Source: Azorinus chamasolen
Lineage: Eukaryota > Mollusca > Bivalvia > Cardiida > Solecurtidae
Direction of reading: 5' to 3'
Length of the DNA stretch: 64,000 nucleotides
Assembly: GCA_963576725.1 (NCBI GenBank)
Contig: OY755240.1
Coordinates: 18,067,743 to 18,131,742, forward strand
Part shown: positions 1 through 64,000 of the stretch, one piece after another
Position numbering within the stretch: the first letter of the stretch is position 1
Layout: every line of letters starts with the position of its first letter
Translations under genes and position numbers: made by a program
The notes under the pieces: generated by a model
What the model was told of the DNA's origin: nothing
The model's input: only the letters and a program-made list of their open reading frames with translations
Databases searched by the model: none

Positions 1-1050
1 TTTGTCGTTTCTTGGAAATAGAAATTCATTTAATGCTAAGTAAGTATTTACCGTTTTATGAATCAAGATCTGCGAAAATAATATCCAATACACAAGACGA
101 TTCAGGTATATAATCTAGTCCTATGTAATATACAGCTATGCTATGTGTAGTAAAGTCAAAGGCAAAGGTGCTTATTTTGATAAAATGTAGAATTTAAGCA
201 ACCAAACGGAATGTTGTCTTAAATGAAAATGTCTTGGGTAATTGACAACATTATCACATTCATGCATGCAAGGCAATAAAGCCATGTTAAAGATTAACCT
301 AGTGTGACCCAACCAAGTGTACGTTTGGTTATATGCCGGTCTATGGATATACCTACGGTCCTAATACCTTTTAATCGGATATACTACTATCAATGTCTCC
401 TAATATCAGTTGCCTCTGGAATTGATATGGATTAGTAGCAGCAATTTGTCGATGAACTCATCATACTCGGTCACTTCATTCCAGCTAGAACAGCACCATA
501 AGCTAAGATGAACTTCTTGTACGGCTATTCGTCATACGCTTTCGATTGACTGGTACTCAGTACTCAGATGCTGAGATGCTTAATATATGTAGACAGATGC
601 AATGACACCACATATGTAGCTCATTCATACCGTGAAAGGAGATCCACTTGTCATCTTTATATTCGCCGCATACGCACTTTCTCATAACGGCATTTTCAGG
701 CCCATTACTTCCTTGTTCTCCAAACCCCGATGGCCAGAATAAGGTATTACGCCGTGGACATCATTGCGTGAGTTTTATGAAGTTTTGTCTTGGGGTAGTC
801 AGAGATGTTGAAGTGTTCAGAGCAGTTACATGTATCCTTTAACACGTAATCCGCTTGCATCTCAACTGCAGAGACTATCAACACACTTGGCATCATGAAA
901 ATACCCTTTGCATATATTTTGTGCCGGTGTATTACAAAGAAATGACCCTCCCCTGAGATATGACCAAATGAAACCATTTACTTGTAGTAAAATGACGTCC
1001 GTTATAAAGAGAAATAACCCATGTAGAGAAATGCCCCCTCCCATTTTGTC
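1..1050. other. AT-rich stretch, nothing recognised
   Basis: No coding region, RNA gene or recognised repeat was seen. The short open frames here have no recognisable motifs. Confidence 0.5.
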
Positions 1051-1054
1051 TGCT

Positions 1055-1225
1055 ACACTGTTGTTGTTACTGCTACTGCTACTTCTACTTGTACTACTAA
1101 AACTGTTTCTGCTGCCACTACTACTACTTCTACTTGTACTACTACTTCTACTTCTACTGATACTGTTTCTACTGATTTTGCTACTTCTACCGCTGCTAGT
1201 GCTAGTACTTCACTCTCTAGCAGTA
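1055..1225. repeat. Imperfect CTA/CTT/CTG trinucleotide microsatellite
   Basis: About 170 bp of pyrimidine-rich triplets (CTA, CTT, CTG) runs without a break. It gives poly-leucine on one strand and poly-valine/glutamate on the other. These frames come from the repeat and are not genes. Confidence 0.85.
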
Positions 1226-2100
1226 GCAGTAGTTGAAGCAGCAAACATAGAACAATTAGGAGATGTGAAGCGGATAGAGAATTATAAGAACAGGTTTCGC
1301 GCCAATTAAACGATATACAGAGTTTACTTCGTGGCATTTTATCTCAATGTAAAGACGACAATCCAATGTCAAATGTTGGAGACCGAGATTTCGTTACTCT
1401 TCTCATTTATTCAAAGATGATAAACTGTATAATTCCAGCAGTTTAGGTATTTCATCCTGTAATTAAAATTTCAAATCTGTTTATATATTTTAATGCACAT
1501 ATTTTATTGTGTTTCATTTCCCGATGAGATTAGGGTATGTTGCGTGTCGGTGTGGTTTTGGGTAGGGGCGTATTAAGGCTAAGCACCGCCAAATTCAGCC
1601 CTCCTGGTCCCCGCCTTTATCTCAAATTTGCATTCACCACTGGTGCATACCATTGTTCGGTCTACGATATTCCATGACATTTTAAGGTCATCGTAGATGG
1701 TTACGGGCTGCGACTATTTTTTTACATTGTCTACGTGTAGCAGACCAAGTCATCCGTTCGGTCTCCGAAGCAGTCACACGAAAATCGTACGGTGTATGTG
1801 CGGCTCAAACGCGGAGTCCATGCGATATCCGGCGGCGACCTTGCGATGACCGTACATATTTATGCTCCCATCTCTACCGAAATTGTGCGTTTGCCACACT
1901 TTTAACGCAAGACTTCTGTGTGGTACCCATGTGGTAATCGTGCGAAGCCACTTACGTGTTACGGACTTTTTTTGTAAAACAAACTCGTGATATCCAGCAA
2001 AATATTACACCTTTTGAATTAGACATTTCATGGTATTTTAAAACACGATTATTAAAAGAGCTTTTTTTGAAGAACATTTATTCAGTGATTGTAAAACAGA
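1226..2100. other. Unassigned; GC-richer patch at about 1530-1960
   Basis: No gene was recognised. The 1530-1960 stretch is richer in G, C and CpG than its surroundings and ends next to the decayed LINE. It may be an old mobile element, but I see no terminal repeats or domains. Confidence 0.4.
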
Positions 2101-2109
2101 AAGAGAATC

Positions 2110-4130
2110 CGAAAAGATGTTTACTATATGAATTTCCAGCAATATAATCAAGAGCTAAATCTATAGCCTTGATTACTGCTGAACAAATCGAGGCATTATC
2201 GGGAAGCCGAAACTTTATTTCTGTGTCATCAGCCACAAGGGCAGCTGCGACCCTCTCATTTTCTTTTGAACCATCAGTACAAACGTGTTCATAATCTTCA
2301 TATCTTGAAATTATTTCATTTAAGAAAGAACTGAATTCAGGCGTGTTAGTTCAAAAATAACGTTTGGTGGTTTAATAGTCCAAGGTGGTATAGACTCAAC
2401 TTTAGTCTTTTCAACCGAACATAAATCTATATCATTATTTTTAAATTGGTGAAGGTCTTTCATTATGCCATACTTCCAAGCTTTCTCAAGATCATAGAAG
2501 ATAGCAACTAAGTGCTCCTTCTTGATGAAAGCTTCACAAATAAATGTGTCCAACTTAACTAAAAGATCATTTGTACTTCTTTGGCTCCTAAATCCACTTT
2601 GATACTCCGTAATGAGGTTGTTTGATTCCAGATACCAAACAAGTCTTGTGTTAATCATGCACTCTAACGTTTTATATACGGAGTTCGTCAATGCTATAGG
2701 ACGATAATTATTTGATTCTGTGTTATCTTTCCTCCCTGGTATTGGAACAGGAATGACTGTTGCCTGTTTCGAAAACTTAGGCACTTTACCATTTGACCAT
2801 ATATGGTTAAAAATACATGTATGTAATTTGAGGGCAATTGTTTATGAATGACATCAGGTCCAACAGCTGTATCGTGCGATTTATTAAGAGAATCAAACGA
2901 TTCTCTCTCAGTAAAAGGTAAATTGTAGCTTTCAGTGTTGTGAGACGTAAGTTTTTTCCTTTTCTTTACTCCTTTTAATATGTCTAAATTTAGGGGTTGA
3001 CTTAGCTGATGGAGGGTTTGTAGCAAAAGCATCAGCTAAGGAATTAGCTATATATTTTACATCTGTTAATTTTTTTTTATCATCTGCATTTAAATGTCCA
3101 AAAGAGGATTTACCTTTACCACTTATTTTACGCATCATATCGCATACTTTCCTAACTGAAGAACGACAATTTAATTTAGGAAAATAATTCTTCCAAGACT
3201 GCGATTTAACAGTCTTGATAGTTTGACAAGCTTTAGCCCTAAATACTCTAAATGATTTAAATATCCTTAGTATCACTGAATTTAAATTTTCTAAGAGCTG
3301 CTTTACGCTTTCTAATTGCCTCCTTACAGTCATCATCATACCACGGCTTAGGAGGTTTCTTAAGGTTTGATGAGGACTTTCTGCCACTGAATATAAAATG
3401 GATGTAAATGTTTCAATTGAGCCATCATTATTTTCAAATACATCTGATCTTATATTTTCCCTACACAATATTTCAAACTTTTCCAAATTTGTTTTCTTTA
3501 GTTTCCAACGAGGACCATTCCTCGACTGGAGAAGCAATATGGTTAAGAAAAAATAGAAAGTGGTAAACTTCCACATAGGTCATCACCAACTTTCCAATCT
3601 TCAAAGTAAATGGGTAACAAATAGAAAGATAAATGCAAGTAGAAAAAAGTAGAAGCTTCTGATGCTGGGTGAAGATAGGTTGGAAACTTATTGTTGAATA
3701 TGCTCCAATCGTGCTCACCAACAAAGTCCTCAACAATCTTACCTCAGGCAATTGTATTTGTAGATCCCCATAGAGAATTATGGCTATTAAAATCCCCTAA
3801 CAATATAAATGGGGTATGCAATTGTTCAATAAGGGCGTCAAGTTCTTAATTGTCAACTGTTGTCCTTGGTGGAATATATATAGAACAAAATGTAATGACC
3901 TTATGAAGGGTGACAGTTATTCACATTAATCGAAGAGCCGCCAGCAGCTATTTCACCATCATTAAAAATATTGTTATAAATAGAATAATTTCTAAAGTTG
4001 CCTTGATCAGTGTCCTTCAAAATATTTATTGAAGGCACATTATGGCCGGGTAATATTTATTCAGCAACAGAAGAATTTCATTATAATTTGCCTTAAGTCT
4101 CTACAATTCCATTGTATAACGCAATTTTTC
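2110..4130 (-). pseudogene. LINE ORF2 remnant: endonuclease, partial RT, RNase H
   Basis: The endonuclease signature LLGDFNSHNSLWGS is readable at about 3760-3810 on the minus strand, preceded by FCSIYIPPRTTVDN and an in-frame TAA. The linker at 2932-3576 is frameshifted. The RT fingers follow: NNYRPIALTNSVYKTLE (about 2670-2710), YQSGFRSQRSTNDLLVKL (about 2550-2610) and IFYDLEKAWKYG, a motif A with the catalytic context damaged. The frame then jumps to a segment reading TDGSKENERVAAAL (about 2240-2275), which resembles the start of RNase H. RT motifs B to E, including YxDD, are absent, so the copy is dead through an internal deletion as well as point damage. Confidence 0.75.
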
Positions 4131-4149
4131 ATTATTGATTAATGAAACA

Positions 4150-5065
4150 ACACTTAGTTAGGATGGATGCGTAACAGTAACAATGTTCTTGTCTTTTTCT
4201 GTTTTGGGCAGTTGAAAGAAGGGACAATGGATGTATGAACATCCATCACTTCTTCCTCATCCAAGCTGCCATACGTGTTGTGGCGCTTCACGGGATTGCC
4301 TTTACCATTTGGTAAAGGATCACTACTATTATGTTTCTTCTTAGTAACGTTATGACTCTGATGCGATCCCTGGGTCGCCATGCCATACTTGCCAGAAACA
4401 GCAGTCAGAGAGTTTCTTGTAGTTGGGCGCACTGTGTGACCAGGTAACATTCGTCTGAGTTTCAACGTTCTTAGTTTCAACTTTCTTTTCTTTCACCTTA
4501 TCTGCATAAGTTTGAAACCACAACTGTAGAAGTTTTCGAGGCTTCCACAAGCTTACGGGCCTCAGGAAAGGAAACCTTTTAAGAACCTTTATACTCTAAA
4601 TTTCCTTTTCCTGCTTCCACTTTGCACACTCTTTCGAGTGAACAAAGTGAACCCCTTTGTGGTTAAAACACTGCACAGGGTTTTCACAGTTCGAGGAATC
4701 ATGATCTTCCTACCACAACGGGCACATACTGGTTGTTGGTGCATTTGTCCTTATGATGGCCAAACCTCTGACAGTTAAAACACCGAAGAGAATTTGGAAT
4801 GAAAGGGTCAACATCGATGCTTAAGTAGCCACATTTTATTCTTAGTGGAACGAACGGGGCGTTAAACTTAAGAACTTAAGAATGAAAGTATCAGTCACTA
4901 TTTCTCTACCGTCTCTAACAAACTTAATACGGTTAACTTCAATAACATTCTGAGTACTAAGTTCTGCTAGCATATCTTCCTCATTGGTGTGCTGAAGATC
5001 ACGGCTTCGCACAACTCCTTTGCAGAAGTTCAGATACTGAAGATACTGGAGACACATGTATAGAG
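4150..5065 (-). pseudogene. LINE ORF1 (gag-like) remnant with CCHC knuckle
   Basis: The minus strand reads through FCKGVVRSRDLQHTNEED (around 5030) and KFVRDGREIV (around 4900). It then gives a clear CCHC knuckle, CFNCQRFGHHKDKC, at about 4735-4785. A second, damaged knuckle follows (HFVHSKECAKWKQEKE, around 4610-4650). The tail at 4154-4480 is basic and low complexity. In the I and Jockey groups ORF1 is a nucleic-acid-binding protein that packages the element RNA. Several stops and at least one frameshift make it a pseudogene. Confidence 0.7.
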
Positions 5066-5231
5066 ATGCCAGCAAACATTTTAAGTACACTGTTAAGTAC
5101 AATTAGTAAACTGTTTACAAATGTTTTAAATGTTTGATATAGTGGGAAGGAAAATGTGTGTACACTAAAGCACAGGCAAGTTTCAAAAAAGGAGTACAGT
5201 AGAAAATGTGTTTATTCTATTCGGAAGTATT

Positions 5232-5298
5232 ATGTCCCCCCATATTTATATGGGGGAGACATATTGGTTTCATGAGAGTGGTGTGTCTGTCTGCTTGT

Positions 5299-5329
<31 letters not shown>

Positions 5330-5330
5330 A
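5232..5330. repeat. Short palindrome plus (CTGT)n microsatellite
   Basis: A perfect CCCCCATATTTATATGGGGG palindrome sits at about 5236-5255. A CTGT tetranucleotide run follows at about 5285-5325. Confidence 0.8.
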
Positions 5331-5473
5331 CACTTTCTTGTCCGAACAATAACTTCAATATGCCTGATGCCAGTTGATTGGAGCTAAACATTGTCACACA
5401 TATATTTTTTCCCGAATTCGGTACATTTAGTAACCACTTGTGAATGTTAAGAACATAATTTGCCATAATGTGG

Positions 5474-5775
5474 TGTGAGGTGGTCTAATGGTATCGCGCT
5501 TGACTACCAGTCCGGAGGTCTGGAACTGAAATCACGGTCCCTCCAAGGAAGTTCAGAGAAGCTTTTCAGTGTTTCCCCTCCCCCGCACCTCCTCTCCACC
5601 CAGGGTTTAAAATGGGTACCTATGATGATCACAAGCCGGTACTGCGACTGCATGATTGCGCCATTTGTTAGTAGTGCTTAATATTGTAGGCGAATGACTT
5701 AATGGCCAGGGGAGTAAATGTACAGTCGGCTGAGCGGTCCTTAGGACTGAAAGTAGACTATAACTAGGTATTTAT
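5474..5775 (+). mobile_element. tRNA-derived SINE
   Basis: An A-box-like TGGTCTAATGG lies at 5481-5491 in a tRNA-like head. A mutated B-box-like region follows near 5520-5540. The body continues with a C-rich run and the block TGGCCAGGGGAGTAAAT (about 5702-5718), which is typical of bivalve SINE tails from my recollection. SINEs are copied by LINE machinery and transcribed by RNA polymerase III from the two boxes. The 68-aa frame inside is incidental. Confidence 0.6.
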
Positions 5776-5844
5776 ATAATGCATAGACTGTTTTTTTTAA
5801 TCAAATGTCCATATCTGTAAACACACATACTGAATTTTTTTATT

Positions 5845-6520
5845 TGTCATTTTAACGCCACAATATATATAATGCTTACCTTTCGGATAAAGACAAATCC
5901 GCACTTTGGCAGCATTGTGTTACATCTTGTTTTATCACATAGCGAAATGGTTATCTCATGGCTGAAAATACAAATGTTCATTATAAAGCAAAACACTCAG
6001 TCTGCCTTTACCTTCTGTAGTTCTAATCTGTAGTACGAAGTTTGCTCAGTCGCTTTTTCGCTATGCGCAATCATCCACCTTAAATGCTCAGCATGCCTAG
6101 TTTCAGGAAATCGTTTAACTAACATTGCATTAACCCTTATCATTATAATCATGATCTAATCGTCATTTTGCAAACAGCTTTGATTATGATGAAATCATTA
6201 TGAGACGCTTGTCACTCGGTGCCCAATCGTGATTTACTCTGTTTATAACTTTGCAAATACTTGAAAGAATCGGAAGTAAGAAAACATTGTAAGTGTGGCT
6301 TTTGTTTGAGAATGCGTCATTTCTGTCGATGTGATGAGATATTTTAAACATGTTAAATAAGATTTAAGGTAAGGTAAGTCCTCAAAATGTTGTCAGTATA
6401 AGTTTATAAAATGAAATATGTTCTGCCTTTTTTTATAAACATGGATGGTGTCACAGGATATTGTGTAACGTCTGATGTGTGCTTCAATGCCAAACTGTCC
6501 ACGCCAATGGTCGTGATTGC
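5845..6520 (+). repeat. Dispersed repeat D1, copy 1
   Basis: This is diverged but collinear with 18280-18900 and 36470-37000. Shared blocks include TATAATGCTTACCTTT, AGTCTGCCTTTAC and a GCAGTCGC-like segment. No coding capacity or terminal repeats were seen, so its class is unknown. Confidence 0.6.
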
Positions 6521-6844
6521 TTGATGACAATTATAGGTAATATAGTTTATACAAGACCCAATCAGTGGGTTATCTAACTACTACAGTTCGACACACGTTT
6601 ATCAAATATGAATTTATGGGACGAGGTACTATAACAAATATACGGTATAACCCGTCTAAACCGATTTTAATGAAATTATTTTATGTCGTTTTAGACAGGT
6701 AAAACATAAATACAGGGTGCACTTCATTGAGAACAGAACTCTATTTGGGATGACCACATACTCTTTACTCTATATAAAGTTGCCACCTGTAAAAACGTCC
6801 AGTATTACTCTTTCGCTACCAATGTCACATATGTGATCACTATA

Positions 6845-6908
6845 GCAAACAGTTTGGATCCATATGCGATGTCGACTTACTCTATGTCTCATCAGCATCA
6901 AACTGTTA
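6845..6908. repeat. Hairpin repeat with GCAAACAG / CTGTT ends
   Basis: An imperfect palindrome with GCAAACAGTTTGGATCC on the left and a matching ATCAAACTGTT arm on the right. It belongs to the same family as the copies listed at 14973, 46553, 58860 and elsewhere. Confidence 0.65.
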
Positions 6909-7471
6909 CTGTGGTATGTTTTACAGAAAACGAACCACGATGACAATAGTTTGCAGCGAAACACTTGAAAGAGGTTGTACTGTAATTGGAAATACGTGCA
7001 AGTTATATAGAAGTCTGCAGTGTAAAAGTACAAAAATGAGTCATGCAGGAATCACCACGTACAGAACAAACACTCACCCGAACAGCAACACAAGGAAACA
7101 GCAAATGTACATAAGTAGAAAAAACAACAAGAGACGCACAAAGACAAAACAAACATACAATAGGAGGAAGATAGAAGTACCGCCTTGGAACGGTCAGTGA
7201 CAAAAGTCACCGGGGGATTAAACCGGTTTATGGGCGCCCAACCTCACCCTTATTCCATCCCCATCCTAAAAGACAAACAGTGTAAATAAACGTATCCCCT
7301 CTACGACTAATCTACAACAGCCGCGACAGCAAATACAATGTTGAAGTACATGTATAACAAAAGAAACATTTAAATGAACATACTGTATCCACCTATCCCT
7401 AGTGTACTCAATGATTGAGCTGCAAACAGAGTAACTGTAGAAAAGTAATAAAGGGTACGACAAAAATGAAA

Positions 7472-7536
7472 TAGTACAGATATCCGACGTTCTCCTTCCA
7501 TTTCTGGATTTAAGAGGTCGCCTTCATAGAGTACTA
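7472..7536 (-). promoter_or_regulatory. SECIS element of the truncated Naiad copy
   Basis: By eye the 65 bases are identical to the SECIS at 24257-24321, read on the minus strand. They overlap the TAG stop in the same way. Confidence 0.85.
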
Positions 7537-8384
7537 AACCTTTCTTGTCGGCCTACATGCAAAGAGGCCAACGTGATTGCCAACTGTAAAAGGGTTCACA
7601 ACCAAACATGCAGTATGTTGTAGTAATACAGGATCATATCCCTTTTTAATGAATTGTTTTATATATTTGATGAACAAAGTGAGAAAATGGGTATGTCCAA
7701 TAATTTTACGAAGTTTGTAAATCACATCACAATAAAATTCAGGATGTGAAATACCGTGTCGCAAAAGTACCTTGAGATTACATTTGTACTTGCCAATAAA
7801 CAAGAGATTTCGATAGTAAAATTTAGAGAAAGTTTTTCTTAGTTTATGGTATCTATATCCTTGCTTAAGCAGTTTTTCAGTTAAAATGAGATTTCGACTG
7901 TTAAAATCGTCAATAGATGAACAAGCTCTAGCAAAACGAATAAGTTGAGATATATAAACCCCGTAAGATGGAGCACGTGGAACATCCCCGTCAAGATGAG
8001 GAAAATTTACAATATTAAAATCAAAATCATCTCTTTTGTCATATATTTTAGAAGAAATCATTCCATTATTAATTTTAAGGTCTAGGTCAAGAAACGCTGC
8101 ATAATTGTCGGACGGGTTAGCTTTATTCACTTTGAGTTCTTTAGGATAAATCATAGGAATCAGAGCATCAAAGAAAGGGTTGTCTAAGTTAAAAATATCA
8201 TCCAAATATCGACAAGTTTCATTGAAGGCTTTTATAACATCTTCTTGTGATTGAGGATTCAAACTCAACATGAAATCTCTCTCATAGAAGTACAAAAACA
8301 AATCTGCGACAAGTAGTGCACAATTCGTACCCATGGGAATGCCAATTACCCGACGGTATATAGCATTCCCGTAACGGACTGATA
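7534..8384 (-). pseudogene. Naiad reverse transcriptase, C-terminal fragment
   Basis: The frame is open from the 5' truncation to TAG at 7534-7536. It contains motif B (GIPMGTNCA), motif C (RYLDDIFNLD) and the thumb region with RAPSYGVYISQLIRFA and YRYHKLRKTFSKFYYRN. The motif A aspartate and the whole endonuclease are missing through 5' truncation, so it cannot be autonomous. The sequence is nearly the same as residues 785-1063 of the full-length protein. Confidence 0.9.
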
Positions 8385-8439
8385 TTTAATACTCAAATCA
8401 TCAAGTGTTGTAGTAATATTTAAGCATGGTTACGTGTTT

Positions 8440-9516
8440 CGTCAAAGTGTTTCTTGAGTTATCTTGCAATATCATCTCCGGTGTATGCCTTTAACCCATT
8501 CCCTCATAGACTATTTTTAGACCCAACCTCTTTGTATAAATCTACTGAAAATGAACATTTACTAATAAAACCGATTTTTTATAATTGTGTAGTTTTGAAA
8601 CATTTGTGATGAATAGAGCATTTGCTCCTATGGATTTCAGAAAGTGACTTTTACGGAGACGCCAAAAGGTGTTTATATCAGGGAATGGGTTAAGCATTCA
8701 ACAAACTTTTTTTGATATGTTGAAAAAAAGGATTACTTTCTGTTAATACAGCGTACTTAATGGGGTTAACGATGTATATACACGGGGATAGGAGAAAATA
8801 TTTACAGTATCTATATTTTCGAACGGATGTAAGTTGTGAATTTTTGTGATTGTTGTTGTTGTTTCTGTTGCTGCTGTTGTTGGTTGTTGTCGTTAGCTCT
8901 TTTCGAATCCAGTTTTGTGTTATTTGTGTTTTCTCTGTTATGATCTTCTCTGTTTTCAAAAGTGTCGTCTGTAGCGTCTAAACCCTTATGCCTAATAGAA
9001 ACGTAATTTCAAGTGTTTAGAAACAGGTAATACCTAGACCAGACGACTCCTATACGCAGTTATGATGCCAAGTTGCTTGTATTAAACTTCACGAAGTAAA
9101 TGGTCAAATGTATGGTTTGACCTCTCTATGCTTACATGGAACATAATTTGGCCGGGGATGTGCCGGGTATTATCATAGAATTATACAAATTATAATCATG
9201 AGACAATTATCAGTAACGCCTTTGTGTATTAATGTGTATAGTTATAATGAAAAACCTCACAATCACGTTTTATGATCACTTTAACAATGACTACCAGTCG
9301 AACATTCCTAAGCAGCCATTCATTTATTGAAAATAGGCGTCTTGAAACTAAGGTCTGCTAAACCGGGGGTAACGTCTACAACATATTAAGAATAGTGTGA
9401 GGTACAGTAGTGCATATATCTGAAGTTGGTATATGTACATTCTAATTACAAAATGGTTTATTTTTTCCGGCAAAACTGTCAACATTATTTTCGAATTAAA
9501 AACAGTGTTGATACCC
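8440..9516 (+). repeat. Dispersed repeat D2, copy 1 (carries a MITE)
   Basis: Collinear with 26505-27440. Shared blocks include CCGGTGTATGCCTTTAA, ATACAGCGTACT, a TTGTTGTTGTT-rich patch, GAGACAATTATCAGTAA and AAGAATAGTGTGAGGTAC. No coding capacity was recognised. Confidence 0.8.
8491..8693. mobile_element. TTAA-flanked MITE (piggyBac-like ends)
   Basis: Terminal inverted repeats run CCCATTCCCTCATA inward from the left and as the complement, with a mismatch (TATCAGGGAATGGG), on the right. TTAA flanks both ends (8491-8494 and 8690-8693). The matching D2 copy at about 26536 reads CCTTTAAACATTC with no insert, so it is the empty site with a single TTAA. TTAA duplication and CC-starting ends are piggyBac traits; assignment to that superfamily is inference. 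No coding capacity. Confidence 0.85.
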
Positions 9517-9795
9517 AAGTACACATATGAGTTATGCAGTAAACATCATATACAAAACACACCACGAGAAAACAAAGCAAATGTAATAATAACTATCAAA
9601 ACACAAAGAGACGCAAAATGATAAAGCAAACAAACAATAGTGGAAGTACCGCCTTGGAACAGTCATTGCCAATAGTCACTGGGTGTTTAAACCGGTTTAG
9701 GGGCGCCCAACCTCACACTTATACCGTCCCCACCCTAAAAGACAATCAGGATAAATAAACGTATCCCCTACAAACTAATCTACAAGAATCCAAGT
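9517..9795 (-). mobile_element. Naiad 3'-UTR fragment, type A
   Basis: Diverged minus-strand match to the Naiad 3' UTR, including the conserved AAACCGGTTT block at about 9691 and the complement of GGTACTTCC. No coding part remains. Confidence 0.8.
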
Positions 9796-10435
9796 CAATT
9801 TTTATATAGTGATATATGAACGGAATAAAACGCTATTATTTGGGATTCAGTGAATGTATCAATACACATAAATCCAAACATAGTTTTCTTCTTAGCATTT
9901 CAAACTTTTGTTTATGTACGGATTTAAAACTGAAGTCAGATGCTATACGTTTTAACACTTTTACTACACTCAAATCTGTTTGACTCTAGTAGACATTGGT
10001 TAACCAGTTTAAAAGTAAATATTCTAAGATTTAATCGAAATAATGAACAGACACCTTGGGCACAGTGTAAGACTCGTGGGAGTGTCGAATATTCGAGGTG
10101 ATTTGACTTTCTTGGTCAGGATTTCTACACCAAAAATGCCTCTTTTGATATTGAAAATTTAAATTCTGACAAGAATACATTTTGACTGACACTTGATTGT
10201 ATGACCGTCCTTCATTATCCGTGTTGTTGAATTTTCTGGTCTCATGGGTCATCAGTTTCAATGTTTTAGGTATGAAACCTGAGTGCGCTTATGACTGTGC
10301 TAGAAGGCGTGAGTAGTGTTGCACTTTCAATATCAATAGCATTAGGTCTCTATTCGCATTGCTACATTTGCTTTTGAAGGATCTCCAACTTTCAGACTAT
10401 TTGCAAAATGCTAAAAACCTATTTAATTGAGTTCC
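9796..10435. other. Unassigned; contains a D3 repeat fragment
   Basis: A minus-strand D3 fragment lies at about 10275-10400 (GAGTAGTGTTGCACTTTCAA, then TTTGCTTTTGAAGGATC). The rest shows nothing recognisable. Confidence 0.5.
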
Positions 10436-10439
10436 TGAA

Positions 10440-10735
10440 ATTGAAAAGATCTTATATACTTTATGAGTATGCTTTCATGACATGAAATCAAAGGCCTTTA
10501 CACAGTCAATGAACACTAATAGACATTGAATGTCTCTTTCTGCTTTATATTGCTTTAAATCATATATACTTTTCACATTTTCTCCGATTTATCGTTCTTT
10601 AAAACTTCTGCCCTGTTCGCTAACGGTATTTGGTAAAATTTATTCAATCTTTTGGTTATGGTCCCGGAAGCAATTTTATATATTATATCTAAAAATATGA
10701 TTGGCCTCTAAGTTTCCAAAACGAAATTTATTAAT
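10440..10735 (-). pseudogene. Decayed LINE reverse-transcriptase fragment
   Basis: The minus strand reads FLDIIYKIASGTITKRLNK (about 10640-10710) and then CLLVFIDCVKAFDFMS (about 10485-10530), with several stops between and around them. These match the LxxIYKIAS...RL and FIDFxKAFDS (motif A) blocks of LINE reverse transcriptases. The rest of the element is not recognisable. It is unrelated to the LINEs at 2-5 kb and 60-64 kb. Confidence 0.65.
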
Positions 10736-11305
10736 CTGACTGCAAAGTCTGCTACACTGTTTCAAAACGTTATAAAATGTTGTAAAATCGTTACTTCCGA
10801 GACTTTTACCACATGGCATGTTTTAAGAGTGATAGGCACGTCTTAGTATGTGATATATCCATACATATATATGTCTGCTCCTTATTCAGCTTATGTACAT
10901 TAACTGATCGGACTTAGTGTCAAAGTGTGTTCATTCTGATCTTGATTTGAGTAACGGATTTTATAGAATAAATAAGTTTAATATGAGAGTATTTTAATTG
11001 TCTATTTTGTTAATAGATTTGTCTATATAAATATGTTTTTCGAAACCACAACATAGTTTTGTGGACTTTTCCTTATAATCTATACAGTTTGCTTTTCGCC
11101 TAATGGCATGAACTTTTATGTTGATTTCGTTTAATTTTAAAAGTTTCTGTCTAAAACGTTACCAAACATGCTGGTATTTGCCGCTAGTGTTTAATCACTT
11201 TGTGTTTTGGTTTCAAGTGAACTTGAATCGTTCGAAAATATAATGGACATAAATCAATAACAAAGCAGATATACACTGTGATGTTAACACCATCAAACTA
11301 TACAA
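10736..11305. other. AT-rich, nothing recognised
   Basis: No coding region, RNA or recognised repeat was seen. Confidence 0.4.
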
Positions 11306-11309
11306 TTGG

Positions 11310-11620
11310 AATAAAAAAAGTCAAACAGGGAGAGCATTGCGACAAACAAAGTCAAATAGGAAACGGCACAGCTACAAGGTAATACTGAACAGTGTGTATA
11401 TCAAGACATAAAACATTAACCATATAAAATAACAAAGTAGACCTTAGGGTGAAAGTATGAGTATCGCCTTTGAACGGCCAGTAGCAACAAATGGCTCCTT
11501 GGGCTTAAACTTGTCCCCTGGTACTCTATCTCATACTTGTTACCATCATCCAGGTTAAAATGTAAAATAAATTCAGCCTCCACAACATAAGTAACGATGC
11601 CAGGACTAAACAATTTTCAA
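11310..11620 (-). mobile_element. Old, diverged Naiad 3'-UTR fragment
   Basis: The order of blocks follows the Naiad 3' UTR: a GTCAAACAGG-like end, GTATCGCCTTTGAACGGCCA, a small hairpin, GGGCTTAAACTTG, then AAATTCAGCCTCC. Similarity is weak but collinear, so this is probably an older subfamily. Confidence 0.55.
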
Positions 11621-12020
11621 ATAAATTGAAACAGTAAACAAGTGACGTCATGTCTTAAATGACGTGAAAAGTACAATTTTTTCAAATATGTATTTCTCAT
11701 ATAATTTTTACATGGTTATATGATAGAAACACATAAAACATCGGTGAACATACAATTAATTGATTTCAAGCCTATACGTTGCGGTATTCTTGCGTGAGAT
11801 ATATGTGTTAATAACCAAATTTCTTATTTCGACCTCGCGAGCTTTGCTTTTCAACAAAATGCTGTTGATAGAGTAAGCAGTGTTTACTTAAATTAGTAAA
11901 TATACAGTAGGTTGACTTTATGTCGCAGAATTTACAGTCCTTGGTGACTGCATTTCTTCTAAAGACAGATCTCTAATTTATGGTGAACCAAATTATATTT
12001 GATATCTTTACAAATTATAT
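11621..12020. other. AT-rich, nothing recognised
   Basis: No gene or recognised repeat was seen. Confidence 0.4.
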
Positions 12021-12542
12021 AAATGGAAAAGTAGTAAAGTCAAGCAGGCAAAGCCACATGCAAGACGCAACCACCACCAAAACACCGATAGACAGCATGA
12101 CACACACACACACAACCACACACCCAAACGCACACGCACACACACGAAATGAACACAGAAAACACCAAAAGACACACAAGAACCAGGGACAAACGTTCCA
12201 CAACATGAACAAACCACAAGCACAAAGACGCAATGCAAACAAAAGGAAGGGTGACTAAGAGTGTACCGCCTTGGCACGGTCAGCAGCAAAAACACCACTG
12301 GGGGTTTAAACCGGTTTACGGACGTCCTAACCTCACACTTCTCTCAAAGTCACCCTAGCTTTACAAATATTGTAAATAAAGGTATCCCCGCTGGACTTAC
12401 CCACAACATAGACGACGGTGAACACAGGACAACATGTAAAACATAGCATAATAACTGTGACAATCCGTCAAATATGTACTCAATGACTTTGCTGAAGTCA
12501 GTGCACCTGCAGGTAAGCCGTTAAGGGCACGACAGGGAAAAA

Positions 12543-12607
12543 TAATACATGAGTCTGGTAAGCTCCTCCTGTATCCAAGTTTAAGAGTATACCATCATAG
12601 AGTACTA
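12543..12607 (-). promoter_or_regulatory. SECIS element, type B Naiad
   Basis: On the minus strand: helix I TAGTAC / GTATTA, quartet ATGA, helix II TGGTATACTCTT paired with AGGAGCTTACC, an unpaired AAA, then the 3' AGAC side of the quartet. Compared with type A, GGCG/CGTC has become GGTA/TACC, and GTACTA has become GTATTA (G-U instead of G-C). The pairing is kept while the sequence changes, which supports a selected RNA fold. It overlaps the TAG stop. Confidence 0.82.
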
Positions 12608-13635
12608 CCCTCGGCCTGTCATCGCGCAAGCAAAGAGGGAAGCGTAGCTACCGACTGTAAAAGGGTCGATAACCAAACATGCAGTGTGTTGCAATATAAT
12701 AGGATCATAACCTTTCTTTTTAAATTTTTTAATGCGTTTTATAAACAAATCATGAAAATGGATATGACCCCGAATTTTCCTAAGTTTGTAGATAACATCC
12801 CCATAAAATTCTGTTTGAGAAATGCCTTGTCGCAGTAACGTCCGTAGATTGCAATTATATTTACTAATGAGAGGTAAATTTCGATAATAAAATTTAGAAA
12901 AGGTTTTCCGAAGTTTGTGATATCTGTAACCTTGCTTAAGAAGTTTATCAGTTATAACTAAATTACGTCTGTTAAAATCTTCAAGCAAAGAACAGGCTCG
13001 GGCAAACCTAATAAGTTGAGAAATATAAACACCATAAGATGTAGAACGTGGCACATCCCCATCTAGAAAAGGATAATTAACAATTTTAAAATTAAAATCT
13101 TCTCTTTTATCGTATACTTTGGACGAAACTTTATCATTTGTAATTGAAAGATTCAAATCTAGAAATGAAGCATTAATGTCAGATTGATTAGCTTTGTTTA
13201 AAGACAGTTCTTTTGGGTAGATTGAAGAAACCATAGTATCAAAATAAGGATTATCTAAATTCAAAATATCGTCTAAATACCTTGAAGTTTTATTATAAGC
13301 ATTAACAATATCGGTCTGTGTATCAGGTTTTAAGCTAAGCATAAAATCCCTCTCGTAGCAATACAAAAACAAATCTGCAACACGAGGGGCACAATTTGTA
13401 CCCATGGGTATACCAACAACTTGACGATATATGGTATCTCCATAACGCACAAATATATTATCTAAAAGAAAGGTAAGAGATCTACAAACATCAAGGCAAG
13501 TCCACATTGTGTAATGTTCAACTTCTGAATTCGAAAAGAATGAACGTTGAACATTACAAGCAATGAACATTTTGTTTTCTCTGGCAAAGGTTTTTTTCTA
13601 TTAATTTAATAAGTCTATCCTTTATAAGAACACTT
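12605..13635 (-). pseudogene. Naiad type B reverse transcriptase, partial and frameshifted
   Basis: The long open part (12605-13570) contains GIPMGTNCAP (motif B), SRYLDDILNLD (motif C) and the thumb blocks STSYGVYISQLIRFA and YRYHKLRKTFSKFYYRN. It ends in TAG. Upstream, VLIKDRLIKLIEK is in another frame, and one extra base in an A-run near 13593 separates it from TFARENKMFIACN. Motif A and the endonuclease are lost to 5' truncation. No TGA sites fall within the surviving part. Confidence 0.88.
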
Positions 13636-13689
13636 TCTTAGTCCCTAAAGTTTTCAATAAGCCCAGCCATGCCTTAATGAAAATGTACT

Positions 13690-14450
13690 CATCTAAGCAA
13701 TATGTCATCTGCGTTGACATTATCATTCAGTCTGACTTAAACGAATTTAATGTTCATGTCCTTTATGCGTCAGGACTATTTACCATTAACTGTTCATCAG
13801 ACAAATGTCTTGTCGATCCAAGTTGGTTTTGAAAATGAGAAAACACTGTCGTAAAGGTCATTTTGTTTTACTGTATTTTCCCTTTGTAGTTCCATTGACA
13901 TATTAACGGCCGTACGTATTCTGTACATATTATATTTGACACCGTTTTCAATATTTTGTCTGGCCTTTTATTCTTTACTGTTTACTTTTAACTAGTTTTA
14001 ATCCATGTTTCCACAAAGGTTCCAACTGAATGAGCTTATCTGGTCGTAACTGTTTTTACAAGTCAAGCTTTTATCTCTACACATGCCACTTTTTGTATAA
14101 TGATCTTGAAAGCAAAAACCGAATATTAAAAGCGATTTCTGCCACGAACAGTATTATTGAGATATGACAACAAACGGTTTCTGTCGGGACGGGAATTAAG
14201 CATCAGCGATATTGACGTTATGGTACAGTGTTGGTTACAGAAAGTACCATCAGCTACTGGGAATGAGCATACGACGTATGTCAGGATGCACGTTTGCGTT
14301 CGAGACCAATTTTAAAGGGTTCATTGATAACCGAGATAAATATCAAAACTATTCAAATGTAATTGGTATGCATCCTATAATATTAGAGCTGTAGTATTTG
14401 TCGGAATAAAACGTTATAGTGATTGGGCTTCACAATTTTTACGTAATTGC
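13690..14450 (+). repeat. Dispersed repeat D4, copy 1
   Basis: Collinear with 33490-34355. Shared blocks include CATATTAACGGCCGTA, TTTTGTCTGGCCTTTTATT, AATATTAAAAGCGAT and GTAGTATTTGTCGGAATAAA. No coding capacity or terminal repeats were recognised. Confidence 0.75.
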
Positions 14451-14970
14451 AACTTCATCCTCAGCATGCAGACTTTAACGAAACGAAAAAACCTTACCGT
14501 AAAAACCGTATGATTCATGTCTGAAAGTAACACATACCACAGTCCAAACTGTTGTTATCACATGATGCTGGAGTTTACACAATCGAAATGAAATACATGT
14601 ATCCTGATTATTACGTTCGTTTATCAATGACACCGGACACAGCTACAATGCGATAATAATTAAATAGTTAAACTGCACCACACAAGTATGAAACTCCTTT
14701 GTTTTCTTTAAAGGCATTCCAAGGCTCCTTATATAAGTGACCCCACCTATATACGCAGTATCCAGCTGTGCTGATTGGTTCCCTGGAGTGCTCCTGCAGT
14801 GTCCAGCCAGGGCCAATGGCCATATTAAATAAAGTTATACAATAATACCTTAATGCAGCTAGCAAATAAAGTGCTAGGAACTACATAATGCCAGTTTTTG
14901 TGTTAAATGACCAATAAAAATATCTTTAAAATCGTTTAATCCTTTGCCTCATATAAACCTGTTTTACGCA
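14451..14970. other. Nothing recognised
   Basis: No convincing gene. The short frame at 14668-14865 has no motif. Confidence 0.4.
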
Positions 14971-14972
14971 TT

Positions 14973-15041
14973 AGCAAACAGAGTAGACCCAGATCAGACG
15001 GCTCCTATAGAAGCCGTCTGATCAGGGTCTGCTCAGTTTGC
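14973..15041. repeat. Palindromic hairpin repeat (GCAAACA...TGTTTGC family)
   Basis: Left arm GCAAACAGAGTAGACCC..., centre ACGGCTCCTATAGAAGCCGT, right arm mirroring it to CAGTTTGC. Nearly perfect over about 69 bp. Confidence 0.8.
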
Positions 15042-15119
15042 TTTTGACACGATATGGATCTGATTCTACAGTTTTGTCAAAGAAAATACTCCTTATAGAA
15101 ATAATGTGTTTTTACGCAT

Positions 15120-15290
15120 TCAAAATAAGAGGAAACCCAGAATAGACGGATCCTATAGAAGCTGTCTGATCAGGTTCTGCTCTGTTTGCTTTTGACACGA
15201 TATAGATTTGATTTTACAGTTTTTATTAAAGCTAAAACTTCTCTTTATGGAATTAGCAAACAAAGTAGACCATTTTTTGTCAAAGCAAAC
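15120..15290. repeat. Second hairpin repeat plus a half copy
   Basis: A second, more diverged copy (15120-15189, centre GACGGATCCTATAGAAGCTGTC) is followed at 15249 by GCAAACAAAGTAGACC, a left arm without its partner. The shared spacer TTTGACACGATAT... shows the two full copies are a local tandem duplication. Confidence 0.7.
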
Positions 15291-15810
15291 AGGGAAATGG
15301 TTAATAGGTTTTTAGAAATAGTTCTAGCTCTAGGTGTGAATATCTGATAATCAGTCAATTAAACGGGTCATTGGTTTTTCTAACAAATGAAATTGAGAAA
15401 AGTTACTCATTTTTTGAGTAACATTAATTATTGATTGACAATAATTATGATTAATGCAAGTCAATTTTTGTTTTCAAAATCAAATTCAAATAAATACAAT
15501 TAATAACAAGAGGAAAAGTCTTTATCAAACATCTAATTAAACACCAACATTTCAACTAAATGCAAATAATAAAGACAAATTGCATGACCCGCATAACAAC
15601 ATTCATCAAAATAAATTATCATAATGATACTACATGTAAATACTTTTTTTCAATCACATAAATTACCTGCAGAAACAAACATAACATTATGCAAAGATCT
15701 ATGATAACACCCAGCTGTGAGATTCCTAGTATGGCACCATAAATCACCCTTTATACACAGCATGGGGTTTATGGGTAAACTTTCCTTTCGAAATGCCTTT
15801 AATCAAAAAT
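15291..15810. other. AT-rich, nothing coding
   Basis: Only a small hairpin (GTTACTCA / TGAGTAAC, 15402-15422) was noticed. Confidence 0.45.
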
Positions 15811-15811
15811 T

Positions 15812-16330
15812 AGTACAGGCAAGCAGGAAAAGCCATACACATAACGCCACCATCATCAAACACCGACGGAAAGCAATTCAATATAGCAATTTATACACAT
15901 ACATACACACATACAGGAGAAAGCCACCTACAAGACGCCTCAATAGACAACATATCACACACACACACTTACACACACGACTAAATACACGCACATACAC
16001 GAGAAGAACACAGAAAACACCAACAAACACACATGCACCAGAGACAAACATGAGCAAAGCACAAAGACACAAGACAAACAAACGTAATGGTGACAAAGAC
16101 AATACCGCCTTGGCACGGGGGTTTAAGCGGTTTACGGACGACCTAACCCCACACTTATCTCAAAATCACCCTAGCTAAACAAACATTGTAAGTAAAGGTA
16201 TACCTTTTGAGCAACTGCAGGGAAACCGTTAAGGGCACACCAGTGAAAAGGCAATACATCATTCTGGTAAGCTCATCCCATTTCTGGGTTTAACTCATAT
16301 ATACTTAGCCATCACAGAAAAAGCGTCCAT
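15812..16330 (-). mobile_element. Naiad 3' fragment, type B
   Basis: Minus-strand type B 3' UTR with the CA-rich run (15950-16010) and TACCGCCTTGGCACGG. At about 16230-16320 it holds a decayed SECIS in which AAACCCAGAAATGGG and CCAGA can still be read. A deletion removes the segment around the AAACCGGTTT block. Confidence 0.75.
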
Positions 16331-16720
16331 GTATCCATGAACATTTATTTATTTCATTTATAGTTTAAACTGTTGCATGAGTGACACGATCGGAATATTT
16401 AACTTCTGAGATATGTGGCTGGTACCGAGAAAACGTTACTTGTCTTACTGTAGGAAACTTGCATTTATAGATTCACGAAATAATTGACAAATCGAATCAT
16501 ATTGTTGATCGGTTCCATGTACCATTCATTGTGTCTCACTATACATTATGTGAGAATATATTAAACGATTCACAATTGGGGGTGTTTGCGGCGAATAGTT
16601 ATTATGATGTAGAGTTTCTGGTGAAATGTAATATACGGCGAATAGTTTCTATGGTTGTAATCAGTACTCGAAAAAGGCATTGTTTTAAAAGTGTAGAAAA
16701 AGGACCCGTACATTAATGAA
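16331..16720. other. Nothing recognised
   Basis: No gene or repeat assignment between two Naiad fragments. Confidence 0.4.
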
Positions 16721-16721
16721 A

Positions 16722-17365
16722 CAGTAGTAAACTCAAGCAGGCAAAGCCACATACATGCCGCAACCACCACCAAAACACTGATAGATTCCACGTCACACAT
16801 ACCCACAACTACTCACCTAAACACACGCAGATACACGAGATGAACACAGAAAACATTAGCAAACACACAGGTACTAGCGATAAACATTACATACATAAAC
16901 AAAAGCACAAGTACAAAAACATAAGAAAAAACAAAAGTAAGGGTGATAGAATACCGCCTCAGCACGGTCAGTAGCAAACTCACCACTGGGGGTTTTAAGC
17001 GGTTTACGGACGTCCCAACCCCACACTTAACTCAAAGTCATCCTAGCTTTACGAATAGTGTAAATAAACGTATTCCCGCATGACTTACCCACAACATAGA
17101 AGACGGAAAACACATGACAATATGAAAAACATAGCACAAAAACTGTGCAAATCCGTCAAATATGTAGTCAATGACTTTGCTGAAGTCAAGGCACCTGCAG
17201 GGAAGCCGTTAAGGGCACGACAGGGGGAAAATAATTCATGAGTCTGGTAAGGTCATCCCGTTTCTGAGTTTAAGAGTATACTGTCATCAGTCTATCATCG
17301 CGCAAGCAAAGAGGGAAGCGTAGCAACCGACTGTAAAAGGGTCAATAACCAACGTTGCAATATAG
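16722..17365 (-). mobile_element. Naiad 3' fragment, type B, with ORF end
   Basis: Minus strand from the tail (AAACTCAAGCAGGCAAAG at the low-coordinate end) through the 3' UTR. A decayed SECIS lies at 17231-17289, with the ATGA, AAA and AGA core kept but helix I lost. The last RT codons (DPFTVGCYASLFACA) are readable. 5'-truncated at about 17365. Confidence 0.8.
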
Positions 17366-17389
17366 TTTTTTATAGGTAACAAAATAATT

Positions 17390-18115
17390 TAAAACATTGG
17401 TTTAGATTAGATCTACTTGCTCATTAAAATCAAAATTATTTTGTAAATTGTATTACTTGTATTTTTTTTATGAATACAAGTCCCGATCTATAATTTATTA
17501 ACCATGGTCAGTGGACTCCTCTATGAACCCTTTGATCTTGGTCGCCACTGTTTGATACGTATATCATAGATCGCGAGATTTTATAGCTTATATGAGCTGT
17601 ATCAATTATATCAAATAATTACAGGTTGGAGTGCTCCTCTTTGAACCCACTGATATGGGTATACACTGTATACATGTATATGTAATCGTTTGAGTTTTAT
17701 GACTTAAATGAACTGTCATATCATTGTTAAGCAAGCAGTGCAGACTCTGATCGGAAGGCCCTTCTGGAAACAGCAGAGCTGTAATTAGAATGCTCCCCGA
17801 ATAACCCTCTGATCTGGGTCTACACCATTTGCCTTTGTATTGGCTCACCGGTTGTAATGATTTAAATTGTCGTTCGTTATTTCAATACCATATGAAAGAA
17901 AAACAGTCATTAAGTTTTTGTAATTATGTTGTCACAATACAATGGCAATTCTGATGTAATTTGGATCATCAAAAAATCAATATCCTTATATTACAATTCA
18001 ATTTGTACGGTATCTGTGTGTGCAGGGATAATTGGGCGATTAACATCTTTCATCTGCAAGACTTGCAGTTTGTCGTCGTCTGCTCATATTTTATTCATTT
18101 CAATTTATTTATTTG
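17390..18115 (+). repeat. Dispersed repeat D5, copy 1
   Basis: Collinear with 29285-29960. Shared blocks include ATCGCGAGATTTTATAGCTTA, CAGTGGACTCCTC and GCAGGGATAATTGG. It holds hairpin-family half sites at 17731-17833 (GCAAGCAGTGCAGACTCTGA ... TCTGATCTGGGTCTACACC). The 64-aa frame at 17926-18120 is broken in the other copy, so it is not treated as a gene. Confidence 0.7.
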
Positions 18116-18149
18116 TCTAAATATATAAAAGTTCTTCTCTAATATAATT

Positions 18150-19100
18150 CTGATTTAGATGGGGATTTTCCTGTACAGTTAATGAAAAGTGCCTTTTTTC
18201 GTATTCTATATCTATATAAATGTAAGTCTAAATATTCATACTGAAGGAAACGGGTTGGTTGTCATTTTAACAATTACGAACTATAAAAGAAATAATTGTA
18301 TATAATGCTTACCTTTACCTTTACCATAAAGACAGATCAGCACATTGTGTTAAATCTGTTTTTATCAAATCGAAAAAGATATATCCCATTCCTGTAAAAA
18401 CACCATGTGCATTATACAGCAAACTACTTAGTCTGCCTTTACATATCGATCTTGTCGTTAGGGCTATATTTGCGCAGTCGCAATGCACAGTAATCAAACT
18501 TCGTGTTTACCATATTTGGTATTAGATATCGATTAGGTGTAATTTTCGTAGAAGCAGTAAAGGACAATATAGTTTCAAAATTAACTCGTTTACAGAAAAT
18601 GATCTACCAATCGTTTATATCATTTATCTTGCTAAACACGAAATGACTATTTTAGATCGAAATGAGATCAGGATAAGACATCAAGTCAGTCGGTTTCTCA
18701 TCATAATTTGCTCTGTCAATAGTTGTTCAAATATTTAAACTAAGTGGAAGTAAGTTAAGAGTGTAACATTATATGGTTTTAGCATGCATCACTTTTGTTG
18801 GTGCGATATGGGATTTGGATCATAATCGGTTTGTTAAAACACGTTTTGCGAAGTTAGGCAAACACTTCATACAGGGTGTGGTATGCGGAGACAATATCGT
18901 CAAAATTAACTTACAAAATGGAATGCTTTGATTGCATAAACATGCTCAACGGCATAGAATATCGCATTCCGCTTGCATTGCGTTTCATTGACATGTAACT
19001 GATCACACGAATGATCTATAATACGACAGGTAGCAATAGGTATTCTCAAGGATAATCAGTGTTTACTATGTTATGGGCTATGTCAAACATGCCTAGATTT
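18150..19100 (+). repeat. Dispersed repeat D1, copy 2
   Basis: Collinear with 36355-37300 over about 0.9 kb. Shared blocks include AATCAAACTTCGTGTTT, ATATTTGGTATTAGATAT and GAAATGAGATCAGGATA. Copy 1 lies at 5845-6520. Confidence 0.7.
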
Positions 19101-20000
19101 CGGCACAAAGTTTAATGGTGAAAGATAAAGAACGGTTGTCAATATATAGTATACCACTACAAAACAGAAATAATTTAGCCCAATTAAGGCAGGCGATTTC
19201 TGAATGCAGGATGACAGTAATACAGGAAATAAACGGTTTCAACGGGACCAACTATTGGTGATAGGGTCTGCATTCTTTTTACTACATTACTCTGCCACCT
19301 GATTTAAAGACCCGACCGGTTTCAATACTATTTTTACCGTCCGCTGTAATAACTCTTAAAACAATATAGATCAAGACGAGGCGCTGAATAAATATGTGCT
19401 TCATCAGCATTCAAACTATTTGAAACTGTGGTAATGTTTTGGAAAATGGCAGAACATCAACCTTACGAAATGTGTTGTTATACATTTGCAAACAAACTAT
19501 TTGACAACAAATGCGTGGAAAAGGTTATGCTTTAATTGTGGTGTGACAATGAATAATGAATTGCGCTCATATCATAGCATTCGATGTTCGAGTCTAAAGA
19601 CATGATCCTGTCAAGCCTATAATCGTGTGCTCAATTATTGTTAGAAGGTTTTTCACCGAACGTGTATCAAATGCCTACAGGGGATACATCTAACAAAATT
19701 TGATTAAACCAATCCTACTTAACACACATGTCTCTCAACTAGCATATAAAGACCCGACGTTTTCATTCGGGAGCTAACTCCTTTTTGGGTACGGACGCCG
19801 TTATTTCTAATTATAACATAACTCGTGGCTTCCGCGTGACGTAACACTATCATAATTATATACATTGATATTCACGGGCATATATTCACTAGTGAATAAC
19901 ATTCGAACGACCTAACTTTATTCATACGCGCTGTCAAAACAAACAAACTGCGGACGGTGATCTATTGTCCTGTTTTATTAACATGACAAAATGTGAATAT
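19101..20000. other. Unassigned
   Basis: A diverged hairpin-family site lies at about 19368-19428. Nothing else was recognised. Confidence 0.4.
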
Positions 20001-20004
20001 TCCT

Positions 20005-20215
20005 ACGTCACTGAAAGTATTTATTTAGCTTGGGTAAACCTGTGTTTCACGAGATTCATAATGAATATACAAGTACTCGAATAAGCCAAGTAGGAAAGAT
20101 TTTATTAGCGTAAACAATCGATATCAACCGAAGCTATTTATGGCGTGTTCAGCAAGCGTATAATTATTTAAATTTTGACAGGTTAACAAAACATGACAAT
20201 ACCTGTCAACGATTA
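20005..20215 (+). repeat. Dispersed repeat D6, copy 1
   Basis: Collinear with 45683-45885. Shared blocks include TTAGCTTGGGTAAAC, CAAGTACTCGAAT and GGCGTGTTCAGCAAGCGTA. The second copy directly follows a tRNA-like head, so D6 may be a SINE body. Confidence 0.65.
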
Positions 20216-20740
20216 AGTCACGATAGATGGCAAAGGAATGTTGGCACTTTCGCATTAATTTCGTTGAAATATCATAATCGTTGTCAGTAAATATCTACAA
20301 AATGTATGCCAAAAGAGACCTACCAGCTACTCTGACCCACAGCACCCATTCTACATAAAATAAATTGCCTCCACAACTTTACATTTTCTTTACCACATGT
20401 CTTTTTGTTAATGCAGATTTCTACTCATTAAAAATATATCGTCAACCAACAACTATAGTCATCTGAATCCAGCACAGCACAAACATATTTCATATATGTT
20501 ATATTCCAAAACAGCTGATCGTGAAAATCTTCCTCCTATCCCAACACAGTTTTATGCACCAGTTCTTATTGAATCTTTTGTCCATTTCAATAAACCTTTT
20601 CACTGAATATCAATCGCGTTTTCTTTCTTGGTGGAAATGTCCATGTCCATGAAGGGCTTAATATACCAACACGACGGCGCATTTTGAATCCCATTGACAG
20701 TGAGTGTCAGACTTGCCTACGAACTGTAAGTGTGTCTTCA
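20216..20740. other. Nothing recognised upstream of the Naiad
   Basis: No recognisable direct copy of the Naiad 3' end was found here, so no pseudo-LTR arrangement is visible. Confidence 0.4.
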
Positions 20741-21067
20741 TTTAAACTAAGAGCAACTCGCGCACTTTACACATACATATGTTGTGTACAGTGACGTCAT
20801 AATGTGACGTGTTTGTATGTCGAAAATGTAAGTCAAAATTAATTGTGACGTGTTTATGTAGGTTTTTGTAATCATAAACTATCACAGTTAAATTGAATAC
20901 CAGAGATGTCTTAATTAGATCCTGGTTGATATGACAGTAAATCAAAAACCAGTTGGAAAGTTTGGACCAACTTGTGTTCACCAACAATTTGATGCACTTG
21001 GTAGCTACACTTATGTAATTGACGTGTTGTTGAACACAATACAGGTGCCCCTCTATCACTTTCCAAT

Positions 21068-24000
21068 ATGAATAAAGTTAAAATACCTCGAATAGAACTA
21101 AAAGCTTTAAATATGCAATCTGTGTCGTCTGTACAAGTACCCAGAAATATTTCTAATTTCTCTTCCCTTCAACCTTTTGTTCGTTTAAAACAACTTAATC
21201 TTCAGTCGGCTTCATCTTTTCACATACCATCTCTTTCTATTAATAAATGTTTTTTCAATGGACCAAGAGTTGTACTTTCACCTTTAAAATCTGTTATCCA
21301 AAATGTTTCTTCTATTCGTAAACGGTCCTTATGCAGACGACACAGAGTGTATCCAATTATCCAAAAGTGCTTTGCTAAGAGGTGCATATGTTGTAGTAAC
21401 ATTTCTTGTAATTCCACTATAAAATCTACAGTTAATGGTAGAACATTTAATGTCAAGATAAACTCAGACGTTGATTGTACTACTACTAACGTTATTTATG
21501 TTTTAATTTGAAACGCGCCTAGTTGCGGTATACAGTACGTAGGACAAACAGGACGTGCTTTGAAAACTCGATTTCGTGAGCATGCATATCAGTGTCGAAA
21601 TCGTAAACTAAACAATTTTTTATACCAACACTTTCGGAAATCTGGCCATTCTTTTAAAGATGTTTTAGTACAAATTGTTGAGCATATAACATACGATAAG
21701 GAGGCGACTAGTAGCTTTAAATCGAAAGCTAGATTTATATCTGAATTAAATTGGATCAAAAAATTGCAAACACCTTTTCCTTTAGGACTGAATGATAATA
21801 TTTACCAGACTGGAAATATTTCAAAAGAACCAGATATAGATATTTTTTCAATTTTTTCTATTAGAAAACGCAAATCTCGATCGCATGGCATTCGCAAGAA
21901 TGGTAATATTAAACGAAAATCTCGTTTGAAATTGACTCTTCTTGATCTACATACTTTACGCCTAATTTCGGGTAAACATGCCATGCTTTCTAGACTTTCC
22001 TCCTTATCTATATGTTCATTAAAAGAAATTGACGAGCAAGCCGATAAAATTATTTTTCGATCAGATCCTCTCATAGGAACTGCTAGTTTGATACAAAGCT
22101 TTACTCTACATGTTCTCAGACCGCACATCGACAAATTATCTGAACACCAAAGATTCTTCTTGAAAATTCCTTTTATTAATAAAGGTATTGATTTTATTGA
22201 CCTACAAAGTATTTTTAGAGACAAAAATGTAATTGACACTATTCCTAAATACTTTAAAAATACAGAACCACCTATCATCTGCTACAAATATAACAAACCC
22301 ATCAGAAATACAATTTTCAACTACAATAAAATTGTGGCCGACCTTAATATTAATGATAATATTCCTGATAATTGAGATTGCGCCACCTCAAAATTTTGCT
22401 ATTCTCCGGCTGGTCATGTGATTACTGGTAATTTTGAGATAATTAAAGATAAACGTCTACGATCTCTTTTGAATAAAGGTCCCAAATATAGAATACCATC
22501 CTTGATAGATTTTAACTCTTGTCGAGTTCAGATTGCGGAGGCTTTACAAAATTTTAGTATTAAATGGTGTCGAAGAGAACATGTTGAGTCTACTGCCCTT
22601 TCTTGTTGGAAAAAACTAATTTTTGATATAATTGATAAACGCATTTCCTTTTACAGCTCTAATAAACACCTTCTTCCACCTAAACCTAGAACTTCATTTA
22701 GACATCTTAAAAAGGGTTTACAGGATTTCCATTCAAAATACGTTTTTGTTCCTGCTGATAAGGCATCAAATAATATGATTATTATTTGACGATTACATTA
22801 TATCGATGTCTTGAAGCAGGAAATTACTAATACCAAGTCATACATTTCAGTTACCACTGACGAAAAGACCATCATTTCAGACCATGTCAAAAAGTGTGAA
22901 CAATTTGGAACCGATATTAAAATTACACAACATAAACTTCCTACTATGTATTGGTTACCAAAACTACATAAAAAACCATATAAAGCGCGTTTCATTGCAA
23001 ATTCTAGTTCATGTACAACTACTAAATTGTCTATACTTTTGACTTCTTGCTTAACGAAGGTAAAGGAACATTTAAGATTTTACTGTGATAAGACTTATGA
23101 AAATTCTGGAATAAATCTCTTCTGGTCTATTAAGAACTCTTCAGAAGTCTTAAACAAACTTAAGAACAAAAGGTATCTTGCATCCACTGTAAGCACGTAC
23201 GATTTTTCTACTCTGTACACAACTCTTCCTCATGTTTTAATTAAGGATAAGCTTACTAACTTGATCCAGAAAGTATTTGCCCGAGAAAAAACATCATTCT
23301 TGGCATGTAATGCTGAAAAAGCTTTCTTTACTGACGAGCAAATGAAGTATTACACCAATTGGACTTGCTCAGAAGTTTGCGAAGCACTAACCTTTCTTTT
23401 GGACAACATATTTGTACGTTATGGGAATGCTATATACCGTCAGGTAATTGGTATTCCCATGGGTACGAATTGTGCACCACTTGTCGCAGATTTGTTTTTG
23501 TACTGCTATGAGAGAGATTTCATGTTGAGTTTGAATCCTCAATCACAAGAAGATGTTATAAAAGCCTTCAATGATACTTGTCGATATTTGGATGATATTT
23601 TTAACTTAGATAACCCTTTCTTTAATGCTCTGATTCCTACAATTTATCCTAAAGAACTCAAATTGAATAAAGCTAACCCGTCCGACAATTATGCAGCGTT
23701 TCTTGACCTAGACCTTAAAATTAATAATGGAATGATTTCTTCTAAAATATATGACAAAAGAGATGATTTTGATTTTAATATTGTAAATTTTCCTCATCTT
23801 GACGGGGATGTTCCCCGTGCTCCATCTTACGGGGTTTATATATCTCAACTTATTCGTTTTGCTAGAGCTTGTTCATCTATTGACGATTTTAACAGTCGAA
23901 ATCTCATTTTAACTGAAAAACTGCTTAAACAAGGATATAGATACCATAAACTAAGAAAAACTTTCTCTAAATTTTACTATCGAAATCTCTCGCTTATTGG

Positions 24001-24259
24001 CAAGTACAAATGTAATCTCAAGGTACTTTTGCGACACGGTATTTCACATCCTGAATTTTATGGTGATGTGATTTACAAACTTCGTAGGATTATTGGACAT
24101 ACCCATTTTCTCACTTTGTTCATCAAATATATAAAACAATTCATTAAAAAGGGATATGATCCTGTATTATTACAACATACTGCATGTTTGGTTGTGAACC
24201 CTTTTACAGTTGGCAATCACGCTGGCCTCTTTGCATGTACGCCGACAAGAAAGGTTTAG
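21068..24259 (+). CDS. Naiad GIY-YIG endonuclease / reverse transcriptase, three in-frame TGA (Sec) codons
   Basis: One frame of 1064 codons, ending in TAG. Residues 1-147 are basic and include a cysteine cluster (CICCSNISC) and TVNGRTF. TGA codon 148 stands where the first Cys of the CCHH finger next to GIY-YIG is expected (U-NAPSC). GIQYVGQTGR (154-163) is the GIY-YIG core, and E226 in ISELNWIKKL is the likely catalytic Glu. TGA codon 436 (N-U-DC) replaces the first Cys of the CxC linker. TGA codon 574 follows NNMIII. RT follows: YWLPKLHKKP, motif A YDFSTLYTTLPH (D712), motif B GIPMGTNCAP (from 795), motif C YLDD (D842, D843), then the thumb. The endonuclease nicks DNA and the RT primes from the nick. 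The start is the first ATG after an in-frame TGA 48 bases upstream. No frameshift, TAA or internal TAG occurs. Confidence 0.9.
21509..21511 (+). promoter_or_regulatory. In-frame TGA, predicted selenocysteine codon 1
   Basis: Codon 148, between IYVLI and NAPSCGIQYVG. Related elements are expected to have Cys here (first Cys of the CCHH motif). Confidence 0.8.
22373..22375 (+). promoter_or_regulatory. In-frame TGA, predicted selenocysteine codon 2
   Basis: Codon 436, in DN-U-DCATSKF. The context is the CxC motif that links endonuclease and RT in this clade. Confidence 0.8.
22787..22789 (+). promoter_or_regulatory. In-frame TGA, predicted selenocysteine codon 3
   Basis: Codon 574, in NNMIII-U-RLHYIDVLKQE, at the start of the RT domain. 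A Cys in relatives is expected but not verified. Confidence 0.75.
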
Positions 24260-24321
24260 TACTCTATGAAGGCGACCTCTTAAATCCAGAAATGGAAGGA
24301 GAACGTCGGATATCTGTACTA
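24257..24321 (+). promoter_or_regulatory. SECIS element overlapping the stop codon
   Basis: Helix I TAGTAC (24257-24262, starting with the TAG stop) pairs with GTACTA (24316-24321). The quartet is ATGA (24266-24269) against GGAT (24308-24311), giving the tandem G-A pairs. Helix II GGCGACCTCTT (24271-24281) pairs with AAGGAGAACGTC, with a small internal mismatch. AAA (24282-24284) is unpaired, followed by the mini-hairpin TCCA-GAAA-TGGA. This is the form 2 SECIS layout. Such an element recruits SBP2 and the selenocysteine elongation factor so that UGA is read as Sec. Confidence 0.85.
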
Positions 24322-24767
24322 TTTCATTTTTGTCGTACCCTTTATTACTTTTCTACAGTTACTCTGTTTGCAGCTCAATCATTGAGTACACTAGCGATAG
24401 GTGGATACAGTATGTTCAATTAAATGTTTTTTTGTTATACATGCACTTTACAACTGTATTTGCTGTCGCGGTTGTTGTAGATTAGTCGGAGAGGGGATAC
24501 GTTTATTTACACTGTTTGTCTTTTAGGATGGGGATGGAATAAGGGTGAGGTTGGGCGCCCATAAACCGGTTTAAACCCCCGGTGACTTTTGTCACTGACC
24601 GTTCCAAGGCGGTACTTCCATCTTCCTCCTATTGAATGTTTGTTTTGTCTTTGTGCGTCTCTTGTTGTTTTTTCTACCCATGTACATTTGCTGTTTCCTT
24701 GTGTTGCTGTTCGGGCGAGTGTTTGTTCTGTATGTGGTATTTCCTGCATGACTCATTTTTGTACTTC
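24322..24767 (+). other. Naiad 3' UTR
   Basis: Conserved between copies. It contains AAACCGGTTTAAACC (24563-24577), the hairpin GTGAC-TTTT-GTCAC (24582-24595) and GGCGGTACTTCC. Most solo fragments in the window derive from this part, as expected for 5'-truncating retroelements. Confidence 0.8.
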
Positions 24768-24944
24768 GTCCCAGTTACTAAGCAAATCTAATAACACCTT
24801 TCATTCATCGTTTCTATATGTAAGGAGAATTTATAACAAACCACGTTACTGCTGAAATATTGGCTGCAAAAAAATGTGTATGTTATGCTATAAATAGAAT
24901 CTTGCATTCGTGTTCATGATCATTGGATTTATTAAATTCGTCTT

Positions 24945-25008
24945 TTTAAAACGATTGAAAAAAAACTCGCTTAAGCTCGTGTCTTATCGTTTTAAAAGAC
25001 TTAAGACT
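24945..25008. repeat. Fold-back with CTCG core
   Basis: Arms GTCTTTTTAAAACGAT and ATCGTTTTAAAAGAC flank the core ACTCGCTTAAGCTCGT. See the related fold-backs at 50506 and 50848. Confidence 0.8.
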
Positions 25009-25405
25009 GAGAATTGGTTCGGGTGCATTGTTATTCCCTTAGAAAATTAAACTGGTTAAGAGACGAGCAAATTGTGGACCCTTATGCTCCCGCTCCGCAA
25101 GATACCGGAGCGTAACAATATTTATAAGTAATACATGATGATTCATTATTATTAATTCTGGCATTCAAACACTAGACAGTTTTTTGTATTAGCTAAATAT
25201 ATATAAATTCACCCTCGTTAGGAGCTTACTTGTCTAGTTCTACTCTCTTTGCCTAGAAGTTAAAGCGCTAAACAGAATGCCAATAAAGAAGAAATTAGAC
25301 ACATTGTACGTTAATTGTTTCCTAAACTCCGTTGATAGATTTCTGTATGACTTCCATCATAATAAGCTGGCACATGTGTTAAAGATACAACGTCGAAGTA
25401 AATAC
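25009..25405. other. Nothing recognised
   Basis: No gene or repeat assignment. Confidence 0.4.
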
Positions 25406-26165
25406 ATCAATAACAGTAGTGGTAGTTTGAGTTGTACTATTAGCATTAGAAGTAGTAGTATGAGTTGAAGAAGTAGTAAAAGTAGTAGTGATAGCAGTAG
25501 CAGGAGAAGGAGTAGTAACAACAGCAGTAGCAGTAGTAATGGAGATAGTAGTAGTACCGGTACAAGTATTACTTATACATGTAGTAGCTGTAATAGTAAT
25601 AGTAGAAGTAGAAGCAGTAACGTAGTAGAAGTAGCAGCAGTAGTGGTAACAGTAGTAAAAGTAGTACTAGTAGTTAAAGTAGTACAGATATCAGTAGTAG
25701 TAGAAGTATCAGTAGTAGTAACAGTCAGATAAAGCGATATAAGTAGTAGTGGTAGTAGTAGGTTGTAGAAAGATTAGGAGTAGTAAATGTAGCGGCTTAA
25801 GTAGTATTAGTAGAATACTTAGTGTTAGTAGTAGTGGTGGTGGTGATAATGGTAGTTGTGGTAGTAGTGGTAGTAGTAGTATTGGTAATAGAAGTACCAA
25901 TAGTAGTAGTAGTAATAGTAGTACTAGTAGTAATTTTAGTAGAAGTAGTAGTAATAGTGGTAGTGACAGAGGAATATGTAGAAGTGAAGGTAAGAACAGT
26001 AAATTCAGTTTTAAAAGAAGTAGTAGTAGAAGAAGAAGAAGAAGTGTAGTGGTAGAAGTTGTAAAAGGGGAGGTAAAACCAGTGCAGTTGTAGTAGCATT
26101 AGGAAGTAGTAGTGTGAAGTAGGATGAGTAGTAGAGGTACCAGTAGTAGAAAGGAAATAGTATGG
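25406..26165. repeat. Long imperfect AGT/GTA trinucleotide microsatellite
   Basis: About 750 bp of AGT, AGA, GGT and AGC triplets keeps one phase over long runs. Reading frames on both strands are low-complexity (poly-S/R/V one way, poly-T/L the other) and are artefacts. Confidence 0.85.
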
Positions 26166-26500
26166 TACACGCATTTGCAAACAGTTAAGATCTAGATGAA
26201 AACCTAGTAATTTGGAATCACATTAAGATTCAAGCTTTTGAATAATCAAGCAATAGTCCCTAGAAAGCTTTATCGAACCTGAATCCGTCATAGTGGCACC
26301 AGATTTAAAGAGATGCATTCATTATATTTTCGACGGGACAAGAATTGATCACTCCCTAACTACTTAGATAAAAAAGAGCTACCCGGCGTCTCATCAGGAT
26401 CCGAACTGATTGACATTGATACGCAGTTTCCAAATAAATATTGACAAATTGTATACACTATCTCCCTGTAAACCTGTATGTCAATGTGTTTATTGTTTTG
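26166..26500. repeat. Unassigned, with dispersed repeat D7 copy 1
   Basis: 26315-26440 is collinear with 41310-41430 (CGACGGGACAA, TTGATCACNCCCTAACT, CATCAGGATC). It contains half of a hairpin-family site (GGCGTCTCATCAGGATCC). Confidence 0.6.
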
Positions 26501-26504
26501 TTTT

Positions 26505-27440
26505 GATTTTTGCAATATAGTCCCCGGTGTATGCCTTTAAACATTCAACACACTTATTGTAATATATTGAACAAAAACGGCGTTTCACCAAGAATTACCT
26601 ACAGTTTATACAGCGTACTAAATGGGATTAACGATGTTTTCGTATATTCACTGGGAGGGAAGAAAATATGTACAATATCTATATTTTCAGATGGATATTA
26701 TATGCGAATTACTGTGATTGTTGTTATTGTCGTTTCTGCTGCTGTTGTTGTTGGTGGTGTTGTTGTTGTTTGTTGTTTTCTTGTCCTGTATTTGTTTGTG
26801 TTCGTTCTATGCTCTTCACTGTTTTTAAAGTGTCGTCTGTAGTGTCTGTACACTTTTGCCTAATAGACACAGAAAGAGTCGAGACCCAGATCAGACGACT
26901 CACTATGTAGTATAAGGAACTGGTTCTACAGTTTCTGGCAAGGTTTAGGTATCATTTTTTAATATATCATTTTAAAATGCATAGTAATGATGTCAAAATT
27001 GCTTGTATTAAAAATCAGGAGGTAAATGGTTAAATATATGCTTTGACTTCTCCATGCTTACATAAAAAATAACCTGGTGAGGTGTGCCGGGTTTTATTAT
27101 AGTATTATAAGACATTTATTATTGAGACAATTATCAGTAAATACATTTTGTAATGTGTATATAGATCTAGATAACATCTTAAAATGAAAAACAAAATATG
27201 TTTAACTTTATTCAGACATTACAATTACATGCCCTTAGCAGCGATTCATTTATTGAAAACAGGCGTCTTGAGAATTAGGTCTGCTAATCAGGCGGTAACA
27301 ATTACAACATAGTAAGAATAGTGTGAGGTACATCAGGCAGTGTATATGCCTCGTGTTGGAATATGTGCATTCTGAGTACAAAATGATATATTTTCCGGCA
27401 AAACCGTCAACATTTCTTCGAATTAAAAACTGTGTTACAC
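26505..27440 (+). repeat. Dispersed repeat D2, copy 2 (MITE-free)
   Basis: Collinear with 8440-9516 but without the MITE: CCTTTAAACATTC at about 26536 is the empty site. Its hairpin-family half site (CCCAGATCAGACGACTC, about 26885-26901) matches a site in copy 1 near 9036. Confidence 0.8.
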
Positions 27441-27469
27441 TTAAATATATTTTCGTTTAACGTGCAATT

Positions 27470-27790
27470 GACCAATGTTTTTGCCATCGCGGTTGTTGTA
27501 GGTTAGTCCGATAGGGGATACGTTTATTTACACTGTTTGTCGTTTAGGGTGGGGCTTAAATAAGTGTGAGGTCTGACACCAATAACCAGTTTTAAATCTC
27601 CAGAGACATGTGTCACTGATCGTTCCAAGTCGATACTTTCATCTCCCTCCTATTGTTTATTTGTTATGTCTTTGTTCGTATATTTTATATGCATGTACAA
27701 TTGCCGTTTTTCGTCGTGGTACCGTTCGGACTGTTGAGTGTTTTGTATGCGACGTTTCCAGCATGACGTATACATGTACTGTTGATACCG
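27470..27790 (+). mobile_element. Naiad 3'-UTR fragment, type A, plus strand
   Basis: Diverged match to 24460-24765, from GGTTGTTGTAG through GTTCCAAGTCGATACTTTC to CCAGCATGACGTATACATGTACT. No coding part. Confidence 0.75.
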
Positions 27791-28240
27791 AAGTCAATTA
27801 TTTATATAGTAAAATCAGAATGGCATAAAACGTTTTAATCTATCAATACAATGTTAGAAACGTAAACATAGCATTCAATGACAACTCGTATTTTAGCCGG
27901 ATATTTCGAGAACAATCTCGGCTTTTAGTTTGGCGAAAAACGGGCGGGCGGGCCATCGGGCGGACGCACTTTTAATTAATATTTGGTTTGCACGAACTGT
28001 TAGTAAAAAGTACGTTGTACTTTATTTAGTCCAGGCCTGGCTTGGCGATAGTGTCCTTTATGGACCCATGACTGTTTGGCCTTAATATATCATTTGTGGA
28101 ACCATGGGTATATATACTTGGTGGAGCCCGTAATTATTGCATATCTTTGATGGAAGCCATACATTATACTTGGTGGAAAGACATTGGCATTATCCTTAGC
28201 GGAGTTCATGTGCGTTATCCTTGGTGGAGCCCTTAAGCGT
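27791..28240. repeat. Unassigned, with a short degenerate tandem repeat
   Basis: Around 28100-28240 a TTGGTGGAGCC-like unit recurs about every 30-35 bp, four or five times, with heavy divergence. Nothing else was recognised. Confidence 0.45.
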
Positions 28241-28348
28241 ACATCCTTTATAAATATAAATATCGTGTACATTGTGTAAAGCACGCCTAGAGAATGTGTA
28301 ATGTACACCTAAAGAAGATATTTTAAAGATACTTATCTGTGCTATATA

Positions 28349-29256
28349 CAGTCGAGCTTGTCTTATACGACCTTCGATAGGAGGCGGCTAATAAGGTCAT
28401 ATAAGACAGCCGGTCATATAACGCAGCCTCATTATGGTCTTTATTTATTATCTTAAATAAAAGATTAAAAACGATGTACATGTATATACTCTCTTCTTCA
28501 AATTTATATTTGTTACGATAGGCAACAGAAAGTGTTACTCCACAAATGCCAGGTCACTAGAGATATTTATATATTTTCTGACTGAGCAAATCTGACTTAC
28601 TTTTCCAAAATTGGATTAGGAATGGGAGGGGCTTACAAGTGGAGACCACAACCTGGCAAAATACTCGATAAGTCAGATTAACACAAACAAATGTGATGAG
28701 CACGTAAACAAAATGTCTTCTTCGGTTTACCAAACAAGTTCGCTTTTTTAAAACAATCAAGTCACTACGCGTTAAACTCATAAGTATTTCTTTAAAAGAT
28801 CATTAAGGTTTTATCAGCTCATTGTTTTAGAAATAATTGTGCTAAATAATATGCACGCTTGTGTTAACGCAAACAATTGTATTAAGCAATTAATTCTATT
28901 GATGTGTACTAGCGTATATGGTGCCCTTACGAAGTGTGAAAAACACGCGGCACCGGGATGGCAACAATCAAAACAGTGTACATGTGTCTTTGCCATCCTT
29001 TTGTTTTGGAGTAATTAGGGTGTGTACACACATGTTTTGACTTTTTCACAAAGGGTCGTCTCATGATCGTTTAACACAACCGAATTTCCCCCCAATATAA
29101 ACGTTACGGAGCACTAAACACGGTCGGGTAACAGGTAAGACAGCTAGTCGTTATATAGAACCCAAATATATAGTAAGTTCGTTCGGTAGCAAAAAGTACA
29201 ATCGTTTAACACAGCAAGTTGGTATATACAGCTGGTCGTTAAGACAAGCTCGAGTG
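28349..29256. mobile_element. 908-bp TIR element with TA target duplication
   Basis: Ends CAGTCGAGCTTGTCTTA and TAAGACAAGCTCGAGTG are inverted repeats flanked by TA on both sides. The flanks joined together match 31605-31735, where the same sequence is uninterrupted with a single TA. TA duplication and CAGT-starting ends suggest a non-autonomous pogo/Tc1-mariner-like transposon (inference). No transposase frame was found. Confidence 0.8.
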
Positions 29257-29258
29257 TA

Positions 29259-29960
29259 TTGATTTTGTGGACACTTGTGGTGTAAAATTATTTTCTAAAC
29301 TGTATTACTTGTATATTTTTATGAATACGTTTATCGCTCTATAAAGTGCTGACCCTGACCAGTGGACTCCTCCAGGAACCCTTTGTTCTTGGTAATGTTT
29401 GCCATGTATATCATACATCGCGAGATTTTATAGCTTATGTGAGCTGTATCAATGAGATTGGAGCGCTCCTCTTGGAACCCACTGATATTGGTATACACTG
29501 TTTATATGGAATCGTTTGACGTTTGTGGCTTAAATGATATTGTTAAAGCAAGTAGTGCAGATTCTGATCGGGGGCTCCTCTGGGAAAAGCAAAAAAAGTA
29601 ATTGAAATGCTCCTCTTAGACAGACCTCTCTGGTCTGGGTCTACACTAGTTGCATGTGTTATAATGTACGGGCTCACGGGATGTAATGTCGATAGCTGTT
29701 TCAATATATAAAAGAAAAACAGTCAATATGCTTTTGTAATTATGTTATCAGAATACAAAGGCATTTTTTGATGTAATTTAGATTGTCAAAAAATCAATAT
29801 GTACCTTTACAATTCGGTTTGTGCGGTATCTTTGTGTGCAGGGATAATTGGACGATTAACAATTTTCTTCTGCAAGACTTTCGTCTGCGAATTGACGTCG
29901 TCTGCTCACACTTTATTCATTTTTTTATTTGCACAACTATTACGTGCTTAGTGTCTAAAA
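29259..29960 (+). repeat. Dispersed repeat D5, copy 2
   Basis: Collinear with 17390-18115. The short frame seen in copy 1 is disrupted here. Hairpin-family half sites lie at 29555-29640. Confidence 0.7.
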
Positions 29961-30180
29961 TTTTGGCTTATCTGAGTGTCAACAGCGTGGTTTTTGATCG
30001 GACACACTGGGTTTATTCAATAGGTTACCATATTTGTGAAATACTACGTTGCATGCGTCTAAAGGATACTTTAATTATATATGACCTTATTATTTAGTTT
30101 TTACATGGAACAGCAATCATTAAATTCACAAGGTGCAAAACCATTGGCATTTGTTATATCTCTCCCGTTTATTCAATGGC
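29961..30180. other. Nothing recognised
   Basis: No gene or repeat assignment. Confidence 0.4.
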
Positions 30181-31610
30181 ATTGTTTTTGCAAGAGTTTC
30201 TGTCTTTCCATCCGGCGTCTGTCCGTCCGTCTACCTGTCTCTCACAAACTTGTTTCACGCGTATTCTCCTTAAAGTCTTGGAGTTATTGCCCCTGATTAG
30301 AAATTGGATATTGTTTATTGTCTATCTGTCAAAATATTGTGTCCCGCGTATCTCTGAAACCAAAAGAGCTAGAGTCACCAAACTTCATAGGAGTGTTCAC
30401 CAGCATGAGTTGGTGTGCACCTGGGGATCTTTAATTGTCTCCCTCTGATGAAGTTGGAGTGGTGGTCAGATGACATCTCGTGTTGCAAGTATCGCTGAAA
30501 CCGCTAGGACTAGACTCACAAAAAATCACAGGAATGTTTATCAGTTGTTGTTTACTTGTAGTTTTTTAATTGTCTCCCTCCGCTTATAATTATTGAGTTA
30601 TTGCCCCGGATATGAAAATTTAAAATTAAGAAACTATGTGTCGCTAGAGTCACAAAACTTCAAGGAGTTGTCGTGCACCTTTGGAGTTTATTGCCCCTGA
30701 TGACTTAAAATCTCTGAAATCGCCAGGGCTAGAGCCTCCAATTTCCACAGGAATGTTGATTAGTATAAGTTGTTGTAAACCTGTTCTATGTGAATTGTCT
30801 CCCCTAATAATCATTGAGTTATTGCCAATGATAAGATAAAATTAGAGGAACTTTGTGTCACGCGTATCTCTGAATCTAGTAGGGCTAGAGTCACCAAACT
30901 TTACTTGGATCTTAATCAGCATGTGCACCGTATGTTCTTGAATTGTCTCCTCTTCTGAGTTATTGCCCCTAACTAAAAGTTAGACAAGCTTTTTTGTGTC
31001 GCGTTTATCTCTGTAACTGTCAAACTTTTTCGCGCGTATCTCTGAAACAAGTAGCGCTAGCGTAACAACACTTCACAAAAATTATCACCAGCATGTGATG
31101 GTGTGCATCTGGGATTGTTGAATTGTCTCTCCCAGATACTTTTTCTCCTGATGATTTAAATTTGGACAGTTTTTGTGTCGGGGGTATCTCTGAAACCGTT
31201 AAGGCTAGAGTCACCCGAAGTTGTTGACAAGCATGATAATTGTTGGTAACACCTGGCATTTGTAATCCCCCCACCCCTGATAACTTTTGACAAAATTTGT
31301 GTTGCGCGTATCTCTGACACCGCTAGGGCTAGAGTCACCACTAGAGGATGATTGTGACAAAAACAAACCTCTAGTTGCCCCTGATATGATGAATAAAATT
31401 AGAGAAACGTTGTGTCGCACGTATCTCTAAACGAGTTGGACTAGAGCCACCAAACTTCACATGAATGTTGACAAGCATTTGTTATATCAATGTTTTGCCC
31501 CTGTGTTTTTATTGTCTCTCCTGATAACGTTCGAGTTATTGTCCCTGTTGTCTTAAAATAGAGAAACTTTGTGTTGTGCGTATCTCCGATGAAACCTCTA
31601 GGGCGAGATA
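30181..31610 (+). repeat. Degenerate tandem array, about 130-190 bp unit, about nine units
   Basis: Recurring blocks in fixed order: GCGTATCTCTGAAACC, GCTAGAGTCACCAAACTTCA, CAGCATGAGTTG, TGTGCACCTGGG, GAATTGTCTCCC and GAGTTATTGCCCCTGA. Units are strongly diverged and some are truncated. Extra units lie at 34385-34570. Confidence 0.75.
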
Positions 31611-31735
31611 TAAATATCGTGTACATTGTGTAAAGCACGCATAGAGAATGTGTAATGTTCACCTAGAGAAGTTATTTTAAAGATACTTTTCTGTGTTAGA
31701 TATTGATTTTGTGGATACGTATGGTGTAAGTGTGC
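31605..31735 (+). repeat. Paralogous empty site of the 908-bp TIR element
   Basis: Matches 28242-28348 joined to 29257-29290 (TATCGTGTACATTGTGTAAA, then ATTGATTTTGTGGA) with one TA where the element sits in the other copy. Confidence 0.75.
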
Positions 31736-32350
31736 CACGTATCGGCGGCTGTACAAGGCTGAACAAGGCTAAGAACAGAACTTTCCCAGGTGGAGCTGTA
31801 TTGCAGGCGAAATATGGACAATAGCTAAGTGATGAACACTACAACAGAGGGTTTGAGTGTTATGTCTTGTATTGACGATAGTGAAGTATATCTTTATTTG
31901 TCGTGTATGTATAGATATATGACGGTATACTTGTTGTTAGTATGATGTAAAAAAGAATTAAGCACAATAATTTCTGCACCACAAACTTCGTTTGTGACAC
32001 TCGTGGGAGTGTCGAATATGAAAAACAGTGTGTATATGTTTCTAAATGTTTCCAAAGATGACATATAGACCAAACTCAGATGATATTTCGCCTAGTAGGT
32101 CATGTATTTGATGACAAAGTAAATCTGAAAATGAGCTGATATCATATATCCTGAAATTGGGAGATCCTTCGAAAGCAAAAGTAGCAATGCTAAAAGAGAC
32201 AATTGCAGACTCGGTTTTATTGAGTCTGTTCATGTGTATCTATTGCATTTGCAATACTACTCACGCCCCTAGTAATGTAGGATATAACCAATCAACCATA
32301 CTGTATAGTTTAACCGGTATGAATAGGAACTTTCATATATGTCAGAATAA
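31736..32350 (+). repeat. Mostly unassigned; D3 fragment at 32150-32285
   Basis: The D3 copy reads GAGATCCTTCGAAAGCAAAAG, GCAGACTCGGTTTTATTGAG and CAATACTACTCACGCCCCTAG. Nothing else was recognised. Confidence 0.55.
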
Positions 32351-32354
32351 ATAA

Positions 32355-32690
32355 AACGAGTCAATTCAAGCAGGAACAGTCACACACAAAACCCAACTAA
32401 CCCCAAAACGCCGATACAAACGACAAACACGCGCAAACATCCACACATTATTCCTATTTAAAACAACTACAAATGTACATGTACAAAGACTCAAGTACAC
32501 CAGGCAAATATAACAGTAAGAGTAACAAGAGAGAAGCGCCTTGAAATGACCAGTGCCTAAATAACCACTAGGGGATAAACCAGTTCACGACGCCATAACC
32601 TCACTATTATTCTCAAGGTCGCCCTATTTTAACAGTGCAAATAGAGGTATCCCCACCGGACTTCCCAAAACCATAGAAGACTGTTAGCTC
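32355..32690 (-). mobile_element. Diverged Naiad 3'-UTR fragment
   Basis: Block order follows the type B 3' UTR: a TCAAGCAGG end, GCGCCTTGAAATGACCAGTG, GGGGATAAACCAGTT, then AGAGGTATCCCCACCGGACTT. More diverged than the other B fragments. Confidence 0.65.
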
Positions 32691-32757
32691 AAAACAAAAA
32701 TGTTTGACATGTTATACTACTATGACATCCATTACCCTGATATCTGGCTTGTCACTA

Positions 32758-33484
32758 AAGGGGCCGTCACACAGTAACGTTCTGTCAACGTTCTCTGAAC
32801 ATTTCAATCGTTCAATTTTTGAGCGTTCTAGAGTGAGGATGACACATCTGGCGTGTGATAAACGTGTACCTGACGCATGCCTAGACATGAGAAGCGTGTA
32901 ACAGCGACCAAGTAATATACCCCCGAAAATCATTAGCGTATGCTAACGTACCACTGGCGCACAACGAACGATTTGTGAACGTTAGACGAGCGTGTTGAGC
33001 ATGTGACTAACGTGTGAATAACGACAGAATAGCGTTTTGACGTTCGTTTGACTTTAGTCACACGCTGCGTGTGCTAGGGGACCATTCAGCGGTAGTTGAC
33101 AGGTGGCCAGTGGGTCGTTCACTGCCAGGCAAACGATTAGTAACAACCAAGCAACGCTAGAGTAACGAATGACTAACGATATCCGAACGCGTGCAACGCT
33201 CATCGAACGTTAGCAAAATGTTCCATTAACGTTATCAAACGTTCTTCAGCGTTTAAGATTAAACGTTGAGGAACGCTTGTCTCAGTGAGAACTTTTGTGC
33301 ATGTTCAAAACTTTTATTCCGAACCAGCGTTCTCCGCCGATTCCCGGCGATCATCGACGTTCACTAGCTTTCACATGCGTTCGCACACCGCTCTCCTGGC
33401 GCTATCCCTACGACCAGGGGCGACTACCAACGTTTACTCAAACGCCAGAGAACGCTGACCAGAACGTCATGGTGGGACGGGCCC
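32758..33484. mobile_element. Putative 0.7-kb TIR element rich in AACGTTC sub-repeats
   Basis: The left end starts AGGGGCCGTCACACAGTAACG and the right end finishes ACGTCATGGTGGGACGGGCCC, an imperfect inverted repeat. The interior is packed with AACGTTC/GAACGTT-like words in both orientations and is richer in GC and CpG than its surroundings. Its right edge abuts the D4 repeat. No transposase was seen and the superfamily is unknown. Confidence 0.6.
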
Positions 33485-33489
33485 ATAAG

Positions 33490-34355
33490 CAATATGACAT
33501 CTAACAAACTAGCATACGAGCATTTGCGTTGGCATACTCATTTAGTCTGACTTACCTTCTGATCCTTCGAGATCATGAATTTCAGTACTTCTTGTTCTGA
33601 AAATTGAATACCGCTTAAGCCGGTGCTAGGGGGCGTGAGCAGTGTTGCACTTTCAATTACTGTTCATGAACAGACTCAATAAAACCGAGTCTGTAATTTT
33701 CTTTTTGTGTTGCAATTTTTGCTCTCGGGGTTCACCTCCCTTCAGGATTTAAACAAATTCAATGTTCATGTTGATTGTCCAAGTGCGTGAGGAGTGTTTA
33801 CCATTATATAAAACTGTTCAACAGACAAAAGTCTTGTCGATAAAAATTGTTTTTAAAACGGAGATAACGCTGTCTTAAATGTCATAATAGTTTCATGTAA
33901 TTCCCTCTTGTATTTCTATTGTCACATTAACGGCCGTAAGGATTCCTTACAATTCATTATTTTGACACTATTTTCTGTATTTTGTCTGACCTTTTATTTT
34001 TTACTGTATACTTCTTAGCCCTTTTTTCACAACAGTTCCAAATGACATTTTGAAATACTTTATGGAATTTCCCTAAATATACATATGATATTATCTGGTT
34101 TTAACTATTCTTACTAGTCATGCCTTTATCTCTACATATGTCACTTTTGTGTGGTGATCTATAAAGCGAATATTAAAAGCGATCGCTTCCACGATCAGTA
34201 TTGTTGGGATATGATAACGAACGGTTTCTTTCATCGATAACAGAGAAATATATCAAAGATATTCCAATGCGAATTGTATGCATCCTGTAAATATGAGAGT
34301 TGTAGTATTTGTCGGAATAAAATGTTATAGTGATTGAGCTTCACAAAGTTATTCT
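33490..34355 (+). repeat. Dispersed repeat D4, copy 2, interrupted by D3
   Basis: Collinear with 13690-14450, except that a D3 element (about 33552-33747, minus strand) sits between TAGTCTGACTTA and TTTAAACAAATTCAATG. Confidence 0.7.
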
Positions 34356-34384
34356 CAGGAGAAATTCAAAACGGTGCACATGCT

Positions 34385-34570
34385 GATTAAGATCACACAT
34401 GAGTCGCCAAACTTCACATTAATGTTGAACAGTATGAGTTTTTATACATCTGACATTTTTACTTGTCTCTCCCTGATAACTTTGGACAAACTTTGTGTTC
34501 TCTAAACTGCTAATGCTAAAGTCAACAAATTTCGCAGAAATTTGACCAGCATGAGTTGCTGTGTACCTCG
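34385..34570 (+). repeat. Isolated units of the 30.2-kb tandem family
   Basis: GAGTCGCCAAACTTCACAT, TTGTCTCTCCCTGATAACTT and CCAGCATGAGTTGCTGTGTA match the units at 30181-31610. Confidence 0.65.
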
Positions 34571-36290
34571 AGTTTTTGAACATTCTCCCCTGATCACTTT
34601 GGAGATACAGACATTAAGGACATTACAAGTGTGTATTGGAAAGAGGGTGTCTGGGGGACATGTTATGTGACAAAAACAAGCATCTAGTTACTTTAGAGTT
34701 TCACTTTTTAAGCTCCATATCATCTACAATACAACCAACCCAATCAAAACTTGATTCTGAACGGTAGAGTGTATCACAAACATAGAATATTCTGATATAA
34801 ACCATGAAAATCAATAGGGTCAGCAAACAGTGTTGACTCTGATAAGGGTCAATACTATGTGTCTATGTCCAAGCAATGGTATCGTGGGAGTTAATATATT
34901 ACGTTCTAGCATGGTTAGGGGAAACTTCCAGCCCAAACGCTGTGTTCCATATGAAACACTCCTGGGTTTAGCCTGTGTCATGCATTCTGTAGGTGAAGCT
35001 AAAATCTACTCTACAAACTTCCGAAACAGGATGAGCGTTTTCCCAGCAAGTTAAAGGGTAAATTGTTGCTTCAAGTTGCATATTTGAAATTTTATCAATT
35101 TGTGTAAACGTTTCCAACAAAACACTTGCCGGAAAGCGACTCACAGGGCTTGCTGCAATGGGGGTCATCTTTTTGCAGATTGAATCAAGATAAACTGTTT
35201 AACAACGTTTAATACGACAAAATCTATTTTAACTCGTGTAACCTACTTATGCAACTGACCGACATATTTATGTGTTTTAATAAGGGTCGCCTGGAAATTA
35301 CTTCTGTGAAATTTTGTTTAAATCCATTCAGCATTTTAGGAGGGGATGTTAAAATGTTTGTTTAGCTCCTTTGACGTAAGAAATGGTGTAGGAAACATTA
35401 ATAAACGTTACTGCTCCATTTAAGAAAAGTTCATTAAACATGTATTATTAATGTATTACAAATAGCTTTGTAGCTTTATAGTTTTTGTATGCACTCTTCT
35501 CTACTCACTGCGTTTCATTTAGGACATACCAATATAGTGTTTAACGTCATACACTTCGCAAGCTATTTCCCTTACAGTATATGTAATGCAACAAAAAGTC
35601 ATTCGTCGTACACACGACGTTTTCCTTTTATCAAATTTAAAGCTAAAGTTGCTTGTATTCAACAATAAACGCTGGCATAAGCGTTGTACACATATTATTC
35701 GATACAAATATGTAAAACCGTATGTTAGACTATTACAAAAGTGATTGTGAATACTTGTTTGTGTTCCTTGCTTTTGTTTTGGTTGTATCAACCCGAGCAT
35801 TATGAGCGCAAAATGATTTCCGGGCGTGAACTAGGAATGATCTAAAACAATTATCTATTTGGTTAATCCTTCTACTGGTAAATGAAAAACATTACAATGC
35901 TACATATGAACTATTCACCATACAGATTGTTGATTACCAACATACCGGTGTATTTGTCATCACCTTTCTTTCGCTTCGCCTGGTAGCTATTATCGGTGCT
36001 ATTGATGGACGATGTGGACTATTTGCGTATGTAGTAAACAATTTATTCCTTGTAATTTCAGTAGAATGTCAGACTGTTTGCTATTATAATAACTAACTTT
36101 AAAAGATGGTTACTAATACTTAAACGTCAACCATTCGCTCCTGATTATACAATAACACTGAGCTAACGATAGCAAATGAGCTGAGTAGCCACTGTCGTAC
36201 ATGCATGATTTTTCATGGAACTTGATCCATTTAGAAGCCGCAGTTAAATGTTTAGATCTTAATATACGATCACATTGCTTATAAAGTAAA
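34571..36290. other. Largely unassigned
   Basis: A hairpin-family half site (CAGCAAACAGTGTTGACTCTGA) lies at about 34822-34843. The frames at 34830-35054 and 35519-35800 show no recognisable motif. No gene can be supported. Confidence 0.4.
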
Positions 36291-36352
36291 ACTCCTCTAA
36301 ATCGGACGTTAAATTCGGGATAAAGATCGGTCTATATATCCGATTTAGAGGG
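36291..36352. repeat. Small fold-back
   Basis: CCTCTAAATCGGA and TCCGATTTAGAGG face each other around an AT-rich loop, at the start of D1 copy 3. Confidence 0.75.
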
Positions 36353-37560
36353 GATTTTCTGAACAGTAAATGAATAAATATCTATATCAATGTTAGATTA
36401 AATATTCTTATGGAACGAAACGGGTTGGTGTTCATTTTAATAGTGTTGAACTTGAAAAGAAATAATTGAATATATTGCTTACCTTAGCCTTTCTCATAAA
36501 TACTGATCTGCACTTTTCATTGTATTAAATCTGTTTTTACCAAATCGAAATAAATATATCTCATTCCTGTAAATACACAACATCTATTATACAGCAAACT
36601 ACTGGTCTGCCTTTACTTACAGTTGATATTGTCGTCAGGACGATGTCTGCGCAGTCGCAATGCGCAGTAATCAAACTTCGTGTTTCCCATATTTGGTATT
36701 AGATATTGTTTAGGTGTATTTTTCGTAGAAGTAGTAAAGGAAACTATATCAATATGTTTTCTGAAAATACCCCGTTTAGAGAAAATGCTTTACTAGTCGT
36801 TTTTTATGTATATCTTGATAAACATGACTATCATTTGCAAAGTATCTATCGGAATGAGATCAGGATAGACACCCGAGTCACTCGGTGTCTTATCATAATT
36901 CAATCTCTCAATAGCTGAATTAATTTGAAGTAAGTAAACCGTGTAACAGTAAATGATTTCAGCATGCATCAGTTAAGCTTGTGCGATATGGGATATAGAT
37001 CATAAGCAGTTTGTTAAAACATGTTTGACGAAGTAAGTCAACCCACCACACAGGGTGTGCTATGCAGAGAAAAATAAAGTCAAAATTATTTTACAAAAAT
37101 GGTTTGATTTTCGCAAAAACATGTTTTGCGGTATAGAATTATCGCATTCCGCCTCCAATATGTTTAATTTTCATTGACATATCACTGATCACGCGAATGA
37201 TCTCAAAACCAACAGGTAATATTACATGATCTCAAGGCCGATCAGTGTTGTTATGGGCAATGCTATTAATACCTAGAGTTCGCTTAAAGGTTTTATGGGG
37301 CAAAATAAAGTACGGTTGCTGGTGCAATATAGGATATAGATCATGTTTTGCGAAATGAGGCAAGCGCTCTACAGGGTGTGCTCTGCAGAGACAATGTGGT
37401 CAAAAGTAGTTTACAATACTGAATGCATTCCATCATTTGCATAAACATGTTCAACGGCATAGGATGTCGCATTCAGCATGCACGCGAATTATCTCAAACA
37501 TAATAGCTAACAGTACATGTAAACAATGAGTGTCACTATGTATTGAGCTAAGCTATAAAT
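36353..37560 (+). repeat. Dispersed repeat D1, copy 3, with internal re-duplication
   Basis: Collinear with 18150-19100. The segment around ACAGGGTGTGCTATGCAGAG (37050) recurs at about 37370 (ACAGGGTGTGCTCTGCAGAG), so the distal part is duplicated in tandem here. Confidence 0.7.
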
Positions 37561-37619
37561 AACTAGAGTTCAGCAAAATGTTTAATACGACAAAGGTAAA
37601 TTACGGTAGCCGATATAGA

Positions 37620-38620
37620 AGACATTCTAAAAGTGAGCGATCCTTCGAAAGCAAAAGTAGCAACGCAAAAGTAAGAAAATTGCAGACTCGGTTGTTTTAT
37701 TCTGTTAATGAGTAGCACCACTACTCATGCCCCTGGCACTGGCTTAAGTAGTATTAAATTTTCAAAATAATAACACCAAAACTAATTATGGCGAATGACC
37801 AGAAAATATAACAACACTATTGAATGAAATACGGTGCGACTTTTTACGGCTGCCACGCAAAGATTTAACACATGCTGTGTTGATGGACATATATTCAGAA
37901 AGTGGGTGGTCATTCGAAAGCAAAAGTAGCAAAGCCAAAAATAGAAAATTATAGACTCGGTTTAATTGTGTCTGATCATCGGTAGTAATTAAATCTGCAA
38001 CACTACTCAAGCCCCCTAGCACCGGCTTAAGCAGTATTCAATTTTCAAAACTAATAAAAGCAGACACAAATGATCCCGAATGACTAGAATACATAAGAAC
38101 AGTAAAAAAAAGTTCGGACGACTTATTCCGGCCGCCACACAAGTACTTAACGCCTTCTGTAGTGAAGTACATAATTATACTCTTAAAGTTAGTGATCATT
38201 CGAAAGCAAATGTAGCAATACCAAAAGATAAAATTGCAGACTCGTTTTACTGAATCTGTTCATTAGTAGTAATTACATGTGCAACATTACTCACACCTCC
38301 TAGCACCGGCTTAAGCAGTATTCAATTTTCAAAACTAATAACAGCAAATTAATGATCACGAAGAAACCGAAAATATGACGACAATGAGAGTGAAGTACGG
38401 AAAACCATTTACGACCGCTAAACACTTGCTGTTGTGAAATACATATATTCTGAAAGTGGGTGTTCCTTCGAAAGTAAAAGTAGCATTGCCAATAAAGGAA
38501 ATATGCAAATTCAGTTTTATTGAGTCCGTGAATAGTAATTAAATGTGCAACACTACTCACACCCCTAGCACCGGCTTAAGAAATATTCAATTTTCAAAAC
38601 TAATAACATATTATCTAAGG
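37620..38620 (+). repeat. D3 satellite: four tandem units of about 275 bp
   Basis: The block TTCGAAAGCAAAAGTAGCAA or a close variant starts near 37642, 37911, 38197 and 38464 (spacings 269, 286, 267). Each is followed by GCAGACTCGGTTTTATTGAG-like, CACTACTCACGCCCCTAGCA-like and GGCTTAAGCAGTATTCAATT-like blocks. Single D3 copies occur at 10275, 32150, 33552 and 42425. Confidence 0.85.
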
Positions 38621-38799
38621 TATTTGAAATGTATTTTTTATCAACTTGAAACTTATTGACTGCTAATAAGCTTCTGTACAATTGTTAGTCCAGTTTTATA
38701 CGAGATTTTTCTACCGATACTTGTCTTATTCATCTGTTTGACTTTATCAGATTCCAAATGGATAGTGGTAATAATGTTGGCTTGGTACTCCTTGATTTA

Positions 38800-39330
38800 C
38801 ATAGCAGCGGTAGTAACAATAGAGGCAATAGTAGCAGCAGCATTAGTAGTAGCTGTAGTAGAAGTAGCTGTTAATAGCGGTATAGGCAGTAGTAATAGTA
38901 CTACTAGTAGTAATAATACTAATGGTAGTAGAAGCAGCACTAGAGTTAGAAAGTGAGTGAGTGAGTGTTGGGTTGTACGGCACTGCGACACTGAATAGGT
39001 TATATAGCGCGCCGATGAATTATGAGATGACATGATGATGAGGGATGATATCAGTAAGATGATTTCGGCTAATCTCATTCGCTGCAAAGCAGTGCATGGG
39101 ATCAAAACCAACGACCTGTGTAATAGTAAAAAAGTAGTTGTAGTAGTGGTAGTTGTTGTTGTTGCTGTTGTTGTTGCTGTTATAGTAGTAGATGATGTTG
39201 ATGCACCAGTAGTAGCAATATTAGAAACAGCAACAGTAGTAATAGAAGTGGAAGTAATTGCTGTATTAGTAGTGTTAGTAGTAATAGACGTAGTAGTAGA
39301 GGCGGTGGTAATAATAGTGGTAGAAGAGAG
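38800..39330. repeat. Two imperfect AGT/GTA microsatellite blocks
   Basis: Blocks at 38810-38945 and 39120-39330 flank a short unique stretch. Frames of poly-V/A or poly-T across them are artefacts. Confidence 0.8.
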
Positions 39331-39445
39331 AAATCGTAGAAATGGCATTAAGAACAGTTCGTGCAGCTGTTTGTGTTGATTAATGTCCTTTTCTGCTAAC
39401 TATGGGTTTATCGGACGCCTCGGAGACAGGAGAGAGGATACAGAG

Positions 39446-39620
39446 TAAAAGTACAAAAATGAGTCATGCAGGAAATACCACATACAGAACAAACAGTCGC
39501 CCGAACAGCAGCACAAGGAAACAGCAAAAGTACATAACTATAAAAATATCAAGAGACACAAAAAGACAAAACAAACATACAATAGGGGGAAGATGGAAGT
39601 ACCGCCTTGGAACGGTCAGG
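39446..39620 (-). mobile_element. Naiad 3'-end fragment, type A
   Basis: Only the last 175 bp, from the complement of CGTTCCAAGGCGGTACTTCC to the GTACAAAAATGAGTCATGC end. Very similar to the full-length copy. It lies between two AGT microsatellite blocks, in line with the reported microsatellite bias of Naiads. Confidence 0.85.
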
Positions 39621-39724
39621 TGCGGTGTCCTATTCTAACTATCGACATAGTTTGTCTGATTTTTCAGATCTCCAGTATAAAGTACTGATATATCGGACAT
39701 CGGTGTCTCGACCGAGAGTATCGA

Positions 39725-39772
39725 TGTTGTTACAATGGTGGTAGGTAGTGGTAGTGTGGGGTAATACTAGAG

Positions 39773-39823
<51 letters not shown>

Positions 39824-39885
39824 ACGGTAGTTGTAGAAACATAAGTAACAATAGTAGTAGAAGTAGAACTCCCGGTAGTTATAGC
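39725..39885. repeat. (AGT)n microsatellite
   Basis: Perfect AGT run at about 39773-39822, flanked by imperfect triplets. Confidence 0.9.
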
Positions 39886-40129
39886 AGAGTCGAGTATCAA
39901 TAAAAGTCTGAAAAAAGACCTATCTTGGATTTTATACATAAAGATAATGGTCGTATTGTGTATGCTACAGATCAGTTGTGGGTCGAAAGCGCTTTAAGGT
40001 TGCAGATATAGACATCGAGTTAAGCGAGTTGTCGCCTTTAAAATTTGTTGGTTAGTCGGCCATTATATCTATGAGAGCTCGTCGCCTAGTCAAATAGTAT
40101 TAGTGTTTGAAGCCGTGGTAGTTCTAGTT

Positions 40130-40430
40130 AGGAGTTATAGTAGTAGAAGTAATAGTAGTAGTAGTAGTAATAGCAGTAGTAGTAATAGTATGTACATGTA
40201 GTTGCAGTAGTGGAAGTTGCAGTAGTAGAAGTAGTAGTAGTAGATGTAGTTGCAGTAGTGGTAGTTGCAGTACTAGTAGCAGCAGCAACAAAAGCAGTAG
40301 TAGTAGAAGCAGTAGTAGAAATAGTAACAGTAGTGGTTGTGGTAGTGGTTTTAGTAGTAGCTACTGTTGTACTTGTACATGTAGTTGTAGTAGTAAAAGT
40401 AGCAGTCTTAGTGGTGATGGTGGTTTTAGA
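40130..40430. repeat. Imperfect AGT/GTA microsatellite
   Basis: About 300 bp of AGT/AGC/AGA/GGT triplets, low-complexity on both strands. Confidence 0.85.
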
Positions 40431-40796
40431 CAATTACAGAGAATTATTGGAAATGTTGTTGCTATTTATAATTTCAAATCATTTTAAAACATTAAAAACA
40501 TTTTTCTTTCACCTGACCTCACTCCTGTAGCGACTTCATCGGGGTCTATAGTTTCAACCCTAGTTGACGCTTAATGCGAAAAACAGAAGTTACAGACATG
40601 CATAATGATTGCGGCAAGTGAACATGTGTAGCGAAACTATAGTCCAAAGTGTAAACAAATAAAACAAAATGGTTGATATTGGTATACAGTGAGCTATTCT
40701 TGATCTTTTTAATAACAACACCAACAGATGTAACACAATACCGTACATTACAGAATACACAATGAAGAAAATATTCCAAAATAGGGAATTGATATA

Positions 40797-40976
40797 ATAC
40801 ATAAATACTTGAATTGCTCTGATCTAATATTTTGACCACTAAGGGTATTTTTCAAAGATTACCATGTGAAAATACACGTCACAAAACGTGACGTGTATTT
40901 TGACACGATAATGCTTGAAAATTCCCTTAGTTGACGAACTATTAGATCAGAGCAATTCAAGTATTTATACATTACA
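40797..40976. mobile_element. 180-bp fold-back element
   Basis: Outer arms AAATACTTGAATTGCTCTGA and TCAGAGCAATTCAAGTATTT are perfect complements. The inner part has CACTAAGGG / CCCTTAGTTG and a perfect central hairpin AAAATACACGTCAC / GTGACGTGTATTTT. It folds almost end to end and has no coding capacity. Confidence 0.8.
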
Positions 40977-42420
40977 GAATAGTACATGTGACCGACCTTA
41001 ATACTGTCGAGATCAATGTAATGTTGAATATACTTATAATTTTAATATAAACCTTAAAAATTCCAGTTTATCGTTTGCAGCCATCTTTCAACTACAGCGA
41101 CCATGTAATATGGTGCGGTTCGACTATGGCTCGGGTGAAAAGTCACATGACATAGCTTTAGTCGCGACTATCGCCGTTCATATCAAAATGTGGTAACTAT
41201 TGTTCCAACGGTAGACCCAAGTGAAGTTGTTCCTGGTAAGTTTATCTGAACTATAGTCCGTGAAAAGCTTGATCGATTCGAAATGAGTCACACTTGCACC
41301 ATATTTACATTCTTTCGACGGGACAAAAGTTGATCACACCCTAACTGCTTATATCAAAATTGATAACTTGACATCTTATCAGGATCTGAACTGATTGTCA
41401 TTTTATAAGTAATTTCGAAATAAAACTTGAACTGTTTGCAGTATAATCCCTCTAAATCTTAAATTTAAAAAAGAACCATTACCTGTTTAGACAGGTCTCT
41501 GCTTAATGCAGAATAACAATCATACAGAAAACTAGTTTAGGATCTTTCTGCATGAATAATAATCTGCATTGAGCTGTCATTCGTTTTACAGACAGGCATT
41601 TATACTAATTTGGATGTCCGATGCAAAATTATAAGACTGTATTGCTAAAATATGCAGCATCCAAAATATTGAGCAGATCATATTTGTAACAGCGAGATAA
41701 GTTTTTGTCTCATTCTTTTTTAGGTAGGTGGTAACTTGATACAGGTTAAAGGTCATGCAGAAAACCCCTTTCAGAACTTTCTGCATGAATTTCGCTCTGC
41801 TTTACGCTGTCGTCGGTATTGGTGCTACTTTGGTTATCCGGTGTATAGAGGAGTTACTGTTTTGTCTGAATGCACAGCATAGAAGAGAATGGGGAGAATT
41901 TTCAACGGCCAGATAAAACATTAGACGCACGCAAACTGTGGACAAATAAATTGTCATCTGCTACAATTTTCATTGTTTGCATTTTACTTAATTGTGTTTA
42001 AAACAAACTTTATCAAGTAACTAACAGTAATATGCCGAGTTACTTGCGGTTTGCATAGGTGACAGCGAAAGAGGTCAATTTCAAAATGTTGTTTCTTAAA
42101 AGTATGTTTCAACAAAACATATATTAAATTCGGAAGAGACGCCGATTTACCCATCATCACATCTGTTTCCACACTGTTTGCAAATGTATTTATAAGTTTG
42201 CACGTTATTTCACCCACGTAAGTCGCTTGTTTGCAATCGTTTAATTAAAGCGTAAATAAAATGGATGTGTAAAATGTTTTGTACCCTATTCATTTTCAAA
42301 TACCTTGAAATCTCATACGTTAAGTACTTGAATACAACATGTGTTGAATGCTTGTAAGGCACCTGTAAAAGTCGCCCCGTTCTTCATTTTCAGTGTTCTA
42401 TTTTTCGGTGAGTCAGAAGT
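40977..42420. other. Unassigned, with small hairpins and D7 copy 2
   Basis: D7 copy 2 is at 41310-41430. Hairpins with ACAGAAA / TTTCTGC or GCAGAAA / TTTCTGC arms lie at about 41536-41568 and 41755-41785, each followed by TCTGCNTTNNGCTG. No gene was recognised. Confidence 0.5.
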
Positions 42421-42424
42421 TTCG

Positions 42425-42595
42425 ATGTAATTTGTTTGAAAATTGAATACTGTTTAAGCCTGTGCTTGGGAGCATGATTAGTGTTGCACTTTTAATTATT
42501 AGTCAGGAACAGACTCGATAAAACCCTGCTTACAATTTTCTCTTTGCATTGCTGCATATGCTTTCGAAGGATCTCCTCTTTTCAGAATTTATAGA
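42425..42595 (-). repeat. D3 repeat, single copy
   Basis: Minus-strand D3: AAAATTGAATACTGTTTAAG, TAGTGTTGCACTTTTAATT, GAACAGACTCGATAAAACC and CTTTCGAAGGATCTCC. Confidence 0.75.
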
Positions 42596-42704
42596 TACTA
42601 ATTATAAAGCCTGATATTTAATACTCAACTTAACAAGTGCAGTAGTAATATTTTAGCATGATTATGTATTTTGTAAATGCCTTTAAACATTCAACAACTT
42701 TATA

Positions 42705-42922
42705 TTAACCTTAAGCCTGCTGAGCATATTATTTTCACATAATGTTTCACTTACATTTTCAAAATTCAAGTTATATTCAATGCGTCTACCAAAATGCAAC
42801 CAGGGTGACAAACAATTCGGATCCTGATGAAACGCCGATTTACGAGTTACTCGACGTCTCATCTGGATCCAAAATGGTTACAAAGGTATTCATTCATTCG
42901 CCCATAGCAGGCTAAAGGTTAA
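42705..42922. mobile_element. TTAA-flanked MITE with palindromic core
   Basis: TTAA at 42705-42708 and 42919-42922. Ends CCTTAAGCCTGCT and AGCAGGCTAAAGG are inverted repeats. The centre holds a hairpin-family palindrome (CGGATCCTGATGAAACGCCG ... CGACGTCTCATCTGGATCC). Confidence 0.8.
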
Positions 42923-43028
42923 TATGTTGTACAAAAGAGGTGATTCACCGGGATTTACCTGGAGTTCTTTTCATACAACGTAATTATCACCTTCGCTGTC
43001 AATGACACATCTGTGATTACCTATGAGA

Positions 43029-43090
43029 ATAGTTTTGATCCAGATTAGACGCTGAGTAACAGATCGCACCATCAGAATCCAAACTGTTTG
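43029..43090. repeat. Hairpin-family repeat, diverged
   Basis: Left arm TGATCCAGATTAGACGCTGA, right arm ACCATCAGAATCCAAACTG. Confidence 0.6.
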
Positions 43091-43835
43091 TTACTGTGAC
43101 TATTTTATAAAACTGAAATGTAGAAAACTAAAAGAGGAAACTTGCAGCAGATGACAAAGTTTGCAGACGACAAAATTTTGCAGCGAAAAAGATAAGAACA
43201 TATGAACGAGTGTCAAATATTGTGTCTTTGTATAGGGTTACGCATTGCGGTCTTACCGCGTCATAATTCAATTTTAAATCGAAATTTAAATTTCAGTTAA
43301 TCTTAACGATAATTTAACCCGAGTAGAACCGCCGACCCAACTGCAAGCTTAAATCCTAATTAGAACGATATGTCGTGTGTACCTAAACTATTTGTAAATG
43401 CAAATCAGAAAATGTGAAATACAAAATATATCTACAATGAGATCACTTGTCTAACAGGATAAGTATTAACCCTTTCGACGTCAAATAAATTCCATCTGCT
43501 AAGGTCGTTATCTCCTTCAAGTTTCAAAGTGTTATAAATAATCTTATCAATATCTAACACATTAGGTCCTGGGGATAATTACGTGGCGTCTAATCTAGAT
43601 CCATACTTTGCGTTATGGTTATAATGGATAATATTGATCATGTATCGTTCGAAAGGACTCATTTAACCCTTTTCCGAATTCCATACCTACTGAATAGTCA
43701 TAGACAAAATAGTTATAATGAAACATTATGCCATTTGCATAACAGATTATTATGACGAGTGTCAAACCTTTTGAAACGTGGTCAGACACGGTGTTTTGGC
43801 ACCTTTTTGCATAGCTCGCAGTCCCATTTTCTACA

Positions 43836-43967
43836 GTCAATCTGTGTAATCAGTCATTTCGTGAAATGGCTAAAGATTTCACTTAGTCATTTCATGAAAT
43901 GCCTTAAATTTTCAGTCATTTCGTGAAATGACTGAAATTGAGAGGTCATTATTACGCAGATTGACTA
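43836..43967. mobile_element. 132-bp fold-back with repeated TCATTTCGTGAAATGA units
   Basis: Ends AGTCAATCTGTGTAAT and ATTACGCAGATTGACT. Inside are three copies of the palindrome CAGTCATTTCGTGAAATGAC or a variant. Confidence 0.8.
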
Positions 43968-44360
43968 GAGATCACTAACGGGATTCAGGCAATGTTTGAA
44001 ATGACTTTAATTTAATTAATTCAACATCAATTTTTCTTTCACATTATTATATATGTATATTTTTGTTTAATATTTATTAACTATTACTTAAAAACATTGC
44101 ACATTTTTATTAATATTTATGAAACTTTATTTGTAGTAAATTTAATATACATGCAATTTTACAATAGTGATGCTTGTAATTTTTAAGATACTGTTATTAA
44201 CATAAATTGCTTTATTGGTTTGTTTGATATTACAATGATTAAGTGATAAAAACAGATACATGCTACTGATTGGATAATAACTTAATTGATGTGTTTGTTT
44301 TATCTCACCCTTTCATTAAGTTTCTATACACTATGGGTGAATATAAAATAACTTTAGCTT
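43968..44360. other. Very AT-rich stretch
   Basis: No gene or assigned repeat. Composition alone stands out. Confidence 0.45.
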
Positions 44361-44420
44361 ACTGGTTGGATCCAGATTAGACGCCAACCGCTTGTTTCCT
44401 CATATTAATCCAAACAGTTG
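44361..44420. repeat. Hairpin-family repeat, diverged
   Basis: TTGGATCCAGATTAGACGCC on the left and CCTCATATTAATCCAAACAG on the right. Confidence 0.6.
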
Positions 44421-44654
44421 AACTCTCAGAAGATATTTATTTTGAAGGAAACAATTGTTGCAGACGACACATTTTGCAGATGAAAATTACTTAGCATGCT
44501 AAAGATTAATCTTTAACATTCTATCGGTCGTTAATTTTGTTTACAAAATATGTTATTTGCTGCAGGCCTGCAGACGAAATGCCATTTCTTTTATGAGCTT
44601 TGACGGTGGCTGAAGACGCGTTTTACGCTGGCTAGGTGAATGTTGGTGATCTTA

Positions 44655-44870
44655 GAGGTGCAGCTATTTCCAAGATTTAAACGCCATTACAAATGACGTT
44701 GTTCGACAATGCGCTCTAGAATTACTAAAATTATTTGAAGGAGAGGTGGAAATAGTCGGTGTTGAACTAGATACAAATTTACAACATATTCCTGCAGATA
44801 ACATCAAACGTCGAATTTTGACCCCTACTACTTTTGACGCATCAACAATGTCGTTTTGGTACAGATGATT
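44655..44870 (+). pseudogene. Coding-like segment of unknown identity
   Basis: One + frame from about 44665 reads DLNAITNDVVRQCALELLK and then FEGEVEIVGVELDTNLQH, PADNIKRRILTPTTFDAS and a TGA. Amino-acid balance looks protein-like and there is no low complexity, but I do not recognise it. No start codon or splice sites could be fixed. It may be an exon or a remnant of a mobile-element gene. Confidence 0.3.
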
Positions 44871-45611
44871 TAACAAAAGACAAAAGTATCATAGCGGTCG
44901 ATGAATTACCTAAATTTTGGTACCAAATTTGGATATATAAATCTTACAAGTACCATAAAAATGTGGTTAAACCCAAATGCACCGTTTCTTTTTTATGTCA
45001 GTATAGAAGAACATAAAAGATCTGTGGTCAGTGTTTGCGCATATAGCCTCGTTCTGAAAATTGCATATCTGAGTATGCATACAGTGACATTTTATAAATA
45101 AGCAGCTAGTCTTGCACCATTCCAGTTTGTAGAAATCGCATTATGTTGTGTTTTTCTGTTTATGTTTCATTAACAGACACGTCGGGTACATTAATATATT
45201 CTCGGTGCGCATGACAATTAGAAGTGTGTCAGCAGAAAATAACTACAGGTGTCGCTGGTACAGTTTTAAATCACGCTTCAACGACATGTCAATAGTCGAT
45301 GGCAGCGATCAGAAGCTTTTTTCAGAGAGATCTTGCTTCAGATTCGGAAGATATTTGTGAAGTGAAAGTAAATTATCTTGCTAGTGTACTGGGTCATAGC
45401 TTACAATTGTTTGTATGAAGGTAAATCTTACCCGCTTCGCAGGAGTGTTGCTTACTAAGTGACATTTTGTCACTTCGCTGATCTCAGCTTCCGAAAGGGA
45501 AACACCGGAGTTTACGTACTGTGATAACCATAACATCTAGTATATGCCAAGATGGTGCGAATTTGTTCATGGCGAGTCATATGTCATTAAAAAGGACTCG
45601 TTGAAGGCGAC

Positions 45612-45667
45612 CGGCCGCGTGGCTTAGTGGTAGAGCGTCCGTCGTGGGTTCGATCCCCGGCCGCGAC
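45612..45667 (+). mobile_element. tRNA-derived SINE head (anticodon arm deleted)
   Basis: GGCCGCGTGGCTTAGTGGTA holds an A box and GGGTTCGATCCCCGGCCGCG holds a B box and acceptor stem. The ends pair (GGCCGCG / CGGCCGC). The segment between the boxes is too short for an anticodon arm, so it is a tRNA-like SINE remnant and not a tRNA gene. Confidence 0.75.
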
Positions 45668-45682
45668 AGACCAAAAGTTGGT

Positions 45683-45885
45683 ACGTCACTGAAAGGATAT
45701 ATTTAGCTTGGGTAAACATATGTTTCAAACGCCTTTCACGAAATTCACAGTAAATGTACAAGTACTCGAATGAGCCAAGTAAGAAAGCTTTTATAAACGG
45801 AATCGATCGATATCAACCGACTCTATAATTATATGGCGTGTTCAGCAAGCGTATTATTTGACATGTTAATAAAACAGGTCAATAC
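45683..45885 (+). repeat. Dispersed repeat D6, copy 2
   Basis: Collinear with 20005-20215. Its position right behind the tRNA-like head suggests D6 is the SINE body. Confidence 0.65.
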
Positions 45886-47560
45886 TACTGTAAAACCCAA
45901 CTCACTCACTCGTTGAAGGCTTATTGTTGGTATACAGTACTTTGTATTAATAAACCACCAGTCTTAATCCTGCTCCTGCTTTTTGCATTTTGTTTGGCAT
46001 TTGCAACCAGGGTCCCGGTTGTTTTCCACTCGTCAGTTTCTTAGAATTGCAGCAAAGTGGATAATAGGTTTTAGTTATTGCATGTGTGGGTTTTAAGATC
46101 AACAATTAGACCTCCTTGAATACAAGCTTTAGAAGAAGTTCACCGTGAATGATCTCACTGTCGCGGGTTTAATGCTTTACTTGATGAATATCATTGCATA
46201 AAACGTGCTGTTTTGTTGTAGTCCATATTACCCATGCATTAACAAGGCGAATCTCGTGCTAACGTGCTGTTACTGACCGGTTTTAATTATACCTTGTCTG
46301 GGCCTAACGTCAACAGTAGGCGCGAGTATTACAACGTTTTACTTTGCCCCGTTAACAGCATACATCGAATGAAATAACGTATAGTTTTTGGTTGTATTTT
46401 GAATAACTAAATGATCGCTGTCAGATAAAGACACCATAATACACGTGTAGCGAAATTAAATAAAGTATCACTCAGGTGTAGTGAGTTACTTCCCTTTAGT
46501 TGCCATTTGGAATTAATCCATATGCTCCCACGATCCCATATATGGGACGTAGGCAAACATTGTAGACTCTCATCAGACGCCGCATAATGCGGCGTCTGAA
46601 CATAGTCTATACTGTTTGCTGATAGGAATTTCAATATAAAACATAACGAAATTGAAAAATTAGGTCAGGCACCCCTTAGATAAAACAAATCTAATCCAAT
46701 ATATAAACATGGAAGAATCAAATGGGCGCAAATGGATTAATTAGTTAATCAACGCTACATATTGATACACTCAAACTTGAACAAAAGGAAATAATCTTAT
46801 TTTGCATTTTAAATCATTTATATCTGCCAAGCACACTTTATCTCTTAATCTATGGACTTGCACGATTATTATTATTATTATTACCAATTAACCATTCAAT
46901 AAGATGAGTTTAGTAAATTTAGACGGAATTTGGGGATTAGTCTAACATGTATAAATACTACGTCACTCGGTTGATTCGTTTAGTCTGGCACTGACTCTAG
47001 AATGGTACACTTGGTGGTAATATATAAAAATACAAAACTCATAATCGGATTCCTGTGTTTTCAGTAGTGCTCAGTTATAGTGAACGGAGCGTTCAATAGT
47101 TGAGACCGCAGCCCAGGTCGTTGGTAATTTGTCCTATATGGTAGTTCAGAACATAGTTCATAAGTTTTGAACATGCACTAAGCTCCATCTATTGTTTTAT
47201 GCTAACTGCCCAGACCTGTTTGTAAATATAATCGCCGTGATTGTTTGCTTGTTTCATTCTAGTAATCTAATCAGTAGGCAGATAGCCCCTGGAAACGTGT
47301 TTATAGCTTCGTGAGTATAGTCACATGCATATATGTTTATATTTTATGTTTATTCTAATCATTAAGCAAGTCGCTTGAGGAAACATTGTTCTGTATGTAA
47401 AGTTCATATCTTATCATCCACCATTAAACATTATCACGAGAACATTTCTCCCTGTCACTATCATCAGACAAGTCTTCATCATGACATATCCCTGTAACAT
47501 CGTTTTAAGCCCTGTGTCATCAAAGCATTGGATCCCATTATTTAGTTCATCAAACCAATT
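45886..47560. other. Unassigned, with one strong hairpin
   Basis: Apart from the hairpin at 46553-46619 and an ATT run at about 46867-46883, nothing was recognised. Confidence 0.4.
46553..46619. repeat. Hairpin-family repeat, well preserved
   Basis: GCAAACATTGTAGACTC ... ACGCCGCATAATGCGGCGT ... TACTGTTTGC. The core palindrome is perfect and differs from that at 14973. Confidence 0.8.
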
Positions 47561-47569
47561 TCATCAAAA

Positions 47570-47920
47570 CTAATTATCAGAATTTTGCATTTCACTAGAC
47601 CTGTCATCATATCGAGTTCTCATTTTAAGCCATTCATCATACAACTTCCTCATCTTACATAGTTCACTATCATTTATAAGGTTCATTCTGGTCAATAGCT
47701 CGTACACGTTACATACGGGTTTTTTCGGGCAATAACATCTGCAGTCTGCCTTGCGACTGTTGTTGCCCTCGTCCTTCGGGCTCGGGACAACAACAACTCC
47801 TCGGAAAACTGCAGATCTAATTGGTATTAGATTTAACTGTACCAGCTTATGATTAAAAACTAAACACATAAAACACTTTTTAGATTTACCACACCCACAC
47901 ATCGCATTACATGACGTCAC
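47570..47920 (-). CDS. Cys-rich hypothetical ORF (116 aa), doubtful
   Basis: Starts with ATG and has a Cys-rich N-terminus (SCNAMCGCGKSKKCFMC), a second Cys group (CRCYCPKKPVC) and a charged C-terminus. There is no signal peptide or recognised domain. The middle (about 47757-47797) is a DNA fold-back (GTTGTTGCCCTCGTCC / GGCTCGGGACAACAAC). Part of the frame is therefore repeat-derived, and the ORF may be fortuitous. Confidence 0.25.
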   Translation of the reverse strand: MTSCNAMCGCGKSKKCFMCLVFNHKLVQLNLIPIRSAVFRGVVVVPSPKDEGNNSRKADCRCYCPKKPVCNVYELLTRMNLINDSELCKMRKLYDEWLKMRTRYDDRSSEMQNSDN

Positions 47921-49210
47921 TGTTCATAACACATTGGTCTGTGTGAAGTGTTCACTTTGCTAAAAGTTTGAACAAAGGTCCACATACAGTTCACCTACTC
48001 GTCACTGTCAGTGTCAACGGGTCTGAAAATGCGACTTTGCTGTGGTGGATTAAGACTTACATCAAGGTCGTACACCATTATGGACTCGCCAAAAATGATG
48101 TTGAACTCTACATAATTATGTTGACTACTATTAGATGACCATGTCACCTGATAGCATAATTCCTAATTGATTTGTACGTGGGTCGATCACTGATTTAACT
48201 ATAAGTCTGGTAAGAACTGATTTCCACATTTCAAATGAATAACTAGATATATCAGAATTTACTTACGAAAGAAACTTCTGCATACATTTTTTTCAGAACA
48301 AGTGGGCTGTAATTCTGGGCTAGAGAGAGCCTTTACGCCCATACAATACTTTTTGTATAAAGTTTGTCAGATATTTTTTGTTAAGATGAGAGGTTAATGA
48401 ACATCGAATATATTTCATTGAGGGCTAAATTTAGAAGATTTCTCTGCGTATGATGTCATTGTCAGAGGCTTAATTATATAGCTGACGAATATTCATGCCT
48501 TACTGGGCTCATTGTGAATACTTCAGACCTGTAATGTAGATAAAAATATGTTTTCAAAAGGGTAAATAGGTTGGATAATCAAGTCAAACAGAAAAAGGGG
48601 TCAAAGCCTTAAATGAAATACCGTCTAAATTAATACCGGACGGCTGGCAGGATAACATATTTAACAAAAATAACCTAAACTTTACGAATGAAAAAAAGTG
48701 AGGCAGAGGATTTGTAAATGACACACGACGGTGCACAGCTGGCAAACATAATAAGCGCTAACACACGACTTTCCATGTCTGTTTCACACCAATACAATTT
48801 AAGAGACTCTGCGACACTACAAATGTCACGCAGCGCAAACGGACGAAGAACATGAAGAGGCTCTACAAACACAGATTCACAACAAATGAAAAGCGATCAG
48901 TACTACGCATAACACACATTTACCATATACAGTGTACATACATATAAACTGTTCCATGTATTCCAACACCGATAACATAGCTGCGCACTTAAACCAAAAC
49001 TAAATCCCTCAAAACAAACAGCTACGTGTTGCGTACACAAGAATATGAAATTGACATGAAACTACCAAAGACTAAACTGGATAGCATATATCGGTTTGAC
49101 TGAGTTTAGGGCCCTTCAACACAAAATAAAGAGTAGTTTGGAGTTTACGGGTACACACTGCGCCTTTAAACGACCATACATTGCCAATAATATTGAGCAT
49201 AAAAACTCTA
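47921..49210. other. Nothing recognised
   Basis: No gene or repeat assignment. Confidence 0.4.
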
Positions 49211-49214
49211 CAAA

Positions 49215-49880
49215 CAGCAATGGAAAAGTAGTAAAGTCAAGCAGGCAAAGCCACATACAAGACGCAACCACCACCAAAACGTCGATAGACAGCATGACAC
49301 ACACACACGCACACAACCACACACCCACACACACACACACGAAATGAACACAGAAAACACCAAAAGACACACAAGAACCAGAGACAAACGCCCAACACAT
49401 GAACAAAATCACAAGCACAAAGACGCAAGGCAAACAAAAGGAAGGGTGACAAAGAGAGTACCGCCTTGGCACGGTCAGTAGCAAAAACATCACTGGGGGT
49501 TTAAACCGGTTTACGGACGTCCTAACCTCACACTTCTCTCAAAGTCACCCTAGCTTTACAAATATTGTAAATAAAGGTATCCCCGCTGGACTTACCCACA
49601 ACATAGACGACGGCGAACACAGGACAACATGTAAAACATAGCATAATAACTGTGACAATCCGTCAAATATGTACTCAATGACTTTGCTGAAGTCAGAGCA
49701 CCTGCAGGTAAGCCGTTAAGGGCACGACAGGGAAAAAGTAATACATGAGTCTGGTAAGCTCATCCTGTATCCAAGTTTAAGAGTATACCATCATAGAGTA
49801 CTACCCTCGGCCTGTCATCGCGCAAGCAAAGAGGGGAGCGTAGCTACCGACTGTAAAAGGGTCGATAACCAAACATGCAG
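49215..49880 (-). mobile_element. Naiad 3' fragment, type B, with SECIS
   Basis: Minus strand, almost the same as 12030-12690: tail, GT-rich run, AAACCGGTTT block, SECIS, TAG and the last RT codons (DPFTVGSYAPLFACAMTGRG). Truncated at about 49880. Confidence 0.88.
49739..49803 (-). promoter_or_regulatory. SECIS element, type B Naiad fragment
   Basis: Same fold as at 12543-12607, again starting on the TAG stop. One base differs in the helix II region (CTCATCC instead of CTCCTCC on the + strand). Confidence 0.8.
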
Positions 49881-49973
49881 TGGTCATGGCAATTGAAGAG
49901 CGCAAACGTATGAAAAATGCCCGAAACAAACAACATAAGAATGGAGACATGTGTACCATTTTTGATCAAACAT

Positions 49974-50123
49974 TCTCGCTTCTCAGCCGTGCTAGATAAG
50001 CTGAGTTATTAAAAATAGCCGTACTAGAAATCCTTATCTGGAACACCCCGTGACTAGTGTATTCATACGCGCGATTTGGTAAAATCAATACAATGGAAGG
50101 AATTCTTACAGAATTATACCAAC
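49974..50123 (+). repeat. Dispersed repeat D8, copy 1 (150 bp)
   Basis: Almost identical to 57034-57183, with the same ends (TCTCGCTTCTCAG ... GAATTATACCAAC). A discrete unit, probably a short mobile element. Confidence 0.85.
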
Positions 50124-50359
50124 ATTTCTATAGGCAACAACCTTATGAATTGAAATTAATATAAGAATTAAGCATGGAAATGAAATTCTATTTATCATAT
50201 AAACACTTTATAAGCCTATTTAATTAACCGAAGACGTTGTTTTGTAGTCACTCAGTCAATTATATTTACGCCAAAACGTAACGTTTGTGGTTGTCATAAC
50301 AAATGACGTCATTTTGGTGTCACGCCTAAAGTTATGCTGCGGTATGTTGCTATTAGATA

Positions 50360-50425
50360 TGAAAAAGTAGTAAAGTCAAGCAGGCAAAGCCACATGCAAG
50401 ACGCAACCACCACCAAAACACCGAA
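50360..50425 (-). mobile_element. Naiad type B extreme 3' end (66 bp)
   Basis: Only the terminal sequence AAAGTAGTAAAGTCAAGCAG through CACCAAAACACCGA is present. It fixes the 3' end of type B at AAAGTAGT on this strand. Confidence 0.85.
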
Positions 50426-50505
50426 GTCTTATTATGCAATGTAAAATAGTACTTCACAAAATTCGTTAATTTAATTGGTTTTAGGGTGTATTTCAACGTA
50501 ATTGG

Positions 50506-50569
50506 TCGGTTGGTCTGTTCCTGTCGAAAACTCGCTAAAGCTCGTTTCCGACTGGAACAGACCAACCTC
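50506..50569. repeat. Fold-back with CTCG core
   Basis: Arms GGTTGGTCTGTTCC and GGAACAGACCAACC flank ACTCGCTAAAGCTCGT. Confidence 0.85.
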
Positions 50570-50847
50570 GGGTATAGAAACCCCCGTCTTTAACAAACCC
50601 CATGCTTGATTCTATTAATCTGCCTTGTTTGGGTGCCGAAACAGAGTACCGTATTTCGCGGAAATGCACTAGTGAGCAATCGTTAGCCAACCGTAGCGCT
50701 CATTTAAGCGTTAGCCAATCGTAACGCTTCATGTGCGCCGTCCGTTGTATTACTACGCTGTTTGTAAGCAATGACCGAAACAGCCGTCATCTATAGCCTG
50801 TTTGATTTTCTATGATATTTTTAAGGCTTATATGATAAAAAGTATCT

Positions 50848-50976
50848 TACATTCGTGTTCATTACAAATTTTGTTCATGAAACTCGTTTACTATAATGAA
50901 TATGACACTCGCTAAAGCTCGTATAGTAAACTCGTTTCATAAAAATAATTTGTAATGAACACGAATGTAAGATCCT
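50848..50976. repeat. Long fold-back with CTCG core
   Basis: Arms TTACATTCGTGTTCATTACA and TGTAATGAACACGAATGTAA, then GAAACTCGTTTACTAT and ATAGTAAACTCGTTTC, around the core ACTCGCTAAAGCTCGT. Inside the arms CTCG keeps the same orientation on both sides. Confidence 0.85.
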
Positions 50977-50984
50977 CTATGAAT

Positions 50985-51065
50985 CGGTCAGTGGTAAAAT
51001 TTACCACTGGGGGTTTAAACTATGGCTCATTGTTACTCATGTTGTCTGTAGGGTGGATTTTATTT
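50985..51065 (-). mobile_element. Small diverged Naiad 3'-UTR fragment
   Basis: GGTCAGTGGTAAAATTTACC and ACTGGGGGTTTAAAC match the conserved hairpin and GGTTTAAA block. It directly precedes the minisatellite. Confidence 0.55.
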
Positions 51066-51119
51066 TACATCTTGACTTGGGTGAAGGTGGGTAAATGTGA
51101 TGTTGGGTACCCGAAAACC

Positions 51120-52985
51120 AGGTTTTAGCCAGTGATATGTCTACCTAGGATATCAGTGATACAGCTACCAGACATATATATCTACAAATAGTCACACCTA
51201 CCAGCGATACATCTACCAGTGATATATTTACCAAATGATACCGGTATATCTACCTTTGGTACATAAACATGTGTTACATCTACCAAGTGGTATATCTGTA
51301 TGTGATACGTCTACTTGTCTACTTGTGATAAAGCTACGTATGATGCATCAACCAAGTAATAGATATACCAGTGGTGCATCCACCAAGAAATAAGTCTATC
51401 AGTGATATATTAACCGAATGATACATCTACATGTACCTGTTATATATATACGTGTAAAACATCTAACAGCGATGAATCTTCCAAGAGTCACATCAACCAG
51501 TGAAATAACTTCCTGTGATGCATCTACCTGCGATACATTTACTTGCAATACAACTACGAGTGTTACATCTGCAAAGTGTTCCATCAACCAGTTATAAACT
51601 TACATGTGATATATTTACTAGTTATACATCTAGCAGTGATACATCTACTGTGATACATATATGCGTTTCATCTTCTAAGTAATACACCTTCCAGTGACTA
51701 CATCTACGTGTCACACATCTACCTGCGATGAATCTACTAAATAATTTATATACCAGTCACAAAACTATCAGATTAAAATCTAACTGCGATATATCTCCCA
51801 ATGATACATCTGCGAGCGATATATCTACCAAGAATCACATCTGCCAGTTACAAATCGACCAGATATGCATATACCAATGACATATCTACCAGTGATATAT
51901 CTACCTAAGATACAATTACCAAGTGATATATCTACCGGTGATACATCTACCTGTGATACATCAACTAGTGACATATCTACCAGTGATATATCCGCCAGTG
52001 ATACATCTACCAGTGATACATCTACCAGTGACATATCTACCAGTGATATATCCGCCAGTGATACATCTACCAGTGATACATCTACCAAGTGATACATCTA
52101 CCAAGTGATACATCTACCAAGTGATACATCTACCAAGTGATACATCTACCAAGTGATACATCTACCAGTGATACATCTACCAGTGACATATCTACCAGTG
52201 ATATATCCGCCAGTGATACATCTACCAAGTGATACATCTACCAAGTGATACATCTACCAAGTGATACATCTGCCAGTGATACATCTGCCAGTGATACAGC
52301 CACCATTGATATATCAACCAAGTGTCACATCTACCAGTGATACATATACCAGTGATTCATATACAAAGTGGTGCATCTACCTTTGATACATCTACGTGTG
52401 GTACATCAACCACTGATAATCTACTAGTGACACATCTGTCATTGGTATGATACATCTACCTATGGCACACTACCAGTGATACATCTGACAAGTTATATTT
52501 CTATTAAGTGATGCACTTACTAAAACTACATTTTTCAAGTGATACATCTACCAAATTACACACTTACCTGTGATACACCTACCTGTGTTACACCAACTAG
52601 TGATTTATCTACAAGTGATATATACCGGAGATACATCTACCAGTGATCTATCTACCAGTGATACATACATTAAGTGATACATCTACCATGTCATACATCT
52701 ACCTGTGATACATCTACCAGTCATACATCTACCAGTGGTATATCTAACACGTTTCATGTCTACTAGTGATACATTTACCAGTGATACATATACCAGTTAT
52801 ACCTCGACCAGTGATACATCTACCAGTGATACTTTTACCACTAGAACATCTAGAATTGATACATCTACCAGCATTTACCAGCTGTAAATCTGCCAGTGAT
52901 ACACCTACAATTGAATACATTTACCAGTGATATATCTATCAGCGAAACATCTACCAGTGATACGTCTATAGGTGATAGTATATCT
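51120..52985 (+). repeat. Minisatellite, 15/16-bp unit GTGATACATCTACCA(A)
   Basis: More than 100 units, degenerate at both edges and regular in the middle (51900-52320). A 15-bp form (ACCAGTGATACATCT) alternates with a 16-bp form (CCAAGTGATACATCTA). A 60-bp higher-order unit repeats exactly at 51966-52085 and recurs at about 52186. Frames across it (TSTSD or SLVDV repeats) are artefacts of the 15-bp period. Confidence 0.95.
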
Positions 52986-53114
52986 AAACGAATATATGAA
53001 TTCATGTTTCAATGTTTTTATTCATAAATATTCAAATATAACAACAAAATATTTGTCAGTATTATTCGTCTATTTAGTTGTTCTCACCATTACATCAGTG
53101 TTCTAATCCCGCTG

Positions 53115-53172
53115 TATCTGTTTGTACGTTTAAAATCATGAGAATATGATTTTAAACGTACAGACAGACAGG
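53115..53172. repeat. Perfect small fold-back
   Basis: TACGTTTAAAATCAT and ATGATTTTAAACGTA flank a 6-bp loop. Outer bases also pair (CTGTTTG / CAGACAG). Confidence 0.8.
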
Positions 53173-53301
53173 AATTTCTGAAACACACGTTATTACTTTT
53201 CCATTTAAACATTCTGGTAGAAGCAGAAGATCAAATAAACATGATTTAGAATATTCTCGAGTATATAAACTGAAAATTAGCCAGTGAATCTCCTCGGATT
53301 C

Positions 53302-53523
53302 TCAACGATTGTACACATCATGGACCTTTGACTGTTTCGGCCTCAACCGCTCTTTTACCAGTTGTAGACGTTCCTCCGCCTCCCTACTCCTCTGTGTGTA
53401 TTTCTGTTTTGTTTCTTGTTCGTGCCGCTTCCTCCGTCTCAAGGCCAGCAGTCTCCTCTCCTCGGATAGTTTCGCCCAGCGGCCCTTCTCACGGAGGTTG
53501 TCCGCCTTTATTACATCCGCCAT
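53302..53523 (-). CDS. Hypothetical 73-aa charged helical protein or first exon
   Basis: ATG in a strong context (GACAATGGCG). The sequence runs MADVIKADNLREKGRWAKL and then an unbroken Arg/Lys/Glu-rich stretch (LALRRRKRHEQETKQKY, EAEERLQLVKERLRPK), which predicts a long helix or coiled coil. It ends DVYNR and TGA. The local sequence is GC-richer than its surroundings and not repetitive. No family was recognised. It may be a complete small gene or the first coding exon of a longer one. Confidence 0.45.
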   Translation of the reverse strand: MADVIKADNLREKGRWAKLSEERRLLALRRRKRHEQETKQKYTQRSREAEERLQLVKERLRPKQSKVHDVYNR

Positions 53524-53559
53524 TGTCTCCCTGTCAAAAACAAAAGTCCAAAACTAAAG

Positions 53560-54327
53560 GTATATAAAAAGGTGGAGTCAGAAATGTCTACACCGACCTT
53601 CAGCTGTGACTACTTATTGGAATTGTCGCATTTAGTTAAGCGGTTGAGGGAGAAAATCAAGCGTATCTTTTCACGAAATGTGTAGCAAAATCATCCCATC
53701 TGGAGCCAATTATTGGTTCATTTGGTACATTTGCATACATTTCGAATACAGTAAAACCTGTTTTATCTGTCCTAAAATACTGTCTAACTATGGGTCTGTA
53801 TGGGTCGGTAGTAGCTTTTTGACGGCCACATGTAATGAAAAAAGCTCCTATAGGAATTTTCTGCATTTATTTTACTCTGCATTAAGCAACCGCCTGCTTT
53901 TTAAAGACTGTAATGTTCAATAAAGTAATGATTGCTTAAAATAGGTGATACTGTATATGGAAATGATAGGAATTGTTATACTTTTATTCCAAAGATATTT
54001 TACCATTACCTTGTAGATTGTCGCTACAGTCAACCAATTCTCCGTGAGACCATACTAAAATAGATTGGATCCAGATGAGACTCCGAGTAACTCGGCGACT
54101 CATTGGGATCAAAACTGACATTGTTATCTTTTTAAAACAAAACAAAAATGAAGTTGAACAAACAAACCACTCTTATACCTGAAACAGACGTAAATAAACC
54201 CAGGAGACGTCAATTCTGTCACTGAATGAGTAAATAACAAATTGACAAAGTATGAAGTAAAATTAGACTGATAAAACTGATACAAAAGACTACAATATAA
54301 ATTTGAAACACCAATAAGATACCTTCT
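53560..54327. repeat. Unassigned, with two small hairpins
   Basis: A hairpin-family copy lies at 54060-54115 (GGATCCAGATGAGACTCCGA / TCGGCGACTCATTGGGATC). A GCTCCTATAGGA-centred GCAGAAA-type site lies at about 53840-53880. No gene. Confidence 0.5.
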
Positions 54328-54520
54328 TTAACCCTTTTAGTGCGATGCACAATACACTGTTGTCATTTGCAAACAGTGTTGACCTAGGTGAGAGGGAAGC
54401 CCTCTCATCAGGGCCTGCATTGTTTGTCATGTTACACTATTTTAGAAAATCCCCGAATATTCACCTTAAGTTTGGACTGTTTGAATTTGGAGTAGTCCAT
54501 TTGAATGCTGTAAGGGTTAA
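54328..54520. mobile_element. TTAA-flanked MITE with palindromic core
   Basis: TTAA on both sides, ends CCCTTTTAG... and ...TGTAAGGG, and a hairpin-family palindrome (GCAAACAGTGTTGACC ... TTGTTTG) at 54369-54428. Confidence 0.65.
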
Positions 54521-56415
54521 TCATCTGAGTATTTACCCTTAATGTCAAAGTCAGATTCTCTTGCAATTTGTACAATGACGAGAGTGTGTCCAGTGTTTTC
54601 ACCGGTTACCATAGATACGACACCGCCGTTTTCAGTATAAGCATAATGACAATATTCTAAGACCAATGATTAGTATAACCTTTTATCACATGAATATTCA
54701 CATAACGATAATGACACCATGAATATTAAATAGCTCATGTTTCATAATGACATTTTAACTCATGAATACTGGACATGACAGAAATTGTACAGTCATATAG
54801 ATCTATATTATTTCATAAAAAGAGCAGAATCTATGCAGACTGCTCTAACATGAACCGTCCGATCTGGGTCTTCTATGTTTGCAAAGGCATTAAAAGGCAT
54901 ATGTATGGAGTACATGGGTAATGCATGCTTTCAGATGCCCTGTCATTCAAGTAAATAGCCAACTTTTAATAAACAACACACCTTAATCGGAATGTAAAGT
55001 AGAGCATCTATAACTGGACCACTTAATAAATACGAGAGTCTTATAAAGCAGTTGGCTATTTAATGCAGTACGAAATTAATACAGAAAGTTCCTACAGTAA
55101 CCTATATATAGATATATTTGTTCCTAAAGCCCGTCCTGCATGAAGCTACCACCTGGCTCAACGAATAAAGCTCTTTTTTATGGTCGCACTAGCGGACTTT
55201 TACTGAATTGCAATACAATTCAGCATTTGGAACAGCATTGTCTTTTTCTCGTGCATTTCAAGCATTAAGATATAATGACGACGTCTACAAAGAGCCACGG
55301 TTCTGTGACAATAACGAGGATGCTAGTGGTATTGATAATAATGGCGATGGTGAGATTGATGATTATGATTATGATGATGATGGTGATGATGGGGGTTTCA
55401 TGCAATGCTTAATTTCTGACCTAAATGGAAAGCAACGAATTATTCCTAGGCAAAGTCGACTTGAGATTTCTCGGAGTTTAAAAGTTATGTTCATAGAGAC
55501 AGTTAGTTCTTTACCCGTATCCAGACCGTCTTAACACTTTGCCTGTCCAATTTCCAATGTTCATCTAAGAAATAATGACAACATAATCCATGAATATATG
55601 TTTGGGCTGATTTTTATAACAGCATAATTTTATTATATAAATAAGATATTATGGTTTTGCTAGAAACCGTAGATTCAGGTCTGTTACAATACCATTAGCA
55701 GACAGAGTTGACCCTGATCTAGGTCTTCATTGTTTGTAAATGCTTGAAACACGCTTATATAAGGGAAGTGGTTAAGGACATTCGTACAACTGAAACTGTT
55801 GTAAGTTTTGATAAACGATGATCTAAAATTGAAGTTGTGAACGTCGTATGATATCTAACTAACGATAGCTTCTGTCAAATGAAACACATTATAGAATGTG
55901 TGACAATATTGGCTACACTAGTAGCTATTCTTTGTATATATATATTATTGAAATATAAGTATAAAATAAGGATAATTGCCATTGCAATCAGTAGACAATC
56001 AAATTTGTAACATGTAAGCAAACAGAGCAGATCCTGATAACGGAACAGTCTGATATGGGTCTATCATGTTTGCAAAGTCGCAGAAAGCGCCGTTTTCAAG
56101 TAAGGGGTATAGTTAGATCTTTATATTAAACATAGTGGCTTACCTGGGTCGAGATGATGGAGTTGAGTTAACGTCGTGGAGGAGTCGTGAATGATCGCGA
56201 GGGGATCGTGTATGATTGAGTAGAGGTACGCCTTCTGTCGAGCTTAGTCGGGGGATTTGGTTGATCGGGATGATCGAATTGATCTGATCGGCAGTGGGGA
56301 CAAACCTTTAAACAAAGTTGTATTAAGATTTATCACTGAAGCAAATGATTTGCATGACAAAAGTGCAGACCCTAGATAAAGGGCTGCCTCTGAGGACATC
56401 ATATCTGGTGTACAC
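54521..56415. repeat. Unassigned, with several small palindromes and a GAT run
   Basis: Hairpin-family copies or halves at 54832-54893, 55697-55740, 56018-56074 and 56362-56427. An inverted repeat AAATAGCCAAC / GTTGGCTATTT spans 54955-55058. A (GAT)n run lies at about 55335-55390, which explains the Asp/Gly-rich frame there. No gene. Confidence 0.5.
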
Positions 56416-56870
56416 TGCTTGCAAAGATCTTATACATTCGAATCCCGCACAAGTCACGGTCACATAAATATATCGCTAAGCGCTTTACACGACATCAATT
56501 TCGCATATATAGGGCCTATGTCACGGGGCGTAGGTTTATCATCACTTGTGCTTGACTGCGAACCTGGCGACCCGAGTTCGAACCCGGGTCTGAGCGGATA
56601 TGTTTCTTCATAAAAAAAAGCCCGGTCACAGTTGGCGCTCAACGTAGGACTGTGAATGTATGTGCTCCGAGTTCGATTCCCAGTCGTTCTCATACCCATT
56701 GACATTCGGGACGAATTTCAACTTGCTGGCGGAGTATGTAACAGTGTGTAGGTTTATCATCACTTGCAAGGCCTTGCTGTACAAGCACGCTGGTAGACTG
56801 CATAACTGCGAACCAACCTGAGCGGGTATGTTTCTTTATAAGAACACCCAGATTACACATATGTATAAAT
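56416..56870 (+). repeat. Decayed tRNA-like repeat pair
   Basis: B-box-like words GAGTTCGAACCCGGG (56574-56588) and GAGTTCGATTCCCAG (56670-56684). The block GTAGGTTTATCATCACTTG occurs at about 56530 and again at 56749, followed in both by GAGCGG-TATGTTTCTT. The region looks like a tandemly duplicated, decayed SINE. Confidence 0.45.
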
Positions 56871-56927
56871 TTGAAGCAAACGAGTACAATTGAATATATT
56901 ACTATGAAACATAATATAGAAACCTAT

Positions 56928-57008
56928 AAACAAACCAGGTCAGACGCCTCAGGACTACATGAACGGCTCTTATAGGGGCCGTCTCATTTGAGTCTACTCT
57001 GTTTGCAA
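56928..57008. repeat. Hairpin-family repeat
   Basis: Half palindrome GGTCAGACGCCTCAGGAC on the left. ACGGCTCTTATAGGGGCCGT and TCTACTCTGTTTGCAAAG on the right. The arms derive from two different core types. Confidence 0.65.
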
Positions 57009-57033
57009 AGACGTTACGATGCGGATATATATT

Positions 57034-57183
57034 TCTCGCTTCTCAGTCGTGCTAGATAAGCTGAGTTACTAAAAATAGCCGTACTAGAAATCCTTATCTG
57101 GAACACCCCGTGACTAGTGTATTCATACGCGCGATTGGGTAAAATCAATACAAGGGAAGGACTTCTTACAGAATTATACCAAC
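57034..57183 (+). repeat. Dispersed repeat D8, copy 2
   Basis: Near-identical to 49974-50123, with a handful of substitutions, in the same orientation. It sits about 25 bp after a hairpin-family repeat. Confidence 0.85.
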
Positions 57184-57582
57184 TGTTTTCTTTTCTACGT
57201 CAATTCATGATTGTATCAAATACCGTTTACACGGAATTTCATTCAATATGTCTATCACTAAAAACAGTTCATTGTGTTTGCTAATGGAATTTGAAATATC
57301 TATTTACGTTTTAAAATGGCTAAAATGTTCCACCTTCTATATTTCATTATAACTAGTTATTTCATGTATATTTAAAATTTGTATGTAAATAAAACCGAGG
57401 AGCGTACCATTTTCCAGATAGGAAGGATTTGTAGGCTAGTAGCCTACTGATCAACAATTTTAAACAACGTGATTCACCTTCAAAATGCTGAAGTATCTGC
57501 AACGATCCGCTTAATGCAGAATTGCCCATAATGTTAAAATTTGAACAAAAGTGAAGCAGGTCTAGATCTAGATCTATGATGA

Positions 57583-57643
57583 ACAGTGATCACTGTGATG
57601 AGGAATCCTCAAGGAGCCCTCTCATCTGTGTCTACACTGTTTG
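57583..57643. repeat. Hairpin-family repeat
   Basis: AACAGTGATCACTGTGATGA ... CCTCATCTGTGTCTACACTG, with core GGAATCCTCAAGGAGCCC. Confidence 0.6.
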
Positions 57644-57678
57644 AAACGATTCCCACACCGTCGAAAGGTATACAACTG

Positions 57679-57788
57679 ATAACCCATTCCCTCATAGGCT
57701 AGTTTTAGATACAATCTCTTTGAATAAATCTACCGAAAAGAAGCATTAACTAGTTGTCAAAAGTCGTCAATATGAGGGAATGGGTTAA
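57679..57788. mobile_element. Internally deleted copy of the 8.5-kb MITE
   Basis: Ends CCCATTCCCTCATA and TATGAGGGAATGGG, flanked by ATAA and TTAA. 110 bp, lacking the inner part of the 203-bp copy at 8491. Confidence 0.8.
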
Positions 57789-58039
57789 AAGGTAAATTAT
57801 TCCATTTGGTGGGGATTTAAGTGAAACTCGGGCACATTTCTTTCTACTTCTAAGATCTAAATCTACTCTAGATCTAGAATTTATGATCAAATCGCAAAAA
57901 AATGTTGATAAATCAAGTGACAAACACAGTAGATTTTAACTTAGATCTAGATATTCATTTACCTTTCTTTGGCAGTAAAGGAATCGGTCAAGATATCTGA
58001 ATGGCGCTTGGTGAGATCGGGTTTGTAGTCGGACGACAC

Positions 58040-58246
58040 ACCTGGGTCCATGCTTATAAAGCTTTTAGTTGAGTCTGAGTTTCTTTCTCAAGCTTTTGAT
58101 TGGTCAGATTTGAGCCTCTGGCTCAGATTTGAGTTCTCAAGTTTTTGATTGGTCAGATTTGAGCCAGAGGCTCAAATCTGACCAATCAAAAGCTTGAGAA
58201 CGTACTCAGACTCAACTAAAAGTTTTATAAGCATGGACCCAGGTCG
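58040..58246. mobile_element. Long fold-back element FB1, copy 1
   Basis: Outer arms GGGTCCATGCTTATAAAGCT and GTTTTATAAGCATGGACCC. The inner arms mirror CAAGCTTTTGATTGGTCAGA / TCTGACCAATCAAAAGCTTG. The module TTGATTGGTCAGATTTGAG is duplicated on the left side only. Confidence 0.85.
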
Positions 58247-58270
58247 AGTAACTGAATCCCCTATGTCATC

Positions 58271-58453
58271 TCAGAGTGGCGAATAAAATGAAACGCCTCC
58301 TTTCCCAGTATTTGCATCGATACAGCTGTCAGAGCTTAATTGTTTAAGTACTTCGTTTTTAATTTCTGATGGGTTTGACTGGAAATAATCCTTAGAATCC
58401 GGAAGCGTCTTTTCGTTTCTGAGATGAAAATATTTGCTCGTTCCAACGCCCAT
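58271..58453 (-). CDS. Hypothetical 60-aa ORF with N-myristoylation-like start
   Basis: ATG in a strong context (AAAAATGGGC). The start MGVGTSKYF fits the Met-Gly-x-x-x-Ser pattern for N-myristoylation. The rest (EKTLPDSKDYFQSNPSEIKN and onward) is hydrophilic and protein-like, with no repeats. No family was recognised. It could be a first exon of a gene running towards lower coordinates, but no splice donor was confirmed. Confidence 0.35.
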   Translation of the reverse strand: MGVGTSKYFHLRNEKTLPDSKDYFQSNPSEIKNEVLKQLSSDSCIDANTGKGGVSFYSPL

Positions 58454-58605
58454 TTTTCGAAAAATGAAAAACCGTCATAATGACGTCAAACTGGCGCAAT
58501 TTTTCCATTTAGTTTAATCGTACTCATGCTGAAAAAAAGTGTCTGCCCAATCTCTAATCTGCTGAAAGTATCACTGACTTCCGATTCGTTTGAAATCATT
58601 AACTA

Positions 58606-58851
58606 TTGACCCTTTCGGCGCCAAATTTCTAATTGCCGTTTGCAATCTAATTTTGTTAAATCATTCGGTAAAATAAGGAAATAAGATAAATAAATGCAAA
58701 TTTCAAAAGAATAAAGAACAGATATAGAACTAGAGTTTGAGACAAAAAGTGAAGTATCTGATCAGACGTCGCCTTGAAAAGGCGGTGTCCGATCTGGGAC
58801 TGCACTATTTGTCGTGGTGCGTTTTTGCGTCGATGGCTGTGAAAGGGTTAA
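58606..58851. mobile_element. TTAA-type MITE with palindromic core
   Basis: TTGA/TTAA flanks, ends CCCTTTC and GAAAGGG. Contains the hairpin-family palindrome at 58753-58812 (ATCAGACGTCGCCTTG / AAGGCGGTGTCCGAT). Confidence 0.6.
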
Positions 58852-58859
58852 TCAAGTAT

Positions 58860-58926
58860 AAAACAGTTTGGATCCTTATGAAATGCCGAGTTACTCGGCG
58901 TCTCATATTTATCCAAGCTGTTTGGA
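58860..58926. repeat. Hairpin-family repeat, well preserved
   Basis: AAACAGTTTGGATCCTTATG, centre GCCGAGTTACTCGGC, then GTCTCATATTTATCCAAGCTG. Confidence 0.75.
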
Positions 58927-59296
58927 AATGCCACCAAAGAGGCACATAGCTTTAGAGGGAATCAAAATTTCATATCTGTTTTGCAGTTTAATATTACTTT
59001 TTATGCGTAGATCTATAAGCTTTAGAGAAACGGCTGACAGAGTGTAAAACGGCCATTTAATCGACGTATCTTATGGATTTTATCTGATTTCAAGCTGTTT
59101 GCGAATGAAATGCTAGTGCCACTCCTCATGGCATTGCTAATACGGGTACATGTATGTACATGTACTTAGAACATGTCTAAAGCGGCCATTTATTTATGGA
59201 ACATAGGAGTATTAAAAATAGATGGTTTCTTATTGCAAAAGTAGTGCAGAAATCTCCTATAAGAGGATTTCTGCATTAGGCTACTTTTCACTTGCA

Positions 59297-59526
59297 TTAA
59301 CTCATTCCCGTATAGGCTATTTTTAGATACAACCTCTTTGAATTAATCTACCGAAAAGGAGCATTAATTAGAGAAAAGGAACATTTTAGAATTTTGTAGT
59401 TTGAAACCATTGTGATAAATAGAGCATTTGCTCCTATAGGAGCAAATGCTCTATTTAATTACAATGGTTTTACAAGGTGACTTTTACAGAGGCGTTAAAA
59501 GGCGCCTATATGCGGGAATGGGTTCA
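59297..59526. mobile_element. Third copy of the CCCATTCC MITE
   Basis: Diverged ends CTCATTCCCGTATA and TATGCGGGAATGGG with TTAA/TTCA flanks. The inner palindrome AGCATTTGCTCCTATAGGAG is perfect here and broken in the 8.5-kb copy. Confidence 0.75.
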
Positions 59527-59661
59527 GCCTTTACTCCATGAATAATCATGTAAGGAGTAATGGCATCAGATAGATCTATATTAATTAGCTGTATATCTCT
59601 TAGGATAACATGTTTAACTCAGACAGGAAGTGCATATAAAATAATATTTAATTTATTTCGT

Positions 59662-59730
59662 AAGTAAACAAAGTAGATCCTGATCAGACGGTTCTAGGAA
59701 CCGTGTGATCTGGGTCTGTTCTGTTTGCAA
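59662..59730. repeat. Hairpin-family repeat, well preserved
   Basis: GTAGATCCTGATCAGACGG, centre GGTTCTAGGAACC, then GTGATCTGGGTCTGTTC and TGTTTGC. Confidence 0.75.
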
Positions 59731-59845
59731 AATTGTAAAAAGCCATTTTATGGAGTAATGGGTTAAGCCTTACAGACCGATAATTAGATCTCTTTTTGAT
59801 GGCCGCTTAAGACACGCTCTACTGTGTAAGACCATAACAACATCA

Positions 59846-60033
59846 GGGTCCATGGTTATAAAACTTTTAGTTGAGTCTGAGTTCGTTCTCAAGTTTTTGA
59901 TTGGTCAGATTTGAGCCTTTGGCTCAAATCTGACCAATCAAAAGTTTGAGAACTCAAATCTGACCAATCAAAAGCTTGAGAACGAACTCAGACTCTACTA
60001 AAAAGCTTTATAAGCATGGACCCTGGATCTAGA
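59846..60033. mobile_element. Long fold-back element FB1, copy 2
   Basis: Same arms as 58040-58246, but the duplicated TGACCAATCAAAAG module lies on the right side, so the copy is inverted or independently rearranged. Confidence 0.85.
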
Positions 60034-60180
60034 TATACGCATGTATACTTGGATTAATGTAGGTTTGATTTAAGCCTGTGAGGAAATAGGAATAGCGACG
60101 GACACCACGATACAAACAAACAAACCAAGTTTTAGAGTGAAAAGTTTCTTTGATTTATTTATATTTATTTTCAAAAAAAA

Positions 60181-60243
60181 CATAAACATCCTGATTAGAC
60201 GCCGGATTGCTCTGCGTCTCATCTGGGTCAAACATTTTTGCTT
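60181..60243. repeat. Hairpin-family repeat at the LINE 5' edge
   Basis: CATCCTGATTAGACGCC / GCGTCTCATCTGGGTCAAAC. It lies just before the first ATG of the LINE frame and reads through in frame with it, which makes the upstream extension of that frame unreliable. Confidence 0.6.
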
Positions 60244-60266
60244 TTGATAATCTGAGACCTTGCCCA

Positions 60267-63200
60267 ATGTCAGTGATGGGGTTAATATCAGTCGCAGGCT
60301 CGACTACAATACCAGGCGCCCGGGTTCGATCCCAATGCGGAACGCGTCCTTTGGACAAGACTATATATACACCGAGGTCCGATCCGGACAGTGGTGACCC
60401 GTTAGTAAGACTGGAAGGTACCGGAAGGTCTGTTAGAATCGGTTGTTTAAATGTATGTGGTATAATTTCTAGACTAAGGTGTCCAGACTTTCTTGAATGG
60501 CTGGGGAAATATGATATAGTGTGTCTGCAAGAAACAAAGACTGACGACTCAGATGTAATACAGGTACCAGGGTATAAAGTACATATGTTTAGCAGACAAA
60601 AACTATCAAGGTACCGGTCTGGTGGGTTAGCACTATTAGTGAAGACTGAGATTGCCCAACATGTTATACTTGACAACAGTTCTAAAAGTTCTTTGGTAAA
60701 ATTCTTCAAGATATCTAAAAATGTGTATACTTCGAATAGCAATGAAGATTTGGTATGCGGGATGGTGTATATCCCACCTTGTGGTTCTAAGTATGCACAC
60801 ACGGATCCTTTCTTTGAACTGCAAAACGAGGTTCTAAGATATTGTCTAGATTATAAGCATATACTTTTGCTGGGCGATTTCAATTCAAGATGTGGAAGTA
60901 TGTCTGAATATGTTCACACTGATGATATTTTGTTAGACATGTTTGATCTTGACAGTATTGAAAATGAAGATGCTGAAATATTTAGAAAATTCGAACTTTA
61001 TGATATCCCAGTGGATAGGACACATACTGATAATGTTGTAAATAACTACGGTAGACAATTTATAGAGTTTTGTAAGGCAAATAATCTTTTTATCTGGAAT
61101 GGCAGAATAGGAGACGAGGCGACAGAACCTAAACGCACATGTAAAGATAAAAGTGTAATAGATTACTGTATTTCAACATCATATGTCTTTGAAAATATTG
61201 CTACATTTTGTATAGAAGAATACTGTGAACTGTACTCTGATATTCACTGCCCATTAACTATTGAACTCCAGACGAAATTCAATGGTAACAGCTGTAACAT
61301 TAGGCATGAATCCCCGCAGAATAGAACGAAACTGTGGGATAGGCGGAATCCCGAGTTATTTTATGAAAACATTGATAATGCACAGTTGCAGCATATTGAA
61401 AACAAGTTAGATTCACTTTCAATGGGGGGAAATATTACGAAATCTGATGTTAATAGTATTGTTGATGAAATAACATCCTTATTCAGTGACAGTGCAAAAG
61501 AAGCCTTTGGAACTGTAGGATCACATAAACAGAATAATAGAGTTCAAAAACGTACACCATGGTTCAACTCGACATGCCAGCACTTGAGAAACCGGTATCA
61601 TTACATCAGGAAAGCGTACAATAAATATAAAACAGCAGACCTGAAAACCACATTAAAAACAGTAAGCAAACAGTATAAAACAACTCTTAGACAGGCACAC
61701 CAAAGATACAATGCAAAAAAGGTAAATACACTCAGAAAACTTAAGAACACAGATCCAAAACAATACTGGAAAATCATTAACACAGATAATACAGAAAAAG
61801 TAGCACAGGCAAGCCTTGAACAATTTTACAACTATTTCAAGGAACAAAATCAGAAAACATTAGACAGTAATAATTTGCATGACCATACCGAGGCACTGAA
61901 TGCTGACACACACGAAACACATCTAAACGAATGCATAAATAGTCCCATAGAAGAGAAAGACATACTAGAAGCTGTTAAATCTTTAAAAAACGGTAAATCA
62001 CCGGGCATAGATAACATACTTAATGAACATATCAAAAGTACAATAAACCTGATGATGCCAATATACGTTAAGCTTTTCAATATAGTTTTCGATACTGGAC
62101 TTGTGCCAGAAACATGGACAGATGGATTGATAAAGCCCATATATAAACAGAAAGGTGACCCCGAAAAGCCGGAAAACTACCGGCCTATATCATTGCTTAG
62201 CTGTACTGGTAAGCTATTTACAAGCATTTTAAATAACAGACTGAATAAATATGCTGAAGAAAATCATACCATCAAAAATACACAAGCAGGTTTCAGAAAG
62301 CATCATTCGACAGTAGATAACATATTTATATTGAAGAGTCTAATTGATATTTTGCAAACAGATAAGAAAAAAATGTACTGCTGCTTTATAGACTTCAAAC
62401 AGGCATTTGACTCAGTGTGGCGACAAGGATTATGGTATAAACTTCATAAAGAAAGTATAGATGGTAAATGTTTTAATGTAATATACAATATTTATAACAA
62501 TATAAAGTCAAGAGTAGTAACAGCAGAGGGTACCTCTTCCCCATGTTTCAGCTTAGTTGGAGTGCGGCAGGGAGAAAACCTCTCACCTTTCCTGTTTTCA
62601 ATCTAACTAAACGATTTGGAGAACTTCCTGGAAAGCAGTGGTGTAGCCGGAGTCTCTAGAGAGACGATGGTCGAAGGTGCCCGAATATTCGTGAAATTGT
62701 GCATTCTTCTCTATGCAGATGACACGGTGATCTTTAGTGATGACCCTGATGATTTACAAAATGCTCTAGATATATTTAGTCAATACTGCACAAATTGGAA
62801 ACTGAAAGTAAACGTATCTAAGACAAAAATAATGGTTATATCTAGAGGTCGCTTTAAAAATACGCATAAATTCAAAATTGGGGATGAGTATATAGAACAG
62901 ACAGATGAATATAAATATTTGGGATTGTATCTGTCTAAAAGTGGGTCCTTTTGCAGGGCTAAGACACATATCGCTGAACAGGCAAACAAAGCAATGTTTT
63001 CGCTACTTAAGAAAATAAAAAGACTCTCTCTGCCATATGACTTACAAATAGAACTACATGTATTTGAAAAAACTGTTAAACCGATACTGCTTTACGGGAG
63101 TGAATTATGGGGCTATGGCAAGTATGATACATTGGAGAAAGTACAGCTCAAATTTTATAAGTATATCTTCCAATTGAAAAAATCGACACCATCAAATATG

Positions 63201-63917
63201 ATCTATGGTGAACTTGGGATCACTCCCCTCTCGGTAGATATCAATAATAAAGTAATCACATACTGGTCTAGACTGATCGACAACTTAAATGGTGATAATA
63301 CTAAACTGGCATCTCACATTTACTACATTATATACGGGTTACACAGTCAGAGATTACTGAAATCACAATGGATCGATAATGTTAAAAACAAGCTTTGCCA
63401 CTTAGGATTTTCAGGAATCTGGTACAGTCAGAGTTTTATAAATTCAATGTGGTTGAAAAAGGCAACGCTACAGAAACTCAAGGATATTTTCATTCAGTCT
63501 TGGCACTCTGACATAGACAGGACATCAAATACAAATATGTACAAACACATAAAAACATCTTTCAAACAAGCACATTGTATAAAACATCTCTCAACTTACC
63601 ATTGCAAAAATCTGATTGCATTCATAACGAGAAATCACCATTTACCTGTGGAAACTGGTCGATGGCAAAACATACCGGCAAACCAACGGAAATGTCCATA
63701 CTGCATAGATATAGGTGATGAATTCCATTATATCCTGACATGTCCCTTTTTCCATGAATACCGCAGAAAATATATCAAAAAGAAATACTACAGAAGTCCA
63801 AACATGTTGAAATTTATAGACATGTTCTCCAGTAAAAACAGTACAGAACTTAAGAAACTGAGTATATTTTGCAAAATCATAATGGCACATTTTAGGAATA
63901 TCCTTAATAGAACATGA
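60267..63917 (+). pseudogene. LINE ORF2: endonuclease + reverse transcriptase, one in-frame TAA
   Basis: One frame of 1217 codons from the first ATG to TGA, broken only by TAA at 62604-62606 (codon 780). The AP endonuclease covers about residues 55-340: RIGCLNVCG, CLQETKTDD, LLGDFNSR (from about 201) and YSDIHCPL. The RT has GKSPGIDN, NYRPISLLSC, FIDFKQAFDS (motif A, D709), GVRQGENLSPFLFSI (motif B) and LLYADD (motif C, D818/D819). A C-terminal Cys/His cluster, CPYCIDIGDEFHYILTC, follows. The protein would nick target DNA and reverse-transcribe the element RNA in place. The stop falls between motifs B and C, so the predicted product lacks the catalytic DD. No ORF1 was seen upstream. CR1/L2-like is my best guess for the clade. 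Confidence 0.88.
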
Positions 63918-64000
63918 GATGAAAAATGTCTGGTTATATGGCAAAACTGTAAGTGTAGCTTAAATTACACCAACTTCAGATAGACATGACACTTTTAACC
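63918..64000 (+). other. Start of the LINE 3' UTR
   Basis: Follows the ORF2 stop. The window ends before any tail is visible. Confidence 0.5.

Follow-up and report, generated by a model that had tools for sequence, protein, structure and literature searches.

A Naiad-type Penelope-like retrotransposon in Azorinus chamasolen with three in-frame UGA codons that probably specify selenocysteine

Selenoprotein genes are few and mostly encoded by the host. The animal selenoprotein P contains multiple selenocysteine (Sec) residues, and its several UGA codons are served by a SECIS element in the 3′ part of the mRNA. Selenoprotein-coding retrotransposons have reportedly been found as well, in clams and spiders, among the Naiads, which are said to be defined as Penelope-like elements with an N-terminal endonuclease (EN+). 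The clam and spider Naiads reportedly share with the element studied here an N-terminal GIY-YIG domain combined with a reverse transcriptase (RT), the CCHH and CxC motifs, a high copy number and several in-frame UGAs, which they are reported to decode as Sec. Further features ascribed to Naiads are an insertion-in-fingers domain, a bias towards inserting at microsatellites, tandem copies in a pseudo-LTR arrangement and the lack of a hammerhead ribozyme. In a literature search, none of the titles and abstract openings listed concerned selenoprotein-coding Naiads.

The window, i.e. the whole stretch of A. chamasolen DNA that was analysed, is 64 kb long, and copies were sought in an assembly of 1.72 Gb. 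One frame of the window (21068-24259, forward strand) comprises 1,063 codons followed by TAG; within it, stops occur solely at codons 148, 436 and 574, and all three are TGA. An earlier note on this DNA had described the frame, the three TGAs and the TAG terminator, and its coordinates and codon numbers are correct. A conventional ORF of 482 codons lies downstream of TGA 574. The features of the window are as follows:

20972..24766, forward strand: Naiad subfamily A segment that the window copy has in common with the majority of the other 29 copies fetched (blastn of 30 loci)
21068..24259, forward strand: ORF with three in-frame TGAs, encoding a predicted permuted Penelope-like protein (N-terminal GIY-YIG endonuclease, C-terminal RT)
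21368..21478, forward strand: Cys group I (C101, C106, C109, C137); codon 137 is TGT in subfamily A and TGA in subfamily B
21491..21796, forward strand: predicted GIY-YIG endonuclease region, about residues 142-243, from Pfam on the B protein and conserved columns
21509..21511, forward strand: TGA codon 148, putative Sec, first Cys position of the CCHH set (148/153/172/188)
22373..22375, forward strand: TGA codon 436, putative Sec, first Cys position of the CxC linker, here U-D-C
22787..22789, forward strand: TGA codon 574, putative Sec, conserved Cys position where a predicted strand in the N-terminal part of the RT ends
24257..24259, forward strand: TAG terminator, which doubles as the base of the predicted SECIS helix I
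24258..24320, forward strand: candidate SECIS that has an additional apical helix; it comprises helix I, the AUGA/GA core, an internal bulge holding AAA, and helix III (from Rfam SECIS_1, predicted folds and covariation)
7473..8376, reverse strand: 5′-truncated subfamily A copy, 97.5% identical (ORF part 7534-8376, own SECIS 7473-7535)
12544..13597, reverse strand: 5′-truncated subfamily B copy, 70.5% amino acid identity to A, with TAG followed by a SECIS whose span was placed by analogy with the full-length B copy L043
49735..49882, reverse strand: subfamily B-like 3′ end fragment, carrying TAG and a SECIS variant

Upstream of the shared segment, the flank comparison shows most of the other copies extending into sequence common to them; the 5′ untranslated part of the window copy looks truncated and its ORF whole.

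The reading we favour, with a probability of about 0.92, is that the element is a young Naiad-type Penelope-like retrotransposon encoding a selenoprotein, with UGA 148, 436 and 574 read as Sec. This value was lowered from 0.93 on account of the E-value of the SECIS in the whole-window scan and the thin covariation set. The Naiad mRNA would carry a SECIS hairpin whose 5′ end lies within the UAG stop codon; together with the host tRNA-Sec and decoding factors, this hairpin would direct Sec insertion at the three UGAs, and the ribosomes would continue to UAG, yielding endonuclease and RT as one protein. The selenocysteines would stand in for near-invariant Cys residues, one in the endonuclease (CCHH), one in the CxC linker and one in the RT. 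The case is built from sequence comparison, namely the frame, the sites, their conservation, a SECIS-like hairpin with covariation, selection and a tRNA-Sec gene. From it we infer actual Sec insertion and transposition driven by the full-length protein; a metal or redox site is a plausible chemical role for selenium.

The protein search with the window ORF, in which TGA was entered as U (treated as C), found 38 proteins. Alignment A1 contains the query and 34 of these (P0033, P0036, which is a pearl oyster record, P0037 and P0038 were omitted). Among the covering relatives, Cys is found at site 148 in 20/20, at site 436 in 32/34 and at site 574 in 31/34. The earlier note had placed two of the TGAs at Cys positions of the CCHH and CxC motifs and had looked to relatives for Cys at all three sites; both points agree with these counts. 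Site 574, which the note had not tied to a motif, is also a conserved Cys column. All the non-Cys rows have W: P0002 and P0004 at both 436 and 574, and P0003 at 574 only. These W residues are probably TGA codons of other genomes translated as W, because a gene caller using TGA=W would write W at an almost invariant Cys. As reading TGA as C could pull the sites onto Cys columns, the sequences were realigned with X at the sites; three MAFFT modes left the counts unchanged, whether or not subfamily B was included, and the TGA-as-C reading is not what places the sites on Cys columns. Nine of the columns covered by 10 or more relatives have Cys in 90% or more of them (101, 106, 109, 137, 148, 153, 436, 438 and 574), and the probability that three random codons of the 1,063 would all fall on them is 4.2e-7. 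The fourth TGA of subfamily B (codon 137) likewise falls on one of the nine. The spacing from the first to the second Cys of the CCHH set (148 to 153) is two residues longer in the query than in the relatives. P0001, 56% identical to the query, has Cys at both 436 and 574.

A second protein search used the 489 residues after site 574. Among the best 120 of its 3,750 matches, 12 cover site 574, nine with Cys and three with Trp. Database ORFs start at residue 576 in 24 of these 120 relatives and at residue 582 in 17; any gene caller would yield such starts after a stop. In a tree of 27 rows (25 chosen proteins, A and B), one clade of 15 members (support 100/100) holds A, B, the W rows, the Cys574 group, P0001 and P0003; the deepest forks of this clade are drawn open. 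Based on this clade, Sec or W appears to alternate with Cys among relatives. P0111, which is in the tree set, has Q at 436 in a stretch unlike Naiad. Pattern scans yielded 56 stretches in IMG/VR, none of them a relative, and 12 in GTDB genome contigs, of which two are relatives (L048 and L049), both in bacterial bins; the symbiont bins containing relatives are presumably bivalve-associated. L048 and L049 have Cys at 574, and L048 also at 436. At site 148 L048 shows a gap in the pairwise BLAST alignment with a Cys two columns further; the multiple alignment with X was therefore checked, and it places a Cys at 148 in every one of the 20 relatives that cover the site.

Concerning the copies across the genome, the DNA search scored the best 40 of 4,146 candidates, all near-identical across the full query. 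Thirty of these loci, the window copy included, were fetched, and all 30 carry the three TGAs and TAG; the sole addition is one extra TAA in L028. The protein search scored 43 matches (the best of 49,262 candidates), all with three TGAs and no TAA or TAG. Two Cys-type Naiad proteins of other origin were also used as genome queries. All 44 scored matches of the first bear TGA (28 with four, one of which adds a TAA, 15 with three and one with five), and so do all 49 of the second (46 with three, one of them plus TAA, and three with four). These lists hold the best-scoring candidates only, and the ranking favours intact copies.

A codon tally was made over the A- and B-like stretches of the retrieved sequence, older fragments included. 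The count of TGA in sibling copies that the earlier note had proposed comes out in favour of Sec, with TGA at 148 in 40/40 copies, at 436 in 42/42 and at 574 in 43/43, and TAG at 64/64 terminators; other codons hold 12 stops (6 TAA and 6 TGA) in 48,444. The window copy was counted once (L009, at the same place, was excluded), and matches overlapping a better match by more than 30% were left out. The query ORF set the codon register along the gapped alignments, and gap codons are counted within the 48,444. Frameshifts were unscored; gaps number 0-2 in 29/30 A loci and 26 in L022. The tallied loci are close A matches, or L050-L055 taken from rows listed with TGA, and form a non-random sample; near-identical copies within a subfamily represent one lineage, so that the independent contrast is essentially A vs B. 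The genome search with PF01541 also returned four hits with a TGA inside the GIY-YIG match (L044-L047), none of which was counted. L044, L046 and L047 have this domain near an ORF end and were set aside as other GIY-YIG elements with lone decay TGAs; L045 gave no match.

The fragment at 12605-13570 (reverse strand) was assigned to subfamily B. A search for this subfamily gave 40 scored near-identical matches, the best of 1,172 candidates, and B is itself young. L043, chosen for its tandem position, is a full-length B copy with TGA at 137, 148, 436 and 574. The same four TGAs are present in all of L050-L054, chosen from TGA-bearing rows of the Cys-type query search; L050 has one more at 531, and L051 has one TAA in the search listing, outside the part later aligned. 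Three 5′-truncated B loci, L040-L042, carry the TGAs of sites 436 and 574; a further B locus, L039, begins more downstream. Codon 137 is TGT in 34/34 A-type stretches vs TGA in 7/7 B-type ones. A and B are 70% identical across 1,061 codons, with dN 0.22, dS about 1.5 (near saturation) and dN/dS 0.14. By segment, dN/dS is 0.26 for codons 1-147, 0.08 for 149-435, 0.23 for 437-573 and 0.13 for 575-1063, which points to purifying selection in one frame on both flanks of each TGA common to A and B.

The candidate SECIS was examined with Rfam and by comparison of copies. The SECIS_1 model matches 24258-24320 over its full length; the score is 26.0 bits, with E 0.015 when 1 kb is scanned. In the B copy L043 the model matches at the corresponding place with 23.2 bits (E 0.027 for a scan of 327 bases), and both scores are under the gathering value of 35. 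At the gathering score Rfam gave no match in the whole window. In the whole-window scan the match at 24258-24320 has E 0.94, and the SECIS matches up to E 5 in the window are this one and 7473-7535 (reverse strand), with no others; the SECIS of the B fragment is absent from the whole-window Rfam list up to E 5. Since Rfam at gathering is empty in the window, the SECIS call rests on the below-gathering matches and on covariation. In the predicted fold, helix I starts with the UAG stop, AUGA lies opposite GA, AAA is bulged and a further apical helix follows, an arrangement which we take to be form 2. The hairpin is identical in 29/30 A loci. The covariation set consists of three sequences (A, B and the third fragment), and the structure was derived from one of them, which favours that structure. 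With this set, 96.7% of cells are paired, five pairs are altered on both sides, and the AUGA, AAA and GA letters are invariant. Control pairings with slid partners gave 37-52% paired and at most one two-sided pair change, and 3/500 shuffles reached the observed covariation. One of five covariation measures, further pair types, was not above the shuffles.

The genome search for tRNA-Sec scored 53 candidates and listed 35 matches. The top match (80.7 bits) is at C15:42628169-42628254 on the reverse strand, and both ARAGORN and Rfam identify it as tRNA-Sec with anticodon TCA. Two others have 47.2 bits (cut-off 47) and the remainder are under the cut-off. All 14 of 14 control genomes also matched, five of them above the tRNA-Sec cut-off, so the weak rows carry little meaning.

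The GIY-YIG domain is predicted to lie N-terminal to the RT, as in Naiads. Pfam finds GIY-YIG on the B protein at residues 142-190 with 18.1 bits (cut-off 22.6) and, on the Cys-type relative P0005, GIY-YIG with 20.5 bits and RVT_1 with 28.0 bits, each below its own cut-off; it gave no match on the A (window) protein. The assignment rests on the alignment. The RT catalytic residues D712, D842 and D843 are present, with D in 33/33, 32/32 and 31/32 relatives, and RT activity is predicted. In covering relatives, Cys group I is found as C101 in 17/17, C106 in 17/17, C109 in 16/17 and C137 in 19/19; the CCHH set as C148 in 20/20, C153 in 20/20, H172 in 23/23 and H188 in 25/26; and the CxC linker as C436 in 32/34 and C438 in 34/34. 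The CCHH set of the window copy is complete only with Sec at 148 counted as Cys. The conserved columns suggest four groups (C101/C106/C109/C137, C148/C153/H172/H188, C436/C438 with H450, and C574), and the Cys/His groups may be metal sites. Subfamily B has one TGA in each of the four groups and A one in each of the last three. In an AlphaFold2 model (mean pLDDT 81.4, pTM 0.66), 148 ends a strand, 436 just precedes a helix and 574 ends a strand; ten-residue blocks around them have mean pLDDT 92, 74 and 93, respectively. A PDB sequence search with A1 gave no match. Head-to-tail A copies recur at a spacing of 3,961-3,962 bp (C3, C9, C11 and C19), and head-to-tail B copies at one of 4,192-4,206 bp (C4 and C7); judged from these tandem copies, the element has the tandem (putative pseudo-LTR) arrangement of Naiads. 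Rfam found no hammerhead ribozyme in the 64-kb window, either at the gathering score or among matches with E values up to 5.

Could the TGAs be ordinary nonsense mutations, in an element that is decaying or mobilised in trans, with a stop-free helper copy making the protein? Decay is common among retroelement copies, this genome does contain truncated and decayed ones, and lone decay TGAs are seen in the other GIY-YIG elements mentioned above. Decay is nevertheless very unlikely as the source of these codons, given that TGA occupies the three sites in every covering copy examined, while the 48,444 other codons contain 12 stops, that the three are common to subfamilies A and B, and that the 43, 44 and 49 best-scored matches include none free of TGA. 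We hold it just as improbable that UGA is decoded by another tRNA, through general or programmed readthrough without Sec, even though the W in P0002, P0003, P0004, P0111 and P0113 could be true Trp. Nearly all other covering relatives have Cys, the chemical cousin of Sec; B and A differ at 137 by TGA/TGT; and a covarying SECIS-like hairpin stands at the end of the ORF.

Slightly less probable still is that the UGAs terminate and that endonuclease and RT are made as separate proteins via reinitiation. The 482-codon ORF after TGA 574 would fit such a split, as would the starts at residues 576 and 582 in 24 and 17 of the 120 listed relatives. Each break, however, is on a conserved Cys column, Cys-type relatives run uninterrupted across the sites, selection in a single frame spans the breaks, and a SECIS would serve no purpose. 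Selenocysteine, which the earlier note had proposed for the three codons, gains support from the SECIS_1 match (below gathering), the covariation, the contrast at 137, purifying selection and the tRNA-Sec gene.

If the element does encode a selenoprotein, selenium might also gate its transposition, with the lineage continuing to add Sec, one per Cys group (137, 148, 436 and 574); this extension is tentative, and we think it more doubtful than probable. Were it true, the activity of the element would depend on the selenium supply of the host, A and B would be two build-up stages (three vs four Sec), both young in one genome, and the SECIS base held in common with the stop codon could link recoding to termination. 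A high-copy transposon with several selenocysteines would connect genome expansion to selenium metabolism. A Naiad with three or four UGAs would be a natural test case for multi-UGA recoding, and A vs B, with a one-residue Cys/Sec contrast in one genome, a matched comparison for the role of Sec in an endonuclease-RT.

Compared with known systems, the window element belongs to the selenoprotein-coding Naiad kind, which is already published. The co-occurrence of putative three- and four-Sec subfamilies, the apparent Sec/Cys contrast at 137, the pattern of one predicted Sec per Cys group and the candidate SECIS overlapping the stop are described here, with no claim of priority over Craig, Yushenova, Rodriguez and Arkhipova (2021, Mol Biol Evol 38:5005; cited in PMC11167929). 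The Cys-type Naiad-like predicted proteins P0005, P0006 and P0009 are collinear with the query (36-39% identity) and have the same Cys columns, but carry Cys at every site where TGA is found here. Selenoprotein P shares with the element several UGAs and a 3′ SECIS; it is a host protein, whereas the product here would be a transposon enzyme, and its SECIS lies further into the 3′ UTR, whereas the one predicted here starts in the stop codon.

Among the best-scoring matches of a genome search with a Cys-type Naiad protein of other origin, five scored copies of subfamily A, the Naiad family of the window copy, are found in the same orientation in one sequence of the window's own assembly (G000:C19:7148400-7174819), and four of the five lie head to tail with a spacing of 3,961 bp. 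Pieces of the 3' untranslated region of the Naiad element (window 24413-24766) are also repeated elsewhere within the window, with 75-92% identity:

near 9641, 12263, 27433, 39449 and 49457: repeats of pieces of the Naiad 3' untranslated region

This recurrence suggests either 5'-truncated insertions or a tail common to another element. Naiad-like sequence is present in two bacterial genome bins as well, in a Maribacter MAG contig (locus L048) and a Thiodubiliella MAG contig (L049); this is probably mis-binned host or environmental DNA.

The window contains a further frame, for which the genome search (locus L007) records one internal TAA:

60207-63917, + strand: LINE-like endonuclease-RT frame in two pieces (ORFs 60207-62606 and 62616-63917)

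Two nested palindromes are located at 58040-58244 and 59844-60026; these are the probable origin of the weak microRNA-family matches there. Together they form a 118-nt inverted repeat (95% complementary, spacing 1.6 kb), a paired arrangement which is foldback-like.
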